Source of the DNA: Clostridia bacterium
GTDB taxonomy: Bacteria; Bacillota; Clostridia; Oscillospirales; CAG-272
NCBI GenBank assembly: GCA_017937135.1
Contig: JAGBEE010000017.1
Coordinates: forward strand, 1-61,948
DNA length: 61,948 bases
Reading direction: 5' to 3'
Below the pieces are notes generated by a model. That model was not told the origin of the DNA, did no database searches, and saw only the letters and a program-made list of their open reading frames with translations. The position numbers and the translations under genes were made by a program. This document shows positions 1-61,948 of the stretch, in pieces (positions within the stretch are counted from its first letter, which is position 1; every line of letters begins with the position of its first letter).

Positions 1-177
1 CTTTTCCTTAGAGCTTGATTTGTTGCTCTTTACTTTAAATTACTTGTTCGAGTTCATTCTTCAAAAGAATTTTAAGAGTTCCGTCTTTTGTACATTAAGT
101 TCTCTTAATACTTCGTTGTTCAATTTTCAAGGATCTTTTTTTCCACCAACCAAGCTCCTCGCTCAGTCAGCCTTGCC
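1..177 (-). other. Probable rRNA operon leader (16S gene beyond left edge)
   Basis: Read on the minus strand this segment follows a consensus promoter. It contains, around 137-119, a sequence close to the conserved CTTGAAAATTGAACAAC box found upstream of 16S genes and in spacers of Clostridia. No convincing protein gene is present. The 16S gene itself would start left of position 1, so the assignment rests on the leader motif and promoter strength. Between this promoter and the yetF start at 367 I see only AT-rich sequence. Confidence 0.6.
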
Positions 178-206
178 ATTATATCAAATACTTTTACCTT
201 TGTCAA
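178..206 (-). promoter_or_regulatory. Strong sigma-A promoter reading left (rRNA operon promoter)
   Basis: On the minus strand TTGACA (206-201) and TATAAT (183-178) are separated by exactly 17 bases, a perfect consensus. It reads out of the left edge of the window into sequence that resembles an rRNA leader, so it is most likely the promoter of a 16S-23S-5S operon. Confidence 0.8.
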
Positions 207-366
207 GTACTTTTTTAAACTTTTTTAAAAAAATTGCAAAAGAATTTAATTGTTGGCTTTTTTTGAGGGAATTATATTTTATCACTTATATTTATTCTTG
301 TCAAGATATTTTCTTCATTTTTACATATTTTATGTATATTTTTTAATAATAAATATGGAGGTATAT

Positions 367-1041
367 ATGGCTACTGTTTTTTTAAGAACTGTTATTATCT
401 ATGTTTTGTTTATTTTTTGCCTGCGCTTAGTTGGCAAAAGACAAGTTGGCGAATTACAGCTTAGCGAGCTTGTTACTACCTTTATGTTATCAGAATTAGC
501 TGTTAATCCAATTCAGGATTTTTCCATACCTATTGCATATGCAATTGTTCCACTAATTTTGTTGCTTGTGTTTGAGGTTATTATGTCATTTCTTGTTACA
601 AAATCTAATTTAATAAAAAAGGCTTTATTCGGCAACCCAAGCATAATCATTAAAGATGGTGCTTTAAACCAAAAGGAGCTATCAAGACTCAGAATTGGAA
701 TTTCAGAGTTACTCGCAGAGCTACGTATCAAAGGCTTTTCCGACATTAGCGAGATTGACTATGCTATTTTGGAGCAAAATGGTAAGCTTTCCGTTTTTCC
801 AAAGGTGAAAAATCAGCCTATTACTATTGGAGATTTAGATATAAAAAAGAAGGAGGGTGGTATTTCTCACCCACTTATAACAGATGGAAAAATAAATCAA
901 AGCAATTTGCTTCTTGCAAACAAAACGGAAAAATGGCTACTGTCATATTTAAAAAAGCATTCAATAAATATAAATGAAGTATTTTTACTTACCTGTAACG
1001 ATGCAAACGCTATAAATATAATAATGAAGGGAGAAAAATGA
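367..1041 (+). CDS. YetF/DUF421 family membrane protein
   Basis: 224 residues. Three N-terminal membrane helices (about 4-21, 30-48, 54-76) are followed by the cytoplasmic DUF421 domain, recognisable by the RLRIGISELLAELRIKGF segment near residue 115 and the following YAILEQNGKLSVFPK stretch. The family (YetF, YrbG, YkjA of Bacillus) is common in spore formers but its biochemical role is not established. The ATG at 367 has GGAGG five bases upstream; an in-frame ATG further upstream has no such site. The stop overlaps the start of the next gene (ATGA at 1038), so the two are translationally coupled, the usual arrangement for a DUF421-DUF4363 pair. Confidence 0.88.
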   Translation: MATVFLRTVIIYVLFIFCLRLVGKRQVGELQLSELVTTFMLSELAVNPIQDFSIPIAYAIVPLILLLVFEVIMSFLVTKSNLIKKALFGNPSIIIKDGALNQKELSRLRIGISELLAELRIKGFSDISEIDYAILEQNGKLSVFPKVKNQPITIGDLDIKKKEGGISHPLITDGKINQSNLLLANKTEKWLLSYLKKHSININEVFLLTCNDANAINIIMKGEK

Positions 1042-1394
1042 AGGCATTTGTAATTTCTCTAATAATTTTAATAGCTATAATGGCGCTGACTGTGACAAAC
1101 GCAATTTATATAAACAACAAATCCGAGGATTTTCACGCGCTTGCCTCATTGCTAACACCAGAAACAAACAGTGAATTTTTTGTTCTTTATGATGAGTGGA
1201 AAAAAGCAGAGGGTATTTTTTCTATTACGATTTCACACAAGGACATTGACAATTTGAATATAGCATTATCAGTTTTAAAGCAAAAATACGAAAATAAAGA
1301 GGACGACGGCTTTTATGAGTATAAGGCTCTACTCATGAACTATATAAGTGAGATTAGAGATAAAGAAGCATTTGCTTTAGATAATATAATTTAA
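1038..1394 (+). CDS. DUF4363 family protein
   Basis: 118 residues. One N-terminal membrane helix or uncleaved signal anchor (about residues 4-22) is followed by a charged, predominantly helical extracytoplasmic part. Size, helix placement and position directly behind a yetF gene match the DUF4363 family, which accompanies DUF421 proteins in Clostridia and has no known function. It overlaps yetF by four bases and ends in a terminator hairpin, so the pair forms a complete two-gene operon. Confidence 0.75.
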   Translation: MKAFVISLIILIAIMALTVTNAIYINNKSEDFHALASLLTPETNSEFFVLYDEWKKAEGIFSITISHKDIDNLNIALSVLKQKYENKEDDGFYEYKALLMNYISEIRDKEAFALDNII

Positions 1395-1422
1395 AAATGC
1401 AGAGGCTGTCCTCTGCATTTTT
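1393..1422. terminator. Bidirectional rho-independent terminator
   Basis: A ten-base-pair stem, AATGCAGAGG (1396-1405) with CCTCTGCATT (1410-1419), has A-rich and T-rich flanks. It separates the convergent DUF4363 and nfo genes and can serve both. Confidence 0.85.
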
Positions 1423-1423
1423 A

Positions 1424-2263
1424 TTATAAATTTGCAACTGCTTCCTTAAGAAGCCTTATTTCGTTTGCATAGCCATCAAGATCGTTGGGGGTTTCTAAGC
1501 AAATTGGTAAATTTCTAACCACAGGGTGCGTAATAATTTTAATTATTCCATCAAGTGTGAGATATCCTTGACCTATTTTTTCGTGACGATCCTTGTGAGC
1601 GTTTAGTACATTCTTAGTATCATTTAAATGAATAGCCTTAAGCTTATCAATTCCTATCACGTTGTCAAAATGCTTAAAAATAGCATCTGGGTCATTTGAG
1701 ATATCGTAGCCACCATCGTGAACGTGGCATGTGTCAAGACATACGCCAACGCGCTCTTTTTTATCCACTCCCTCGATTATTTTAGCAATTTCCTCAAATG
1801 TTTTTCCAATTTCAGTTCCCTTGCCCGCCATTGTTTCTATGAGCACTATTGTTCTTTGACTGTTTGCCAAAATTGTGTTAAGTGTGTCTGTTGTTTTTTC
1901 AATTCCTACATCTACGCCCTGTGAGACATGACAGCCCGGATGAAAATTATAATATGCAAGGGGGATCTTGTCAAGCAAGCACACATCCTTTGTCATTGTA
2001 TCCTTTGTATAATCTCTAATGCCTTCGTCTGCGGCACAAGGATTAAAGGTGTACGGGGCGTGCGCAATAATGGGGGCAAAGTCGTTTTCCTCCATAAGCC
2101 TTACAAGATTTTCAATATCCTCATCTGTTGGCGGCTTAAATGAGCCACCACGTGGGTTTCTTGTAAAAAACTGAAAAGTGTTTGCTCCTACGCTAAGAGC
2201 AGTTTTTCCCATATTTTCATAGCCACCTGATACGGAGAGGTGGCACCCTAAATTTAACTTCAT
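1424..2263 (-). CDS. nfo: Deoxyribonuclease IV (AP endonuclease IV)
   Basis: 279 residues, normal family length. Endonuclease IV is a Zn-dependent TIM-barrel enzyme that cuts DNA 5' to abasic sites in base-excision repair. Family signatures are visible: GCHLSVSGGY at the N-terminus, HAPY, HPGCHV, VCLDTCHVHDGGYD and the block HLNDTK followed by DRHEKIGQGYL, which together supply the His, Asp and Glu metal ligands. The ATG at 2263 starts the conserved N-terminus (MKLNLGCHLS) behind GTGAGG; the ten-residue extension upstream is not conserved in the family. It is the last gene of the leftward rimM-trmD-ligase-obgE-nfo group, separated from obgE by a hairpin. Confidence 0.93.
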   Translation of the reverse strand: MKLNLGCHLSVSGGYENMGKTALSVGANTFQFFTRNPRGGSFKPPTDEDIENLVRLMEENDFAPIIAHAPYTFNPCAADEGIRDYTKDTMTKDVCLLDKIPLAYYNFHPGCHVSQGVDVGIEKTTDTLNTILANSQRTIVLIETMAGKGTEIGKTFEEIAKIIEGVDKKERVGVCLDTCHVHDGGYDISNDPDAIFKHFDNVIGIDKLKAIHLNDTKNVLNAHKDRHEKIGQGYLTLDGIIKIITHPVVRNLPICLETPNDLDGYANEIRLLKEAVANL

Positions 2264-2285
2264 TTTTATCCTCACTTTTTTAAGA

Positions 2286-2308
2286 AATGCCACCGAAAAG
2301 GTGGCATT
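2286..2308 (-). terminator. Hairpin between obgE and nfo
   Basis: AATGCCACC (2286-2294) pairs with GGTGGCATT (2300-2308). The T-run on the minus strand is weak, so it may be a partial terminator or an RNA-stability element that lowers nfo expression relative to obgE. Confidence 0.55.
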
Positions 2309-2312
2309 ATTC

Positions 2313-3596
2313 TTAGATTACAAAATCAAATTCAAAATCGTAAATTGAAACAGCGTCTCCATCCTTACAGCCTGCTTCCTTTAGCTTATCGATTACTCCG
2401 CTTTTAAGAAGCACACGTTGGAAAAACATTAGTGATTCTCTATCGTAGAAATTCACCTGTCCAACAAGGTTAAAGAGCCATTCTCCCTCTACTACATAAG
2501 TACCCTTTGAGTCCTTAGTAATTGTGATAGCGTGGTCATCTGTATCTGATAATATAGCATCCTCAGGGACATAGTCAGCCTCGTAAATTGTCAATGGTGG
2601 CAGCTTATCCAGCATTTTGTCTATTTTATCAATAAGAATTTCTGTATTCTCGCCCGTGTAAGCACTAATATATATAAGCTCCCAGCCTTGCTCCTTCACG
2701 TATTTTTCAAACGCGTCAATATCAACAAGCTCCCTGTCAAGAGAATCAACCTTATTTGCTACAATTATGCGAGGACGTGTCGATAATTCGCTTGAAAATT
2801 TCTTCAGCTCATCATCTATTGTAACAATATCATCTATTGGATTTCTGCCTTCAATACAAGATATATCAACTACTTGAACTAAAAGCCTGCATCTTTCGAT
2901 ATGTCTTAAAAACTCATGACCTAAGCCAAGTCCCTCTGATGCGCCCTCAATAAGTCCAGGAATGTCAGCCATTACAAAGCCATGTCCTTCTCTTACTCGT
3001 ACAACACCAAGATTAGGAGATAATGTTGTAAAATGATAATCTGCTATTTTAGGCTTAGCATCGCTTACTGCTGCAAGTAACGAGGATTTACCAGCGCTTG
3101 GTAAGCCAACCAGCCCGACATCAGCGAGCATTTTAAGCTCTAAAACGAGCTCCCATTCCTGCCCCTTCGTGCCACTTTTAGCAAACATAGGAATTTGTCT
3201 TGTGGGGGTTGCAAAATGCTTATTTCCCCAGCCTCCTCTGCCACCCTTTGCACAAATCCAACTTTCGCAATCTGACATATCCTTTAAAATTTTGCCTGTT
3301 TTTTCATCTCTTATTAATGTTCCCTCTGGAACCTTGATGATTATATCATCACCATTTTTTCCGTGAAATTTAGCGCCAGCACCATCTCCACCATTTTGAG
3401 CAACAAATTTTCTTTTATATCTAAATGATAATAGAGTATTAGTTCCCTTGTCTATTTCGAAAACAACGTTTCCACCGTGTCCACCATCGCCACCATCAGG
3501 TCCACCCTTGGCAACGTACTTCTCACGCCTAAAGGATACGCTACCGTTTCCGCCATTTCCTGCTTTAACATAAATTTTTACTTTGTCTATAAACAT
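2313..3596 (-). CDS. obgE: Obg-family GTPase ObgE/CgtA
   Basis: 427 residues. Obg is an essential GTPase that works in 50S ribosome assembly and stringent and stress signalling. The glycine-rich Obg fold occupies residues 1-158, the G domain follows with P-loop GLPSAGKS (164-171), DIPG (211-214) and NKVD (281-284), and the C-terminal OCT domain covers about 350-427. The OCT domain is the Gram-positive type. The ATG at 3596 begins the canonical MFIDKVKIYVKAGNGGNG terminus behind GGAG. It lies 25 bases after the O-antigen ligase-like gene; linkage to ribosome-maturation genes rimM and trmD fits its role. Confidence 0.96.
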   Translation of the reverse strand: MFIDKVKIYVKAGNGGNGSVSFRREKYVAKGGPDGGDGGHGGNVVFEIDKGTNTLLSFRYKRKFVAQNGGDGAGAKFHGKNGDDIIIKVPEGTLIRDEKTGKILKDMSDCESWICAKGGRGGWGNKHFATPTRQIPMFAKSGTKGQEWELVLELKMLADVGLVGLPSAGKSSLLAAVSDAKPKIADYHFTTLSPNLGVVRVREGHGFVMADIPGLIEGASEGLGLGHEFLRHIERCRLLVQVVDISCIEGRNPIDDIVTIDDELKKFSSELSTRPRIIVANKVDSLDRELVDIDAFEKYVKEQGWELIYISAYTGENTEILIDKIDKMLDKLPPLTIYEADYVPEDAILSDTDDHAITITKDSKGTYVVEGEWLFNLVGQVNFYDRESLMFFQRVLLKSGVIDKLKEAGCKDGDAVSIYDFEFDFVI

Positions 3597-3621
3597 ATTT
3601 TCTCCATGTATTGCGTTGTTT

Positions 3622-5640
3622 TTACTCTTCATCGTCCTCTGTATCGGATACAGGGTCGACTATTCTTATAATTTCATCTGTATTGGTAAATTCTTTAACC
3701 TGTGCTTTTTTAGCCTTTTGCTTTTTAAGCTTTGGAGCACGGACATACTTACGTCTAACAGCTGTATCACGCTCACCGTCGGGAGAAAGCTCTATCTCAA
3801 TGCTTGCCGAGGATAGATCAACGTATTTTTCATTTATCTGCCTTTCCTCTCTTTCTATTTTTATATATGCTATTGAAAGAGCTGCACAAATAAATGAAAT
3901 GAGCATAATTCTGCTATCATGCCATACATTTGAAAAAATTCCTGCTGAAAAAATTGCTGTTAATACGCAAAAGCCTGCGCTTCCGTTTACTCTTCTGTAC
4001 TTATTTCTTGCACCAGCGCAATATGATAATATTACGCGAACAAACATAACCGCATACACTAAGAATGCGATAGTCGCTATTATGCCAAACTCAACCATTA
4101 TGCTTATTGGAAGCGAATCTACATAATCTCCACCGAAGCCAGGAAAGTATATGTCTAATACCTCACTGCCCACGCCTATACCAAGTGGCTTCTCAAGGAA
4201 TAAAGCAAACGCTTTTTTCATATAGTTAAACTTCTTTGGGAAGCTTATATCCGAAAGGAAGCCAACAGCGAATATTTGCTGTATCATATAGTCCGGTAAT
4301 GCAAAATAAAATATTGGAATTGCGAGTGCTAATGCCAATGCAAGGTATAAATAATTTCTATTGTAAATAATAAGAAGAAATATTACACCTATCAAGAAGC
4401 CAACAAGCGCTGATTTTGTATCAGCTAAAATCAGTGTGGCGGTAAAGGTTGCTAAAAGAATGAAATGTCCGAATTTGCCAAGGTCACTTCTTTCGCTTAT
4501 CATATTTGCCAAGGCAAAAACAGCAGCTATTATCATAAATTGTCCAAGCGCTTCTGAGGTTTCAAAGGTTGCATTTGCAGACCCGCTATATGGGAAAGCA
4601 GTGTTCAAAGCAGACACGCTCTGCCCTATTTTACCTAAAATCGCTTGTATAATGGCTATTAGCGACACTATTAGTGATGTCACTGTTAATGATATCATAT
4701 CTCTTCTAAACCATTCCTTTGAACGAATGATATTTGCAAATAAGAAATATGAAATAAAAATTGCTATATAATTCAATACCATTGGTATAGACTCAATTGG
4801 ATGCTGATAATTTATTCCAAACAGAGCCATTAAAATTATAGTTGCAAAGGCGAATATATCAAGATACTCAAGCTTGAATAATCTTTTTCCAAGAAACAGC
4901 TTTATAAGATAGCAAGCAAATACATAAATTAGTATTACTTTTAGAAATTCAAAGGGAATAAATGGTAATAAGAATACTATTATTACAGTTCCCGTTTCAG
5001 GCGATTTAAAAATGTTATATGCAAAAATAACTAATAAAATTGCAATAATTATATTTATCGGCGAAGCGAAGTAAGAGGCAATACCCAGGACAAAGCCAAT
5101 AAGAGCCATTATACTCGGGTGAGTTACCCTATTTTTCTCAGCCTCAGTATGAACACTTTCACTATCTATTCCAAGAAAGTCAAATAGCACCGTGCTGACA
5201 AGCTTATTTGATAATATGTTTACCGCTAACGAGTGTGCTGAAAACATAAGCGGTATTGAGCACACCAATATAGCCATTGCATATACAAAATATTCAAATG
5301 AAACGTTTACAAAAAGAATCATTCCATTGAGAGGATAAAGTATCGAAACAACTGCTCCCATCACAAAGAAAAGCAGTCCGTATTCTCGCAACGATATACG
5401 AAGCAAAAACGTCATAAATTTTTCGATGGATAAAGTAATTTTGCTATTTTGAAGGGCAATAATTACTTTTTTTCTCCAAGGGGAGTGTATGTTTTTCTGT
5501 TTATTTGCCTTTTTTTCAAATTTTGCGTTTGTCTTTTCGTAAGAGGTGAAAAAGCGTCCAATAAATGAGCCTGCAAGTATTCTAAAAAACCATTCGCTTA
5601 TTTTATCGAATACAGACTGCTTTCTTGGGCTGTTATCCAT
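3622..5640 (-). CDS. O-antigen ligase/polymerase (Wzy_C) family membrane protein
   Basis: 672 residues. After an N-terminal soluble stretch of roughly 95 residues come about twelve hydrophobic helices with the large loop before the final helices typical of the PF04932 family, which joins or polymerises lipid-linked glycans at the membrane. The last 90 or so residues are cytoplasmic-looking, first basic (KLKKQKAKKAQ) then acidic (ending DTEDDEE), longer than usual. The ATG at 5640 has a perfect AAAGGAGG; an upstream extension would run into trmD. In a Gram-positive it would act on wall teichoic-type, capsular or secondary cell-wall polysaccharide. Its place between trmD and obgE is unexpected, and no glycosyltransferases are nearby, so the substrate is unknown. 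Confidence 0.8.
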   Translation of the reverse strand: MDNSPRKQSVFDKISEWFFRILAGSFIGRFFTSYEKTNAKFEKKANKQKNIHSPWRKKVIIALQNSKITLSIEKFMTFLLRISLREYGLLFFVMGAVVSILYPLNGMILFVNVSFEYFVYAMAILVCSIPLMFSAHSLAVNILSNKLVSTVLFDFLGIDSESVHTEAEKNRVTHPSIMALIGFVLGIASYFASPINIIIAILLVIFAYNIFKSPETGTVIIVFLLPFIPFEFLKVILIYVFACYLIKLFLGKRLFKLEYLDIFAFATIILMALFGINYQHPIESIPMVLNYIAIFISYFLFANIIRSKEWFRRDMISLTVTSLIVSLIAIIQAILGKIGQSVSALNTAFPYSGSANATFETSEALGQFMIIAAVFALANMISERSDLGKFGHFILLATFTATLILADTKSALVGFLIGVIFLLIIYNRNYLYLALALALAIPIFYFALPDYMIQQIFAVGFLSDISFPKKFNYMKKAFALFLEKPLGIGVGSEVLDIYFPGFGGDYVDSLPISIMVEFGIIATIAFLVYAVMFVRVILSYCAGARNKYRRVNGSAGFCVLTAIFSAGIFSNVWHDSRIMLISFICAALSIAYIKIEREERQINEKYVDLSSASIEIELSPDGERDTAVRRKYVRAPKLKKQKAKKAQVKEFTNTDEIIRIVDPVSDTEDDEE

Positions 5641-5662
5641 ATAATTACCTCCTTTACTGTTT

Positions 5663-6388
5663 TTATTTCTTTTTAGCCTCCGTTTGAATCGGATGCTCTG
5701 ATATATATTTTTCGTATAAATCAGGGCGACGCTGCTTTGTAATTTCCAGTGACCTTTCAAGTCTCCATTTTTCTATGTTTTCGTGATGCCCCGAAAGAAG
5801 CACCTCTGGCACCTCTTTTCCTCGAAATACGCGAGGACGTGTATATTGTGGGTACTCTAAGAGCCCTGATGCAACGCTTTCCTTTTCGTAACATTCCTTA
5901 TCTGACAGAACTCCGTCCTTTAGTCTTGAAACTGCATCTACAATTATGCAGGCTGGAATTTCGCCACCTGTTAACACGTAATCACCTATTGATATTTCTT
6001 CATCAACTATTTCTTCAATAACACGCTCATCAATCCCCTCGTAGTGCCCACAAAGTATGATTATGTTATCATATTCAGCAAGCTCCTTTGCTACCTCATG
6101 ATTGAAAATTCGTCCACGGGGTGAGGCATATATCGTTTTTGTCCTTCCATTTGGGAGAGATTTTGTTACTGCATCATAGCAATCGCAAATTGGCTGTGTT
6201 GACATAAGCATACCCTTGCCACCACCATAAGGTGTATCATCTGTTTTTCTATGCTTGTTTTGAGTGTATTCTCTTATGTCGTGTGTATTTACCTCTATAT
6301 AGCCATTTTGTCTTGCTCGACCTATTATACTACTATCCAAAACGGCATTAACCATTTCGGGAAAAATCGTCAATATATCAAATCTCAT
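5663..6388 (-). CDS. trmD: tRNA (guanine-N1)-methyltransferase TrmD
   Basis: 241 residues. It methylates G37 of tRNAs reading CUN, CCN and CGG codons using S-adenosylmethionine, preventing +1 frameshifting. The N-terminus MRFDILTIFPEMV and the SPOUT trefoil-knot segment (LCGHYEGIDERVIE, then ISIGDYVLTGGE, about residues 110-140) are diagnostic. It overlaps the rimM stop by four bases, so the two are translationally coupled, as in most bacteria. The usual neighbour rplS is absent here and replaced by the ligase-like gene. Confidence 0.96.
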   Translation of the reverse strand: MRFDILTIFPEMVNAVLDSSIIGRARQNGYIEVNTHDIREYTQNKHRKTDDTPYGGGKGMLMSTQPICDCYDAVTKSLPNGRTKTIYASPRGRIFNHEVAKELAEYDNIIILCGHYEGIDERVIEEIVDEEISIGDYVLTGGEIPACIIVDAVSRLKDGVLSDKECYEKESVASGLLEYPQYTRPRVFRGKEVPEVLLSGHHENIEKWRLERSLEITKQRRPDLYEKYISEHPIQTEAKKK

Positions 6389-6891
6389 TCTAACATTCCC
6401 TCAATTGGAGAAATAAAAATGCCCTCTTCAAGCGAAATTTTAGGAACAAACTCATAAATTGCGGGGATTAAAGAATCATTCTTGCCTTCTCTCGCTATTA
6501 CATAAATGTCCTGTGCGCCTTGATTGATTACATCCTTCAGGGTGCCATATTTTTCGCCTGTATTAAAATCATAGACGGGTAGTCCTATAATGTCGGCGAT
6601 AAAATAGTCACCTTCATTTTTAAGTATGTCCTCTCTCTTGGCAAAAAGGAACTGTGTGCGAAGCCTTGTTACCTCCTCGGGTGTTGTTATGCCATCCAAA
6701 AGGACAAGTGCGTTTGACTTGTATGGTGATACCTTTTTGATTTCGTATCCCTTATATTCTGTACCGTTTAAGAGATATACGGTTTTTAGCTCTGCAAAAA
6801 CCTCGTAGCTATCACAGAGATGATTTATGACCATAGCGCCATTTATTCCATGGGCTCTCATTATTTGTCCACATTCTAAATATTGTTTCAT
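6385..6891 (-). CDS. rimM: 16S rRNA processing protein RimM
   Basis: 168 residues. RimM assists maturation of the 30S head by binding S19. The N-terminal RimM domain begins LECGQIMRAHGINGAM and a PRC-barrel follows (around YFIADIIGLPVYDFNTGEKYG, residues 95-165). It is the first gene of the leftward operon, behind a promoter at 6946-6974, and overlaps trmD. rpsP and the KH-domain gene, which often precede rimM, are not here. Confidence 0.93.
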   Translation of the reverse strand: MKQYLECGQIMRAHGINGAMVINHLCDSYEVFAELKTVYLLNGTEYKGYEIKKVSPYKSNALVLLDGITTPEEVTRLRTQFLFAKREDILKNEGDYFIADIIGLPVYDFNTGEKYGTLKDVINQGAQDIYVIAREGKNDSLIPAIYEFVPKISLEEGIFISPIEGMLE

Positions 6892-6945
6892 TATTTTCCT
6901 CTAACATATAGTAAATATATTAAATGCAATAAAATTCCATTATGT

Positions 6946-6974
6946 ATTTTAGCATAAATTATTTAAAATATCAA
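6946..6974 (-). promoter_or_regulatory. Sigma-A promoter for rimM-trmD-ligase-obgE-nfo
   Basis: Minus strand TTGATA (6974-6969) and TAAAAT (6951-6946), spacing 17 bases, about 55 bases ahead of the rimM start. No other gene start lies between. Confidence 0.65.
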
Positions 6975-7024
6975 GTATAATTATTGTTTATCTATATTAT
7001 TTTATAAAAATTTGTAAAAAGGTA

Positions 7025-7053
7025 TTGACAATAAACGTTTTATGTGGTAAAAT
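7025..7053 (+). promoter_or_regulatory. Sigma-A promoter for rpmG-secE-nusG
   Basis: TTGACA (7025-7030) and TAAAAT (7048-7053) with a 17-base spacer. A leader of about 140 bases follows before rpmG, with a GCGC-rich inverted segment near 7062-7105 and a GTGCACATCGTGCAC palindrome at 7141-7155 that could fold in the transcript. I did not recognise a known riboswitch or r-protein leader here. Confidence 0.8.
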
Positions 7054-7197
7054 GTTGTCACCTCGCGCAGGGGTTCTTTTTTTGCGCGGTTTTTTCTGCG
7101 CAAATTCAGATTAAAATCCCTTGTCAAGAGGGAGGTACAGTGCACATCGTGCACATTCATGGGCTTGTCCCAAATTTAATTAGGAGGTGCCGAAAAA

Positions 7198-7347
7198 ATG
7201 AGAGTCAAAATCACATTGGCATGCAGTGAGTGCAAGCAACGTAATTACGACACAAAGAAAAACAAAAAGAATGATCCTGACAGACTTGAAATGAACAAGT
7301 ACTGCCGTTTCTGTCGTAAGCACACATTGCACAAAGAAACTAAATAA
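7198..7347 (+). CDS. rpmG: 50S ribosomal protein L33
   Basis: 49 residues. Starts [17 protein letters not shown] and contains two Cys pairs (CSEC near residue 9, CRFC near residue 37), so this is the zinc-binding (C+) form of L33. An AGGAGG site lies nine bases upstream. The order rpmG-secE-nusG-rplK-rplA is the standard Firmicutes arrangement. Eleven bases separate it from secE, so they are co-transcribed. The zinc-free paralogue is not in the window. Confidence 0.93.
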
Positions 7348-7358
7348 GGAGTAAAGTC

Positions 7359-7604
7359 ATGGCAAACAAGGAAAAGAAGGAAGTTACCAAAAAACCCGGC
7401 TTTTTCTCCAGAATCATTGCTAAATTCAAAGGAGTTAAGGCTGAGAAGAAAAAGGTTACCTGGGCTTCTCGTAAATCAACTTTTAAAAATTTCATGCTTG
7501 TTATGGGCGTAGTTGTAGCTATGGCAGTTGTCATCGGCCTTATTGACTGGGGTCTTGGCGCACTTATCGACGTTTTATTTAAAGCGATCAACATTCCATA
7601 CTAA
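7359..7604 (+). CDS. secE: Preprotein translocase subunit SecE
   Basis: 81 residues. The essential SecE subunit clamps SecY in the translocon. A basic cytoplasmic N-terminal region with an amphipathic helix (WASRKSTFKNF, around residues 35-47) is followed by a single membrane helix (about 48-70), the short Gram-positive form. The position between rpmG and nusG confirms the assignment. Confidence 0.92.
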   Translation: MANKEKKEVTKKPGFFSRIIAKFKGVKAEKKKVTWASRKSTFKNFMLVMGVVVAMAVVIGLIDWGLGALIDVLFKAINIPY

Positions 7605-7618
7605 TATGAGGTGTAAAG

Positions 7619-8158
7619 ATGAGTGATTTTAACGAATTAAATGTCGGACCGAGATGGTATATCATTCATACTTATACCGGTTACGAAAACAAAGTAAAAA
7701 CTACTATTGAAAAAGTTGTTGAGAACAGAAACCTTTCTGAACTTATTTTCGATGTAAAAGTCCCTGTTCAACCTATTGTTACCACGGATTCTAAGGGCAA
7801 CGAAAAAATCGTTGAGGAAAAGATCTACCCTTCTTATGTATTCGTTAAAATGGTAATGAACGATGAAACCTGGCACATCATAAGACATATTAGTGGTGTT
7901 ACAGGCTTTGTAGGTCCCGGATCAAGACCTGTTCCACTTTCTGATGAGGAAGCAAGAGCTATCGCTATTGAGGAAAAGCCTGTTTCTGATTCATTCAATG
8001 TTGGAGATGAGGTTGAAATCATCGATGGCTTCTTAAGTGGCCACAAGGGAAAAATCAGCGAGATTTCAGAGGACGGAAGCGAAATCACTGTTATTGTTTC
8101 TACAATAGGCCGTGACCTTCCAGTCAACCTTGATGCTAAGAGCATTAAAAGGGTTTAA
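7619..8158 (+). CDS. nusG: Transcription termination/antitermination protein NusG
   Basis: 179 residues. NusG binds RNA polymerase and modulates pausing and termination and coupling to ribosomes. The NGN domain starts at PRWYIIHTYTGYENKVK (about residues 11-110), and the C-terminal KOW domain carries the FNVGDEVEIIDGFLSGHKGKI stretch in two parts around residues 125-150. Position between secE and rplK is canonical. Confidence 0.96.
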   Translation: MSDFNELNVGPRWYIIHTYTGYENKVKTTIEKVVENRNLSELIFDVKVPVQPIVTTDSKGNEKIVEEKIYPSYVFVKMVMNDETWHIIRHISGVTGFVGPGSRPVPLSDEEARAIAIEEKPVSDSFNVGDEVEIIDGFLSGHKGKISEISEDGSEITVIVSTIGRDLPVNLDAKSIKRV

Positions 8159-8220
8159 TTTTTTAACACAAAGCAGGACACGCCTGCTATCACCGTGCGA
8201 TTCGGATAAATCGTAAATAA

Positions 8221-8262
8221 GTGGGAGAGAGAAAAATCTTTAATTCTCTCGTAGAGTACCAC
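8221..8262 (+). promoter_or_regulatory. Candidate L1-type autoregulatory leader of rplKA
   Basis: Directly upstream of rplK, GTGG (8221-8224) can pair with CCAC (8259-8262) and GAGAGA with TCTCTC inside it, leaving an asymmetric GTAGAGTA bulge on the 3' side. In many bacteria L1 represses rplKA by binding a leader that mimics its 23S site. The hairpin is seen; the L1 role is inferred. A second hairpin, AGCAGG with CCTGCT, lies at 8172-8188. Confidence 0.45.
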
Positions 8263-8279
8263 ATAGGAGGAAATTTATA

Positions 8280-8705
8280 ATGGCTAAGAAAATTCAGGGT
8301 TATATTAAGCTTCAAATCCCTGCAGGTAAAGCAACACCACAACCACCTATCGGACCAGCTCTCGGTCAATATGGTGTTTCAATTCCTAACTTCACAAAGG
8401 AATTCAACGAAAGAACAAAAAATGATATCGGTTACATCATTCCTGTTGTAATTACAGTTTATGCTGACCGTTCATTCACATTCATCACAAAGACTCCACC
8501 AGCTCCCGTTCTTATTAAGAAGGCAGCAGGCATTGAGACTGCTTCTGCAACTCCTAACAAAACAAAGGTTGCTAAGCTTACAAAGGAACAAGTTCAAAAG
8601 ATTGCAGAGACAAAGATGCCTGACCTTAATGCAGGCTCACTTGAGGCTGCTATCAGCATGGTTAAGGGTACTGCTCGTTCTATGGGCGTTACTGTTGAGG
8701 ACTAA
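8280..8705 (+). CDS. rplK: 50S ribosomal protein L11
   Basis: 141 residues, standard length. L11 forms the GTPase-associated centre with L10/L12 and 23S rRNA and activates RelA. The proline-rich N-terminal hinge ([20 protein letters not shown]) and the C-terminal RNA-binding domain ending in [10 protein letters not shown] are typical. AGGAGG stands nine bases before the start. It is followed 19 bases later by rplA. Confidence 0.97.
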
Positions 8706-8724
8706 GATTAGGAGGTAATTTGAG

Positions 8725-9417
8725 ATGAAACAAGGAAAGAAATATATCGCAAGTGCCGAACTCATCGACTCAACAAAGCTCTATGATCCGGCTGATGCAA
8801 TGGAACTCGTTTGCAAGACATCTACTGCAAAGTTTGACGAAACTATCGAAGTACACGTTCGCCTTGGCGTTGACTCACGTCACGCTGACCAACAGGTAAG
8901 AGGCGCTGTTGTTCTTCCCCACGGTACAGGTAAGAAGGTTCGTACTCTCGTATTCGCTCGTGGCGACAAGGCTAAGGCTGCTGAGGACGCTGGTGCTGAT
9001 TACGTTGGTGCTGAGGATTACGTTGAAAAGATTACTAAGGAAAACTGGTTTGAATTCGACGTTGTTATCGCAACTCCTGACATGATGGGCGTTATCGGAC
9101 GTCTTGGTAAGATTCTCGGTCCTAAGGGACTTATGCCTAACCCTAAGGCTGGTACTGTTACAATGGATACTGCAAAGGCAGTTGTTGATGCTAAGGCAGG
9201 TAAGATTGAATACCGTCTTGATAAGACAAATATCATTCACTGCCCTATCGGTAAGGCTTCATTCGGTACTGAAAAGCTTGGCGAAAACTTCGCTACTCTT
9301 CTCGGCGCTATCATTAAGGCTAAGCCAGCTGCTGCTAAGGGACAATACATTAAGAGCTGCACAGTAGCTTCTACAATGGGCCCTGGTATCAAGGTTAACG
9401 GCGCAAAGATCGGCTAA
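8725..9417 (+). CDS. rplA: 50S ribosomal protein L1
   Basis: 230 residues. L1 forms the mobile stalk at the ribosomal E site and represses its own operon. The family signature [15 protein letters not shown] is present around residues 128-142 and the C-terminus carries the STMGPGIKV block. GGAGG is upstream. The gene ends in a strong terminator; rplJ and rplL, usually next, are not here. Confidence 0.97.
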
Positions 9418-9434
9418 TTTAATTAAATAAAGAT

Positions 9435-9474
9435 AAGAGATTTTCGCGAATTACGAAAATCTCTTCTTTTTTAT
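9435..9474 (+). terminator. Rho-independent terminator after rplA
   Basis: AAGAGATTTTCG (9435-9446) pairs with CGAAAATCTCTT (9454-9465), followed by a T-run. It ends the rpmG-rplA transcript. Confidence 0.88.
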
Positions 9475-9495
9475 TATATAATTATTAAAGTGATA

Positions 9496-9528
9496 TATAA
9501 AAACAGCACCCATGAATGTGGGTGCTGT
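9496..9528 (-). terminator. Rho-independent terminator after rpsI
   Basis: ACAGCACCCA (9503-9512) pairs with TGGGTGCTGT (9519-9528). On the minus strand it is followed by TTTTTAT. It ends the leftward rplM-rpsI transcript and converges with the rplA terminator. Confidence 0.88.
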
Positions 9529-9556
9529 AATTTTGTATATTGAGATACTCTCGAAA

Positions 9557-9958
9557 TTATCTCTTTGAGAACTGAGGTGCGCGACGAGCAGCCTTCAAGC
9601 CGTACTTCTTTCTTTCCTTCATACGAGGGTCACGAGTGAGAAGTCCTGCTGCCTTGAGTGCGCCACGATATGTTTCGTCAGCTACTAAGAGTGCTCTTGC
9701 AATACCATGACGGATTGCGCCTGCTTGACCAGAAATACCACCACCAACAACGTTTGCAACGATGTCGTACTTGCCGATAGTTTCTGTAATGTCAAGAGGT
9801 TGATTTACGATGAGCTTAAGAGTTTCAAGTCCGAAGTATTCGTCAATTGACTTACCGTTGATAACGATAGAGCCTGTACCGGGATAAAGACGAACACGAG
9901 CTACTGATTTCTTTCTTCTACCTGTTCCGTAGAAATATGGTTTAGCACTTGTATACAT
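9557..9958 (-). CDS. rpsI: 30S ribosomal protein S9
   Basis: 133 residues. S9 binds the 3' major domain of 16S rRNA and its C-terminal tail reaches the P-site tRNA. The motif [15 protein letters not shown] at the N-terminus, [19 protein letters not shown] in the middle and the basic tail ending APQFSKR are diagnostic. The gene lies 21 bases downstream of rplM in the universal rplM-rpsI operon. Confidence 0.97.
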
Positions 9959-9979
9959 TTTCTTCTATCCTTTCCAAAC

Positions 9980-10408
9980 TTATTTTACTTCAACTGCGAT
10001 AGGCTGTTGTGCCTGTTGATTGTGTGTTGCTCCAGCATATACCTTAAGTCTTGTGATAGACTTGTCGCCGATTTTGTTGTGTGGGAGCATTCCCTTAACT
10101 GCAAGCTCCATTGCGAGTTCAGGACGTGTAGCCATAAGAGTCTTGTATTGAACCTCTTTAAGACCACCGATGTAGCCTGAGTGACGTCTGTAGTACTTTT
10201 GCTCGAGCTTCTTACCTGTGAGAACTGCCTTTGAAGCGTTAATGATTATAACAAATTCACCACAGTCTGCGTTAGGTGTGAATTCTGGACGGTGCTTACC
10301 TCTTAAAATGTTAGCAGCAGCAACTGCTGTCTTACCGAGAGGCTTGTTTGCAGCGTCAATAACATACCATTTACGTTCAATTTGGTTGTTAGCCATAAAT
10401 GTTGACAT
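9980..10408 (-). CDS. rplM: 50S ribosomal protein L13
   Basis: 142 residues. L13 is an early-assembling 50S protein. [15 protein letters not shown] near the N-terminus and [11 protein letters not shown] further on match the family. The ATG at 10408 has CGGAGG seven bases upstream and is preferred over the in-frame ATG four codons later. Transcription comes from a perfect promoter at 10456-10484. Confidence 0.96.
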
Positions 10409-10455
10409 TTTTAATTCCTCCGAATAGTTTTGTTATCTTTGTTTATTGCCAAATC

Positions 10456-10484
10456 ATTATATCACGCACTTTGCCTTATGTCAA
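10456..10484 (-). promoter_or_regulatory. Sigma-A promoter of rplM-rpsI
   Basis: Minus strand TTGACA (10484-10479) and TATAAT (10461-10456) with a 17-base spacer, exact consensus. The leader to the rplM start is about 40 bases. The stretch 10485-10600 behind it is T-rich on the plus strand and shows no gene. Confidence 0.85.
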
Positions 10485-10600
10485 GCGATTTTTGAAAAAA
10501 TTTTTATTCAACTTTGTTTTTTAGGGTTTGTTCTCTTTTTTTCTCTTGTTTTCTCTTGTAATCTCTCGTTTTCTCAATAACTATTTTTGTTTTTTGTTAT

Positions 10601-10641
10601 AAAAAATAACGCCCTCGATGCTTTTTTCGAAGGCGTTTTTT
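10601..10641 (-). terminator. Terminator after fthC
   Basis: AACGCC near 10608 pairs with GGCGTT near 10637 through an imperfect stem that includes TCGA/TCGA; on the minus strand it is followed by ATTTTTT. It ends the leftward ftsK-tmk-DJ-1-fthC transcript. Confidence 0.7.
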
Positions 10642-10651
10642 ACTTATAATA

Positions 10652-11245
10652 TTATTTTTCCTTTTTTAAGGTCTTAATACCCTTTTCGGTTATGATTATA
10701 TCACAATGCTTATCATATCTTCCCTTTGGGAGATTCGGTAGAATTTGTGTGGTATAAGCTACTCCTATCGTTGAGCCTGTGAACTTGTTCATAAACTTAT
10801 CATAATAGCCCTTACCGTAGCCAAGACGATAGCCATACACATCAAACGCAAGACCTGGCACGTAACAAATTGCGCTACTCTTTTCGTTCTCGGGGTCATA
10901 TACTGGCGCGTCCTCCTTAGGCTCTCTTATACCATACGCACCTATTTCAAGTTCATCAAGAGAGGATACGTAGTGGAATCTCATCGTCCTTTCTTCCTTA
11001 TTACATTTAGGGAAGGCGACCTTTTTGCCTCTTTTAATTGCTTCCTCAAAAATAGGAATAACATCTATTTCGGATTTAATAGGAGCATATAAAAGAATTA
11101 TATCTGCATATTTAAAGCTAACGAGCGAAATTGCTGTTTGGTAAATATTATTATCAAAGAGGGTATGCTCCTCTTTAGTCATGGCATCTCGTTTTTCAGC
11201 GCACTCTTTTCTGATTGCGTCTTTCTCTCTTTTTATCGGTGTCAT
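10652..11245 (-). CDS. 5-formyltetrahydrofolate cyclo-ligase
   Basis: 197 residues. This enzyme converts 5-formyl-THF to 5,10-methenyl-THF with ATP, returning the storage form to the one-carbon pool. The family signature appears in the C-terminal half: PGLAFDVYGYRLGYGKGYYDKF spans about residues 130-151, with GYGKGYYD as the nucleotide and folate contact. The N-terminal basic helix (IRKECAEKRDAM) is also typical. It follows the DJ-1 gene by 30 bases and is the last gene before a terminator. Often called ygfA or fthC. Confidence 0.92.
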   Translation of the reverse strand: MTPIKREKDAIRKECAEKRDAMTKEEHTLFDNNIYQTAISLVSFKYADIILLYAPIKSEIDVIPIFEEAIKRGKKVAFPKCNKEERTMRFHYVSSLDELEIGAYGIREPKEDAPVYDPENEKSSAICYVPGLAFDVYGYRLGYGKGYYDKFMNKFTGSTIGVAYTTQILPNLPKGRYDKHCDIIITEKGIKTLKKEK

Positions 11246-11275
11246 ATTTTTCCTTTCTTACCAAGCAAGGCTATT

Positions 11276-11818
11276 TTATACATAATATACTGAATTTTTA
11301 AGCTTTTGGCTCATTTCCTTGCCACAAAGCGCTTCTACTATTTCAAGTGCAAAGTCATGTGATTTACCCATTGCACAGCTGGTGATTATTTTTCCATCAC
11401 GAATAGTTGTTGTTTCTTTAAATTCTGCGCCTACAAGATCATTTTCAAAGCCAGGGAAGCAGGTTGCTTTTTTGCCCTTCAAAATTCCTCTTTTGCCAAG
11501 AATAAACGGTGCTGCACAAATAGCACAAATAAACTTGTCCTCTTTTACTGCTCTACTTATAAACAAATCTACCTTTTCGCTTTTGTCAAGATTAGTTGAG
11601 CCAGGCATTCCACCGGGCAAAATTATCATATCAAAGGCTTCATTGCCGTTTAACTCATCCTCGGTTATATCGCAAACAACAGGTATTTGGTGTGAGCCAC
11701 AAATTGTTTTCCCTCCCACGCCAACGGTTTTCACCTCTACTCCTGCACGTCTTAAATAATCAAGTGGGCAAAGAGCCTCGACTTCTTCAAATCCATTTGC
11801 TAAAAACAAGTAAACCAT
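11276..11818 (-). CDS. DJ-1/PfpI family protein (YajL/ThiJ-like)
   Basis: 180 residues. The Rossmann-like fold carries the nucleophile elbow ICAICAAPFILGKRG around residues 98-112 (candidate catalytic Cys in AICAAP) and the conserved early Glu in LANGFEEVEA. Members act as glyoxalase or deglycase-like or oxidative-stress proteins; the exact reaction cannot be read from the sequence. I place the start at the ATG at 11818, because GGAG six bases upstream lies inside the end of tmk; a TTG twelve bases further up is in frame but would bury that site. Only one base separates it from the tmk stop, so translation is coupled. Confidence 0.85.
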   Translation of the reverse strand: MVYLFLANGFEEVEALCPLDYLRRAGVEVKTVGVGGKTICGSHQIPVVCDITEDELNGNEAFDMIILPGGMPGSTNLDKSEKVDLFISRAVKEDKFICAICAAPFILGKRGILKGKKATCFPGFENDLVGAEFKETTTIRDGKIITSCAMGKSHDFALEIVEALCGKEMSQKLKNSVYYV

Positions 11819-11819
11819 T

Positions 11820-12479
11820 TTATTCTCCAATTATACTGCAAATCTCAGAAAAAATATCCTCACGTGTGCGAATTTTGTCACCATCGTAGCATTTAACCCT
11901 GTTCCAGCCAAGCCTTTGGCATGAATACAGGGCGCTTTCATAGCACCTCTTCATATATTCGGTGTCCTTTTCGTGAATGTCCATTTTCTGCCCTGTTTCA
12001 CTGCTCCTTGACTTAACTAAGGAAAGTGAAAGATGTGGGGGTAATTCAAGATACAAAACAAGGTCAGGCTTTGGCAAGCCGAGCTTTGAAAATTCAAAGT
12101 CCCACAGCCACTCTAAAAAGCCTTCCCATTCTTCCTTTGGAAGCTTAGAGAGCTGATGCACTGCGTTTGCAGTAGTATATCTATTTGCCACTACATAGGT
12201 GTCAGGGTCTAAAATATCCTTTTTCCAATCTTGAATATAACTTATGTATCTGTCACATGCAAAAAACATAGATGCTGAATATGCGTTTGTATCAGATGGC
12301 TTGTCACCAAGCTTGCCATCCAAGTACATTTTTACAAATGCACTGCTTTCATTTTCATACATTGGGAAGGAAAGCACGCGTACCCTTTTGCCCATTTTTT
12401 CAAGATATTCTACAAGCTTTTCGCTTTGCGTTCCCTTACCTGAGCCGTCAAGGCCGTCAATCGCTATAAATTTTCCCAT
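11820..12479 (-). CDS. tmk: Thymidylate kinase (dTMP kinase)
   Basis: 219 residues. It phosphorylates dTMP to dTDP. The P-loop reads GLDGSGKGTQ at residues 8-17; the DR-type motif CDRYISYIQDW and the LID region (KSRSSETGQKMDIHEKD, about 150-167) follow. Residues around VANRYTTANAVHQ match the substrate-binding region of the longer Tmk branch found in Clostridia. It lies 60 bases after ftsK, separated by a stem of CTCTGCC and GGCAGAG (about 12500-12528) without a good T-run, and directly before the DJ-1 gene. Confidence 0.9.
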   Translation of the reverse strand: MGKFIAIDGLDGSGKGTQSEKLVEYLEKMGKRVRVLSFPMYENESSAFVKMYLDGKLGDKPSDTNAYSASMFFACDRYISYIQDWKKDILDPDTYVVANRYTTANAVHQLSKLPKEEWEGFLEWLWDFEFSKLGLPKPDLVLYLELPPHLSLSLVKSRSSETGQKMDIHEKDTEYMKRCYESALYSCQRLGWNRVKCYDGDKIRTREDIFSEICSIIGE

Positions 12480-12539
12480 TTTTTCTCCTTAATATAGACA
12501 CTCTCTGCCCCTTTTCAAGAGGCAGAGCTTGTCCTTTTG

Positions 12540-15500
12540 TTAATCGCCATTTCTTCTCATTACGATTTCTTGATAATCTTCCTTGGTTATAAGAACGTCA
12601 CGTGGCTTTGAGCCATTTGCTTCTCCAATATAGCCACAATCCTCCATCTGGTCGATAATACGCGCTGCTCTTTGGAAGCCCAAGCGCAATTTTCTTTGTA
12701 GGAAGGAGGACGAGATTTTACCCATCTCAGTAGCGAGCTCTAATGCATCATAAAATGCCGAATCAAGCTCGTCGTCACCTGCGCCATCTGAGCCTCCGTC
12801 ATCATCAAGCTCCTTGTCATTTTTAGCAAGCTTTGCCGCGTTGGAATCAATTTGGTGCATAACCTCCTCGTCATAAATAGCAGGAGAATTTTCCTTCCAG
12901 AAATCTATAACATATTGAATTTCAGATGCTTTTACAAATGAGCCCTGTACACGTGCAGGACGTAGAGCTCCTACTATCTTGACGAGCATATCTCCACGGC
13001 TGACAAGCTTTTCTGCTCCAACCTCATCAAGTATAGTACGAGAGTCTACCTGTGAAGGAACTCTAAATGCAATACGTGATGGAATATTACTCTTAATAAG
13101 ACCCGTGATAACGTCAACAGACGGACGCTGTGTACCAATTATAATATGAATACCTGCTGCGCGCGCCTTTTGTGTAAGACGTGTGATGTGTCCCTCAATA
13201 TCTGGAACTGCCATTTTAAGGTCTGCAAGCTCATCTATTACGATAAGGATACGCGCCATTTTTTCTGCCTCGTAGCCATTATCAATCTTTTCATTAAATT
13301 CGTGCAAATTACGCACGCCTGCCGCCTCAATGGTTTCAAAGCGACTTTCCATCTCGGTTACTGCCCACTGGAGCGCTCCAAGTGACTTTTTAGGCTCACA
13401 AACAACCGGAACCAAAAGGTGTGGCACGCCATTATAGTTTGAAAGCTCAACTCTTTTAGGGTCAATAAGAATCAGCCTTACATCATCTGGCGTAGCCTTG
13501 TAAAGCAAGCTCACAAGAAGTGAGTTAATACATACTGACTTACCCATACCAGTAGCGCCTGCTATTAATAAGTGTGGTGTTTTTTCAATATCAACATAGA
13601 TATTTTCGCCAGAAATGCTCTTGCCAAGAGCACAGGTCATAGGTCCCTTTGCGCTCTTGAATTTTTGGTCCTCCAAAAGCTCGCGTAGGTAAACCATGCT
13701 TGTTACCTTGTTAGGAACCTCGATACCAACAGCGCTCTTTCCAGGAATAGGACATTCAATTCTTATTCCCTCTGCAGCCAAATTCATAGCGATATCGTCA
13801 ACAAGGTTGGCAATTGAACGAACACGTACGCCTGGCTCTGGCACAAGCTCATATCTTGTAACCGTTGGACCTCTTGTAATGTTGTCTATTCTTGTCCTTG
13901 CGTTAAAGTTATTAAGCGTTTCTACTATTATTCTTGCATTTTCCTGAAGCTCGCTTTGTGCCTCGTCGGAATCCGAGTCAACAGACGGTGCTTGTAAGAA
14001 TGAAAGTGGTGGGAACACATAATTCCTCTTTATTGGCTTTGGCTTTGGCGGAGGTGGTGGAGGTGTCGGAGGTGGTGGAGGTGGTGCTGGCCTATCCTCA
14101 CGCACAGGCTCTGAGGGCTTTGGTGCCATGCCGGCCTTGCCAAGTCTTTCCATTATTTCTCTTGAAATGTACTTATCAAAATCGCTCTTTTCTTCTTTTT
14201 CTTCCTTTTCCTCATAATCAGAGTCATTTTGATTGCCATAATATTCATTTACAGCTTCGTCCTCGTAGTCCTCTGTGTCCTCATCGTCATCATATTCATA
14301 GCTCTCATCCTCGGGCTCGTCTTCTTCCTCGCTGTCGTCATAAGGCTCGAATATAGGCTTAGGAGTGTCGATATTTTCGTTTTTGGGAGTATCAAATTCA
14401 AAGAAGCTCTCCTCTTTCTTTTTCTCCTCGTAAGAATTACTCTTTTCAGGATTAAAGTAAGTGGTTTCCTCCTCATCATTTTCTACATAATCGCTAAAGC
14501 TATCATTTTTTTGTTGTGGATTATAGTACACTTCCTCTTCATTCGGCTTATAGAAGGCTTCCTCGTCCTTGGACTGATGGAAGGACGGTTCTTCCTCTGG
14601 CTCATAGAAGAATTGCTCCTTTTGAGGCTCAGTATAGCTTTCCTTGTTTTCTGAAGGCTTAAATATTTCTTCAGGGTCAAAATAGTCCTTTTGAGCTTTC
14701 TGTGGCTCATATTGATAGGATGTATCCTCTTCAGGCTTATATTGATTTGGAGCTTTTTGCTCTGGCTCGTCTGTAACTCTTTCCTTAGTTACATTAAAGC
14801 TGCTTCTGCTTTCATTATCTTCCTGTTTGCTGTCATTTTCTTTATTAAAGCTTGAATTAAAGAAATCCTCGTAGGAATCGTCGTTTTCCTCCTGTTCCTT
14901 CTCCTTAGGCTGAAGTCCCTCTTCCTTTTTGCGATTTTCCTCTTCAATATATTTGCTAAGGTCGAAATAATCTGGGGATTTGTTCTTTGTTTTTCTAACA
15001 AAGGTTTCCTCACTATCGTCATCGCCATCGTCATATACGTCAAGCTTTTTACGCTTCTTTTTCTTGGGCTTCTTCTTTTTCTTACTCTTCTCATCCGATC
15101 TTAGCATTGATGCCGGAGTAATATTAAACATTTGAAGAAACATAAATAAAAGAATAATTAAAACAACAATTATTCCACCTATTCTACTAATGGCACTATT
15201 TGCAAAGAACTCTCCTATAATGCCTCCAAAGAGTCCTCCACCGTGTCCTTCTTGTCCGTTAGTGATAAGCTTATAATTATCGTCTGCTGCGTATTTTGAG
15301 TATTCAATAAGATGCTGAAGCGTGGATACACCCACAACAGTCATTATTGAGCAAATTACACGTCTTAGGCGTATCTTCAATTTGGAGTCGTACAGCCACA
15401 TAAATGCGTGGTATAAAAGGAGCAACACAAGGAAATATGAGCCGAATGCAGAAAAGCCACCCATTAGCCCTGCTCTTATAAAATTGTTTGAGCCCAAAAT

Positions 15501-15638
15501 ACGAAGAAGTGAAAAAAGCACTACTACAACGAGCACAGACAATACAATCGGCATTCTTTTATTAAGCTGCTTTAAAAAACCATTTTCTTTTTTTTCATTA
15601 TCTTCTTGCTCTTTTGGCTTCTTTTTCTTTTCCTTCAT
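12540..15638 (-). CDS. ftsK: DNA translocase FtsK/SpoIIIE
   Basis: 1032 residues. Four hydrophobic helices in roughly the first 180 residues anchor it at the division septum. A very long linker (about 185-545) is strongly acidic and rich in Glu, Tyr, Phe and Pro, with degenerate repeats of the type YxPEE/FxPEE, then a run of prolines near 548-560. The motor follows with Walker A GATGMGKSVC near residue 700 and Walker B ILIVIDELADL, and the winged-helix gamma domain that reads KOPS/SRS ends the protein (RKLRLGFQRAARIIDQMED). It pumps chromosomal DNA through the septum at division or into the forespore. The ATG at 15638 follows AAGGAAA. The linker is longer than in B. subtilis SpoIIIE. Confidence 0.94.
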   Translation of the reverse strand: MKEKKKKPKEQEDNEKKENGFLKQLNKRMPIVLSVLVVVVLFSLLRILGSNNFIRAGLMGGFSAFGSYFLVLLLLYHAFMWLYDSKLKIRLRRVICSIMTVVGVSTLQHLIEYSKYAADDNYKLITNGQEGHGGGLFGGIIGEFFANSAISRIGGIIVVLIILLFMFLQMFNITPASMLRSDEKSKKKKKPKKKKRKKLDVYDDGDDDSEETFVRKTKNKSPDYFDLSKYIEEENRKKEEGLQPKEKEQEENDDSYEDFFNSSFNKENDSKQEDNESRSSFNVTKERVTDEPEQKAPNQYKPEEDTSYQYEPQKAQKDYFDPEEIFKPSENKESYTEPQKEQFFYEPEEEPSFHQSKDEEAFYKPNEEEVYYNPQQKNDSFSDYVENDEEETTYFNPEKSNSYEEKKKEESFFEFDTPKNENIDTPKPIFEPYDDSEEEDEPEDESYEYDDDEDTEDYEDEAVNEYYGNQNDSDYEEKEEKEEKSDFDKYISREIMERLGKAGMAPKPSEPVREDRPAPPPPPPTPPPPPPKPKPIKRNYVFPPLSFLQAPSVDSDSDEAQSELQENARIIVETLNNFNARTRIDNITRGPTVTRYELVPEPGVRVRSIANLVDDIAMNLAAEGIRIECPIPGKSAVGIEVPNKVTSMVYLRELLEDQKFKSAKGPMTCALGKSISGENIYVDIEKTPHLLIAGATGMGKSVCINSLLVSLLYKATPDDVRLILIDPKRVELSNYNGVPHLLVPVVCEPKKSLGALQWAVTEMESRFETIEAAGVRNLHEFNEKIDNGYEAEKMARILIVIDELADLKMAVPDIEGHITRLTQKARAAGIHIIIGTQRPSVDVITGLIKSNIPSRIAFRVPSQVDSRTILDEVGAEKLVSRGDMLVKIVGALRPARVQGSFVKASEIQYVIDFWKENSPAIYDEEVMHQIDSNAAKLAKNDKELDDDGGSDGAGDDELDSAFYDALELATEMGKISSSFLQRKLRLGFQRAARIIDQMEDCGYIGEANGSKPRDVLITKEDYQEIVMRRNGD

Positions 15639-15770
15639 TGTTTTTCCTTTCTTGAGGTTATGTATATCAAATATAACTTCATTAAATACTATTATATATA
15701 TAATAACAGAAAAAAAACAAAAAAACAATAGATTTTTGACAAAAGCAAAAAACTTTTTTAAAGGATTACT

Positions 15771-16154
15771 ATGCTGAACTTAAAAAATAAAAATAAATTT
15801 CTTTTTGCAATAATCTTCTGTCTTGCCTCTTTTTTTGCCGGTGCGATAAACGGTTTTGTAGGAACAGGTGGGGGTATAATTTTTGTTTATATGCTCGCAC
15901 TCTTAACAAACAATGATACAAGAGATAACTTTGCAACCTCATTGTTTGCCACAGTTCCCATCTCAATAATTGGCTTTGTAGCTTATTTTAGGGCAGGGAG
16001 TGTCGATTATAGTACTCTTGGTCAATTATCTCTGCCAGCCATAGTCGGTGGAGTAACAGGAGCATTTTTAACAGATAAATTAGGGCTTAAATGGTTAAAG
16101 CTTGCGTTTGCAATTTTAGTTGCTTATTCAGGAATCAATATGATAATTAAGTGA
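15771..16154 (+). CDS. TauE/SafE family anion exporter, N-terminal half protein
   Basis: 127 residues with about four membrane helices. The first helix carries GAINGFVGTGGG, the glycine-rich TauE/SafE repeat motif. Full-length TauE proteins (about 250 residues, eight helices) contain two such halves; here the halves are separate genes, this one followed nine bases later by the other. The two products presumably assemble as a heterodimer that moves sulfite, sulfoacetate or a similar organic anion. Substrate cannot be deduced. It is divergent from ftsK. Confidence 0.8.
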   Translation: MLNLKNKNKFLFAIIFCLASFFAGAINGFVGTGGGIIFVYMLALLTNNDTRDNFATSLFATVPISIIGFVAYFRAGSVDYSTLGQLSLPAIVGGVTGAFLTDKLGLKWLKLAFAILVAYSGINMIIK

Positions 16155-16163
16155 GGATTATTT

Positions 16164-16529
16164 ATGAATATTCTAATTTCTTTTTTAATAGCTCTGCTTA
16201 TGGGGCTTGGCATTGGTGGAGGCGGTCTTTTTATAATTTTCCTTACCCAGTGGCTGAATTTCGACCAAATAACTGCACAAGGAACTAACCTTGCTTTTTT
16301 CTTTCTTTGTGCTCTTGCCTCCTTGTTCGTTCACGTTAAAAAAAGAAAAATTTATCCTGTGCAGGTTATCGTTATGATAATTTTCGGAGTAATAGGTAGC
16401 TATATTTTTTCACACTATGCAAATATGATTGACCCTGAAATTCCAAAAAAGGTACTTGGTGGCGTGCTTATTGTTGGAGCTACTATGACATTTGTTTCTC
16501 TATTTAGTAAAAATAAAAATAAAAATTAA
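16164..16529 (+). CDS. TauE/SafE family anion exporter, C-terminal half protein
   Basis: 121 residues, about four membrane helices, with the second glycine-rich motif MGLGIGGGGLFIIFL at residues 11-25. It is a homologue of the preceding half gene rather than a frameshifted remainder: it has its own start codon and its own N-terminal repeat motif. A lysine- and asparagine-rich tail ends the protein just before the rpsO promoter. Confidence 0.8.
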   Translation: MNILISFLIALLMGLGIGGGGLFIIFLTQWLNFDQITAQGTNLAFFFLCALASLFVHVKKRKIYPVQVIVMIIFGVIGSYIFSHYANMIDPEIPKKVLGGVLIVGATMTFVSLFSKNKNKN

Positions 16530-16537
16530 AAAAAGTC

Positions 16538-16566
16538 TTTACAAATGGAAATCTTTGTGTTATAAT
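16538..16566 (+). promoter_or_regulatory. Sigma-A promoter of rpsO
   Basis: TTTACA (16538-16543) and TATAAT (16561-16566), spacing 17 bases. Transcription should start near 16573, giving a leader of about 95 bases. Confidence 0.85.
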
Positions 16567-16660
16567 ATCACGCGTAGCACCGATACCGAGCTTTCGGATA
16601 CAGGCAAAATGCTATTCACCCACCGCTTGCACAGTATCAGGGCTAAATAAAATTTATGAG
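16567..16660 (+). ncRNA. S15 leader (rpsO autoregulatory RNA)
   Basis: The leader begins with CGTAGCACCGATAC and contains CAGGCAAAATGCT, followed by a CACCCACCGCTTG segment and GTATCAGGGC. GATACCGAGC/GTTTCGGATAC-like pairing around 16583-16605 and AGCA/TGCT pairings give the multi-branched shape of the Firmicutes S15 leader that S15 binds to repress its own translation. I recognise the pattern from clostridial rpsO leaders; a covariance-model search would settle it. Confidence 0.65.
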
Positions 16661-16668
16661 GTGAAAAT

Positions 16669-16923
16669 ATGAACAAGCAGGAAATTATCAAGGCTTACGC
16701 TACTCACGAGGGTGATACAGGTTCACCAGAGGTACAGGTTGCACTTCTTACAAGCCGTATCAACAGCCTTAACGAGCACCTTAAGAAAAACCCACACGAC
16801 CATCATAGCCGTAGAGGTCTTCTTAAAATGGTAGGTCACAGACGTAACCTTCTCGGTTACCTTGCTAACAACGATATTGAGCGCTACCGTGCTATCGTTG
16901 AAAAGCTTGGCTTAAGAAAATAA
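16669..16923 (+). CDS. rpsO: 30S ribosomal protein S15
   Basis: 84 residues, slightly shorter than the usual 88-89. S15 binds the central domain of 16S rRNA and bridge B4. The motif [16 protein letters not shown] (residues 16-31) and HRRNLLGYL (about 64-72) are conserved; [16 protein letters not shown] is the rRNA-binding part. GAGGTG precedes the start. It ends in a terminator and pnp follows, the common rpsO-pnp pairing. Confidence 0.96.
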
Positions 16924-16947
16924 GAAATTACGCGTTTTTGCGTGGAG

Positions 16948-16978
16948 TGGCTGTGCAAAATTGCACAGCCATTTTTCT
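16948..16978 (+). terminator. Rho-independent terminator after rpsO
   Basis: TGGCTGTGCAA (16948-16958) pairs with TTGCACAGCCA (16961-16971), followed by TTTTTCTT. It separates rpsO from pnp, leaving room for read-through or a separate pnp promoter. Confidence 0.88.
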
Positions 16979-17025
16979 TAGCTAAGGTATTCTCTTCCCT
17001 TCGGGATTTTCATTCAAGTTAATAA

Positions 17026-17093
17026 GCGTGAGAAGATAGCAGTTAACAAAGCGCCGAAGCTCTTCGACATTTTGTTAAATGCTATGTCCACGC
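17026..17093 (+). promoter_or_regulatory. Long stem-loop in the pnp leader
   Basis: Nested pairings close a 68-base hairpin just before pnp: GCGTG (17026-17030) with CACGC (17089-17093), ATAGC and GTTAACAAA (17036-17050) with TTTGTTAAA and GCTAT (17071-17085), and CGAAG (17055-17059) with CTTCG (17062-17066). In E. coli a comparable pnp leader duplex is cut by RNase III and then by PNPase itself for autoregulation. The structure is seen; the role here is inferred. Confidence 0.6.
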
Positions 17094-17117
17094 ATAAAAA
17101 TAAAGGAGAAAACAAAA

Positions 17118-19229
17118 ATGACAGAAATGTTCACACAAAAGGTTTTTGACAACTACAAGACCTATGAGTACGAGCTTGCAGGTCGTAAGCTTGTTGTTGA
17201 AAACGGAAAAATGGCAGGACTTGCAAATGGTAGTGTCCTCATTCGTTATGGCGAAACAGTAATTTTGGCTTGTGCTACTGCCTCTGCTGCTCCAAGAGAT
17301 GGTATCGACTTTTTACCTCTCTCTGTTGACTACGAGGAAAGAATGTATGCAGTAGGCAGAATCCCAGGCGGTTATCTTAAGAGAGAAGGTAAGCCATCTG
17401 AAAAGGCTATCCTCACCTCACGTGTTATTGACCGTCCTATCCGTCCCTTGTTCCCTAAGGATTTAAGAAATGATGTTAACCTTTCACTTACAGTTCTTTC
17501 AGTTGACCCAGATTGCTCACCTGAAATTGCTGCTATGATTGGTGCTTCAATTGCTCTTTCCATCTCTGACATTCCTTGGAATGGTCCTATCGGTGGTCTT
17601 TTTATGGGTATGGTTGATGGCAAGATAGTTATAAACCCAACGTTTGAACAAAGAGCTAAGAGCACTCTTGAGCTTACAGTTGCTGCTTCTGAAAAGAAGG
17701 TTGTTATGATTGAGGCTGGAGCTAAAGAGGTATCCGATGAGGATATGTACGATGCAATTATGCTTGCACACGAGGAAATCAAGAAGCTTATTAAGTTTAT
17801 CAATGGTATCGTTGATGAAATCGGTAAGCCAAAGTTTGCTTATCCTTCTTGCGAGCTTGACCACGATATGTTTGATGAAATCTTTGCTTACTGCGAAGAA
17901 AGAATTATGTTTGCTCTTGATACTGATGACAAAAATGTTCGTGATGCAAGAATTCAGCCTATCATTGAGGACATTGCAGCTAATTTTGCTGAAAAGTATC
18001 CTGATATCAATGTAATTCTTCCTGAGCTTATGTACAAGATGCAAAAGAAGATAGTTAGAAGATGGCTTCTTGAGGATGGCAAGCGCGTTGACGGTCGTCG
18101 TCTTGATGAAATTCGTCCTCTTACTGCCGAGGTTGGTATGTTTAAGCGCGTTCACGGTAGTGGTATGTTCACTCGTGGACAAACACAGGTTATGACTCTT
18201 GCTACACTCGGTCCTATCTCCGAGGTGCAAATGCTTGACGGTCTTGACGAGGAAACCGAAAAGAGATATATGCACCATTACAACATGCCTGGTTATTCAA
18301 CCGGTGAAGCTAAGGCTTCCCGTTCTCCAGGAAGACGTGAAATTGGTCACGGTGCTTTAGCTGAGCGTTCACTCGTTCCTGTTCTCCCTTCAGTTGAGGA
18401 GTTCCCATACGCTATTCGTCTTGTTTCAGAGGTTATTTCCTCTAACGGTTCTACATCACAGGCTTCTGTTTGTGGCTCTACTCTTGCTCTTATGGATGCT
18501 GGTGTTCCAATTAAAGCTCCTGTTGCAGGTATCTCCTGTGGTCTTATCACAGAGGGCGAAAGATGGATGACTATGATAGATATTCAAGGTCTTGAGGACT
18601 TCTATGGCGATATGGACTTTAAGGTTGCCGGTACACACAAGGGTATTACTTCTATTCAAATGGACCTTAAAATTGACGGTCTTACACCTGAAATTATCAA
18701 GGAAGCTCTTCGCGTTACACACTTGGGTCGTGACCAAATTATTGATGAAGTAATTCTTAAGGCTATTCCAGAAGCTCGTAAGGAGGTTAGCGATTTCGCT
18801 CCTAAGATGGTTTCTATGAAGATTAAGCCTGAAAAGATTCGTGAGGTTATCGGTACAGGTGGTAAGGTAATTCAAAAAATTGTTGCTGATACAGGCGCTA
18901 AGGTTGATATTGAGGATGACGGAAGTGTATTTATCTCTGCAATCGACAAGAACGCAATTGAGGCGGCACGCGCTATTATCGCAGGCATTGTTTTCGAGCC
19001 AGAGGTTGGCGCTATATACAACGCTAAGGTTACAAGAATTATTCCTATCGGTGCTTTCGTAGAGTACGCACCAGGTCGCGAGGGTCTTGTTCACATTTCT
19101 AAGCTTGCAAAGGAAAGAACCGAAAAGGTTGAGGATGTTTGCAACGTTGGCGATGAAATGCTCGTTAAATTCCTTGGAATTGACGAAAAGGGACGCGCAA
19201 ATCTTTCAAGAAAAGACGCTCTTCAATAA
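17118..19229 (+). CDS. pnp: Polyribonucleotide nucleotidyltransferase (PNPase)
   Basis: 703 residues, normal length. PNPase degrades RNA 3' to 5' by phosphorolysis. Two RNase PH domains flank an alpha-helical linker; the second contains the FTRGQTQ and GSTSQASVCGSTLALMDAGVP-type blocks. A KH domain with VIGTGGKVIQKI lies near residues 580-592 and an S1 domain (GAIYNAKVTRIIPIGAFVE) near 630 to the end. The ATG at 17118 follows AAAGGAG; in-frame codons upstream fall inside the leader hairpin. The preceding long stem-loop suggests autoregulation. Confidence 0.97.
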   Translation: MTEMFTQKVFDNYKTYEYELAGRKLVVENGKMAGLANGSVLIRYGETVILACATASAAPRDGIDFLPLSVDYEERMYAVGRIPGGYLKREGKPSEKAILTSRVIDRPIRPLFPKDLRNDVNLSLTVLSVDPDCSPEIAAMIGASIALSISDIPWNGPIGGLFMGMVDGKIVINPTFEQRAKSTLELTVAASEKKVVMIEAGAKEVSDEDMYDAIMLAHEEIKKLIKFINGIVDEIGKPKFAYPSCELDHDMFDEIFAYCEERIMFALDTDDKNVRDARIQPIIEDIAANFAEKYPDINVILPELMYKMQKKIVRRWLLEDGKRVDGRRLDEIRPLTAEVGMFKRVHGSGMFTRGQTQVMTLATLGPISEVQMLDGLDEETEKRYMHHYNMPGYSTGEAKASRSPGRREIGHGALAERSLVPVLPSVEEFPYAIRLVSEVISSNGSTSQASVCGSTLALMDAGVPIKAPVAGISCGLITEGERWMTMIDIQGLEDFYGDMDFKVAGTHKGITSIQMDLKIDGLTPEIIKEALRVTHLGRDQIIDEVILKAIPEARKEVSDFAPKMVSMKIKPEKIREVIGTGGKVIQKIVADTGAKVDIEDDGSVFISAIDKNAIEAARAIIAGIVFEPEVGAIYNAKVTRIIPIGAFVEYAPGREGLVHISKLAKERTEKVEDVCNVGDEMLVKFLGIDEKGRANLSRKDALQ

Positions 19230-19236
19230 AATATCA

Positions 19237-19263
19237 AAAGGCAAGCATGCGCTTGCCTTTTTT
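19237..19263 (+). terminator. Rho-independent terminator after pnp
   Basis: AAAGGCAAGC (19237-19246) pairs with GCTTGCCTTT (19251-19260) over an ATGC loop, followed by T's. Confidence 0.88.
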
Positions 19264-19270
19264 ATATTTA

Positions 19271-19300
19271 AAAAACTCCTTCAAAATGAAAGGAGTTTTC
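19271..19300 (-). terminator. Terminator after the AEC transporter gene
   Basis: AAAACTCCTT (19272-19281) pairs with AAGGAGTTTT (19290-19299). It lies just left of the leftward AEC gene stop and can also back up pnp termination. Confidence 0.75.
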
Positions 19301-19303
19301 TTT

Positions 19304-20239
19304 TTATTGTAAATTAGTAAATATAACGAGCATTAAAGGAATTGTCAATGCGGATAAAAGATGAGAAACTATTGCCATTCCTGCTGCATCGCTTGTATCC
19401 TTGCCATACGCTGCTGGGATTACTACGGAATTTAAACCAAGTGGCATACTAAGAGCGCATAATGCTATAAGCTCTAAGCTATAATCAAGCGGAGTGAGCA
19501 TTGAAATACCGATGAATGCAAGTGGAACTAATATTACGCTTATTACCGTTAATAGATATATACTTTTTGATTTCAAGGTCTTTTTTAAATCTATCGTTGC
19601 TACTGTCATTCCCGTTATAAGCATTGCAACGGGTGACATACAATCGCTAAGCGCTCCTACTGAGGCCGATATAAATGTAGGCAGCTTTATTCCTATAAGT
19701 CCTATCATAATTCCTATAAACATAGCAATAAACATAGGATTTAAAAAGTTTTTAAGTGTTGCCTTAATCCCCTTCGTTTTGTCCTCTTTAGGAATTAGTA
19801 GAGTCGGTATTGCCCATCCGTAATTGAAAATCCAAAGCGCACTTGCAAAAACAAGATATTCTGTAAATAACTCGGGATATACTGCGCTAACCACTGCCGT
19901 ACCCATAAAACCAAAATTTGAAAATGCAAGTGAATATATGTGTATTCTTCTATGGTAATCATCCTTGGCTGTAAAGTGTGCAATTAAATACGCAAGTGCA
20001 ATTGAAATTACTATAACTACTACGCCTAAAACAAAGTATTGCCAAAGTGAGCCTAAGCGTTTGGTTGTGAAATTGGCTGCGAAATTGCTTATTATTAGTG
20101 CCGGCATAAATATAAAGCTTTCAAGCTTTGATAATGTTTTTGTTGCGTCGCTTGGCATTTTACAAGCCTTCATTATTATAAAGCCGAGCGCTATTAGTAA
20201 AAACAAATAACCTATTTGATTTAAAGTGGATAAAAACAT
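19304..20239 (-). CDS. AEC family transporter (auxin efflux carrier type)
   Basis: 311 residues with about ten membrane helices in two inverted halves. The conserved FIFMPALIISNF segment near residue 45 and the crossover regions with Pro and Asn (PLGLNSVVIPAAYG near 270) are characteristic of AEC permeases. Bacterial members export or import small carboxylates such as malate; the substrate is not deducible. The gene stands alone, divergent from spo0A. A possible promoter is TTGAAT-17-TAATAT on the minus strand near 20262-20295. Confidence 0.85.
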   Translation of the reverse strand: MFLSTLNQIGYLFLLIALGFIIMKACKMPSDATKTLSKLESFIFMPALIISNFAANFTTKRLGSLWQYFVLGVVVIVISIALAYLIAHFTAKDDYHRRIHIYSLAFSNFGFMGTAVVSAVYPELFTEYLVFASALWIFNYGWAIPTLLIPKEDKTKGIKATLKNFLNPMFIAMFIGIMIGLIGIKLPTFISASVGALSDCMSPVAMLITGMTVATIDLKKTLKSKSIYLLTVISVILVPLAFIGISMLTPLDYSLELIALCALSMPLGLNSVVIPAAYGKDTSDAAGMAIVSHLLSALTIPLMLVIFTNLQ

Positions 20240-20427
20240 AACTCCCTCCTGTAAACATTTCTTATATTAGCACAAAAAAATATAAAATTCAATGATTATT
20301 TGCCCTATACCACATTTTTACTGTTATTTTTGTCGCTTCTTGCGAATATTTACATATTTATCCATTTTTGTTAATTATTTACAATTATTAAAAGGAAATT
20401 TTGTAAATATTGACGGTAACATTTTTG

Positions 20428-20456
20428 TTGAATAATTTGGAAAAATATGGTAGAAT
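20428..20456 (+). promoter_or_regulatory. Candidate sigma-A promoter of spo0A
   Basis: TTGAAT (20428-20433) and TAGAAT (20451-20456), spacing 17 bases, about 50 bases before the start codon. The 268-base gap 20240-20507 is AT-rich and otherwise holds no gene. A TTTGTCG at 20329-20335 resembles half of a 0A box but lacks the conserved AA end, so I do not call it. Confidence 0.5.
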
Positions 20457-20507
20457 AATATTGCAAAATTTACATATTTTGGAAATATTGAAAATACGAG
20501 GTGTAAA

Positions 20508-21284
20508 ATGGAATTTAATGCAAAAATCTTAATTGCCGATGAAAACTCCGGCACAAGACTAACAACAAAGGAGGCTTTACTGCGAAAGGGCTATCGTTAT
20601 GTTGATGAGGCGTCTAATGGTGAGGAAGCACTTGTTAAAATCTCAAGAAATCATCCAGACATAGTTATAAGCGACATTTGGCTTTCCAAGCTCGACGGAA
20701 TAGGCTTGATAAGAAATACTAAGGGAATTAGCTTTTCTCCTGATAAGCCACCTTTATTTATTATGGCTTCTCTTGTTTCAAGCCAAAGTGTATTTGTAGA
20801 GGCTTGTAATGCAGGCGCATCTATGTGTCTTATAAAGCCATTTGATTTTAATAGCCTTTGCGAGCACATTGATACTCTTTACCGTCAAAGAATAGAAAGC
20901 TCTGTAGATAACAATCAAGCAATAAATGATGACATAGAGACTCAAGTTACAAAGGTAATTCATCAAATTGGTGTTCCTGCACACATAAAGGGATATCAAT
21001 ATTTGCGTACTGCTATACTTATGACTATTTCTGATAATGAAATTATAAATTCCGTTACTAAGATATTATATCCATCAGTTGCTAAGAAGTATTCTACTAC
21101 GACCTCCCGTGTAGAGCGTGCTATACGTCACGCCATTGAGGTTGCGTGGGATAGGGGTGACGTTGATACACTCAACTCATATTTCGGATATACTATTCAA
21201 GGTGGACGTGGAAAGCCAACAAATTCAGAATTTATTGCTATGATTGCTGATAATATGCGACTTAAATATAAAATATATAAATAA
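20508..21284 (+). CDS. spo0A: Sporulation transcription factor Spo0A
   Basis: 258 residues. The receiver domain (about 5-125) has the acidic pair in IADEN, phospho-acceptor Asp in [10 protein letters not shown] (near residue 54) and Lys in LIKPFD. The C-terminal DNA-binding domain (about 150-258) is nearly textbook Spo0[37 protein letters not shown] and the ending [17 protein letters not shown]. It is the master switch of endospore formation, so the host is a potential spore former. GAGGTG precedes the ATG. The gene is monocistronic; spoIVB, the usual neighbour, is not adjacent. Confidence 0.95.
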
Positions 21285-21344
21285 TGTTCATTTGATAATA
21301 TGTTCATATGTAATGTATGAATTACATATTTACCCCTAAAAAGC

Positions 21345-21375
21345 AAAAAGCCGTGTTCAATACACGGCTTTTTGT
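21345..21375 (+). terminator. Rho-independent terminator after spo0A
   Basis: AAAAAGCCGTGT (21345-21356) pairs with ACACGGCTTTTT (21362-21373). Just before it, 21310-21326 holds an ATGTAAT/ATTACAT inverted pair of unknown meaning. Confidence 0.88.
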
Positions 21376-21534
21376 GTGGATTACCACAATATAAAGTAAA
21401 GAAACCAAACGAGGGCACAACCTTCCCCCTTGTAATGAGTTTATACTATGAAACTTTAAAAATTCTTAAATTTTAAGGTTTTTTTAATTCACTTATGCTA
21501 TACTTTATTTGTAGATTTATGCTTGGAGGGACAT

Positions 21535-22218
21535 ATGCATATTTTAATTGTTGAAGATGAAAAACGATTAGCAGATGCTCTTTGTGAAATATTACGCGCT
21601 GAAAAATATATGGTTGATGCTGTATATAATGGCAAGGATGGATATGATTATGCTATCAGCGGAATATACGACTTGATCATTCTTGATATTATGCTTCCTT
21701 TAAAAAACGGTTTTGATGTTTGCTCTGATATTAGAAAAAGGAAACTTTCAACTCCTATTTTAATACTCACGGCAAAGGATCAGGTATATGACAAGGTGCG
21801 TGGGCTTGACTTGGGCGCTGATGATTATATGACAAAGCCGTTTGCAACAGATGAGCTTCTAGCAAGAATAAGAACCCTTACCCGTAGGCTTGGTGAGGTG
21901 GTCTTGGATGAATTGAGCTACTTTGATATTTCCTTTTCTATAAGCTCTGGGGAACTAATGTCTTTAGTTAATAAAAAAAGCGTGCGTCTTAGCTACAAGG
22001 AAGCTGAAATTATAAAGCTATTTCTTTCTAAGCCTTGTGTCATAATTCCCAAAGAGGAAATTATTACTAAGGTTTGGGGGTATGATTCTAATGCTTCTGA
22101 CAATAATGTAGAAACTTATATATCTTTTTTAAGAAAAAAACTCGATTTTGTAAATTCGCATGTGCAAATTTTATCTCTAAAAAAAATAGGATATAAATTA
22201 GAGGCGCCAAATGATTAA
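21535..22218 (+). CDS. OmpR-family response regulator
   Basis: 227 residues. The receiver domain has the acidic pair in IVEDE, phospho-acceptor Asp in LIILDIMLPLKNG (near residue 51) and Lys in MTKPFA (near residue 101). The C-terminal winged helix ends with the recognition segment DNNVETYISFLRKKL. The ATG at 21535 has GGAGG immediately upstream; an in-frame TTG four codons earlier is part of that site and is rejected. The stop overlaps the kinase gene, so the pair is co-translated. The likely target is the lipoprotein gene 100 bases after the kinase. Confidence 0.9.
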   Translation: MHILIVEDEKRLADALCEILRAEKYMVDAVYNGKDGYDYAISGIYDLIILDIMLPLKNGFDVCSDIRKRKLSTPILILTAKDQVYDKVRGLDLGADDYMTKPFATDELLARIRTLTRRLGEVVLDELSYFDISFSISSGELMSLVNKKSVRLSYKEAEIIKLFLSKPCVIIPKEEIITKVWGYDSNASDNNVETYISFLRKKLDFVNSHVQILSLKKIGYKLEAPND

Positions 22219-23500
22219 AAAGCTTAAAAGAAAATTCATAATCATAAACATGTGCCTTGTTGGTGCTATAATTTTCGCTATAATCTTAGCAATTTGTATT
22301 TTTTCATATCAATCACAATTGTTCAGAACCGAAGAGGCTCTAAAAAACGCTGTTTCTATGGTGAACAAAGGGCGCTTTCCCACCATAGAGGATACTAATA
22401 ACTCGTTACCCCCAATAAAAGATGATATGCCAAGCGACATCCCACATCACGATGCGGACAAGCACAACGATTTTTCAAGCATCCCTCGTGTTTACACTCT
22501 TTCGGTTCATGTAACAAAAACCGGTGAGATTATAGAAGTGTTTGACAATAGTGCTGACATTTCAGATGAGGTAATATTGGATGCGATTATGAAGGCTATA
22601 AAAAACAAGGATGAATGTGATATCATTTCTTCGATGGATTTGATGTACTTAAGAGCGAAAGCTCCAGATGGATACTTAATTGCATTTACCTCTAGTGAGT
22701 CGATTTCAAGCTCACTTAATACAACTATATTGGTTTCTCTGCTTGTTTTCACTTTAGCTATGATTGCGTTTTTCTTTATAAGTGAACGTTTAGCCGAGCT
22801 TTCAATAAAGCCTGTGCGTAATGCTTGGGAGCAACAAAAGCAATTTATTGCCGATGCATCTCACGATTTAAAGACTCCAATAACTGTTATTCTTGCAAAT
22901 AATGATATTTTGGAGGCAAACAAGAATAAAAGCGTCTCACAAATGCAAAAATGGATAGAAAGCACTAAGGATGAGGCTTTCAATATGAAGAGGCTTGTTG
23001 AACGGATGCTTGACCTTGCCAAAAGCGAAGGCTCGCTAAATGATTTAATAATTGAAGAATGCAACATAAGTGAGCTTACAGAGAAAACTGTGCTATGGTT
23101 TGAAGCAAGCGCTTATGAAAGAAAAATAACTATTTCACAAAACATTCAACGTGATATTATAATACAAACAAACAAGGACAGTTATGTGCGTCTCATTCAA
23201 ATTTTAATTGATAATGCTATCAAATATAGCTATGATAAAAAAGAAGTGACTGTTAAGCTGTCAATGGAAAAGCAACGCATTGCATTTTCAGTAACAAACT
23301 ACGGTGATGTAATTAGCAAGGATGATTTGGATAACATCTTCAAAAGGTTTTATAGATGTGATAAATCTCGTTCAACTGAAGGTTACGGTCTTGGTCTTGC
23401 CATTGCAAAAAGCACCGCTGACAAATTAGGTGCTGAGCTTTTTGCAAGCAGTACAGATGAAAATGGTACTATTTTTAGTCTTATTATAAAGAACAAATAA
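22211..23500 (+). CDS. Sensor histidine kinase
   Basis: 429 residues. Two membrane helices (about 9-31 and 172-194) enclose an extracytoplasmic sensor of about 140 residues that contains a His/Asp-rich stretch (DIPHHDADKHNDF near residue 78), possibly a metal or pH-sensing patch. The H-box ADASHDLKTPITVI (His near residue 218), N-box QILIDNAIKYSYD, and G-box EGYGLGLAIAKS are complete, so the kinase should be active. No HAMP domain is evident between the second helix and the H-box. It overlaps its response regulator by eight bases. Confidence 0.9.
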   Translation: MIKKLKRKFIIINMCLVGAIIFAIILAICIFSYQSQLFRTEEALKNAVSMVNKGRFPTIEDTNNSLPPIKDDMPSDIPHHDADKHNDFSSIPRVYTLSVHVTKTGEIIEVFDNSADISDEVILDAIMKAIKNKDECDIISSMDLMYLRAKAPDGYLIAFTSSESISSSLNTTILVSLLVFTLAMIAFFFISERLAELSIKPVRNAWEQQKQFIADASHDLKTPITVILANNDILEANKNKSVSQMQKWIESTKDEAFNMKRLVERMLDLAKSEGSLNDLIIEECNISELTEKTVLWFEASAYERKITISQNIQRDIIIQTNKDSYVRLIQILIDNAIKYSYDKKEVTVKLSMEKQRIAFSVTNYGDVISKDDLDNIFKRFYRCDKSRSTEGYGLGLAIAKSTADKLGAELFASSTDENGTIFSLIIKNK

Positions 23501-23602
23501 GATAATAGACATTTGCTTTTTACATTAGATGCTTTTTTAGGTTTTTTAAAGGAATCACGAGTATAATAACTAATAAATATTATAAAATCAAGGCAGGATT
23601 GT

Positions 23603-25795
23603 ATGAAAAAAATATTATCATTAATAATTTTTGTCATCACACTTGGTACACTGTGCTCATGCTCTCACACGCATGAATACTCGGAAATTTGGTCTTATGA
23701 TGAAAATAGTCACTGGCACAGTGCAACTTGTGAGCACAGCTTTGAGTTGTCAGAAAAACAAAGACATTCCTTTAATGAAAATGGTGTTTGCTCTGTTTGC
23801 TCATATGTAAAGGGTTCAACGATAAATACAGAAAATAATATAATTATAGACACTCCCCCAGCTGTTACAGAGGGAGTCAGTGTTGAAGATGGAGTATGCA
23901 GCTTGGTTGTGGAATGCATCTCGGGAACAAAAAATGCCTACACCATTGAAAACAACGTTCTTAATTTTACATCACTTAGCGAGGATTCAGTTTACTCAAT
24001 TTCAGGTGAGCTTGACGGAAATATAATAATAGATATCGGCTCAGATTACAAGCTTGACTTGGAGCTACACGGATTAAAGCTTAGCAGCAGTAATAATTGC
24101 CCAATTGTTATTTTAAGTGGCAAAAAGGTTAGCATATCTGCTAAAAAGGATTACCAAAGCTATATATATGATAAAAGGCAAGAGGTCACTAATGAAAATG
24201 AATATTCGGCAAGCATTTATGCCTTGTGTGACCTTGAAATTTGTGGCAAGGGAGAGTTAACTGTTTTTTCCGATTATAACAATGGTATTAACACAAAAGA
24301 TGACCTCGAAATAAAGAATTTAACCTTGTATATTACCTGCGTTGATAATGCCTTGAAGGGTAACGACAGTGTTACTATCAAAAATGGTAATTTAACGCTT
24401 GCATCGATACAGGGTGATGGAATTAAGACAACAAACTCTAACATTTCCGAAAAAGGAAATCAACGAGGTGCTATTGAAATTCTTGGTGGATGTGTAAATA
24501 TCTATTCAGCTTGCGATGGAATTGATTCATCCTATAATGTAATAATAAACGATGGTGCTACCCTTAACATTTTAACCGATAAGTACTCGGAATATTCCAA
24601 GGAAATAACCGAGGTTTCAAGTAAGGAATACTATATTAGATTTAATTATAACAATTATAGCTATTCTGTAAAATATTATAATAGCGACTCTGATTACGAA
24701 TGGGTTAATGCAAGCTATTACAAAAGCGTTTCAGGTGGAAGAACAACATACTATTACTATACTTTCCCAATGAAATCAGGTTATGATAAGGTTCAATTCT
24801 TTATATATGATGAAAATCAGACACAGGGTCAAGAAAACGACTGTGTTGCATATACAGATTATTTAAGTTTGAACTCATCTTACGATACACTCGCATTTAG
24901 CGTGCGTGGCTCATCACTTATGTACAATTGGACAAATTATACTACGAAAATAAGTGGTGGTCCTGGTGGTGGAATGGGTGGTATGCAAGAAGGCAATCCC
25001 GATAAGGGAGACCACTCTACAAAGGGTATCAAGGCAAGCAATGAAATAATCATTAACGGTGGTAAAATCAACATTAAATCATATGACGACGCAATACACT
25101 CAAATAATACAGATGCGCTTGAAAATGGCGATGTAGCTACAGGAAATATCACAATAAATGGTGGCGTTATCTCTCTTTATTCGAATGATGATGGAATACA
25201 TGCTGATGGCTCACTTAGTATTTTGGGTGGAGACGTATCTATAATTAATAGCTATGAAGGCGTAGAGGGTGCATTCATCAATATATCTAATGGTAGCGTA
25301 TCGGTAATTTCAACTGATGATGGTATAAACGCTACATCTACATCGGGTGAAACAATAACGATTAGTGGTGGCGCTGTATATGTTTATGCTAAAGGCGATG
25401 GTATAGATTCAAACAGTCGAACATCTTATAGTGGCATTGTATTTACTGGTGGAAGCTGTGTTATTATTTGCAACTCGAATGGCAACTCTGCCTTGGATAC
25501 AGAGAGTGGCTATAAATATACTGAAGGATATGTAGTTGCTCTTAATACACAGGGTGGAATGAGCCACGAAACGGAAAATTGTCAAAATCTTTCATCAATT
25601 GGTGGTACTACCTCCATTTCGATTTCACAAAACGAATATCTTGTAATATCAGATGATGAAAGCACAATTTTAACAATGAAAATGCCATGCCAGATAAGCG
25701 CAAGCATTGTGGTATTAGGAACAACATCTCCTTCTGCTACGAGCATCTCAAGTATTAACATTAACACCGATAAAAACGGGGTTTATTGGCATTAA
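23603..25795 (+). CDS. Beta-helical surface lipoprotein, DUF4353 (carbohydrate-binding domain) type
   Basis: 730 residues. The lipoprotein signal ends in TLCSC with the lipidated Cys near residue 19. Residues 20-70 form a His/Cys module (HTHEYSE, HWHSATCEH, GVCSVCSY) that probably binds zinc and recurs in the lipoprotein at 58.7 kb. The rest is repetitive parallel beta-helix with repeated GDGI/DDGI turns (NDDGIHADGS, STDDGINATS, AKGDGIDSNS) and a glycine- and methionine-rich linker GGPGGGMGGM near 452. Such proteins are annotated as DUF4353 carbohydrate-binding in Clostridia, often beside CotH-like and polyphosphate polymerase genes; those partners are absent here. The adjacent two-component system probably controls it. 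Confidence 0.8.
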   Translation: MKKILSLIIFVITLGTLCSCSHTHEYSEIWSYDENSHWHSATCEHSFELSEKQRHSFNENGVCSVCSYVKGSTINTENNIIIDTPPAVTEGVSVEDGVCSLVVECISGTKNAYTIENNVLNFTSLSEDSVYSISGELDGNIIIDIGSDYKLDLELHGLKLSSSNNCPIVILSGKKVSISAKKDYQSYIYDKRQEVTNENEYSASIYALCDLEICGKGELTVFSDYNNGINTKDDLEIKNLTLYITCVDNALKGNDSVTIKNGNLTLASIQGDGIKTTNSNISEKGNQRGAIEILGGCVNIYSACDGIDSSYNVIINDGATLNILTDKYSEYSKEITEVSSKEYYIRFNYNNYSYSVKYYNSDSDYEWVNASYYKSVSGGRTTYYYYTFPMKSGYDKVQFFIYDENQTQGQENDCVAYTDYLSLNSSYDTLAFSVRGSSLMYNWTNYTTKISGGPGGGMGGMQEGNPDKGDHSTKGIKASNEIIINGGKINIKSYDDAIHSNNTDALENGDVATGNITINGGVISLYSNDDGIHADGSLSILGGDVSIINSYEGVEGAFINISNGSVSVISTDDGINATSTSGETITISGGAVYVYAKGDGIDSNSRTSYSGIVFTGGSCVIICNSNGNSALDTESGYKYTEGYVVALNTQGGMSHETENCQNLSSIGGTTSISISQNEYLVISDDESTILTMKMPCQISASIVVLGTTSPSATSISSININTDKNGVYWH

Positions 25796-25822
25796 GCTTT
25801 GTATCAATTTGAAGCTAATAAA

Positions 25823-25855
25823 AATATGCGACTCAACCGAGTCGCATATTTTTTA
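25823..25855. terminator. Bidirectional terminator
   Basis: AATATGCGACTC (25823-25834) pairs with GAGTCGCATATT (25839-25850), then TTTTTATA. It lies between the convergent lipoprotein and S1 genes, slightly overlapping the S1 stop region. Confidence 0.88.
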
Positions 25856-26800
25856 TATTACCTCAAATTCGGTTGCCACCTTTTTTTCACAGCCTACGGG
25901 GGAATATTGCCAAGAGTTTATATGTGTTATCTTGTCTGTGTCTATGTAGTAGTGGTTTTTAGTATCCGGCTCGGATTTTGCCTCATAGGTGTCGATAATT
26001 ACAAGCTTGATTTTCATTTTTTCGGGCATAATGCTTTTTATGTAAACGGCGCATGCTTGCCCTACCTCAACACCCTCCTTTAATTCTGCAAGTCCTGCCA
26101 AATTCGGAGCAAGCTCAACGAAAATACCATAGCTCTCAATGCTTCTTACTATTCCCGATACAGTTTGCCCTGCTTCAAAATTGCTTGCATTTTCCTCCCA
26201 AGTGCCAAATAGTTCCTTTGTAGAAACATAAATTCTGCCACTTTGATAATCTATGCTTTTAACGACTACCTTTAACTCCTGTCGTGGCATAAATCTTTGA
26301 CGTGGGCTTGATATTCTTGAAACTGAAACGGAGTCAACCGACATAAGTGAGGAAATTCCTGTGCCTATATCTAAAAATGCGCCAAAGGGCTCGAAGTGAG
26401 TAATTTTTGCAGGAATTATATCACCTGGAACTAAGTCCATTAAATAGCTTTGCATACATTCTCTTTGAGCTTCCTTGCGAGATAGAATTGCTGTTGTTTT
26501 TCCGTTTTTATCCTTTATTAGCTGCATTACCTTAAAGGCTACAACCTTGCCAACCCTTGTTATTATTGCTATGTCCTTCACGGGTGCGCCATAAAGGCAT
26601 TCGTCCTTTTCTATTATCCCGTCTATTCCACACAAATCCACGTGGAGCGAAAGTGTTTGACTGTCGCACATATTTACCACTCCCTCAAGGATTTTTCCCT
26701 CTTGTCTTGCTCTTTCAAGTCCATTCAGGCTACATACGTATTCGTTATTTTCAGGTGTCAAATATAAAGAGCCCTCGGGAAGATATTTATTCAATGACAT
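25853..26800 (-). CDS. S1 RNA-binding domain protein (ribosomal S1-like)
   Basis: 315 residues. At least two clear S1 OB-folds are visible: about 125-195 (GDIIPAKITHFEPFGAFLDIG) and 200-270 (GQTVSGIVRSIESYGIFVELA), with a degenerate one around 35-105. This matches the short S1-like proteins of Firmicutes that resemble ribosomal protein S1 but lack full length; they may assist translation or mRNA handling. The ATG at 26800 has GGAGG upstream and lies inside the end of the ATPase gene, overlapping it by 14 bases, so it is coupled to it. Confidence 0.8.
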   Translation of the reverse strand: MSLNKYLPEGSLYLTPENNEYVCSLNGLERARQEGKILEGVVNMCDSQTLSLHVDLCGIDGIIEKDECLYGAPVKDIAIITRVGKVVAFKVMQLIKDKNGKTTAILSRKEAQRECMQSYLMDLVPGDIIPAKITHFEPFGAFLDIGTGISSLMSVDSVSVSRISSPRQRFMPRQELKVVVKSIDYQSGRIYVSTKELFGTWEENASNFEAGQTVSGIVRSIESYGIFVELAPNLAGLAELKEGVEVGQACAVYIKSIMPEKMKIKLVIIDTYEAKSEPDTKNHYYIDTDKITHINSWQYSPVGCEKKVATEFEVI

Positions 26801-29489
26801 TTGTTTTTTCCTCCAAAATATTATCACTAAAGCATACTGTGTTTTTTTTAGTTTTATGACAGTTTTTTGTTTTTTTCTTGCTTTTTAAAAGCTTAGCAAG
26901 TATTTTACAGCCAAGATCAAACACAACCACGCTTGCTGAAATCAAAATTACACTTACTAAGTCGTGGAAAAACAGTGGTGTTGCACGGAAGGTATCCCCT
27001 CCAAAATATATAAATGCCATTTGCATTACAGATATTAAGAGCATAATAAATGTAAACGACTTGTTTTTGCTTAAGTTAGCAAGCAAATTAAGCCTTTGTG
27101 TACGCGCAGTAAAGCAAACAAAAATACCTGTAAATATAAATAACGCAAAAAATGCACTAAGCGTGTATCTTTCATCACATCGCGATAAAATCATCGACAC
27201 AGTGTCGCTCTTTAAGAACCACACGGACAAAAATAGAACGTATAATCCATTCAATGCTATACGTTTAATCATACCTGACGTTATAATTTTTTCATCGCTT
27301 TTCTTAGGTGGCATACGCATATATTCTAAAAGTGGCGGTTCGCAGGCAAATGCAAGAGCGCCTAAGGTATCCATTATTATATTGACCCAAAGCATTTGCG
27401 TAATTGTGACGGGGGTGTCAACACCTATAAATGGTCCTAAAAGTGATATTCCTACAGCTGCAAGATTCATTGTCAATTGAAAAACTATAAATTTTCTTAT
27501 TGATTCAAATATGGTACGTCCATATAATACTGCCTTTACTATTGATGCCAAATTGTTATCTGAAATAACTATGTCAGAAGCTTCCTTGGCTACTTGTGTG
27601 CCACTACCCATACCAAAGCCAACATCGGCTGACTTCAATGATGAGGCATCATTTATTCCATCGCCTGTCATCCCAACTACATAGCCATTTTCCTGAGCTA
27701 TTTTAACAAGGCGACTTTTATCTGACGGCAAGGCTCTTGCTATTACTGCAAGGGCTGGTAGCTCCCTTGAAATTTCCTCATCTGTCATTTTGGCAAGGAC
27801 ACTTCCCTCAATAACTGTGCTTCTTTTTGACCAGGGGGAAATTATTCCACATTCCTTGGCAATTGCTCTGGCTGTATCTATGTTATCCCCTGTTATCATA
27901 ATAACGCCAACGCCTGCTTCTGTAACGCTTTTTACTGCTCTTGGTACTTCCTTTCTTACCCTATCGCGTATTGCAAGGAAGCATAAAAATACTATTTTAT
28001 CGGGAGACGTGTCTTTGTTTTTTATTTTTATACCCAAAGCAACTACTCTGTATGATTTTGTTGTTAGCTCTCTCAGCCTTTGATATGCCTTGTTCATATC
28101 CGTCTGCAAAAGTGGCTTAATTTCTCCGTTTTCATCCATAAATGATGAGGAGTAATTAAGAATTTTCTCAGGAGCACCTTTAAATAATGAGTATTCTTCT
28201 CCGTCATATTCAATAAGACACGAGGAGTATTTTTTTGTGCTATCAAAAGGATTTTTCGCAAGTGTTCTTGCCTTCATCTTCTTGTCAGCAAAGTATTCTA
28301 AAACTGCTCTGTCTGTTGCATCCGAGCCTATTATACGATTATTTGATATAGCTGCATTTGTACAATAATTCGCACACAGGGTAACATATTTTTTTAAAAT
28401 TGGAGCATTTTTAAGAGTTGAGAGCGTATAGGACTCCCCGTTTATTGTATGTATTTCCTTTACCTTTAATTTCCCCTCTGTAAGCGTGCCTGTTTTGTCG
28501 GTAAAGAGTAGATTTATATTTCCCGAGGTTTCTATTCCAACCAGCTTTCTCACAAGCACGTTATCTTTTGCCATTTTCTTCATATTTGAGGACAAGACTA
28601 CGGTTATCATCATTGGTAGTCCCTCAGGCACTGCGACAACGACTATTGAAATGGCAAGTGTTAATGCGCTTATCAGCTTGGAAATTACAAATTTTATATC
28701 TGTTAGCTTTAAGGCTACCTCTGCCCAATTCATATGGCTATCAAGAACGAAGGCATTAAATAAGTAAGCAAAAGCGATTAAGCCTGCGAAAAAATATCCA
28801 AGAGTGCTGATGCTTTTTGCAAGCTGTGTTAGTCGTTTTTTTAAGGGACTTGGTCTTGTTCCCTCACTAAGCTCCTTCGCCACCTTGCCATAGTAGGTAT
28901 TCTCACCTATCTCGCAAACGCGCGCTAATGCGTAGCCACTAAGAACTGTGCTGCCACGCAGAGCTTTTGTTTTTCTTTCATCATTTTCGGTATTCTTTGT
29001 GGTCTTTACTATCTCGGTGCTTTCTCCTGTTAAGGCTGATTCATCAACACTTATTTCTCCTGATATTATTTGTGCATCAGCATATATTCCGTTTCCTGCC
29101 TCTAAAACAATAATATCGCCAACAACTATCTCGCTTGGAAAAATTTCAACCACTTCCCCGTCTCTTTTTACAAGACACTTTACATTTTCCTCAAGGGCGC
29201 TTAGCTTTTCAAATGCGTTTTCGCTGCTATATTCGCTTATTGTTGATACAAGCGTTGCTATTATAATAGAGGCTAAGATTCCACCACTTTCAAACCAATT
29301 TATATTGGGAAACATAAAAACGATGTTAACAAAAAGAGCTATTATTAAAACTCTTATTATCGGGTCGGATAAATTAGAAATAAAGCTTTTTAAAAAGCTC
29401 TTTTTTTCTTTTCTTTTTAAAACATTTTCTCCATATTTTTGTCGAGCTAATAAAACCTCCTCCTTAGAAAGTCCCTTTTCCTCTTTCAT
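26787..29489 (-). CDS. Calcium-translocating P-type ATPase (PMCA/SERCA type)
   Basis: 900 residues. P2-type cation ATPase that uses ATP to move Ca2+ across the membrane. The N-terminal cation-ATPase domain, TGES motif (ESALTGESTE near residue 155), phosphorylation site DKTGTLTEG (Asp near 331), nucleotide domain, and hinge MTGDGINDA (near 610) are present. The fourth membrane helix carries VAVPEGLP, the Ca2+-binding signature, and M6 reads NIIMDTLGALAFA. The C-terminus has the cation-ATPase_C helices. The basic tail (KSKKKTKNCHKTKK) is unremarkable. It is probably co-transcribed with the S1 gene. Confidence 0.92.
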   Translation of the reverse strand: MKEEKGLSKEEVLLARQKYGENVLKRKEKKSFLKSFISNLSDPIIRVLIIALFVNIVFMFPNINWFESGGILASIIIATLVSTISEYSSENAFEKLSALEENVKCLVKRDGEVVEIFPSEIVVGDIIVLEAGNGIYADAQIISGEISVDESALTGESTEIVKTTKNTENDERKTKALRGSTVLSGYALARVCEIGENTYYGKVAKELSEGTRPSPLKKRLTQLAKSISTLGYFFAGLIAFAYLFNAFVLDSHMNWAEVALKLTDIKFVISKLISALTLAISIVVVAVPEGLPMMITVVLSSNMKKMAKDNVLVRKLVGIETSGNINLLFTDKTGTLTEGKLKVKEIHTINGESYTLSTLKNAPILKKYVTLCANYCTNAAISNNRIIGSDATDRAVLEYFADKKMKARTLAKNPFDSTKKYSSCLIEYDGEEYSLFKGAPEKILNYSSSFMDENGEIKPLLQTDMNKAYQRLRELTTKSYRVVALGIKIKNKDTSPDKIVFLCFLAIRDRVRKEVPRAVKSVTEAGVGVIMITGDNIDTARAIAKECGIISPWSKRSTVIEGSVLAKMTDEEISRELPALAVIARALPSDKSRLVKIAQENGYVVGMTGDGINDASSLKSADVGFGMGSGTQVAKEASDIVISDNNLASIVKAVLYGRTIFESIRKFIVFQLTMNLAAVGISLLGPFIGVDTPVTITQMLWVNIIMDTLGALAFACEPPLLEYMRMPPKKSDEKIITSGMIKRIALNGLYVLFLSVWFLKSDTVSMILSRCDERYTLSAFFALFIFTGIFVCFTARTQRLNLLANLSKNKSFTFIMLLISVMQMAFIYFGGDTFRATPLFFHDLVSVILISASVVVFDLGCKILAKLLKSKKKTKNCHKTKKNTVCFSDNILEEKTNVIE

Positions 29490-29580
29490 TTATTCACATC
29501 CCTTCTCTTTGTTAATATTTATTATAATTAGAAGGGATTTATGACATTAATATAATTTTTATTGCCTTATTTTCTGCAAA

Positions 29581-29611
29581 ACAAAAACGCGACACTTGGT
29601 CGCGTTTTTTG
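29581..29611. terminator. Terminator after valS
   Basis: ACAAAAACGCGAC (29581-29593) pairs with GTCGCGTTTTTTGT (29599-29612 region) over a short loop. On the minus strand it lies directly after the valS stop; it is nearly symmetrical and could work in both directions. Confidence 0.85.
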
Positions 29612-29615
29612 TTTA

Positions 29616-32240
29616 TTATAATGCGTTTATAGCATCCAAAATACCCTTTTTGGTATCCTCATATTTTGCAAGCTTTGCTTTTTCGCCCTCTACTACCTTC
29701 TTTGGTGCTTTGCTGACAAATTCATTGTTTGAAAGCTTTTTAACAAGACGGTCAATTTCCATATTCACCTTGGCAAGCTCGCCATTTAAGCGCGCCTTTT
29801 CCTTCTCGGTGTCTATCATTTCTGCCATTGGAATATATACAGTTGCTGCATGAGTGATAATTTGTACTGCATTTTCTCCTGTATATTCATCCACAAGCTC
29901 AACCTCGGAGGCTGAAGCAAGCTTTTTAAAGAACTCTGCACTTTGCTCGTTGAAGGTGTCCTTATACTTGGTAGAAATAAAGAGCTTTGCCTTTCTTGAT
30001 GGTGGAACGTTCATTTCAGTTCTGCGTGCTCTTATGGCGCGAATTGTTTCGATAACTCTTGTCATCATTTCGCTCTCTTCACTGAAATTGTATTCCTCGT
30101 TGATTTCGGGATATGTGGAAATCATAATGCTTTCGCAATGCTCAAAGTGTGGAAGTGAGAGATATATTTCCTCTGTGATAAATGGCATAAATGGGTGAAG
30201 AAGCTTCAAAATCGCCTCAAGAACATATACAATTACGTTTTGTGAAACGAGGTTTGCCTCTGTTCCCTTTTGTGAAAGGGTTGTTTTTGAAAGCTCAATA
30301 TACCAGTCACAGAAAATGTCCCAAACAAAATCGTAAATTTCACCGAGTGCAATTCCAAGCTCGTATGAGTCGAGCGATGCTCTTACCCTCTTGATAAGTG
30401 AGTTGAGCTTTGTCAAAATCCACTTATCCTGTATGCCAAGCTTGTCCTTCGATGGCATTTCTACCTTTTCTATATCAAGATTCATCATAACGAATCTTGC
30501 GCCATTCCAAAGCTTGTTAGCGAAGTTTCTTGCTGATTCAATTTTCTCATCGGAGAAGCGCATATCGTTTCCTGGTGAGTTACCGGTTGCAAGAGCAAAG
30601 CGAAGCGCATCTGCACCATACTTTTCAATGATTAGAAGTGGGTCAATTCCGTTACCTAAGGACTTTGACATTTTTCTGCCCTGTGCATCACGCACAAGTC
30701 CGTGTATAAGCACTGTGTCAAATGGCTTTTGTCCCATGTATTCAAGTCCTGAGAATATCATTCTTGATACCCAGAAGGTAATAATATCGTAGCCTGTTAC
30801 AAGTGTGTTTGTAGGATAGAAATATTTAAGGTCCTCTGTATTTTTGGGCCAACCCAGTGTTGAAAATGGCCATAGTGCCGAGGAGAACCAAGTATCAAGC
30901 GTGTCGGGGTCCTGCCTCATTTCCTTGCCACATTTTGGACATGTTGCGTGATTTTCCTTTGTAACTACAAGCTCACCACAGTCATCACAGTAGAACGCAG
31001 GAATTCTGTGTCCCCACCAGAGCTGACGTGAAATGCACCAGTCTCTAATATTTTCCATCCAATAGAAATAGTTCTTTTCAAATCTTTCGGGAACGAACTT
31101 TATATCGCCCTCTCTAACAGCCTTGATAGCGGGCTGTGCAAGGTCGTGCATTTTAACAAACCATTGGAGTGATACTCTTGGCTCAACGGTTGTGGAGCAA
31201 CGGTAGCAGGTGCCTACATTATGACTGTAATCCTCTACCTTAATTAGATAGCCCTGCTCCTTTAGGTCGGCAACTATTGCCTTTCTTGCCTCGTATCTAT
31301 CCATTCCTGCATATTTGGGATAATCCTCGGTAATTTTTGCATCGGGGGTCATTACGTTGATTATTGGAAGGTTGTGTCGCTTTCCTACCTCGAAGTCGTT
31401 AGGGTCGTGCGCTGGTGTGATTTTAACAACACCTGTTCCAAAGTCCATCTCAACATATTCATCAGCTATAACAGGAATTTCACGTCCTACAAGAGGAATT
31501 ACAAGGGTTTTGCCTATCAAGTCCTTGTATCTTTCGTCATTAGGGTTTACTGCAACTGCTGTATCACCGAGCATAGTTTCTGGACGTGTGGTTGCAAATT
31601 CAAGATATCCACTACCATCCTTGAATGGATATTTAATGTGCCAAAAATGTCCTGCCTGGTCCTCGTATTCAACCTCTGCGTCAGAAATAGACGTTAAGCA
31701 ATGTGGGCACCAGTTGATTATTCTCTCACCACGGTAGATAAGCCCCTTTTCGTAAAGGCGAACAAATACCTCCTTTACAGCCTCGGAGCAGCCCTCGTCC
31801 ATTGTAAAGCGCTCTCTTGACCAGTCACATGAGGAGCCGAGCTTTTTAAGCTGAGAAATAATTCTTCCACCATATTGCTCCTTCCAAGCCCAAGCGCGCT
31901 TTAAGAAGCCCTCTCTGCCGATGTCATCCTTTGTTAAGCCCTCCTTACGCATAGCCTCAACTATCTTTGCCTCTGTCGCAATAGATGCGTGGTCTGTGCC
32001 AGGAAGCCAGAGGGTTGAATATCCACTCATTCTTTTATATCTAATAAGAATGTCCTGAAGGGTATTATCAAGGGCATGTCCCATATGGAGCTGACCTGTG
32101 ATATTTGGTGGTGGAATAACTATTGAGTAATGTGGCTTTGATTTGTCAATTACGGGTGTGAAATATTTCTTTTCGCACCAGTTTTGGTAAATTTTCTCCT
32201 CAAATTCTGAGGGAGCGTAGGTTTTGTTTAATTCCTTCAT
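29616..32240 (-). CDS. valS: Valyl-tRNA synthetase
   Basis: 874 residues. Class I synthetase charging tRNA-Val. HIGH-type motif in [17 protein letters not shown] (near residue 43), the CP1 editing domain, a zinc-ribbon-like pair (CDDCGEL and CPKCGKEM near 420-440), KMSKS-type loop [10 protein letters not shown] (near 530) and a C-terminal coiled coil are in order. The ATG at 32240 starts [13 protein letters not shown] behind AGGAG; the longer reading frame upstream runs through the T-box leader and is not coding. Controlled by the T-box below. Confidence 0.97.
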
Positions 32241-32278
32241 ATATGTACTCCTTTTAATTTTCAAATTTAGCAGGTAAC

Positions 32279-32510
32279 AAAAAAGCACCCCGACAATGTC
32301 AGGGCGCAAAATTAGCGCGGTACCACCTGAATTCACGCAAGATGCGTGCACTCTTACCTCTGTAACGGGAGAACCGTTGATAAGTACGCACCATAAGGCT
32401 TCCCTATCACCACTCAAAAGCTACTTCACAAGGCATCACCCACTATCTTGCACCAACCGATAGCTCTCTTCAGGGCATATTTGCTATGCTACTCCTCTTT
32501 TTCATCGCGT
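32279..32510 (-). promoter_or_regulatory. T-box riboswitch of valS
   Basis: On the minus strand the T-box consensus AGGTGGTACCGCGCT (32328-32314) is followed by a terminator stem GCGCCCTGAC/GTCGGGGTGC (about 32307-32283) and T's. Uncharged tRNA-Val would favour the antiterminator and allow valS transcription. Stem I carries the GGTTGGTG distal element near 32460, and GAAGTAGC near 32427-32420 offers GUA as the likely valine specifier codon (32424-32422). T-box and terminator are seen; the specifier position is my reading. Confidence 0.9.
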
Positions 32511-32517
32511 TTAAAAC

Positions 32518-32546
32518 ATTTTAGCATAATATTATAAAATTGTCAA
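32518..32546 (-). promoter_or_regulatory. Sigma-A promoter of the valS T-box transcript
   Basis: Minus strand TTGACA (32546-32541) and TAAAAT (32523-32518), spacing 17 bases. Confidence 0.82.
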
Positions 32547-32548
32547 TA

Positions 32549-32842
32549 TTATTTTTCTTCTCTCCATTCAAGGCGCGCAATTGAGACAGCGCCAGGGTTT
32601 GGCATATTATCATAGCCATTCCAGCCACACGTTGTTATGTACCAGCCATAGTCCTCCTTTAATACCTCTGGGGCGTGTGCAAAATATCTCTCGTTTGTCG
32701 CTCCGCCAAGAAAGCTCGTTATACCAAAAAGGTGGTATTTTCCCTCTAAGTCCTTGACTATACAGTGGTCATTTATATAGTTTCCTGTTTCCTTCGGTCT
32801 GAACAGCTCCTGCCATTCGGAAGCAATATACGGTATTTTCAT
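32549..32842 (-). CDS. Short beta-propeller glycoside hydrolase remnant (probably internally deleted)
   Basis: 97 residues. The N-terminal part (EWQELFRPKETGNYINDHCIVKD, then EGKYHLFGITSF) reads like the first blade of the five-bladed propeller of GH43/GH32-type proteins, which normally exceed 300 residues. The C-terminal part (DYGWYITTCGWNG to SIARLEW) resembles the last strand of the same fold. It therefore looks like a gene that lost its middle in frame. The start overlaps the GH43 stop (ATGA at 32839-32842), so it may still be translated. It cannot form a complete propeller on its own; function doubtful. Confidence 0.55.
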   Translation of the reverse strand: MKIPYIASEWQELFRPKETGNYINDHCIVKDLEGKYHLFGITSFLGGATNERYFAHAPEVLKEDYGWYITTCGWNGYDNMPNPGAVSIARLEWREEK

Positions 32843-34305
32843 TGTTCACCTCTAAAGCCAAATTCAATCAAATCAATTAAGCCTGTTCCTTCGTACCTTA
32901 AATATAAGGGGTACACTCCCATAGGTACATCAATTTTTATTTTTTTCGTGTACCAAACGCTTTGCGGCTCTATATTAATTTTTCCTGCTAAAATTTCCCC
33001 AAGAAAAATGGAAATTTCGCCCCTTGGCTCGCCCAAGCAGGTGCGGTATTTTATGTAAAACTCGGACACGCCCTCCACCGAAAAGTACTTGTAGCCGATC
33101 AAAGTACCGTTTTCAATTTCGGAAATTATGCGTTCACCGTTTTTGCAAATTATGTGGGGCAATGTCATTTCCACGCATTGACCTCTTGGCATTTTTCCAT
33201 TTGTTAGGTTGCAGCAAATTACGGCGGGATATGCGCCGACCGCCTTTAGAGGTGCGCCGTTTAAGCCGCAGGAGGTCATTTCCACCTGTGGGATTGCGCC
33301 GTTTTCCAAAATTTCAATTTTTTCGGCACATCCCTGGCGGGAAAGCTCGGTTTTTGTGGTGTGGCGGTGGTAGAAAACGTACCACTCACCGTTTATTTTT
33401 TCAATGCCGCCGTGGTTGTTGCCCGTGCGGTTTAGCTTATCCTTTTCAAGCCTGCCGTTTATACCAATGTCACCGTTTGAAACGATAACCCCTTGGTATT
33501 TAAAATCCCTGTCGGGGTAGTCGCTTGTGGCGTAGCAAAGCTCGTGACCGTTAAAGGAGGAGTACACAAAGTAGTATTTTTCGCCGATTTTCCTCATTGA
33601 GCTTGCCTCAAAGAAGGGGTGAGCCTCAAAGTCTGTGCCCTTAACATACCTTGGCAGGATGCGCACAGGCTTATGCTTTACGGTTAGCATATCGTCGCAA
33701 AGCTCCACGGTGTATGCGCCCATGACGCCCTCGCCGTTGTTTATTACCTCTTCTCTTGTCTTGCGGAACATATTCATTTGAGTGGAAATGGCGGACTCTG
33801 TGTCCATTTTTTCCTCAAAATCCCACTGCATTCCGTAGTAAAGGCGGATGGTGCCGTTATCATTAAAAAGCCCGGGGTCAAAGATAACTCCGTCGGTCAT
33901 GATGGTGCCGTCAGGGTTCTTAACATAGCCCAAAAATTCAAATCCCCCCGCAGGAGTGTCGCATTTTGCCACGCTCATCACATAGGAGCAGTCGGGATAA
34001 TGGCGGGCGCTTGAATAGTAAAGATAATACCTTCCGTCATTGCCCCGTACTACGTCGGGTGCAAACATATAGGGAAAGCGCTCATAATTCGGCTCGTTTT
34101 TTGCCTTGTATATAACGCCCTCATATCGCCAGTCCTTAAGGTCGGTCACCGGGGCTGAGTAGCACACATAGTCAAGCATACAAAATGCCTCGCCGTTTTC
34201 CTTATCGTGGGAGCCGTAAACATACACCCTGTCCCCAAAAACGTGGGGCTCACCGTCGGGCACATACTCGCAAAGGGGCATATAGGGATTAAAAGCCTGC
34301 TTCAT
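32839..34305 (-). CDS. Glycoside hydrolase family 43 protein with C-terminal beta-sandwich
   Basis: 488 residues. The five-bladed propeller of GH43 (arabinofuranosidase/xylosidase clan) covers about 1-330: NPYMPLCEYVPDGEPHVFGDR holds the early catalytic-base region, FAPDVVRGNDGRYYLYYS the middle Asp region, and EAHPFFEASSMRKIGEKYYF the general-acid Glu region. Residues about 360-488 look like a CBM6-type carbohydrate-binding sandwich (GVSEFYIKYR ... LYLRYEGTG). No signal peptide, so intracellular. The gene is richer in G+C than its surroundings: I counted 31/60 at 33901-33960 and 29/60 at 34021-34080, against 24/60 at 26101-26160, which suggests recent transfer. Confidence 0.85.
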   Translation of the reverse strand: MKQAFNPYMPLCEYVPDGEPHVFGDRVYVYGSHDKENGEAFCMLDYVCYSAPVTDLKDWRYEGVIYKAKNEPNYERFPYMFAPDVVRGNDGRYYLYYSSARHYPDCSYVMSVAKCDTPAGGFEFLGYVKNPDGTIMTDGVIFDPGLFNDNGTIRLYYGMQWDFEEKMDTESAISTQMNMFRKTREEVINNGEGVMGAYTVELCDDMLTVKHKPVRILPRYVKGTDFEAHPFFEASSMRKIGEKYYFVYSSFNGHELCYATSDYPDRDFKYQGVIVSNGDIGINGRLEKDKLNRTGNNHGGIEKINGEWYVFYHRHTTKTELSRQGCAEKIEILENGAIPQVEMTSCGLNGAPLKAVGAYPAVICCNLTNGKMPRGQCVEMTLPHIICKNGERIISEIENGTLIGYKYFSVEGVSEFYIKYRTCLGEPRGEISIFLGEILAGKINIEPQSVWYTKKIKIDVPMGVYPLYLRYEGTGLIDLIEFGFRGEQ

Positions 34306-34404
34306 AAAACACCTCGAATTTCAGTTTATTTTATTGTACCATATAACCCTTTTCTTTTCAATAAAAACAAAAATAAATATTTTTGCAAAAAATGAAAAAA
34401 AGTA

Positions 34405-34433
34405 TTGCAAAATGAAAAAACTTGTGATATAAT
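34405..34433 (+). promoter_or_regulatory. Promoter of tRNA-Glu
   Basis: TTGCAA (34405-34410) and TATAAT (34428-34433), spacing 17 bases, ending 19 bases before the tRNA. Confidence 0.8.
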
Positions 34434-34452
34434 ACATAAGCATTTGACAAAC

Positions 34453-34527
34453 GGCCCGTTGGTCAAGCGGCTAAGACACGGCCCTCTCAAGGCTGAAACA
34501 TGGGTTCGATTCCCGTACGGGTCACCA
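34453..34527 (+). tRNA. tRNA-Glu (anticodon CUC)
   Basis: Acceptor GGCCCGT (34453-34459) pairs with ACGGGTC (34517-34523), followed by A and an encoded CCA. The anticodon arm is CGGCC-CTCTCAA-GGCTG with CUC at the centre of the loop, which reads GAG. The T arm is GGG-TTCGATT-CCC type. A terminator follows directly, so it is a single-tRNA transcript. The unmodified CUC anticodon makes it a second, non-essential glutamate isoacceptor, the kind often used as an integration site. Confidence 0.95.
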
Positions 34528-34529
34528 GC

Positions 34530-34569
34530 AAAACGAAAGCACTCCACTTGGAGTGCTTTTTTCGTTTTG
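34530..34569 (+). terminator. Terminator after tRNA-Glu
   Basis: AGCACTCC (34538-34545) pairs with GGAGTGCT (34550-34557), extended by AAAACGAAA/TTTCGTTTT, with a T-run inside. Confidence 0.88.
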
Positions 34570-34600
34570 TTGTGATTCCGTACGCTCATCGACCCATCTT

Positions 34601-34984
34601 CAAAATGCAATCGCATTTTGAATTGGGTTCGCATTTCTGACGAAAGCCGTTGTCAGCTTGCTAGCATAAGGCTCGGCAGAAATAGTTCGCTTTGCGAATC
34701 TTCCCGTTCAGGTCACGGGAGGATACTATCCTCCCCTACAATATTTGGGGACGCATTGTATGCCCTGTCGTTCCGCGTCGGAACCTTGCAAGACAGGGCA
34801 TCTTCCCGTACAAATTTTCGTTAGCTCCTTGCTTAACGAAAATTTGCTTGTTCGCACTCGCTTAATTGAGAGATATATTTCGCATTTTCGGCTAAAGCCG
34901 ACAGGAGCTCGCTCACAAGAGTCTAGACGAAAATAGCTCCCTTCGGGAGCCTTCCCGCTTGCTTATACAATGCAAAAGTACGGG
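34601..34984 (+). repeat. Structured repeat block 1 downstream of tRNA-Glu
   Basis: No protein gene. The block is a chain of hairpins linked by conserved short sequences: CAAAATGC/GCATTTTG (34601-34620); an element opening GGGTTCGC at 34625 and closing CTTCCCG at 34706, with inner stems ATTTCT/AGAAAT and TTCGC/GCGAA; GGGAGGATA/TATCCTCCC (34717-34735); the 116-base unit at 34747-34862; and a second CGC-ATTTTCG ... CTTCCCG element (34880-34957) with ATTTTCG/CGAAAAT and GCTCCC/GGGAGC. The GGGTTCG ... TTCCCG frame echoes the T arm of the adjacent tRNA. Related elements make up block 2 at 37464-37724. Confidence 0.75.
34747..34862 (+). repeat. 116-base repeat unit, copy 1
   Basis: Starts GGGGACGCATTGTATGCCC. 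Stem ATGCCCTGTC/GACAGGGCAT encloses GTTCC/GGAAC, then CTTCCCG, then the 13-base stem CAAATTTTCGTTA (34811-34823) with TAACGAAAATTTG (34834-34846), then CTTGTTCGCACTCGCT. It matches copy 2 at 37488-37602 with four substitutions and one single-base gap by my alignment. Direct orientation. Confidence 0.85.
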
Positions 34985-35002
34985 ACATTCAGTCTTTTTA
35001 TA

Positions 35003-35060
35003 AGGTGTCGTAATTAAATTACACCTAAAACTTTACAATAAAATATTTGTGTGTTATAAT
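35003..35060 (+). promoter_or_regulatory. Promoter of the GH89-like gene with adjacent inverted repeat
   Basis: TTTACA (35032-35037) and TATAAT (35055-35060), spacing 17 bases, end 30 bases before the start codon. Immediately upstream AGGTGT (35003-35008) pairs with ACACCT (35021-35026) around AATT/AATT, which could be an operator or a weak terminator for the repeat block. Confidence 0.75.
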
Positions 35061-35090
35061 CAAATTAATACAAGAAAGGTTTTTAAGATT

Positions 35091-37364
35091 ATGAAATTGA
35101 CGGTAGTATATCCTGCGCGCGCTCACAGTGCGTACAAAATAGCGGCAGAAAAGTTTTCAGAGTTTGCAATGCGCGTGTTTGGGGTCTCCTCGATGCTTAT
35201 CACCGATGAGGAATTTACAGGAGCAAATGATGGAGATATAACAGTGCTTATCGGTCACGACGGTGAAAATGACATTGCGGCAGAGCTGTATTTGTCGAAA
35301 AAAACTGATTCGCCTGGTATAAGATACTGCACCGATGATTATTGTATCAGAAGTGTTACTGATGGTAAAAACAAATATCTTTGGCTTGCCGGAGGGCGCC
35401 CGCGTTCAACTATATATGCGGTATATCGTTATTTTGAGCTTTTCTGCTCGTGCCATTGGTTTTGGGACGGAGACAGAGTTTCATCCATCGAGCAAATGCC
35501 GTTTGATAATATTGATATTAGTGAATCGCCACGTTTTGATTATAGAGGACTTCGCTATTTTGCACACCGTAGTCTACATCGCTTTCAGGCGGAGCACTGG
35601 AGCTTTGAGGATTGGAAGCACGAAATAGATTGGATGCTTAAAAAGAGGCTTAATATCTTTATGATGCGTATGGGAATGGATGACGTTTGGCAAAAGGCTT
35701 TTCCAGAGCTTGTTTCCTATCCTGAATATGACATGCCTTTGGCTGAGGCAGGGGACGGCTATGATGACAGAAATCTTTTTTGGTCGCTTGAATATCGTGG
35801 AGAGTTAAGAAAGAAGATACTGCTTTATGCCTTTGAGCGCGACCTTATGCACCCAGAGGACTGCGGAACTATGTCGCACTGGTATTCGCGTACGCCTTGT
35901 GAGTTTTTAGATAAAGAAAAACCCGAGCTACTACCTCAAGCTACTAAAGACTATTCCGAGCCGACAGGTCGTGTATTTGATATAAGACAAAAGAGAAATT
36001 TTGATTATTATGCAAGGCTTACCGATACTCACGTAAAGGAATACGGCAAGGGTGAAATATTCCATACGATAGGACTTGGTGAAAGACGTTATTCAAACGA
36101 TCCCGAGGAAAATAAGCGTATGAAGCTTTACGTTTATCGTAAGATATGCTCACACATAAAAGAAAGGTATCCGAATGCTCCCTTGTTTATCGCAAGCTGG
36201 GACTTATGGTACAGCTTTAAAGAGGAAGAGGTTCGCAGTCTTGTTAGTGAGCTTGACCCTTCACAATCACTGATTTTTGATTACACCTCGGATACGGTGA
36301 AAGAAAACAATTTCACAAAATGGGGCATTGTAAATAAATTCCCGTGGATATTCGGTATTTTTAGTGCATTTGAGCCTAATTCTGAAATACGTGGATTTTA
36401 TAAGTATATTAATGAGCGCATAAAGATAGCTAAGGAAGACCCGATGTGCCGTGGACTTGTGCTATGGCCAGAGCTTTCACACGGGGATCCATTTGCAATC
36501 GAATATCTTGTCAACAATGCATGGGAAAAAGAAACCTTGTCCATTGCTGAGCAGACCGACAGATACTGCATGGCAAGGTACAATACCGATATAAGCAAGG
36601 AAATGATGCGTCTTTGGCGAGATTTTATGCCGATAGTTGAGCTTGAGTCGTGGAGTATGGATAGTAAATACCCCGAATCGATGTGTGGTGATCTTTTTGT
36701 TCGTCCGCTTGGCAAGATAGATTTTTCTAATAAAAATGCAGATGCGTACAGAAGTCGAGCTTCGCTTATATTTGAGCAAAGAGATGTCGCACTCAGCATT
36801 CTTAAGCGCCTTAGCACGCTTTCATGCTCTGATGAAATGACAAAAAGGGATTTTTACGATATTGCAAGAACGGTAGTCAGCCGTTTTACAAACGGAGCTA
36901 TTCTTTATGTAGAGTCGCTATATACTCAAAGGGCAGATGTTGATAAGCTTGAGCGCGCAATGACAAAGGCTGTTAATATGCTTGAATGTCTTACAGATAT
37001 TCTTTCTTCTCACGTGGACTACTCTATGCTCTCTACTCTTAGTCTTTTGCAAAAGACTGAAACTACAAATCCGAATTTTGAGACCACGTTAAAGCACAAT
37101 GCCGAAAGCTGGTATTGCAGAAGCTATATTTACGAAAACGCCGAATATCTATATTTACCTGAGCTAAAGAATCTTTTCGGACAGATGCTTTTGTCAGTAA
37201 GAGAGGATAAGGAGTGTAATGCTGAGGCTATAAACACACTTAACGAAATATCCCTGAAGGAGTATTACGATACACCGCTTTCCAAAATGAAGCGCAGAAA
37301 TGTGAGCTTATATGATGCGCTTGTTAAATCAGCTGAAACAATAAAATCGTTAGAGTTAATCTAG
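35091..37364 (+). CDS. GH89-like alpha-N-acetylglucosaminidase
   Basis: 757 residues. The N-terminal mixed alpha/beta domain (about 1-130, YLWLAGGRPRSTIYAVYRYFE) and a TIM barrel from about 150 (FEDWKHEIDWMLKKRLNIF) follow the NAGLU/GH89 plan, in which WxxWExEIDWMALxGIN is the counterpart. PWIFGIFSAF parallels the NAGLU segment before the nucleophile, and GLVLWPELS (Glu near residue 461) aligns with the NAGLU nucleophile region APEG. A helical C-terminal domain completes it. GH89 enzymes remove terminal alpha-linked GlcNAc, as on gastric mucin. Divergence is large, so the specificity may differ. No signal peptide. It sits alone between two repeat blocks with its own promoter. Confidence 0.62.
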   Translation: MKLTVVYPARAHSAYKIAAEKFSEFAMRVFGVSSMLITDEEFTGANDGDITVLIGHDGENDIAAELYLSKKTDSPGIRYCTDDYCIRSVTDGKNKYLWLAGGRPRSTIYAVYRYFELFCSCHWFWDGDRVSSIEQMPFDNIDISESPRFDYRGLRYFAHRSLHRFQAEHWSFEDWKHEIDWMLKKRLNIFMMRMGMDDVWQKAFPELVSYPEYDMPLAEAGDGYDDRNLFWSLEYRGELRKKILLYAFERDLMHPEDCGTMSHWYSRTPCEFLDKEKPELLPQATKDYSEPTGRVFDIRQKRNFDYYARLTDTHVKEYGKGEIFHTIGLGERRYSNDPEENKRMKLYVYRKICSHIKERYPNAPLFIASWDLWYSFKEEEVRSLVSELDPSQSLIFDYTSDTVKENNFTKWGIVNKFPWIFGIFSAFEPNSEIRGFYKYINERIKIAKEDPMCRGLVLWPELSHGDPFAIEYLVNNAWEKETLSIAEQTDRYCMARYNTDISKEMMRLWRDFMPIVELESWSMDSKYPESMCGDLFVRPLGKIDFSNKNADAYRSRASLIFEQRDVALSILKRLSTLSCSDEMTKRDFYDIARTVVSRFTNGAILYVESLYTQRADVDKLERAMTKAVNMLECLTDILSSHVDYSMLSTLSLLQKTETTNPNFETTLKHNAESWYCRSYIYENAEYLYLPELKNLFGQMLLSVREDKECNAEAINTLNEISLKEYYDTPLSKMKRRNVSLYDALVKSAETIKSLELI

Positions 37365-37392
37365 TTCGACACTCAAATATAACGGCTCACCA
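37365..37392 (+). repeat. tRNA-3'-end-like sequence after the GH89-like gene
   Basis: TTCGACAC (37365-37372) follows the stop codon directly and ACGGCTCACCA (37382-37392) comes nine bases later. The tRNA-Glu 3' end reads ACGGGTCACCA, one base different. The same two words recur at 38581-38603, and all three are followed within 20 bases by a terminator. Confidence 0.65.
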
Positions 37393-37400
37393 AAAACAAA

Positions 37401-37430
37401 AAAGACAGGTTTCACACCTGTCTTTTTGTT
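37401..37430 (+). terminator. Terminator after the GH89-like module
   Basis: AAAGACAGGT (37401-37410) pairs with ACCTGTCTTT (37416-37425), followed by T's. Confidence 0.88.
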
Positions 37431-37463
37431 TTTGACAATCCTTACGGGTTGCGCACACATCTC

Positions 37464-37724
37464 AAAATTTGCTCGCAAATTTGGATTGGGGACGCATTGT
37501 ATGCCCTGTCGTTCCACGTCGGAACCTTGTAAGACAGGGCATCTTCCCGTACAAATTTTCGTTTGCTCTTGCTTTACGAAAATTTGCTTGTTCGCACTCG
37601 CTAATTTGAGGAATCGGGTTCGCATTTTCGACCAAGACCGATGTCAGCTCGCTAGCATAAGGTCGGGCGAAAATAGCTCCCTTTGGGAGCCTTCCCGCTT
37701 GCTTTTGCAACGCAAAAGTACGTC
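37464..37724 (+). repeat. Structured repeat block 2
   Basis: No protein gene. It contains AAATTTGC/GCAAATTT (37465-37482), the second copy of the 116-base unit (37488-37602), an element opening GGGTTCGC at 37617 and closing CTTCCCG at 37697 with stems ATTTTCG/CGAAAAT (37624-37630 and 37668-37674) and GCTCCC/GGGAGC, and a final CTTTTGC/GCAAAAG hairpin. Compared with block 1 the stems differ in sequence but keep pairing, while the connecting words are conserved. Confidence 0.75.
37488..37602 (+). repeat. 116-base repeat unit, copy 2
   Basis: Near-identical direct copy of 34747-34862 (differences at G/A, C/T, two A/T and one missing C). The hairpin CAAATTTTCGT/ACGAAAATTTG is kept, although the two A-to-T changes at its apex shorten it by two pairs. 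Confidence 0.85.
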
Positions 37725-37774
37725 TCCCTCTAGCCTAAATGAGCTTTCAATTCATTAACATTAACAATATAGAT

Positions 37775-38452
37775 TTACAATAAAACTCCCAGTTTTATCA
37801 AACGTGATCGAATAGAACCTACTCCTCTTTGATGGATTGAACTCAATTCTTTCACAGTTTTTCCTTGCTTGTATTCCGATAGAAGTTGCTCATCCTCTTC
37901 TTTCGTCCATTTTTTACCATGCTGAGGGTGTTTTTTTTCAAGTTTTTCCTTATATTTGAGTTTGTTGTCAAAGTACAATGACATTTCAAAAAGATGCAGC
38001 TTTAACTCTTTGTCTAAATCCTTTATGACCTCGCCAGTCAATATATTTACCCCTTCGCTAAGACCTTGCAAAATATCTATATATTGCGTTAATTTTTCCT
38101 TAACTGTTTTATTTTTGTTTTTTAATATTTTTGGGGGTTCTTCTAAATCCGACGCAACACCTTCTATTGGATATTCTGGATCTATTATTTCATATCTATT
38201 TTGCTCAAATCTTTTTGAAACTAAAACTTTTTCGGTTTTATCTATTAAATCATAGTTCATTTCAAGTGTGTCGATTTTTTTAAGAACGGTTTTTTCTGCC
38301 GAAACTGGAAATCCAGTTCTATATTTTTTCACCCCAAAAAGTTTATAACCCAAATATTTATTCAATATCAAAGCATCATTTCCTGAAACATTATAATAGT
38401 AACCGCCTTGCCTTATAATCAATATTCCATCTGGATTTATATTATTTACCAT
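37775..38452 (-). CDS. MutS domain I-like protein with C-terminal SANT/Myb-like HTH
   Basis: 225 residues. The first 90 residues (ILIIRQGGYYYNVSGNDALI ... GFPVSAEKTVLKKI) follow the pattern of the MutS mismatch-recognition domain I, FFRxGDFYExFxxDA ... GVPxHxxxxYLxKL, without the rest of MutS. The mismatch-wedge Phe of canonical MutS (FYE) is replaced by YYN. A helical, charged middle follows (about 115-175), then KWTKEEDEQLLSEY and IRSRLIKLGVLL (about 180-225), a SANT-like helix-turn-helix. Such lone MutS-I domains occur in mobile elements. AGGAG precedes the ATG; TATAAT near 38497-38492 on the minus strand may be its -10. Function unknown; DNA or nucleotide binding is likely. Confidence 0.6.
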   Translation of the reverse strand: MVNNINPDGILIIRQGGYYYNVSGNDALILNKYLGYKLFGVKKYRTGFPVSAEKTVLKKIDTLEMNYDLIDKTEKVLVSKRFEQNRYEIIDPEYPIEGVASDLEEPPKILKNKNKTVKEKLTQYIDILQGLSEGVNILTGEVIKDLDKELKLHLFEMSLYFDNKLKYKEKLEKKHPQHGKKWTKEEDEQLLSEYKQGKTVKELSSIHQRGVGSIRSRLIKLGVLL

Positions 38453-38580
38453 TTCATTTTTCTCCTAACATTCTATTAGTGTCAATTTCATATTATATAT
38501 CACTTATATGATATCACAAAATACTATCTAATTCAATAAACTTTGAAAATAAACGCCTTTGGTCTCGGACGCGTGTATCA

Positions 38581-38603
38581 TTCGACACCTCTACGGCTCA
38601 CCA
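38581..38603 (+). repeat. tRNA-3'-end-like sequence after the MutS-I module
   Basis: TTCGACAC (38581-38588) and ACGGCTCACCA (38593-38603). The spacing is exactly that of a tRNA: seven-base T loop, five-base stem half, seven-base acceptor half, discriminator A and CCA. There is no matching 5' half upstream, so it is not a tRNA gene. Confidence 0.65.
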
Positions 38604-38611
38604 TCAAAATC

Positions 38612-38637
38612 AAAAGGACACTCGAGTGTCCTTTTTG
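38612..38637. terminator. Palindromic terminator before the fucosidase gene end
   Basis: AAAAGGACACTC pairs with GAGTGTCCTTTT as a perfect 24-base palindrome (38612-38635). It closes the module and also lies just after the stop of the leftward GH29 gene. Confidence 0.85.
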
Positions 38638-38641
38638 CCTT

Positions 38642-39868
38642 TTATATCTCGATTTTTGCGATTTTTACAACGAGGTTTTCGCCATATAGCTGTGGGGTGG
38701 TGAGAATTGTTACCTTGTCTTTGGTTTGAGTGAAGAATACATCCTCGTTATTGTCTAACCATTTAATTGACTTGATTTTTTTGTCAAATGTAAAGACGTT
38801 AGTAGAATTGGGGTTGCCTTTTGAAAGCTCGACATTGACATTTCCTGAGACCTCAAGGTCGTAGGCAAAGAAATAGTAGCAATTATTTCCTTTAAGAAGG
38901 AAGCTCTTTTCCTTGTTTTCAATTTCGATTTCGGCTGGGCGCGGTAAATATAGTGCCTCCGAATAAATATCAACCCACTCGCCAAGTGCCTCAAGCATAG
39001 CCTTATCAAGTGGGCGAAGCTGACCGTTGCCCATAGGTCCAATGTTAAGAAGATAGTTTGCACCATATCTTCTGCAAACACAGAAGTCCTCAATAATTTC
39101 TCTCATTGATTTAAAGTTGAAATCTCTTTTTGCATATCCCCAATAATTGCCAAAAATTTGGCACATTTCACTTGCTATATATTTCGGTGAATCCTCTAAA
39201 TTGATAGCGTTAGGGCGACCACGCTCAAAGGTTACAGAGTCAAGCTCTATATGTCCAAGCTCGCCACGGGCAGAAAGCCCTGTATTATTTATAATCATGG
39301 CATCGGGCTGGTATTTTCTGATAAGAGAGTAAAGCTCATCCTCCTCCCAGTTTTCATCCTTTTTGTCCCACATTCCGTCGAACCAAAGACCACCTATTTT
39401 GCCATAGTTTTTACATAAAATTTCCACACTTGCGCGTAGATATTTTAAATATTCTGGGAAATTCTCCTTGTAGCTTTTTTCGTGCCAGTCAAGAAGGGTG
39501 TGATAGAAAAATGGAACTATTCCCTGCTTGTTACATTCATCAACAAATTCACGAATCAAATCACGACCTGCTAAGGAGTGGGGTGCGTCATATTCATTCA
39601 AGCCACAGGTATCATAAAGAGAAAAGCCATCGTGATGTCTTGTTGTTATTGTAATATACCTACAGCCTGCACCCTTAGCAGCTAAAACAAGGTTTTTTGC
39701 CCAGTCCTTATCTGGCGAGAAGGAATAAAAAAGCTTTTCATAATCCTTTGGAGTAATGTTTATATTATACGCCCATTCTCCCTTACCGTGTACGCTATAA
39801 AGCCCAAAATGCACAAACATTCCAAAGCCTAAATTTTCAAAATCCTTAATACGCTTTTCAACTATCAT
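38642..39868 (-). CDS. Alpha-L-fucosidase, glycoside hydrolase family 29
   Basis: 408 residues. GH29 retaining fucosidases cleave terminal L-fucose. Typical blocks: FGMFVHFGLYSVHGKGEWAY (14-33), TTRHHDGFSLYD (75-86) and GGLWFDGMWDKK, where the Asp at 164 is the expected nucleophile. A short C-terminal beta-sandwich follows from about 320. No signal peptide, so it acts on fucosylated oligosaccharides inside the cell. The ATG at 39868 has AGGTGG upstream; a GTG three codons earlier overlaps that site and is less likely. Confidence 0.9.
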   Translation of the reverse strand: MIVEKRIKDFENLGFGMFVHFGLYSVHGKGEWAYNINITPKDYEKLFYSFSPDKDWAKNLVLAAKGAGCRYITITTRHHDGFSLYDTCGLNEYDAPHSLAGRDLIREFVDECNKQGIVPFFYHTLLDWHEKSYKENFPEYLKYLRASVEILCKNYGKIGGLWFDGMWDKKDENWEEDELYSLIRKYQPDAMIINNTGLSARGELGHIELDSVTFERGRPNAINLEDSPKYIASEMCQIFGNYWGYAKRDFNFKSMREIIEDFCVCRRYGANYLLNIGPMGNGQLRPLDKAMLEALGEWVDIYSEALYLPRPAEIEIENKEKSFLLKGNNCYYFFAYDLEVSGNVNVELSKGNPNSTNVFTFDKKIKSIKWLDNNEDVFFTQTKDKVTILTTPQLYGENLVVKIAKIEI

Positions 39869-39918
39869 AAATGCCACCTTTTTGTAAAATTTATCAAATT
39901 TTAATGTCTTTTACAAGC

Positions 39919-40131
39919 TTAGTTTACGTTATACGCTTTAATTTCGTATCGTGTCTTACACTTTGAGCATGTTTTGTGGCCTAATATAGAGCTGGTTCTG
40001 TATCCACCAGAGCTAATATAGGCGTTTCTTGTCCAAGATGCCTCAACATGTCCGCAGCGTGGGCATTGTCCTACCCAATCAAAATGACAACTATCCTTTA
40101 CTTGAATAACAGCATTTTCTGCATAAATCAT
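39919..40131 (-). CDS. Small zinc-ribbon protein
   Basis: 70 residues. Two Cys pairs, CPRC (near 24) and CSKC (near 57), frame a central Ser/Gly/Tyr segment and would form one zinc ribbon. AGAGGAA lies upstream of the ATG. I do not recognise the family. It follows the direction of the GH29 gene, 50 bases upstream of it, so the two may be co-transcribed. Confidence 0.6.
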   Translation of the reverse strand: MIYAENAVIQVKDSCHFDWVGQCPRCGHVEASWTRNAYISSGGYRTSSILGHKTCSKCKTRYEIKAYNVN

Positions 40132-40240
40132 AATATATTTCCTCTTTCTTATAATATTGAGTTAATTTAGTTCTTTATTATTTTATCACTTCCCATCTAA
40201 AAAATCAACTGCTAACTATTGTTTGTTACCATCATTTAGA

Positions 40241-40255
40241 CAAACGCTTGCAAAA
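40241..40255. promoter_or_regulatory. Possible cre/LacI-type operator
   Basis: The minus strand reads TTGCAAGCGTTTGTC, which matches the CcpA cre consensus WTGNAANCGNWNNCW except at the C two bases from its 3' end. It lies about 65 bases upstream of the -35 of the next gene, where it could mediate carbon control. Only a motif match. Confidence 0.35.
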
Positions 40256-40317
40256 AAGTTCTTACGGAAATGACCTTATAAATTCGTATTTATTTGTCCG
40301 AGCTACATTGGTTTTTA

Positions 40318-40346
40318 TTGACTTTTAAGTGCTTTCATACTATAAT
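40318..40346 (+). promoter_or_regulatory. Promoter of the (alpha/alpha)6 glycosidase gene
   Basis: TTGACT (40318-40323) and TATAAT (40341-40346), spacing 17 bases, about 30 bases before the start codon. Confidence 0.8.
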
Positions 40347-40377
40347 GTAATTAAATAAAAAATTTAAGGAGATTTTT

Positions 40378-42009
40378 ATGTATTCTTTTGACAGACTTCA
40401 TTACAGTATCAGAGGCTCTTATCTTGTATGGGACAGCCGTAAAAAGGGTGTCTTAAAATTAGATATGATTCATAGTCACGGACAAGACATTTTCAATGGC
40501 ATCTTGTCTATTAACTATGGCAAGAGCGCCAAAATTGGATTTGTACCCCGTGAAATTAGTGTAAAGTACGACGGTGGCGAGCAGAAAATTACTATGTTTG
40601 GCACTGACGGCACATATATTAAGGGTAATGGTAATAGTTTTCTTGTAGAAATTGCAAAGACCCACGCAAAATTCGACTATCAGATTGTTCAAAACGGAGT
40701 TATTGAGCTTTGTGACTTTAAAAATAACTCAAGCCTTATGTTTGTTCCTATTAAAGGTAGATTAGAGCTTGAAAAGCTTCGTAAGGCGGGAGAAATTACC
40801 TCTGAATTTGCAAACGTACGTGTTTTACCTGATGAAAATGGCGATTATGAATTTTCAATTGAAGCCGACTTTCTTGACAAGGGCGCTGTTCAAGCTAAGG
40901 GTATGGGCTACGACCACTATGCTGATATTGCCGAAAAGGACTACCTTGCTTGGGAGAAAAAATTCAAATGCAAGAATAAGTACGAAAAGGAATGTGCTTA
41001 CATTCTTTGGAGCAATACAATCGCTCCTTTAGGAAACTTCCATACTGAGGCTATTGTAATGGGTAAGGCTGGTATGAGTAACGTTTGGAGCTGGGACAAT
41101 GCATTTAATGCTCTTGGACTTGCTGACATTGATTATCGCATTGCTATGGACCAATTTATGATTATGTATAAGCACATCAATCGTGTTGGTAGAGTGCCCG
41201 ATGCCATTTCCGAATCCTATAAGGTATGGAACTTTGTTAAGCCACCTGTACAGGGCTGGATGTACAAGCAAATGATGAAGAGAAACCCAGAATTCGCTAC
41301 TCCTCACGCTCTTGAAGAGGTATATTTTGATATGAAGAGAAACACTGACTGGTGGCTAAACCTTCGTGGCGACGTTCCTTCATACTATCACGGAAATGAC
41401 TCAGGACAGGATAACTCAACTTGCTTTGATAAGAGCGAGCATATTGAAACATCAGAGCTTATTGGTTTCCTTTCTGTTCAGTGCTCCTTCCTTGCTGAAG
41501 CTGCTGAGATACTTAATTTCCCTACTGACAAAAAAATCTATGCACAGCTTGCAAAGGAGCTTGCTGAAAAGGCTATAAAGGACTACTGGGACGGCGAAAG
41601 GATTTTTGTTCGCCTTGCAGAAACCGGTGAGCCTTACTACTGTAATGCTCTTATGCCTCTTCGTGTAATTATTCTTGAGGATATGCTTCCAAAGGAAATG
41701 CAAGAATACATAGTTAAGCAAATTACTGAGCATCACCTATGTAAGGGTGGTATTGCAAGTGAAGCGCTTGATAGTCCTATGTTTGTTGAAAACGGCTACT
41801 GGCGTGGTGCAGTTTGGGCACCAGACGTTATAATGTTTGTTTATGCTCTTCGCAACCTTGGATATACTGACCTTGCAAATCAAATTGCAGAAAATTACAA
41901 AGCATCTGTTTGCAAATACGGCTTCAGCGAAAATACAAGTGCTATTACTGGTAAGCAGCTACGCTGTAAGGGTTATGCTTGGGCTGCTAACGCATATCAA
42001 GTGCTTTAA
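40378..42009 (+). CDS. (alpha/alpha)6-barrel glycoside hydrolase (GH63/MGH1-like)
   Basis: 543 residues. An N-terminal beta-sandwich (about 1-185) is followed by an (alpha/alpha)6 barrel from about 200 with the GH63/GH37-like landmarks NVWSWDNAFNALGLA, NDSGQDNSTCFD (candidate general acid Asp) and YWRGAVWAPDVIMFVYALRNLG (near the base Glu/Asp region). Enzymes of this clan are inverting glucosidases or mannosidases acting on short alpha-glucosides, mannosylglycerate or N-glycan glucose. Substrate not deducible. No signal peptide. It has its own promoter and terminator. Codon use is regular and suggests good expression. Confidence 0.75.
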   Translation: MYSFDRLHYSIRGSYLVWDSRKKGVLKLDMIHSHGQDIFNGILSINYGKSAKIGFVPREISVKYDGGEQKITMFGTDGTYIKGNGNSFLVEIAKTHAKFDYQIVQNGVIELCDFKNNSSLMFVPIKGRLELEKLRKAGEITSEFANVRVLPDENGDYEFSIEADFLDKGAVQAKGMGYDHYADIAEKDYLAWEKKFKCKNKYEKECAYILWSNTIAPLGNFHTEAIVMGKAGMSNVWSWDNAFNALGLADIDYRIAMDQFMIMYKHINRVGRVPDAISESYKVWNFVKPPVQGWMYKQMMKRNPEFATPHALEEVYFDMKRNTDWWLNLRGDVPSYYHGNDSGQDNSTCFDKSEHIETSELIGFLSVQCSFLAEAAEILNFPTDKKIYAQLAKELAEKAIKDYWDGERIFVRLAETGEPYYCNALMPLRVIILEDMLPKEMQEYIVKQITEHHLCKGGIASEALDSPMFVENGYWRGAVWAPDVIMFVYALRNLGYTDLANQIAENYKASVCKYGFSENTSAITGKQLRCKGYAWAANAYQVL

Positions 42010-42035
42010 TTTGATGCTTTTGTGTTATTTTAATA

Positions 42036-42069
42036 AAATAGGGAGTGCTATTTGGCACTCCCTATTTTT
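42036..42069. terminator. Bidirectional terminator
   Basis: AAAATAGGGAGTGC (42036-42049) pairs with GCACTCCCTATTTT (42055-42068). It separates convergent glycosidase and esterase genes. Confidence 0.88.
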
Positions 42070-42090
42070 AATTTACACCTTTGTAAGCTA

Positions 42091-42714
42091 TTAAATATAT
42101 TCCTTAAATACCTTTAGCCATTGCTCCTTTATGTATTCGTGTCCCTTTGCTGTGGGGTGAACACCGTCGCTGAGCCAATATTCACTTGGCGCCTTTTCTG
42201 ATAGCTCATCAAAGCCCTTTTGAAGTGGAATAAAGGGCAAGGAATATTCCTTGGCTATTCTTCTTGCCATTTCTGCACGCAATGGAACCTCTTTAGAGAA
42301 ATACTCCCAATTTTCAATAGTGGAGCATCCCTTTAAAACAAATGGCTCTAAAATCATAATTTTGATATTCGGTAGCGCCTCTTTTACCTCTTCTATAAGC
42401 ATTGAATAAATTTTATAGAATTTATCCTTGTCCACTCCGTTTGGGCTTTCTCCTAACTCGTGCCATACGTCATTAACACCTATAAGAATGCTCATAATGT
42501 CGGGCTTCAGATTTATAATATCTGACTTTATACGAGCATAGAGGTCAACTATTCTATTACCACTAATGCCTCTGTTTAAAAACTCGTATTCTAAGGGTCT
42601 TTCGTAGCCAAGCGCTGACTCAACAAGGCGTGGGTAGCCAACACCTAAGCGTGTATTATCCTCTCTGCTTCTATCTGCATCTGTAATTGAATCTCCTTGA
42701 AATAAAATTCTCAT
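42091..42714 (-). CDS. SGNH/GDSL hydrolase family esterase
   Basis: 207 residues. Block I GDSIT (Ser near residue 9), block II glycine in NRGISGNR, block III GVND and block V DGVHPT (Asp/His) complete the SGNH catalytic set. These intracellular members often remove acetyl or other acyl groups from carbohydrates, which fits the surrounding glycosidases. No signal peptide. The gene is transcribed alone. Confidence 0.88.
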   Translation of the reverse strand: MRILFQGDSITDADRSREDNTRLGVGYPRLVESALGYERPLEYEFLNRGISGNRIVDLYARIKSDIINLKPDIMSILIGVNDVWHELGESPNGVDKDKFYKIYSMLIEEVKEALPNIKIMILEPFVLKGCSTIENWEYFSKEVPLRAEMARRIAKEYSLPFIPLQKGFDELSEKAPSEYWLSDGVHPTAKGHEYIKEQWLKVFKEYI

Positions 42715-42786
42715 AATATTCTCCTTGGCAATTGTAAATTGTTATGAGAATATTATATCATTTATATTTTATAATGTAAACTATTA

Positions 42787-43668
42787 CTAACGATTTTTTT
42801 GTTTTATTTTTACCTCCTCATAATCTGCATACGATTTAAAGCCCTCTCCTAAAACCTCTTTTGCATCATTTATTATTACAAAGGCTCCTTTATCAATCGT
42901 TTTTATCGCGCCAACAAGCAGGGGAAGCTCCTTTGGGCTTACTACGCAAAGAAGCATTGTTTTTTCCTTGTGAGAATACATTCCCTTACAAGGTATTCCT
43001 GTTATTCCTCTTTTAAATTCCTTTATTACATAAGCTGCAATTTCCTCGCTTTTTTGTGAAAAAATTTGAACTGCCTTTGCTTTGCTTCCTAAGGTTACTG
43101 CTGCATCTGTCACTCTTGAGGAAATGTACATTGATATTATTGAATATATAGTAATTGTTACGCTTTTGAATACTATGCCCGATATAATAATAACTACGGA
43201 GTCGATTATAAGAATTATATTTGCAAGTGAGATGTGGGGTATGAAGCGTTTAATTACTAAGGCTAAAAAATCGCTTCCTCCCGTTGAGGAACTTCGTCTT
43301 ATTACTAAGCCTGTGCCGACTCCTATAAAAGCTCCACCTATAATTGTTGCAAGCATTATATCATCATTATAAATTGGAAAAAGGCTCGTTATTTCAAGAA
43401 ATAAGGTGAAAAAAATTATGCCAACAATCGTTTTTATTACTGATTCCTTACCAAGATATTTATAGCCTATAAAGAATAAGGCAAGGTTTATAGCTATATT
43501 TGTTATTGACATCTTTATATTAAAAAGGTGTAAAAGAATTGTTCCTATTGATGATATGCCCCCTGAGGATATTTTATTTGGTGCCAAAAACATATTTATT
43601 CCAAGAGATATAAGAAATGAACCAAGGGAAATTAACGCAGTGTTTTTTATAAATAAAGCTTCTTTCAT
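42787..43668 (-). CDS. YitT family membrane protein (DUF2179 C-terminus)
   Basis: 293 residues. Five or six membrane helices (about 8-185) carry the YitT motif with GGISSIGTILLH and RRSSSTGGSDFLALVIKRF. The cytoplasmic DUF2179 domain fills the last 80 residues (IAAYVIKEFKRGITGIPCKGMYS ... LCVVSPKELPLL). Common in Firmicutes, role unestablished. Divergent from the potassium transporter genes. Confidence 0.88.
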   Translation of the reverse strand: MKEALFIKNTALISLGSFLISLGINMFLAPNKISSGGISSIGTILLHLFNIKMSITNIAINLALFFIGYKYLGKESVIKTIVGIIFFTLFLEITSLFPIYNDDIMLATIIGGAFIGVGTGLVIRRSSSTGGSDFLALVIKRFIPHISLANIILIIDSVVIIISGIVFKSVTITIYSIISMYISSRVTDAAVTLGSKAKAVQIFSQKSEEIAAYVIKEFKRGITGIPCKGMYSHKEKTMLLCVVSPKELPLLVGAIKTIDKGAFVIINDAKEVLGEGFKSYADYEEVKIKQKNR

Positions 43669-43808
43669 ATAATATCTGCCCTGTTATATTTTAATATTTG
43701 TTTTTTCTGTATAACTATTATCTGCAATTTTATTTTTATTTAATTATTGAAACTTATATTTAATCGTGTTATAATTACATATATATTATTTATCCTTGAG
43801 GAACTAAT

Positions 43809-45170
43809 ATGAAGAAAAAACGCAAGCTTACTCTGTCTACAACGCAAATAATTATGCTTAGCTTTTTATTAGCTATTTTTATAGGTAGTATTTTACTTGT
43901 CTTGCCTATAAGTTCAAGAGGGAGTACCTCTGTTTCCTACATTGATGCTTTATTTACAGCGACAACCGCCACATGTGTAACAGGGTTAGTTACACTGCCA
44001 ACTGCTACAACCTGGAGTATTTTTGGACAGGTCGTAATCTTGATTTTAATACAAATTGGTGGTCTTGGTATTATTACGATTATGGCAGGAGTAATGATTG
44101 CTCTTAACAGAAAAATCGGCTTGAAGGACAGCCAGCTTATTCAAGATGCATTTAATCTTAATACCCTATCGGGTCTTGCAAAATTTGTTAAAAAGGTTCT
44201 TATTGGCACCTTTATAATAGAGGGCATTGGTGCATTACTTTATATGACAGTATTTATACCTGAATTTGGCGCTAAGGGAATTTGGATTTCTGTTTTTAAT
44301 TCGATTTCTGCTTTTTGTAATGCAGGAATTGATATTATTGGCGAAAACAGCCTTTGTGACTATGCATTAAATCCTGTTATAAACATCGTTACGAGTCTTT
44401 TGATTATTCTCGGTGGCTTGGGTTATATTGTTTGGTGGGATGTTATACGAGTATTGAAAAAATTCAAAAAGCAAGGCTTTAAGTGTTTTTCTTCTCTATC
44501 CTTGCACAGTAAAATCGCCTTATTAACAACTATTGCTCTTATTTTGGTTGGTGCTTTAGCGATTTTCATATTTGAATATGACAACGCTCTAACCTTAAAG
44601 GAGCTTTCACTTTTTGATAAAATTCAAGTATCGTTTTTCCAATCAGTAACAACAAGAACGGCTGGCTTCGCTTCTGTTCCTCAAGAGAGCTTGACAAATG
44701 CTTCTTCTATTTTTTGTATGCTTTTAATGTTTATCGGTGGTTCTCCTGTTGGAACTGCAGGTGGCATAAAGACTGTTACACTAATCGTACTTTTAGCAAC
44801 TGCAATTTCTACTATTAAAAACAAAAATGAAATCTCTTTATTTCAAAGGAGTCTATCTAAACAGACTACGCGAAAGGCTGTTGCAGTTTTGAGTATGTCA
44901 TTTTTTATAATATTCTTATCAACCGTATCCCTTGCTTTTGTTACCGATGCCTCAGCATTAGATATAGCATATGAGGCTGTGAGCGCTACTGCCACAGTTG
45001 GTCTGACAAGAAACCTTACAGCCTCTCTTAATTTAGCTGGAAAGATAATTATAATTGTGACAATGTATTTAGGACGAATAGGTCCAATTTCATTGGCTGT
45101 TGCTTTTAATTCAAGCAAGGAATCTACAAATAATATTAAAAATCCTACTGAAAATGTTTGTGTCGGATAA
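43809..45170 (+). CDS. Potassium uptake membrane subunit (TrkH/KtrB family)
   Basis: 453 residues. The four M1-P-M2 repeats of the Trk/Ktr/HKT superfamily are visible through their filter segments: TATCVTGL (near 59), SAFCNAGID, TRTAGF (near 291) and ATATVGL (near 396), each with the selectivity Gly. It imports K+ (often with Na+) and depends on the RCK partner encoded next. Length suits KtrB rather than the longer TrkH. The two genes lie 11 bases apart. Confidence 0.9.
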   Translation: MKKKRKLTLSTTQIIMLSFLLAIFIGSILLVLPISSRGSTSVSYIDALFTATTATCVTGLVTLPTATTWSIFGQVVILILIQIGGLGIITIMAGVMIALNRKIGLKDSQLIQDAFNLNTLSGLAKFVKKVLIGTFIIEGIGALLYMTVFIPEFGAKGIWISVFNSISAFCNAGIDIIGENSLCDYALNPVINIVTSLLIILGGLGYIVWWDVIRVLKKFKKQGFKCFSSLSLHSKIALLTTIALILVGALAIFIFEYDNALTLKELSLFDKIQVSFFQSVTTRTAGFASVPQESLTNASSIFCMLLMFIGGSPVGTAGGIKTVTLIVLLATAISTIKNKNEISLFQRSLSKQTTRKAVAVLSMSFFIIFLSTVSLAFVTDASALDIAYEAVSATATVGLTRNLTASLNLAGKIIIIVTMYLGRIGPISLAVAFNSSKESTNNIKNPTENVCVG

Positions 45171-45181
45171 GGAGCTTTTTT

Positions 45182-45832
45182 ATGAGTATAAATAAATCGT
45201 ATGCGGTATTTGGTCTTGGCAGGTATGGCTTAGCTGTAGCTAAGGAGCTTGTTGATAACGGAGCTGACGTTTTGGCTATTGATAATGACGAGGGCATTGT
45301 TAATTCTGCTATTTCTGACATTCCATTTTGCAAATGCGCAGATATTACTGATCCCGAGGTAGTTAAAAATCTTGGTATTTCAAATATAGATGTTGTCATT
45401 ATTGCAATGGCAAATAACCTTGAAGCAAGTGTAATGGCAGTTATGCTTTGCAAGGAGCTTGGCGTTAAAACAGTAATTGCTAAATGTGCAAATGAAATGC
45501 ATAGAAAAATTCTAATCAGGGTTGGTGCTGATAAGGTTGTGTTCCCAGAAAATGAATCGGGAATTAGACTTGCGAAGAATCTTTTAAGCTCTGGCTTTGT
45601 TGACGTTATTGAATTATCAAATGACGTATCTATTATAGAGCTTGACGTAAAGCCTGATTGGGTCGGTAAAACACTTATTGAACTAAATCTAAGAAAAAAA
45701 TATTCTATTAACGTTATAGCAATTCGTCAAGAAGAAGCCCTTATAACAAGCATAGACCCTAATATTAAGCTGGAAAAAACCATGCAATTAGTAGTAATCG
45801 TAAATACATCAAAAATTGACAAGCTAAAATAA
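45182..45832 (+). CDS. Potassium uptake regulatory subunit (TrkA/KtrA, RCK domain)
   Basis: 216 residues. An RCK_N Rossmann domain (VFGLGRYGLAVAKELVDNGADVL, about residues 8-30, with the terminal acid in AIDND) is followed by an RCK_C domain from about 140. It forms the octameric ring that binds ATP/ADP or NAD and gates the membrane subunit. GGAG precedes the ATG at 45182; a longer reading frame overlaps the end of the membrane subunit gene without a ribosome site. Confidence 0.92.
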   Translation: MSINKSYAVFGLGRYGLAVAKELVDNGADVLAIDNDEGIVNSAISDIPFCKCADITDPEVVKNLGISNIDVVIIAMANNLEASVMAVMLCKELGVKTVIAKCANEMHRKILIRVGADKVVFPENESGIRLAKNLLSSGFVDVIELSNDVSIIELDVKPDWVGKTLIELNLRKKYSINVIAIRQEEALITSIDPNIKLEKTMQLVVIVNTSKIDKLK

Positions 45833-45852
45833 TGCTTTCTTAAGGAAATAAA

Positions 45853-47796
45853 ATGAATAATAAAAAACTGTATTCATATAGCATTATGCCACTTCTAACA
45901 GAAAACCTAGAACAAATTTGTCAGGACATAAAAATACAATACGAAAGTGGCGTTTCAAGCTGCGCTCTTTTCTCAATGACGCTTGTGCCCGAGGGAAATC
46001 CCCCTTCTGATAAGGTACATGTTTTATGTGAAAAATTTGCAGAATTCAAAAACAGGCTTGATGAAATGGGACTAAAATGTGGCGTTTTAGTACAGGCGAG
46101 CGTTGGTCATGGTTGGGTTTTGGGAGATATGTTTCCCTATCAACAGCATGTAAATTTTACGAATGGTAAGGCTGTGCGCTCGGTGTGTCCATTGGATGAG
46201 GGCTTTAAGGACTACATATATAATGTAATGGCAACTATTGCATCATATGAACCAGAATGTATTATGGTCGATGACGACTTTCGCACAATCTGGTACAAGG
46301 GAGAGGGCTGTGCTTGCCCTTTGCATATGGCTGAGTTTAATAGACTTGCAGGCAGTAGCTTAACTGACAGAGAGCTTTGGGAGATTGTAAACAGTAGCTC
46401 GTTAAAGAAAAAGGAATATACTGATTTATTCATAAAAACGCAAAGGGATTCTCTTGTTGAATGTGCTAAGGTTATGCGCGCAGGAATTGATAGCGTTAAT
46501 CCCAATTTGCCTGCCTCATACTGCTGTTGTGGAAATAACGCAGAGTTTGCTTATGAAATTGCAAGCGTATTGGCAGGAGAAGGCAATCCCATTACAGTAA
46601 GAATAAACAATGGTAATTATACACCTGCCGGTGCAAGACATTTCAGCAGAGCCTTCCACCGTGCAGCAACACAAATTGCTAAATTAAAGGGCAAGGCTGA
46701 TATCATTCTTGCCGAAACTGACACCTGCCCACAAAATAGATATAGCACAGGCGCTATGTCGCTTCATACACATTATACGGGTACAATTTTAGAGGGTGCA
46801 AACGGCGCTAAGCATTGGATTACACGTTTAATTACGTATGAGGACAAAAGCGGAGTTGCTTATAGACGTATTCTTAGCAAGAATTATGGATTTTATCAAA
46901 GGCTTGCTGAGCTTGTACCCACCCTAAAATGGCGTGGATGTAGAATCTTTACTCCGTCCGAGCCTGACTTTACATATGGCAGAATCAAGGAGGAATGGGA
47001 CGGATGGAGCTACTGTGTGCTTGAAAGACTTGGCTTGCCTATGTATTTTTCAAGTGAGGCTGGTGGCGTTACCTGTCTTGAGGGTGATGTAGATACACGA
47101 TTAAGTGATGATGAAATAATGGAGCTTTTAAAGCATCCTTTATTTTTGGCATCTGATACAGCAAAAAATCTTATAGGGCGTGGCTTTGGTAAATATTTAG
47201 GCGTTGATGTTCGGGAATGGAGTGGCAAGGAGCCTGTGCGTGAAATATTTAATTCAAATGGCAAGCACACAAAAGTACAAATGAAAGCAATGGAGCTTAT
47301 TCCTCTTTCAAATGATACTGTTACTGATTCTTACGTTTATAATACAGTTGACTACGAAAGCTATGAAAGGCTATTCCCTGCTACAACCATATTTAAAAAC
47401 GAGCTGGGCGGTACTATTTTTGTATTTTGCGGCACCCCTGTGGCTAATTTTGACATTTCAGAGGCGTTTTCATTTCTTAACTATTCAAGAAAAGAACAGC
47501 TTATTCGTATGTTAAAAATGACAGGCGAAATGCCCCTTTATTACCCAAATGACGAAGAGGTATATTTAAAGTGTGCTGATATGGCTGACGGGCGTGTTTT
47601 CTGTGCAGTATTTAATATCGGTCTTGACCCTATTGATAGTTTAGAGCTTGCTTGTGAATTTAATGCTAAGAAAATTAGGATGCTTATGCCAGATGGAAGC
47701 GAAAAAGAGGTTGGATTCACCTTTGAAAATGGCATATACACGCTTGATATTCCTTGCAAAACGCTCGACCCTGTGGTTCTTTTTATAGAAAAATGA
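45853..47796 (+). CDS. Uncharacterised probable TIM-barrel glycoside hydrolase
   Basis: 647 residues. The first 350 residues alternate short strands and helices as in a TIM barrel: KCGVLVQASVGHGW, then ECIMVDDDFRT (acidic cluster after a strand, near 137-147) and KADIILAETDTCPQ (near 287). Residues about 350-540 look like a Rossmann-like or GH42 trimerisation-type domain, and a beta-sandwich ends the protein. No signal peptide. I cannot assign a CAZy family; the layout resembles GH42-like enzymes. Context (downstream amidohydrolase, 29 bases apart) suggests a two-gene catabolic operon with the next gene. Confidence 0.5.
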   Translation: MNNKKLYSYSIMPLLTENLEQICQDIKIQYESGVSSCALFSMTLVPEGNPPSDKVHVLCEKFAEFKNRLDEMGLKCGVLVQASVGHGWVLGDMFPYQQHVNFTNGKAVRSVCPLDEGFKDYIYNVMATIASYEPECIMVDDDFRTIWYKGEGCACPLHMAEFNRLAGSSLTDRELWEIVNSSSLKKKEYTDLFIKTQRDSLVECAKVMRAGIDSVNPNLPASYCCCGNNAEFAYEIASVLAGEGNPITVRINNGNYTPAGARHFSRAFHRAATQIAKLKGKADIILAETDTCPQNRYSTGAMSLHTHYTGTILEGANGAKHWITRLITYEDKSGVAYRRILSKNYGFYQRLAELVPTLKWRGCRIFTPSEPDFTYGRIKEEWDGWSYCVLERLGLPMYFSSEAGGVTCLEGDVDTRLSDDEIMELLKHPLFLASDTAKNLIGRGFGKYLGVDVREWSGKEPVREIFNSNGKHTKVQMKAMELIPLSNDTVTDSYVYNTVDYESYERLFPATTIFKNELGGTIFVFCGTPVANFDISEAFSFLNYSRKEQLIRMLKMTGEMPLYYPNDEEVYLKCADMADGRVFCAVFNIGLDPIDSLELACEFNAKKIRMLMPDGSEKEVGFTFENGIYTLDIPCKTLDPVVLFIEK

Positions 47797-47825
47797 TAAT
47801 ATAAATCTTACTTTTGGAGGAGATT

Positions 47826-48884
47826 ATGATAAACGAAAAAATTATTGATTCACATTTACACATTGAGGCTTGGAAAAATGACTCCGGTTCATTTATTGAT
47901 GGGTTTGAGGAGCACAGAGAGGTTTCGGGTCTTGCATCTATGAATATTTGCTCTGTTCCATCTAAGTACAGAATTTTAACTAACAATATTATGCTTGGCT
48001 TTTATAAGCTGGCGCATCCAAATACATATATTCACGGCAGTGTTGACCACATCGTGCCTCCGAATCGTGACGATATGCCAAAGGATATGGACTTGGTAAC
48101 TCAATACAAGGAAATTATGGAACTTGGCTTTGACGGAATAAAAATGCTCGAGGGTAAGCCCACATATTTAAAGCCTCTTGGTGGAAGTCTTAATACTCCT
48201 TCCTTGGATAGGCTCTTTAGCGAGATGGAACGCGACGGGGTGCATATTGTATTTCACGTAAATGACCCTGATGAGTTTTGGGACAAGGATAGAGCTCCAT
48301 CGTGGGCATTCCCAGATTGGTTCTATGGTGATGGCACATACCCCTCGTACGAAGAAATCTATTCGCAGGTTGATAAAATTCTTAATGACCACCCGAATTT
48401 AAAGGTGACCTTTGCACACTTCTATTTTCGTAGCAAGGAGCCTCAAAAGCTGATAGAGCTTTTTGAAAAATACCCCGAGGTGTGTGTGGATTTAACGCCT
48501 GGAACTGAAATGTACGGAGCATTTGAGGATGCGCGCGATTACTACAAGGAATTCTTTAAAAAGTACTCTGAGCGTGTTATGGTTGGAACTGACGGAACTT
48601 TCCCTTGGCCTACGAAGGGGCACGCTTGGTGCATTGATGTTTTGTATCGTTATCTTGCGACTGACGAGGCTATAATGGCGTTCAATGACAGAATACTAAC
48701 AGGTATAAATCTACCCAAGGAGCACAAGGAAAATATTCTTTACAAAAACTTTGAAAGACGTGTTGGCGACAAACCAAGAGCTATAGATAAGGCTAAATTC
48801 AAGGCGTATATTGACAAGTACAAGCATCTTTTAGAAAACGATTCCTTGAAAGAAATAGAGCCTCTTTACAACAAATATCTTTAA
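47826..48884 (+). CDS. Amidohydrolase family protein (amidohydrolase_2 type)
   Basis: 352 residues. A metal-dependent TIM barrel of the ACMSD/amidohydrolase_2 branch: HLH near residues 10-12 after strand 1, HVNDPDEFW in the middle, FAHFYF (third His) and VGTDGTFPW carrying the catalytic Asp. Members decarboxylate or hydrolyse small cyclic or aromatic acids or lactones. The ATG at 47826 follows GGAGGAG; the in-frame TTG four codons upstream overlaps that site. It is likely co-transcribed with the preceding TIM-barrel gene. Confidence 0.82.
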   Translation: MINEKIIDSHLHIEAWKNDSGSFIDGFEEHREVSGLASMNICSVPSKYRILTNNIMLGFYKLAHPNTYIHGSVDHIVPPNRDDMPKDMDLVTQYKEIMELGFDGIKMLEGKPTYLKPLGGSLNTPSLDRLFSEMERDGVHIVFHVNDPDEFWDKDRAPSWAFPDWFYGDGTYPSYEEIYSQVDKILNDHPNLKVTFAHFYFRSKEPQKLIELFEKYPEVCVDLTPGTEMYGAFEDARDYYKEFFKKYSERVMVGTDGTFPWPTKGHAWCIDVLYRYLATDEAIMAFNDRILTGINLPKEHKENILYKNFERRVGDKPRAIDKAKFKAYIDKYKHLLENDSLKEIEPLYNKYL

Positions 48885-48892
48885 TGAAATTT

Positions 48893-48924
48893 AGACACAG
48901 GGTCCATTATCCTGTGTCTTTTTC
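48893..48924 (+). terminator. Rho-independent terminator after the amidohydrolase
   Basis: AGACACAGG (48893-48901) pairs with CCTGTGTCT (48911-48919), followed by TTTTT. Confidence 0.85.
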
Positions 48925-49013
48925 TGTATTTTTGTTGGTTTTTAATGTTGATGCTGCTTCCTATCTTAAGAGAAAACGATATAGTATTATATTCTATATT
49001 ATATATTTATATA

Positions 49014-49042
49014 TTGACAATTTCTACTATTTATGCTATAAT
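49014..49042 (+). promoter_or_regulatory. Sigma-A promoter of the MoxR-VWA operon
   Basis: TTGACA (49014-49019) and TATAAT (49037-49042), spacing 17 bases, exact consensus. Leader about 100 bases. Confidence 0.85.
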
Positions 49043-49083
49043 ACTACATAATAATGGACTAGTCTTATTTTCTTTTTCAGCTT

Positions 49084-49107
49084 AGCACTTTTAATTAAGT
49101 GCTTTTT
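49084..49107 (+). promoter_or_regulatory. Attenuator-like hairpin in the MoxR operon leader
   Basis: AGCACTT (49084-49090) pairs with AAGTGCT (49097-49103), followed by TTTT. It lies between the promoter and the first gene, where a terminator would reduce the whole operon. The stem is short and no competing antiterminator is obvious. Confidence 0.4.
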
Positions 49108-49149
49108 AAATGTCCTTATATTATACGCGTTTTAGAAAGGAGAGCTTAA

Positions 49150-50619
49150 ATGAGCGAGGGATTTAACAATCTAAAGAAAAAACTAAAAATAAATGCTATT
49201 TTAAGCACTATCCTTTCGGGATTAGGCTCAGGAGTGCTCATCACTTCTCTTTTGTTGCTTATATTTAAGCTGAGCGCGCTTGACTTTAACCCATTATTTA
49301 TTTTAATTGGAGTCGCTGCTTCTCTTATTACAGCTTCAATTATATTTGTTTGCCTATATCCATTTGATTTAAGACTTGCAAAATATATTGACAAAAGGCT
49401 TGGTGGTAAGGAGGAGGCGCAAACCATGCTCGCCTGCAAGGACAAAAGTGGCGATATGGTTGAGCTTCAAAGAGCTTCCACTAATTCAAGAATATTAGCT
49501 ATACCAAAAAAAGAAACACGGATTCTTTCTATGTGGATAAGCGCTGGCGTTATGGTGCTTGCAACCATTATGCTTATAATTGCCCTTGTTGTGCCAAAGG
49601 CAGCTGTGCCTGAGCCTCCTAAGGAGCCTGAAAAGGAATTTGAATTTACAGACGAAAAGCTAACAGCTCTACAAAACCTTATCGATTCTGTAAAGGAATC
49701 AAAGCTACAGGACGATGTGAAAAGCAACGTCGTTTTAGAGCTTGAGGCGCTACTTGACAAGCTTTATATTGAAGAGGGCGAGAAGCCTGTTACTGAAAAG
49801 GAAATGAAGACGTTGGTTGTTGACACCATTCTCTCTTGCAGAGCTTTAATCGACAAGGTTGATTATTGTGATGATATAGGAGTCTTACTTATAAAAAGCA
49901 ACCACGACTTTTTAACGGAGCTTGGCACGGCGCTTATTGATTATGACTCAGCTCTTTTGCGCGATGCTATTGAAAATGTAAAAAAGAACACAAATGCTTC
50001 TAATGTTGATGATACGCTTGACAAAATTTACACCGAGCTTCCATCGGCATTAAAGGAAGCTAATGCCCCTAATGACTATACGGTATATATAGCCTTTAAC
50101 ACATTTTTAAATGAGGTTAATCGAATAATCGAGGGACGCAAAAACGGTTATTCCGTTGGTGCTGCGCTTGAATTCTTTAACAAAGCACTACCACCTTTAT
50201 TTGATTCATTGACAAGTAGACTTCCTATTGAGAAATCAAACGAGGAGCAAAAAGAATACATAACTAAAAGGCTGATGGAAATCTTTGGTATTACTGAAAA
50301 AGACGTTTTCGGTGATGATAAGAACCAAGCAACTAACCCAGAAGCGCCAAAGCCCGATGATGACAACAAGCAAAATGAGGGCGGTATGGGTAGTGGAAAT
50401 ACTATTTTTGGAAGTAACGAATTAGTTTATTATCCTAAGCTTGATATAATTACCGAATATGGTACTGTAATTGACGGAAGCACAACTGTAATCGGCGAAT
50501 ATTATGCAAGAGTTATTGAGGCAATTATGAATGGCAATTACAGCCCTGAGGTTGCCGATTATTTGAGAGATTATTTTAATCATTTATACAACACTTCAGA
50601 AAATGAGGGAGAGGAATAA
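49150..50619 (+). CDS. Membrane protein of the MoxR-VWA operon, unknown family
   Basis: 489 residues. Two N-terminal membrane helices (about 19-40, 48-71) and a third near 122-146 are followed by a large extracytoplasmic domain. That domain is helical and charged with an acidic, proline-rich start (PEPPKEPEKEFEF), and a low-complexity linker near 395-415 (NPEAPKPDDDNKQNEGG). I do not recognise the family. AGGAG precedes the ATG. It is the first gene of the operon, two bases ahead of the MoxR ATPase gene, and may be a membrane partner or client of that complex. Confidence 0.7.
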   Translation: MSEGFNNLKKKLKINAILSTILSGLGSGVLITSLLLLIFKLSALDFNPLFILIGVAASLITASIIFVCLYPFDLRLAKYIDKRLGGKEEAQTMLACKDKSGDMVELQRASTNSRILAIPKKETRILSMWISAGVMVLATIMLIIALVVPKAAVPEPPKEPEKEFEFTDEKLTALQNLIDSVKESKLQDDVKSNVVLELEALLDKLYIEEGEKPVTEKEMKTLVVDTILSCRALIDKVDYCDDIGVLLIKSNHDFLTELGTALIDYDSALLRDAIENVKKNTNASNVDDTLDKIYTELPSALKEANAPNDYTVYIAFNTFLNEVNRIIEGRKNGYSVGAALEFFNKALPPLFDSLTSRLPIEKSNEEQKEYITKRLMEIFGITEKDVFGDDKNQATNPEAPKPDDDNKQNEGGMGSGNTIFGSNELVYYPKLDIITEYGTVIDGSTTVIGEYYARVIEAIMNGNYSPEVADYLRDYFNHLYNTSENEGEE

Positions 50620-50621
50620 AA

Positions 50622-51599
50622 ATGGAAAACATCGAAAAGGTACAGCAGTTTAGTGAGGCTGTCAAGAAAATAAAGAGCGAATTAAGAAAAGACGTTGTTG
50701 GTCAAAACGAAATAGTTGATAATGTTATTATCGCCATTATTGCAGGTGGTAACGTGTTGCTTGAGGGTATTCCAGGTGTTGGAAAGACACGTCTTGTACG
50801 TTCACTTGGAAAGGTGCTTTCCCTTCCATTCTCAAGAATTCAGTTTACGCCAGACCTTATGCCTTCTGACGTAACAGGTACAAACGTAATTGAAAAGACT
50901 CCTGACGGAAAAATGGTTTCATCCTTCCGTCCTGGTCCTATATTTGCAAATCTTGTGCTTGCTGACGAAATTAACCGTGCAACCCCTAAGACACAGTCGG
51001 CAATGCTTGAGGTAATGCAGGAGCACAAAATCACAGTTGCAGGTCAAAGATATGAGCTTAAGGAGCCATTTTTCGTGCTTGCTACTGAAAACCCAATTGA
51101 GCAGGATGGTACATATCCATTACCAGAGGCGCAGATGGACCGTTTTGTATTCAAGCTACTTATGCAGTTTCCCTCTGATAAGGAAATTGTCGATATCGTA
51201 AATATGACACAAATCACAATGGACGAAACCGCTGAGGCTGTTATTGACGATCAAGCTATTCTTGATATGAGAAGGCTTGCATCTACTGTTCCTGTAATTG
51301 ATGAGGTTGTAAATTATGCTGCAAGGCTCGTTTCTGGCACACATCCAGAGCTTAACAAGAGTGAAACAGCGAAGAAATACATAAAATACGGTGCATCTCC
51401 ACGTGCTGCACAGGCTCTTATCTCCTGTGCCAAGGTGCGCGCTCTAATTAATGGACGCTATAATGTTGCCTATGAGGATATTGATGCGCTTGCTATTCCT
51501 GTTTTACGTCATAGAATTAAAATCAACTATACAGCAGTAAATGAAAAATTGAGCGTTGACAATGTAATTTCACTACTTGTAAAGGAAACAAAAAGGTAA
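50622..51599 (+). CDS. MoxR family AAA+ ATPase
   Basis: 325 residues. Walker A GIPGVGKTRL (near 46-55), Walker B LVLADEINRA (near 107-116), sensor 1 in VLATENPIEQDGTYPLPEAQ (near 148-167) and the C-terminal AAA lid are complete. MoxR ATPases act with VWA-domain proteins as chaperones that activate or assemble enzymes or envelope complexes. It sits in the standard order MoxR-DUF58-VWA-VWA. Eleven bases separate it from the DUF58 gene. Confidence 0.95.
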   Translation: MENIEKVQQFSEAVKKIKSELRKDVVGQNEIVDNVIIAIIAGGNVLLEGIPGVGKTRLVRSLGKVLSLPFSRIQFTPDLMPSDVTGTNVIEKTPDGKMVSSFRPGPIFANLVLADEINRATPKTQSAMLEVMQEHKITVAGQRYELKEPFFVLATENPIEQDGTYPLPEAQMDRFVFKLLMQFPSDKEIVDIVNMTQITMDETAEAVIDDQAILDMRRLASTVPVIDEVVNYAARLVSGTHPELNKSETAKKYIKYGASPRAAQALISCAKVRALINGRYNVAYEDIDALAIPVLRHRIKINYTAVNEKLSVDNVISLLVKETKR

Positions 51600-51610
51600 T
51601 TTAGTTCCAT

Positions 51611-52495
51611 ATGAAAAGTAATTTAATCAATGAGGAGTTTTTGGCACAGGTTGAAATGCTCCAGTCCTTGATTAAAAATAACGTTGGAGGTATGTTCGGA
51701 GGAAACCATCAAAGTAAAACCTATGGCTCCTCGTGCGAATTTGCCGATTATCGTGACTATATCCCCGGTGACGACGTTACAAAAATCGACTGGAACGCCT
51801 TTGCACGCTTTGATAAGCTTTATCAAAAGCTCTTTTTGGACGAGCGACAGATGCATACTAAAATTTATATAGATGCCTCTCGCTCTATGGAATACTCAAA
51901 TCTCGACAAGGCCGAGTGTGCGCTAAAGCTTGCCGCCACTATTGCTTATATTTCCTTGAACGAAATGGACAAGGTATCTATCTATGCAATACGTGACAAA
52001 AAGGTACATACCATAATAAACGGTATGGTTGGCAAGGATGCGTATATAAGCAATATCGGCAAATTAAACGAGGTTGAATTTTCGGGCGACTGCTATATCA
52101 GCGATGCAATTATGCCCGAAAGCGTTGGCTACGGTGATGGTCTTTCCGTTATCATTTCTGACTTTTTAACAGATAACAACTATGAAAATGCCATCAATTA
52201 TCTCAACGATAAACGGCGCGACGTTTTATGTATTCAGCTTTTGTCCAAGGAGGAAATAAATCCACTTATTCGTGGAAAGGTGCATTTCTTTGACTCAGAA
52301 AATGTGTCAAAAGCATACAGAAAAAATATAAATAGAGATATTATAAATGCTTATAGAAAAGCAGTTGAATACGCAACAGGCAGACTAAGGGACCTTTGCG
52401 CATCAATAGGCGCAAGCTATATTCTTGCCTGCGCTGAGGACGACATTGCAGATATATTCTTTGGAAAAATGATAGATATGGGGGTATTGAAATGA
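51611..52495 (+). CDS. DUF58 domain-containing protein
   Basis: 294 residues. The DUF58 signature FADYRDYIPGDDVTKIDWNA (about residues 45-64) is followed by a divergent VWA-like fold with YIDASRSM (near 91-98) as its DxSxS metal site. No membrane helix, unlike many DUF58 proteins, so it is cytoplasmic and probably links the ATPase to membrane VWA partners. Its stop overlaps the next start by four bases. Confidence 0.92.
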   Translation: MKSNLINEEFLAQVEMLQSLIKNNVGGMFGGNHQSKTYGSSCEFADYRDYIPGDDVTKIDWNAFARFDKLYQKLFLDERQMHTKIYIDASRSMEYSNLDKAECALKLAATIAYISLNEMDKVSIYAIRDKKVHTIINGMVGKDAYISNIGKLNEVEFSGDCYISDAIMPESVGYGDGLSVIISDFLTDNNYENAINYLNDKRRDVLCIQLLSKEEINPLIRGKVHFFDSENVSKAYRKNINRDIINAYRKAVEYATGRLRDLCASIGASYILACAEDDIADIFFGKMIDMGVLK

Positions 52496-54348
52496 GCTTT
52501 CTTTATCCACTTGGTCTTTTAGGACTTTTGGGCGTACCCGTTCTTATCATCATTTACATAATCAAGAATAAGCATACCGAGCAAACAGTTGCCTCTACTT
52601 ATCTTTGGACTCTTAGCGAAAAATTTCTGAAGCGCAGAAATCCAATAAGCAAGCTTGCAGGTATTATAAGCTTGATTTTGCAAATACTTTTAGTTATTGC
52701 AATTTCCTTAACCATTGCTCATCCTGTATTCACAGTTTCTGATTCATGTAACGAATATTGCTTTATTTTAGATGCGACAGGAAGCATGAATATAGAGAGT
52801 GAAAACGGCTCTCGATTAGAAAACGGCAAAAAGGAAATTTCAAAAATTATTGAGGAGTCAGGCGATGGCAGCCTATACTCTCTTATCGTTGTTGGCAATG
52901 GTACAAACATTATATATGAAAAAACAAGCGATAAGGAAAAGGCTATTTTTGAGCTTAATGAGCAAAAATGTGCGTACACCGACCAAGGTTTTGGCGATGC
53001 TATCAAGGAGGCACAGCTATTCTTTAATGATAACTCCTCTGTACTTACCTATCTTGTAACTGACACAGAATATAAGACACACAATAACATCGAGATAATT
53101 AACGTAGCAGAAACGAAAAAGAATTTTGCTATTTCCGACGTTACATATACCCTTTCAAATGGCAAGCTGAATGTTTTTGGTAATGCTATATCGTACACAA
53201 GTGACGAAGGGCTGACTATTGAGCTTTATATAGATGGTGAGGATGAACCGAGTGCCACAATTGACACCTTAGAGGTTAAAAAGGGTGTAAAAAAGGAATT
53301 TGAGCTTAGCTATTTGACAAATGATTTTAACAATTTCAAGGTAAATATCAAAAATAGCGACTCTTTACCATTAGATAATGAAAATGTTATTTACAATGTA
53401 AAAAGTGAAAACGCTTACGAGGCTCTTATTGTGAGCGACAATCCGTTCTTTTTTAAGACGGTTATTGAGTCAGTTAGCAACGCAAGGGTAGATATTTTAA
53501 TGCCAAATGGCAAGGATACTATTGATGTTCCATCGGGATATGGTCTATACATTCTTGACACAGCAGCACCTACGACCTTGCCAAGCGATGGCGCTGTTTG
53601 GTTTGTAAACCAAACAAAAAATACACAAAATTCCGGCTTTACTCCACAGAGTGAAATTATACTTGAAAAGGGGGATACCCTCTCTCTTACAAGCTCCTCT
53701 TCGAGTTTCGTTAAAAAGCTGATTCGCGATATGTCGGGTAAAAATATATATATAAAGAGCTATATAAAATGTGGCTTCTATGGTAATTTCAATACCCTTC
53801 TCTCATATAAGGGTAATCCCGTTGTGTTCACAGGAAGCAATACACACGGTAACAGAGAGGTAATTTTCTCACTTGATATTCACAAGTCGGATTTTGCTAT
53901 GCTTCCTGATTTTGTAATTTTGATAAGAAATCTCTTGGAATACTCCTTCCCTGCTGTTATTGAAGACGTATTTTATTACGGTGGAGATAAGGCACAGGTA
54001 AACGTTATTCCAAATTGCGAAAGCATTAGGGTTACTAGCCCTATGAACAACACGACCTATTTGAGCACAAATAGTGAGGTTGCTGAATTTACTCTTGATG
54101 AGGTTGGCGTTTATGAAATTACCGCTATAATTTCAGGCGCGCCAAGAACCTATCATATTTATTCAGCAATGCCCGAGGCAGAGCGCAGTCCTGTCAATAC
54201 GGCAGAGGAAATTAGCCTTTACGGCGAGGCAGGAAATGACAAGCTTGATGGTATTTATGACAAGCTTATTATCTTCTTTGTTCTCTTAGCGGTAATATTT
54301 ACGGCGGATTGGATGGTGTATTGCTATGAAAAATATCAGCTTCGATAA
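52492..54348 (+). CDS. VWA domain membrane protein with BatA N-terminus
   Basis: 618 residues. The BatA-type N-terminus (two membrane helices, about 5-25 and 56-80) precedes an extracytoplasmic VWA domain whose MIDAS reads DATGSMN near residues 91-97 (Thr in place of the usual Ser). A Rossmann-like segment around 300-370 and a beta-rich region follow, then a C-terminal membrane helix near 590-612. The protein is thus anchored at both ends. It overlaps the DUF58 gene by four bases and the next VWA gene by 23 bases. Confidence 0.88.
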   Translation: MSFLYPLGLLGLLGVPVLIIIYIIKNKHTEQTVASTYLWTLSEKFLKRRNPISKLAGIISLILQILLVIAISLTIAHPVFTVSDSCNEYCFILDATGSMNIESENGSRLENGKKEISKIIEESGDGSLYSLIVVGNGTNIIYEKTSDKEKAIFELNEQKCAYTDQGFGDAIKEAQLFFNDNSSVLTYLVTDTEYKTHNNIEIINVAETKKNFAISDVTYTLSNGKLNVFGNAISYTSDEGLTIELYIDGEDEPSATIDTLEVKKGVKKEFELSYLTNDFNNFKVNIKNSDSLPLDNENVIYNVKSENAYEALIVSDNPFFFKTVIESVSNARVDILMPNGKDTIDVPSGYGLYILDTAAPTTLPSDGAVWFVNQTKNTQNSGFTPQSEIILEKGDTLSLTSSSSSFVKKLIRDMSGKNIYIKSYIKCGFYGNFNTLLSYKGNPVVFTGSNTHGNREVIFSLDIHKSDFAMLPDFVILIRNLLEYSFPAVIEDVFYYGGDKAQVNVIPNCESIRVTSPMNNTTYLSTNSEVAEFTLDEVGVYEITAIISGAPRTYHIYSAMPEAERSPVNTAEEISLYGEAGNDKLDGIYDKLIIFFVLLAVIFTADWMVYCYEKYQLR

Positions 54349-56989
54349 TCCATATCTGCTTTTAATCGCAATACCACTTCTTCTTGCCTTGTTTATTCCA
54401 TTTTTTATTACATTTAAGAAGGAAAACAGGACTAAGGGTGTTGTTGCTTCACTTGCTTTGCACACAGTTATGATATGCTTAATAGCATTATCAGTTGCAG
54501 GCATGGCGCTCAGTGCAAACATAACTAAAACTGAGGTTTATGTTATGGCTGACGTTTCTCATTCTACCAAGAATAATCTTGATAAGATTGATGAGTATAT
54601 TGAGAATATTAAGGAAACGCTTCCCTCAAATTCTCAGCTTGGTGTTGTTTGCTTCGGCAAGGACTATAAATTGACAACTCCACTTGGTGGTGAGCTTACA
54701 AGCGTAAAGGAATCGGGTGTAAGCGATAGCGCTTCAAATATTAACGAGGCGCTTATTTATACCTCTACTCTCTTTAACGACGATGCGCTTAAAAGAATTG
54801 TTATAGTTTCTGACGGTAAGGAAACTAACCCAGATGGCACACGAGATTTAATTAGCACAATTGAATCACTTTATGCAAGAAAAATCTACGTTGATGCTAT
54901 GTATCTTGACAGTAACATATCTGAAAACGAGGATGAAATTCAAATTTCAAGCGTTGATTTTACAAAATCAACCTATCTTAATCACGAGGCTACTGCTGAC
55001 GTTTTGATACAGTCAAATAAGGATAGCGAAATTATTTTGGAGCTTGTAAGAGACGATGAGGTTATAAAATCTCTTTCCGTTGCGCTTACAAAGGGCTACA
55101 ATGTTGCCAATTTCGATCTTGATACAAGTAGCGAGGGTGAAAACGACTATACTATTAAAATCAAGGAAACAAAGTCATTAAAGGACACATCGAGGAAAAA
55201 TAATACATACTCCTTCACGCAAAGCGTTTCGGGAAAATTAAGCGTACTTCTTATTTCCTCTGATAAGGCAGAAGCACAGAGAGCTATCGAGCTTTATGGT
55301 GAAAACGCAATTATTGATAGCTATGTTGGCGACAAGAATATTCCTTATACAATTGAGCAGCTTTGTAAATATGATGAAATTTTACTTTGTAACGTTGATT
55401 TAACGGCGCTTGAAAATTATGAGGCGTTTTTAAATAGTGTAAATTTGGCAGTATCGCAATTTGGCAAAAGCCTTGTTACAATTGGTGATACGCAAATTCA
55501 AAATAAAGCAGATGGCTCGCTTGATTTGCTCGACCAAATGCTACCTGTAAGGTTTGGAAATGATGTAAACGACCCCAAGCTTTACTGTATCGTTATTGAC
55601 TCGTCAAGAAGTATGAATAACTTTTCACACTTTGTTATGGCGAAAAGAGCCGCTATTCAGCTAATGAATATGCTAAATCCAGAGGACTATGTTATGGTAG
55701 TTTCCTTCTCTGGTGACGTTAGCATTACACAGCCCCCAACTCCTATATCAAGTAAGGATAAGGTGGCACAGGCAATTGAGGGCATTAAGCCAACACAGGG
55801 CACTGTTATAGGTGCAGCGCTCAATGCAGCTTATTTGCAAATCGTAGCTCAGCCCTTCTATGATAAGCAGCTTATGCTTATAAGCGACGGTCTTTCCTAT
55901 GGTGGAGAGGTCTATGACCCAATAGAGGTTACTACTAATTTAAAAAATGCAGGCGTTGTTGTTTCCACTCTTTATACAGGCAGAGCTGGTGAGGGTGGCG
56001 AAAAAACCATGAAAAACATCGCTGGCAGAGGTAAGGGTTCATTTTATCCTGCTGAAACAGAAAAAGACCTTGAGGATTTATTGCTTTCAGATATTGCAGA
56101 TGATGTAACTGATACAGTAGTAAATAAGGAAAGCAATATTACTATAGCTGAAAAGACTGATTTAATAGTTGAGGATATTGAGCTTTTAAATCCTCTACAT
56201 GGATATATCTTTAGCAAGGCAAGGACAAATGCGACAACTGTTTTAACAACTGAATATGTTAAGAAAAGTGGCGCGTTAGTTACTGTTCCAATATACGCAT
56301 ATCGCGAGCTTGGAAACGGTAGGGTCGCTTCCTTTACAAGCTCCTTAAGTGGAGATTGGACTAAGGAATGGAGCGAAAATGAGGAGCTTTTATTCCTTGG
56401 CCGTATATTAAAAACTAACACTCCTAAGGAAAAAACAGATTTCCCTTACGACTTAAATATTAGCTTTGATGGCTCTTATTCAAGCGTTGAAATTATTCCT
56501 GTTGAATTAAACCCAGAGGCTACTGTGTCTATAGAAATAAAGACACCACTTGGCGATAAGCTTTCATATGAGCTTACATACGATTCAACAAGGTACTTTA
56601 AAAAATTTGAAGCAAAAGAGCTTGGCAAGTATGAGATAGTAATTACATATTCCTCTCCTGATTTGCCAGAGGCTGATAATCCAATTATTACAAAATCCAC
56701 CTTTAATATTTCTTACTCGCCTGAATATGATGAGTTTGTAATTTTCGACCCGTCTATGTTAAATTCAGCAATAAGAAACAGAGGTAGTGTTAACACTGAC
56801 GGTTCATTTGTTATTGACAATGAGGGCAAGGAGGTAACCTCCTTCAAGCTCAGCTTTACCGTTCCCTTTATGGTGCTCGCTGTTATTCTGTTTATTATTG
56901 ATATAATAGTAAGAAAAATAAGATGGGCAGACATTAAGTCCTTATTCAAGAAAAAAGCAAGAGATACGGAGGCAAATTATGAAAATTAA
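54326..56989 (+). CDS. Large membrane protein with two VWA domains and a GATase-like domain
   Basis: 887 residues. Membrane helices near 11-31 and 38-60 are followed by a first VWA domain (DVSHST MIDAS near residue 75), a beta-sandwich, a glutamine-amidotransferase-like region (about 305-420), and a second VWA domain (DSSRSMN near 421). Another beta-rich region and a C-terminal membrane helix near 850-870 end the protein. This layout is common in Clostridia as the companion of MoxR/DUF58 and is presumed to be the sensing or client-binding arm outside the cell. It overlaps both neighbours (23 and 11 bases). Confidence 0.88.
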   Translation: MKNISFDNPYLLLIAIPLLLALFIPFFITFKKENRTKGVVASLALHTVMICLIALSVAGMALSANITKTEVYVMADVSHSTKNNLDKIDEYIENIKETLPSNSQLGVVCFGKDYKLTTPLGGELTSVKESGVSDSASNINEALIYTSTLFNDDALKRIVIVSDGKETNPDGTRDLISTIESLYARKIYVDAMYLDSNISENEDEIQISSVDFTKSTYLNHEATADVLIQSNKDSEIILELVRDDEVIKSLSVALTKGYNVANFDLDTSSEGENDYTIKIKETKSLKDTSRKNNTYSFTQSVSGKLSVLLISSDKAEAQRAIELYGENAIIDSYVGDKNIPYTIEQLCKYDEILLCNVDLTALENYEAFLNSVNLAVSQFGKSLVTIGDTQIQNKADGSLDLLDQMLPVRFGNDVNDPKLYCIVIDSSRSMNNFSHFVMAKRAAIQLMNMLNPEDYVMVVSFSGDVSITQPPTPISSKDKVAQAIEGIKPTQGTVIGAALNAAYLQIVAQPFYDKQLMLISDGLSYGGEVYDPIEVTTNLKNAGVVVSTLYTGRAGEGGEKTMKNIAGRGKGSFYPAETEKDLEDLLLSDIADDVTDTVVNKESNITIAEKTDLIVEDIELLNPLHGYIFSKARTNATTVLTTEYVKKSGALVTVPIYAYRELGNGRVASFTSSLSGDWTKEWSENEELLFLGRILKTNTPKEKTDFPYDLNISFDGSYSSVEIIPVELNPEATVSIEIKTPLGDKLSYELTYDSTRYFKKFEAKELGKYEIVITYSSPDLPEADNPIITKSTFNISYSPEYDEFVIFDPSMLNSAIRNRGSVNTDGSFVIDNEGKEVTSFKLSFTVPFMVLAVILFIIDIIVRKIRWADIKSLFKKKARDTEANYEN

Positions 56990-58529
56990 AATAATTTCTA
57001 TATTTTTGCTCCTTTGTATTCTCTTCTCCCTTGTTAGCTGTGTTGAGGTTACAAGCAATATAGGCTCCAATGGCGATGACACCGGCACGACTGACACCGA
57101 CTCTTCAGGTGGTGGCACAAATGATGATAAGGATAAGGGCGCGCCCTTTACTGTATCGTTAGTGCTTAATGGTGAAAAATTTATACCGAGCGAGGAAATC
57201 ACTGTCCAATGGAATGACGGATACGTTCTTCCAACAAGGGCTGTAATTGACAAAAACGGTATTGCAAGCGCATTTGGACTTGACGGTGACTACACAGTAA
57301 CACTGCAAAATTTACCCGAGGGATATACATATAATCCTAACATTTATAAAGCCACAAATGATAAAAAGCATATAGATATTGAGCTTTTTGAGCTGAACTC
57401 GGGAAAAGGCAGAGGTAGCAGTGAGTATAATGCCATAGTTTTAAAGGACGTTGGTATGTATCGCGCTGAAATCAAGAGTGGTAGCTCTGTGCTCTTTTTC
57501 GAATATGCTCCTAAAAAAAGTGGCACTTACACTATTGAATCCTGGGTTGATATTTCATCAAATAAAATTAACCCCAAGGTGGATGTTTACACAAGTAATC
57601 CACAATATAAAAAGCTCGAATACACTATTGACGGTGGTGGAGCTGAGGGTAAATTTACTAAAAACTTCGTTTACGAGGTTGAAATTGCAAGTGAGCAAAT
57701 CTCAAGCTCAAACACAGGACAGGTAGTATTTACATTTGCTATACACGTTGACGCAAGAAGCGAAAGCTATTTCCCTGCAACAGTTGATTTTGCTGTAAAA
57801 TATGAGGGGGCATTCTCTCTTGAAAAAATTCCATCAAATATAATGGTGCCAACACAAAATACCGAAAGGTCGCCTGAAAAGCCAGCTGGTTCTGTTTGGG
57901 TTGATGCAGTTGTGCCAGGAACTACAATTTTTGATGAGTCTTACTTTGCACTTTGGTCAAAGGAGGACGGTGGTGATGGCTACTACCATTTAGTAGAGCG
58001 CGATAGTGACGGAAATATTACCTCTTATGGTCCTACACTATATGCAAATATAAATTGTCCAACAAAATTTATAGATGCTCCGTTTACTCACGTTGAGGAC
58101 CCAGGAAATAAAAACCTCACCGTTTCTAATGGTACGGAGAATTATAAGCTGTTTATAGAGGGCTTTTACGGCTTGGTTGACAAGAATCCAACTGATGGCT
58201 ATTATTTCTGCGTCACAAATTGTCCTTGTAGAAATAGTGAACAAAACCCTTGTCCAGGCGCGTGCGTTGAAGGATGCGAGAATTGTAGTAAGGACTGTCG
58301 CCCCTGCCCGGAGGAAGCCTTTTACAATGTTGGATATGTCGGCGTTGCAAACTCCGAGGGTAGATGCGCTGTAACACAGGAGCTAAAGGAATTTTTATTA
58401 AAATATAGTCAAAATCAAGAGCTTTTCAAAGACGGAAATGGTTGGGCTGAAACAAATGTTACTCCAAGACACGACTCCGATGAGGCTTCTCAGTGGCTTT
58501 TTGCCTGTGGATATTATATAATTCCTTAA
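56979..58529 (+). CDS. Secreted lipoprotein of the MoxR-VWA operon with cysteine-rich insert
   Basis: 516 residues. Lipoprotein signal with LVSC (lipidated Cys near 21), then a Ser/Thr/Gly/Asp linker to about 55. A beta-sandwich (SLVLNGEKFIPSEEITVQW) and further beta-rich domains follow. Near residues 411-446 lies a dense cysteine insert (CVTNCPC, then CPGACVEGCENC and CRPC). No recognised enzyme motif. It overlaps the VWA gene before it by 11 bases, so it belongs to the operon and is a candidate client or surface partner of the VWA proteins. Confidence 0.75.
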   Translation: MKIKIISIFLLLCILFSLVSCVEVTSNIGSNGDDTGTTDTDSSGGGTNDDKDKGAPFTVSLVLNGEKFIPSEEITVQWNDGYVLPTRAVIDKNGIASAFGLDGDYTVTLQNLPEGYTYNPNIYKATNDKKHIDIELFELNSGKGRGSSEYNAIVLKDVGMYRAEIKSGSSVLFFEYAPKKSGTYTIESWVDISSNKINPKVDVYTSNPQYKKLEYTIDGGGAEGKFTKNFVYEVEIASEQISSSNTGQVVFTFAIHVDARSESYFPATVDFAVKYEGAFSLEKIPSNIMVPTQNTERSPEKPAGSVWVDAVVPGTTIFDESYFALWSKEDGGDGYYHLVERDSDGNITSYGPTLYANINCPTKFIDAPFTHVEDPGNKNLTVSNGTENYKLFIEGFYGLVDKNPTDGYYFCVTNCPCRNSEQNPCPGACVEGCENCSKDCRPCPEEAFYNVGYVGVANSEGRCAVTQELKEFLLKYSQNQELFKDGNGWAETNVTPRHDSDEASQWLFACGYYIIP

Positions 58530-58602
58530 TTTATTGGGTTAGTGCTTCTCCCATCATTTAAAAAGTACAAATAATACTGTTTTTTAATATTGATTAGTGT
58601 TT

Positions 58603-58685
58603 TGCTGTTCCCGAGGGTAATAATGCAAATTATAGGCTATAGGGGTTATGCTAAGTAATTTGTGTTATTTACCTCAGGCACAGCA
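58603..58685 (+). promoter_or_regulatory. Long stem-loop upstream of the large lipoprotein gene
   Basis: TGCTGT (58603-58608) pairs with ACAGCA (58680-58685); inside, GAGGGTAA pairs with TTACCTC with one bulged G, and TAATGCAAATTA with TAATTTGTGTTA (10 of 12). An 83-base hairpin results, ending about 48 bases before the start codon. It could be a 5' UTR stabiliser or regulator. No clear sigma-A promoter is visible in 58530-58733, so this gene may depend on read-through from the operon. Confidence 0.55.
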
Positions 58686-58733
58686 CAAATGCATTTCAAT
58701 TTAAAAATAAAAATTTTATGAAGGAGGCTAAAT

Positions 58734-61730
58734 ATGAAGAAGATTCTTTATTTAGCATTATGCTTGGCTCTCGTTTTAATGGCTTTCGCAGCATGTGGCG
58801 AAACACAAGAGCCTCACACACACACATATGCAGATAAGTATTCTTCCAATGCTATGGGACACTGGTATGCTCCTACATGTGGATGTAAGGACACCGCTAA
58901 GGACGCTAGCGAGCACGTTGACGAAACAAACGACGGTATTTGTGACGTTTGCGGATATAGCGATGCTGACCACGAGCACACATATGCAGAGGAATATACT
59001 TATGACGAAAACGGACACTGGAACGTTGCAAATTGCGGACACGATTTGACAACAGAGGCAGAAAAGCACACTCTTAACAAGGCTGGCTTCTGCGTTTGTG
59101 GTTACTTTGTAGCTCCAAAAATTGAAACTCTTGCACAGGCTCTCGAAATCGCAGAGCTCCAAGGCGTGCTTGTAAAAACAGGTACATCTAATTTGGGCAT
59201 TTACAATGAAAACGAGGGCATTCTTTCAACTACTGACGTATTCTATGAGTTTACAGATGACTACTTCCACGCATTTTATTCAAATGACCCCCGTGAAGAT
59301 GTTTATGTAGGCGTTAAGGAAAATGGCGATGTATTCGCAGTTGTTGTTCCTCGCAATGGCAACCCTATTTACGTTGATGAGGAAGCGTTTGAGGACTACT
59401 TCAACGGACCTAAGTTCAACAACTATTTTATGGGCGACTACTCTATTACCGCTTATGGCGTTGTTGATTATATCAACGCAATGTATGAGTTTGCAAAAGA
59501 GAACAAGGTTAATATTTTTGAAGAAAAGGTTGACGGCAACAAGTTCTCATTCACATTTGACCAATACACTGGTTGGTACTACAACATAGTAACTGTAGAG
59601 TTCACATTGGACGAAACAGGCTACTATATTGATGAGGTTAATATCTATAACGAGCGTTATACAGAGTCTTATACATATCTCGCTTATTATGATGAAAACG
59701 GCGATCCAGTATATAACACTATTGTTTATTTCGTTGTTGAAACAGATGAAGAAACAGGAGATTTTGTTTCCCTTACATTGACTGAGGATGCAGTACAAGA
59801 CTTCACAAGCACTTTAGTAATTAACCAATACACAGAGGTTAAAGAAAATCCATATAATCCAAGCGATGTTTTAGTTGAATCCTTTAAGGTAGTTGATAAG
59901 GACGGTAAGGAAATTGCTGACACTATCAAAATTAAGGCTGGTGGCGGTGAAGACAGTGTTTACTTCTTCTTTAAGGATGTTCTTCCTACAACTGCTATTC
60001 TTGAACTTATCAAGCCAACAATAGTTGCTAAGAATGATAAGGGCGAGGTTGTTGAATGGAAGGTTGATAGCTATTACAATCCTGAGGACCAATCATTGCA
60101 GGTTTACTCCTACGCTGCAGGCACATACACAATTGAAGTAACAATTGGCGATGCTATCGTTACAAAGACACTCGTAGTTGAGCTTAAGGATCCTACATCA
60201 TTTGGTGCAGGCGTAGTTGTTGACGGTATGACAGAGGAAAAGACAAACGTAAATATGTTTGCCGGTAACTCTATTGATATTGAGTCAGTAGTTGGTTCAT
60301 ATGAAAAGGGCGACTACACAGCTGCTATTACAAGCGATAACGCTGCAAACGCTACACTTACACTCAACGACGGTATTTACACCTTTACAACCACAACAGT
60401 AGGTACATACGAAATCACTCTTACATCAAGCGTTGTTTCTACTCTTACTGCTACATTAACAGTTGAGGTTAAGGAATTACCAGCAATTGAGGATATCCTT
60501 ACTGGATACTATGAAGCAAGCTTCTCCGGAATGAAGATGTATTCTCTCACCTTTGGTGAGAACAGTACAGTTGTTGTTGCAGGTCAAAGCGGATATGGCG
60601 TTTACACATACGCATATGATGAAACAACAAAGGCTGTTACATTTACTTATGTAAGTGATGCTACACTTGACGAGCTTAATATTGTTTCACTCGAACTTAA
60701 CAGTAATTATGAATTAGTTGCAACCAATATGTATGGACGTAGCTTTGTATTTGTTGCAACAGAGCCACCAGCTCCACCAATTACTGCAGCTGGCGAGTAC
60801 GACGTTAAGGCTTCTTGGGTTGGAACAGAGGTTAGATTCCAGTTTGATAAGGCTGGTACATTAACAGTAACTCCTACTACAGCTGGTGTTACTGTAACAG
60901 CAAGCACCTGGGAACCACCAACAGCTTCATACACTGGACCAGTAGCTGCAGGCGAAATGGTAACATTGTTATTCATTGCTGAAGAAGACGTGGATGCAAA
61001 AATTACTGTTGAATTCGAAGAGGCTTCCGAAGAAACAACTACTAACAGTGGTACTCTTACTGTTGTTGACGATATGAAGACAAATGGCGATATTACAGGC
61101 ACATATACATATACAATAAACGGTGATGGTTCATACTCTATTTACTTGAACGATGAGCCTTGCACAACATTTGAAATTTTGCCAAATCCAGGTGGTTTCT
61201 ATTGTGCAAGAGTTCCAGCTTCTATGATGCCTATGTCCTTGGTTGACGAAAATGGTAGCGAAGTAAATGCTCTTAATGGTACATATTACATTAAGGATGG
61301 TGAAACAACATATTACACCTTCACATTTACTCCTTCAACTGGCGACAGCTCAGAGGGTGGAAGCGGAACAGGTTCTACATCTACAAATATTACTGTAAGC
61401 ACTGATTGTACAAATGCAACTAAAATTACTGCAGCAGGTAACTACAATGTAGTTCTTGATGCAAATGGATATGCTTACATTCAATTCCTTTACTCTAACT
61501 TAGAGGACCAATATCCTAATGGTGTTAATGTTACTGTTACTGTAACATCATCAAATGTTCAGTTGTATTCAGCACATCCTATGATGGGCGACACACTTAT
61601 CCCTGCTTCATCAGGAAATGCTACTGTTGACATGATAAATACAGGAGCTTGGTTTAAGCTTGAAAATGTTGGCACAGAAACAGCTACTATAGAATTTACA
61701 GTTACATTTGAGGCAGTTGTTACTGAATAA
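58734..61730 (+). CDS. Large repetitive surface lipoprotein with His/Cys modules
   Basis: 998 residues. Lipoprotein signal with AFAAC (lipidated Cys near 21). Two His/Cys modules follow (about 27-80 and 82-125), each with HTHTY/HEHTY, GHWY or GHWN, and paired Cys ending CDVCGY or CVCGY. Then come a globular part (about 130-390), bacterial Ig-like repeats (GTYTIEVTIGDAIVTKTLVVE and GTYEITLTSSVVSTLTATLTVE, each about 85 residues), a threonine-rich part and a C-terminal beta-sandwich after a GSGTGSTSTN linker. Codon use is highly biased (GAT, GTT, ACA), suggesting strong expression. Probably an abundant surface protein. AAGGAGG precedes the ATG. Confidence 0.8.
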   Translation: MKKILYLALCLALVLMAFAACGETQEPHTHTYADKYSSNAMGHWYAPTCGCKDTAKDASEHVDETNDGICDVCGYSDADHEHTYAEEYTYDENGHWNVANCGHDLTTEAEKHTLNKAGFCVCGYFVAPKIETLAQALEIAELQGVLVKTGTSNLGIYNENEGILSTTDVFYEFTDDYFHAFYSNDPREDVYVGVKENGDVFAVVVPRNGNPIYVDEEAFEDYFNGPKFNNYFMGDYSITAYGVVDYINAMYEFAKENKVNIFEEKVDGNKFSFTFDQYTGWYYNIVTVEFTLDETGYYIDEVNIYNERYTESYTYLAYYDENGDPVYNTIVYFVVETDEETGDFVSLTLTEDAVQDFTSTLVINQYTEVKENPYNPSDVLVESFKVVDKDGKEIADTIKIKAGGGEDSVYFFFKDVLPTTAILELIKPTIVAKNDKGEVVEWKVDSYYNPEDQSLQVYSYAAGTYTIEVTIGDAIVTKTLVVELKDPTSFGAGVVVDGMTEEKTNVNMFAGNSIDIESVVGSYEKGDYTAAITSDNAANATLTLNDGIYTFTTTTVGTYEITLTSSVVSTLTATLTVEVKELPAIEDILTGYYEASFSGMKMYSLTFGENSTVVVAGQSGYGVYTYAYDETTKAVTFTYVSDATLDELNIVSLELNSNYELVATNMYGRSFVFVATEPPAPPITAAGEYDVKASWVGTEVRFQFDKAGTLTVTPTTAGVTVTASTWEPPTASYTGPVAAGEMVTLLFIAEEDVDAKITVEFEEASEETTTNSGTLTVVDDMKTNGDITGTYTYTINGDGSYSIYLNDEPCTTFEILPNPGGFYCARVPASMMPMSLVDENGSEVNALNGTYYIKDGETTYYTFTFTPSTGDSSEGGSGTGSTSTNITVSTDCTNATKITAAGNYNVVLDANGYAYIQFLYSNLEDQYPNGVNVTVTVTSSNVQLYSAHPMMGDTLIPASSGNATVDMINTGAWFKLENVGTETATIEFTVTFEAVVTE

Positions 61731-61780
61731 TTTCATTTGGTATAATAATTAGTAATAACTGATTAAATTAAACTGAATAA

Positions 61781-61816
61781 AACGGGCTATCGCTTCGGCG
61801 GTAGCCTTGTTTTTTA
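61781..61816 (+). terminator. Rho-independent terminator after the large lipoprotein
   Basis: AACGGGCTATCGC pairs with GCGGTAGCCTTGTT over TTCG (61781-61810), followed by TTTTTT. Confidence 0.85.
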
Positions 61817-61843
61817 TTTTCAAAATTAGATTATCATAGATTC

Positions 61844-61924
61844 AACTACCCCTCCACCGCTATTGTCGTTTTATTTTAACCTTTTATTTGTTCTTGCGGT
61901 TCCCCTCCCCTCACAAGTGGAGGC
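61844..61924. repeat. Imperfect palindromic intergenic element at the right edge
   Basis: CTACCCCTCCACCGC (61846-61860) and its counterpart GCGGTTCCCCTCCCC to GTGGAG (61896-61922) form an interrupted palindrome around an AT-rich centre. The minus strand reads CTCCACTTGTGAGGGGAGGG, like the GGAGG-rich dispersed repeats I know from other Clostridia. No gene is seen from 61817 to the end. Confidence 0.5.
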
Positions 61925-61948
61925 TATTTCTATCGCTTCCATGATAGC

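Follow-up and report, generated by a model that had tools for sequence, protein, structure and literature searches.

Tandem one-gene cassettes behind a tRNA-Glu gene of an uncultured gut Clostridia bacterium, with junctions that point to serine recombinases

The host of the locus described here is an uncultured gut bacterium, Clostridia bacterium (CAG-272), and the whole stretch analysed, referred to as the window, comprises 61,948 nt (GCA_017937135.1, contig JAGBEE010000017.1, positions 1 to 61,948). The locus itself spans 34453-38640 (Table 1) and starts with a tRNA-Glu(CTC) gene whose 3' end is ACGGGTCACCA. A preliminary description had reported that this tail recurs twice with one base changed, each time with its own terminator, and its coordinates were confirmed: ACGGCTCACCA was found at 37382-37392 and at 38593-38603, both copies are preceded by TTCGACAC, and a hairpin terminator begins 6-8 bases past each of them. 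The pattern ACGGSTCACCA occurs three times in the window as against 0.02 expected, and none of 100 shuffles reached three. A search of the whole assembly, as proposed in that description, returned four copies, namely the three in the window and one in the other tRNA-Glu; genome-wide counts of the mark are by themselves uninformative. Measured from TTCG to CCA, the first mark is 28 nt long and the second 23 nt, which makes them two kinds of site.

The left end of cassette 1 is marked by an inverted repeat (34503-34538/34560-34595) and is also present in the relatives G003, G006 and G008. The repeat block that follows gave an RNA folding z of -7.3 (34590-34960). The gene of this cassette, earlier called GH89-like, does match Pfam NAGLU; its stop codon adjoins mark 1, and its start codon was assigned from the homologue in G006. 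It was observed in 2 of 29 congeners, with tRNA-Glu(CTC) in both. A general link between GH89 and tRNA genes was considered and rejected: ARAGORN placed a tRNA gene in 8 of 21 GH89 loci, and this was tRNA-Glu in L092 only.

Cassette 2 begins with a terminator whose counterpart lies directly 3' of tRNA-Glu in G013 and G016, and its repeat block gave a folding z of -3.5 (37480-37705). Each of the two modules has a repeat block and a single gene, and the marks that close them belong to two att classes. The second gene had been labelled MutS-I; this label is unsupported because the 225-aa protein, encoded on the minus strand, has no match in Pfam or PADLOC. Weak relatives exist for its C-terminal part, and at full length it was found in this genome only (n=96). 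The left end of cassette 2 is of one type and its right end of the other, and no junction was found inside it; its boundaries were seen in other genomes, where the module as a whole was not found. Mark 2 resembles the ends of SCC/Ccr-like elements, as judged from sequence; the 23-nt right arms match the Ccr-like P' only modestly (a level reached by 5-41 of 500 shuffles). Beyond the locus lies a GH29 gene, relatives of which are carried as cassette cargo by G014 and G016. From 38641 on there is homology to G014:C15 and G016:C5, and the gene may be what is left of a third unit, one with no recognisable right end.

Table 1. Features of the tRNA-Glu locus and its neighbour (positions in the window)
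Feature	Position	Strand	Basis or remark
tRNA-Glu(CTC)	34453..34527	+	ARAGORN and Rfam; 3' flank exchanged among relatives
Cassette 1 left end: terminator hairpin and inverted degenerate tRNA-tail copy	34528..34595	+	
Cassette 1 tandem hairpin repeat block	34620..34990	+	Repeat analysis
Cassette 1 cargo, GH89, alpha-N-acetylglucosaminidase-like	35091..37364	+	Pfam NAGLU
Mark 1, putative 28-nt att junction (class: tRNA tail plus 5 bp)	37365..37392	+	
Cassette 2 left-end terminator	37393..37433	+	
Cassette 2 hairpin repeat block	37486..37730	+	Repeat analysis
Cassette 2 cargo, 225-aa protein	37775..38452	-	
Cassette 2 right arm, type common to Ccr-like cassettes	38567..38592	+	Matches right ends of G003 and G007
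Mark 2, putative 23-nt att junction (length of the tRNA tail)	38581..38603	+	
Terminator 3' of mark 2	38604..38640	+	
GH29 gene	38642..39877	-	Pfam

The preliminary description had proposed repeated capture of cargo at the tRNA 3' end, to be checked by aligning relatives. This proposal was borne out: units are present or absent between the marks with base-exact junctions, different cargo stands at the same marks, and the relatives showed neither a fixed arrangement nor unit ends lying off the marks. G013 represents an empty site of cassette 1, in which window segment 34440-34538 joins segment 37382-37675, the two overlapping solely in the 20-nt junction. G006 carries the same GH89 cassette (93% DNA identity) with another flank 3' of it, and the switch falls exactly at the mark. 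This other flank is the one found directly 3' of tRNA-Glu in G012 (366 bp, 95%), with homology from the first base of ACGGGTCACCA onward. The same boundary pattern was observed between G003 (R-M) and G026 (716 bp, 90%) and between G004 and G027 (828 bp, 89%), so that presence or absence of a unit with exact tRNA-tail ends was seen for cassette 1 and in two further boundary comparisons.

These observations bear on the possibility that the marks are immobile, being either decayed tRNA genes or convergent terminator sequences. It is true that tail-like pieces are all that remains at the marks, where neither ARAGORN nor Rfam called an RNA gene, and that between 34300 and 38700 the tRNA alone reached an Rfam family cut-off. 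Decayed tRNA genes are nevertheless ruled out because empty sites exist, and since there are occupied sites too and the cargo at a given mark differs, immobility of any kind is hardly credible. The marks are real junctions of mobile cassettes, and the insertion site would be the last 23 nt of tRNA-Glu(CTC), TTCG..CCA.

Exchange behind the tRNA gene is extensive. About 18 flank classes, at a cluster threshold of our choosing, were distinguished behind 49 tRNA-Glu tails in 29 congeners, and 7 of the 8 repeated classes were found behind both isoacceptors. The gene at 40378 lies behind the CTC gene in some genomes and behind the TTC gene in others. The cassettes seem to be interchangeable. A survey of 64 loci gave 24 scars as against none in the reversed control; their lengths were 28 nt (n=17, the type of mark 1), 23 nt (n=6, the type of mark 2) and 29 nt (n=1). 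Where the contig also held tRNA-Glu, the scar was downstream of it and on its strand in 14 of 14 cases, and in most 28-nt cassettes a gene ends at the site. Genus-wide, pattern counts alone do not exceed chance (26 non-tRNA hits versus 32 in the control); 12 of the 26 hits are exactly 28 nt long, with P about 1e-6 if they are independent.

In agreement with the earlier remark that the window holds no integrase, the contig gave no match to PF07508 (serine) or PF00589 (tyrosine recombinases). A tyrosine recombinase had been suggested as the enzyme to look for; the evidence points to serine recombinases, of the large type (large serine recombinases, LSRs), instead. In the genus, 8 of 53 PF07508 matches lie on the 49 tRNA-Glu contigs, versus 0 of 83 PF00589 matches. 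One clade of serine recombinases carries a 28-nt TTCG..CCA site at the end of its own gene in 20 of 30 loci, and in none of the reversed windows. All 30 loci were counted here, and this is the unbiased figure, since the 20-region set, which with eight database records gave the 28-nt site in 24 of 28, contained 19 regions hand-picked from the 30 loci after their gene ends had been seen and one further place from the same search.

Serine integrases have the attP motif offset by 5 bp outward relative to attB, as stated in the cited part of PMC3783163. In agreement with this rule, the tRNA tail measures 23 nt, and a length of 28 nt was found for 17 of the 24 scars and for the site at the gene end in 20 of 30 LSR loci; of the two window marks, mark 1 falls among the 28-nt scars and mark 2 does not. 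The dyad was examined with its centre fixed at T/ACGGG, which failed for the B elements, then with a freely moving centre, and then with the centre found for the B elements, shifts of -4 to +4 and 10 added elements. An attP dyad centred on the same base was observed in 11 of 11 LSR-bearing elements (8 distinct), and such elements lie at tRNA-Glu, tRNA-Leu, tRNA-Pro and tmRNA. In the window cassettes, the dyad expected between left and right arms was not seen. Overall, the cassette joints appear to carry the signature of a serine integrase.

LSRs of this genome lie on C34, C33 and C29. On C34, an LSR of the clade has a 28-nt site and terminator at tRNA-Asn: the tail of its site is that of the tRNA-Asn located 18.6 kb upstream, in whose flank the mirrored arm is found. 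The LSR of C33 has a site word 202 nt past its stop codon, which could be a chance occurrence, 105 of 2000 random 600-nt windows holding such a word. On C29, a Ccr-like LSR pair lies behind tmRNA, its first member (333 aa) having no Resolvase-domain match. Loci L113 and L116 showed Pfam matches for recombinase and DUF927/Cch, which the window cassettes lack. Upstream of the 24 scars, over distances of up to 3 kb, no LSR was detected, none at 1e-4, and the search for LSR remnants upstream of LSR-less scars gave no match better than E 0.07.

Classical tRNA islands offer another account, in which a tyrosine integrase inserts at the T-stem/acceptor end and nearby serine recombinases are passengers. 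Tyrosine integrases usually target tRNA genes according to the cited part of PMC4383910, and the regenerated tRNA gene and displaced tail fragment of the islands treated there (Islander) recur here. This genome has six tyrosine recombinase matches, one of them about 1 kb behind tmRNA (C29:22304-22828; likewise G027 C23:17416-17934). These tmRNA matches share an arm with the Ccr-like pair, and therefore islands with that pair may have a tyrosine-driven end. For tRNA-Glu we consider this account unlikely, given the distribution of the two families over the 49 contigs; the 23- and 28-nt lengths, the 28-nt site at LSR gene ends and the one-centre dyads fit serine integrases. By the same distribution, the locus differs from a Tycheposon, in the cited text of PMC10872708 a tyrosine recombinase element at a tRNA.

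No dedicated recombinase would be needed if tails, terminators and hairpin blocks shared between genomes recombined passively by homology, as might happen following DNA uptake. Left ends and hairpin blocks do recur and resemble one another, and the alternative positions of the gene at 40378 would agree with this. However, the change in homology falls on the first base of a shared word of 11 nt, a short stretch for ordinary homologous recombination, site lengths are quantised and LSRs occur at the same sites, making passive exchange improbable.

The DNA itself shows boundaries that are exact, sites both empty and occupied, site lengths quantised at two values, LSRs at these sites in relatives and, in LSR-bearing elements, attP dyads. 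Probably, the locus is a cassette array inserted serially into the tRNA-Glu 3' end by site-specific recombination of the LSR type. Each insertion would leave the tRNA sequence intact and supply the cassette's own terminator, while the old tail and old terminator would stay downstream as a scar. The window cassettes, encoding no recombinase, would have been moved in trans; candidate enzymes in this genome are the C34 LSR at tRNA-Asn and the C29 Ccr-like pair behind tmRNA. Points that speak against this reading are the dyad not seen in the window cassettes, the absence of LSRs in the stretches searched upstream of the scars, the mixed ends of cassette 2, the chance-level pattern counts in the genus, the modest match to the Ccr-like P' and the tyrosine recombinase matches behind tmRNA.

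A close parallel is with the ssrA-specific islands of Dehalococcoides (McMurdie et al. 2011, PMC3146451), which in the cited part of that paper stand in tandem behind tmRNA with tail repeats at their bounds, encode a CcrB-like serine recombinase in a gene that overlaps att at its end, and lack the integration module in 15 of 31 cases. Tandem units behind an RNA gene, tail repeats, an LSR gene end at att and recombinase-free units are common to both. As far as that part goes, the Dehalococcoides islands target tmRNA. Here a pair of tRNA-Glu genes is targeted, and the targets of related enzymes are tRNA-Leu, tRNA-Pro, tRNA-Asn and tmRNA; our system further differs in its many cassettes of a single gene, in the 28-nt sites of one LSR clade and in units that bring a terminator. 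The additive flexible islands at tRNA-Lys of Ca. Methylopumilus share tRNA-tail repeats (last 20 nt) with variable units (1-63 genes), and the cited part of PMC10872708 names neither a recombinase nor quantised site lengths for them. Streptococcal ICEs at rumA likewise have att within the serine integrase gene, at its 3' end, but target a protein gene (PMC4701971, part cited). SCC (ccrAB, cch) targets rlmH, as given in the cited part of PMC6222049, and here the target is an RNA gene, tRNA-Glu. As in SCC, a conserved gene receives the insertion at its 3' end, there are recombinase-free units and, in L113 and L116, a DUF927/Cch protein occurs with a pair of LSR genes near att. The SCC link of the window cassettes consists of one arm only.

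Integrons are arrays of mostly one-gene cassettes, mostly on one strand, with a recombination site directly behind the stop codon and with a fixed anchor, and all these properties are found here. What sets the present array apart from integrons is that its sites are of the serine type, that a tRNA gene forms the anchor and that each unit starts with a terminator, and therefore should need its own promoter. It is an evenly balanced question whether this constitutes an integron-like serine-integrase system, in which recombinase-free one-gene cassettes, each with a terminator in front and a half-site where the gene stops, would be moved in trans and exchanged between isoacceptors across this Clostridia family. 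The tRNA or tmRNA gene would be its fixed entry site because the enzyme would read GTTCRA, the nearly universal T-loop sequence, in attB, and in attP the same motif displaced by 5 bp.

In a 2014 reference paper, serine integrases were described as having no known insertion sites in tRNA genes. A clade of them acting at tRNA and tmRNA 3' ends would break this rule, the suggested means being T-loop recognition combined with the 5-bp offset between attB and attP. The targets of such enzymes would be predictable in many bacteria, a useful property for DNA insertion tools, and one-gene cassettes without a recombinase would amount to a second answer to the problem solved by integrons.

The preliminary description had proposed capture of modules at the 3' end of tRNA-Glu, and both of the marks that it reported, each resembling the tRNA-Glu tail plus terminator, were present in the window as described. 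The window is contig C21 of its own genome (G000; 1.85 Mb, 42 contigs), and neither PF07508 (serine recombinases) nor PF00589 (tyrosine recombinases) had a match on it, in agreement with the reported absence of an integrase; the other contigs of this genome gave five PF07508 and six PF00589 matches. Units were found to be present or absent at such marks in relatives: the GH89 unit between tRNA-Glu and mark 1 (cassette 1) is missing in G013 and stands in another context in G006. The congener G013 has one contiguous stretch (C52, 7085-7181 and 6811-7104) that matches window 34440-34538 and 37382-37675, the two matches overlapping solely in a 20-nt junction; this is the GH89 cassette's empty site. 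In G006 the cassette (93%) precedes an unrelated flank which G012 has directly behind tRNA-Glu (366 bp, 95%), the flank match starting at the first base of ACGGGTCACCA. The type I R-M unit of G003, compared with G026, has the same exact start (716 bp, 90%), and the flank behind a 17-kb element of G004 matches G027 from inside the tail word (828 bp, 89%). GH89 was found in two of the 29 congeners, behind tRNA-Glu(CTC) in both; its top match among named genomes was a goat-cecum 'Clostridia bacterium' MAG, on a 9986-base contig with tRNA-Glu(CTC) at 1591-1665. The 225-aa gene of cassette 2, the unit between the two marks, is full length in one of 96 genomes, the window's own, with partial weak matches in six others, so that support is limited to the boundaries of cassette 2.

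Coordinates of the principal features in the window and elsewhere in its genome (LSR, large serine recombinase)
Feature	Position	Remark
tRNA-Glu(CTC)	window 34453-34527	
Tandem hairpin units	window 34620-34990 and 37486-37730	
Mark 1	window 37365-37392	28 nt
Mark 2	window 38581-38603	23 nt
LSR	G000 C34:17279-18709	36% identity with the LSR of G001
LSR element at tRNA-Asn(GTT)	G000 C34:120-18787	
SCC-like genes (Cch/DUF927, two LSR genes) and tyrosine recombinase match	G000 C29:8834-24245	arm behind tmRNA

Further features of the locus were observed. Compared with the tRNA tail, each of the two marks has C in place of the same G (window 37386 and 38597). Shortly 3' of the tail is an inverted copy of it (window 34560-34595; equivalents in loci L043 and L044), degenerate in the window and with its 11-base word exact in the other two; tail and copy together form a long palindrome with the terminator at its middle. 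Tandem hairpin units often lie ~100 nt behind the tail and are dispersed in the genome too (e.g. C29:7928 and C5:11454), two dispersed copies being within ~3 kb of tRNA-Arg(ACG) and tRNA-Ser(GGA). An MGH1-like GH gene (window 40378-42009) lies behind tRNA-Glu(CTC) in G000, G013 and G023 and behind tRNA-Glu(TTC) in G001, G026 and G027, a placement that looks as if the arms of two tRNA-Glu loci had been swapped.

Both strands of 64 loci (657 kb), a non-random sample fetched for nearness to tRNA-Glu or repeats, were scanned for a tail-like word plus terminator. This gave 60 matches, namely 36 tRNA tails and 24 displaced copies, or scars, and none in the reversed sequence of the same loci. From TTCG to CCA, 17 of the scars measured 28 nt (including mark 1), six 23 nt (including mark 2) and one 29 nt; the count does not include scars with a terminator missed by the script, e.g. 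the 23-nt scar of G004. All 14 scars sharing a contig with tRNA-Glu were downstream of it on the same strand. A genus-wide pattern search returned 75 matches, 49 tRNA tails and 26 others (12 of 28 nt, eight of 23 nt, one of 29 nt and five of other lengths). This number is not above chance, the reversed-pattern control giving 32 against the 26 non-tRNA matches; the peak in length, however, exceeds it (P about 1e-6 on the assumption of independent matches, although some share descent). A recognised terminator followed 11 of the 12 28-nt matches (exception, G005:C3:1916), and on inspection none was found at three of the five odd-length matches or at the 23-nt match of G015.

The 49 tRNA-Glu tails came from 27 of the 29 genomes. 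Once identical flanks were merged, 47 flanks formed 19 clusters, one a truncated member of another, giving ~18 flank classes at a clustering threshold of our choosing; seven of the eight clusters with at least two members included both CTC and TTC genes. Within the first 60 nt, CGAAC begins 14 or 15 nt after ACCA in 24 of the 47 flanks and at no other offset (shuffled control: mean 0.14, maximum 2). Several flanks (L053, L062, L141, L143, L144) open with a small gene of the 23S rRNA-intervening-sequence type, as assigned by Pfam on the L043 copy and by eye for the others.

A search for a tyrosine recombinase had been suggested. Across the genus, the 49 tRNA-Glu contigs hold none of 83 PF00589 matches as against eight of 53 PF07508 matches. 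Elements behind tRNA-Glu in G001, G005, G008 and G016 have a common left end and mostly different cargo, with LSRs of ~95% identity at their right ends (that of G016 cut short); the right end common to the first three stops at GGTC, which is also in the tRNA tail. A search with this LSR found relatives in 50 of 146 family genomes, at 77 places. Of the 30 loci returned, 20 have, where the LSR gene ends, a TTCG..CCA word whose length is precisely 28 nt; reversed windows gave none, and shuffled ones a mean of 0.3 (maximum 3). In 11 of 21 extended loci (20 picked, plus G001) an RNA gene with the same orientation lies upstream, at a distance of 4.7-14.5 kb (four tRNA-Glu, four tRNA-Leu, two tmRNA and one tRNA-Pro). 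Nine of these 11 have CCGAAC 13-18 nt past CCA, and we infer that the RNA-gene flank and the LSR end are the two ends of one element. The best inter-arm dyad has one common centre in all 11 elements (eight distinct), namely the sixth base counted from the CCA end. Of 2000 shuffles, 0-19 reached it for nine elements; for the other two, which have the variant pair GTTTACC/GGCAAAC, 98 and 153 did. For serine integrases, the zinc-ribbon motif is described as lying 5 bp closer to the core in attB than in attP (PMC3783163), and here the TTCG of the tRNA T-loop occupies the attB position and that of the element the attP position. The 28-nt site was present at the LSR end in seven of eight database records fetched (seven of 38 phage-collection matches and one of 12 plasmid matches).

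LSRs of this kind were also seen on GenBank scaffolds labelled 'Bacteriophage sp.' (L223-L228, L230). These are short, come from human stool, and may represent integrative elements of bacteria instead of phages. Another LSR subclade (L124, L128, L134, L142) faces tRNA-Arg(CCT), tRNA-Ser(GGA) and tRNA-Glu, with a similar inverted-repeat-rich stretch between LSR gene and tRNA.

The window's own genome holds an LSR of the 28-nt kind that is aimed at another tRNA. This gene, on C34, contains a 28-nt word within its 3' end, with a terminator behind it; the last seven bases of the word are those of tRNA-Asn(GTT) (C34:120-195, same strand), and the flank of that tRNA has ACACGAACC as against GGTTCGT in the C34 site. 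An LSR relative on C33 has a 28-nt word 202 nt past its stop, which may be due to chance.

The 23-nt scars make up a class of their own. Read by eye, the 17-kb element of G004 encodes type I R-M, a DUF927/Cch protein and a pair of LSRs; it ends, 137 nt past the second of these LSR genes, in a 23-nt scar with exactly the sequence of the tRNA tail. Five more right ends (G003, G008, G014, G016 and G007) resemble the one in G004, at 66-72% identity over 134-137 nt (weakest E, 0.009); none of the five had an LSR within the stretch examined. Mark 2 and two of the G004-like right ends have about their last 26 nt in common. When the left arms of 19 flank classes were compared as dyad partners of mark 2 and four such ends, that of G004 came first or tied for first, the dyad being modest (reached in 5-41 of 500 shuffles). 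The G003 R-M unit, whose left end is 86% identical to that of G004, is preceded by a mini-unit of 220 nt that has an end of the 28-nt type. Contig C29 of the window's own genome has the G004 gene order, ending in a 23-nt word ~15 kb from tmRNA; its first LSR gene (333 aa) lacks a Resolvase-domain match. Both G000 and G027 have a tyrosine recombinase match about 1 kb past tmRNA, so their tmRNA islands may be composite.

Judging from the junctions, insertion probably proceeds via a circle bearing the arms P and P', which would recombine with the tRNA tail. The tRNA sequence would be kept up to the core, its last bases and terminator would be supplied by the element, and the old tail and terminator would be turned into the scar. 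A mirrored arm is seen at the terminator stem in about half of the flanks. For the window's cassettes, whose left arms form no dyad with their own right arms, this mechanism is putative. An att site inside the end of a serine integrase gene is already known (PMC4701971). In the available part of a mycobacterial survey, tRNA overlaps are mentioned for tyrosine systems only (PMC10654092), and no description of a serine integrase that uses a T-loop-based site at a tRNA gene was recognised in the literature searched, most subscription journals and preprints being outside its scope. The closest known systems, from the portions of the sources available, are the ssrA islands of Dehalococcoides (PMC3146451) and SCC.

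Of the 18 scars that are 28-29 nt long, 15 share their strand with the nearest upstream ORF, and at 12 the stop codon of that ORF is 0-37 nt from the site (one of the 12 cut by a contig end). Cassette cargo with family matches comprises GH89, a C5 methylase, type I R-M (G003), and GH3 plus GH29; DUF4379 zinc-finger proteins with a weak nuclease match, below cut-off, are also carried, and the LSR-bearing element of G005 contains DndA, PglZ and BrxC-like genes. The plan occurs in another genus too, in G176, where a gene behind tRNA-Glu(CTC), read by eye as a Dam-like methylase, has its stop 32 nt ahead of a 28-nt scar.
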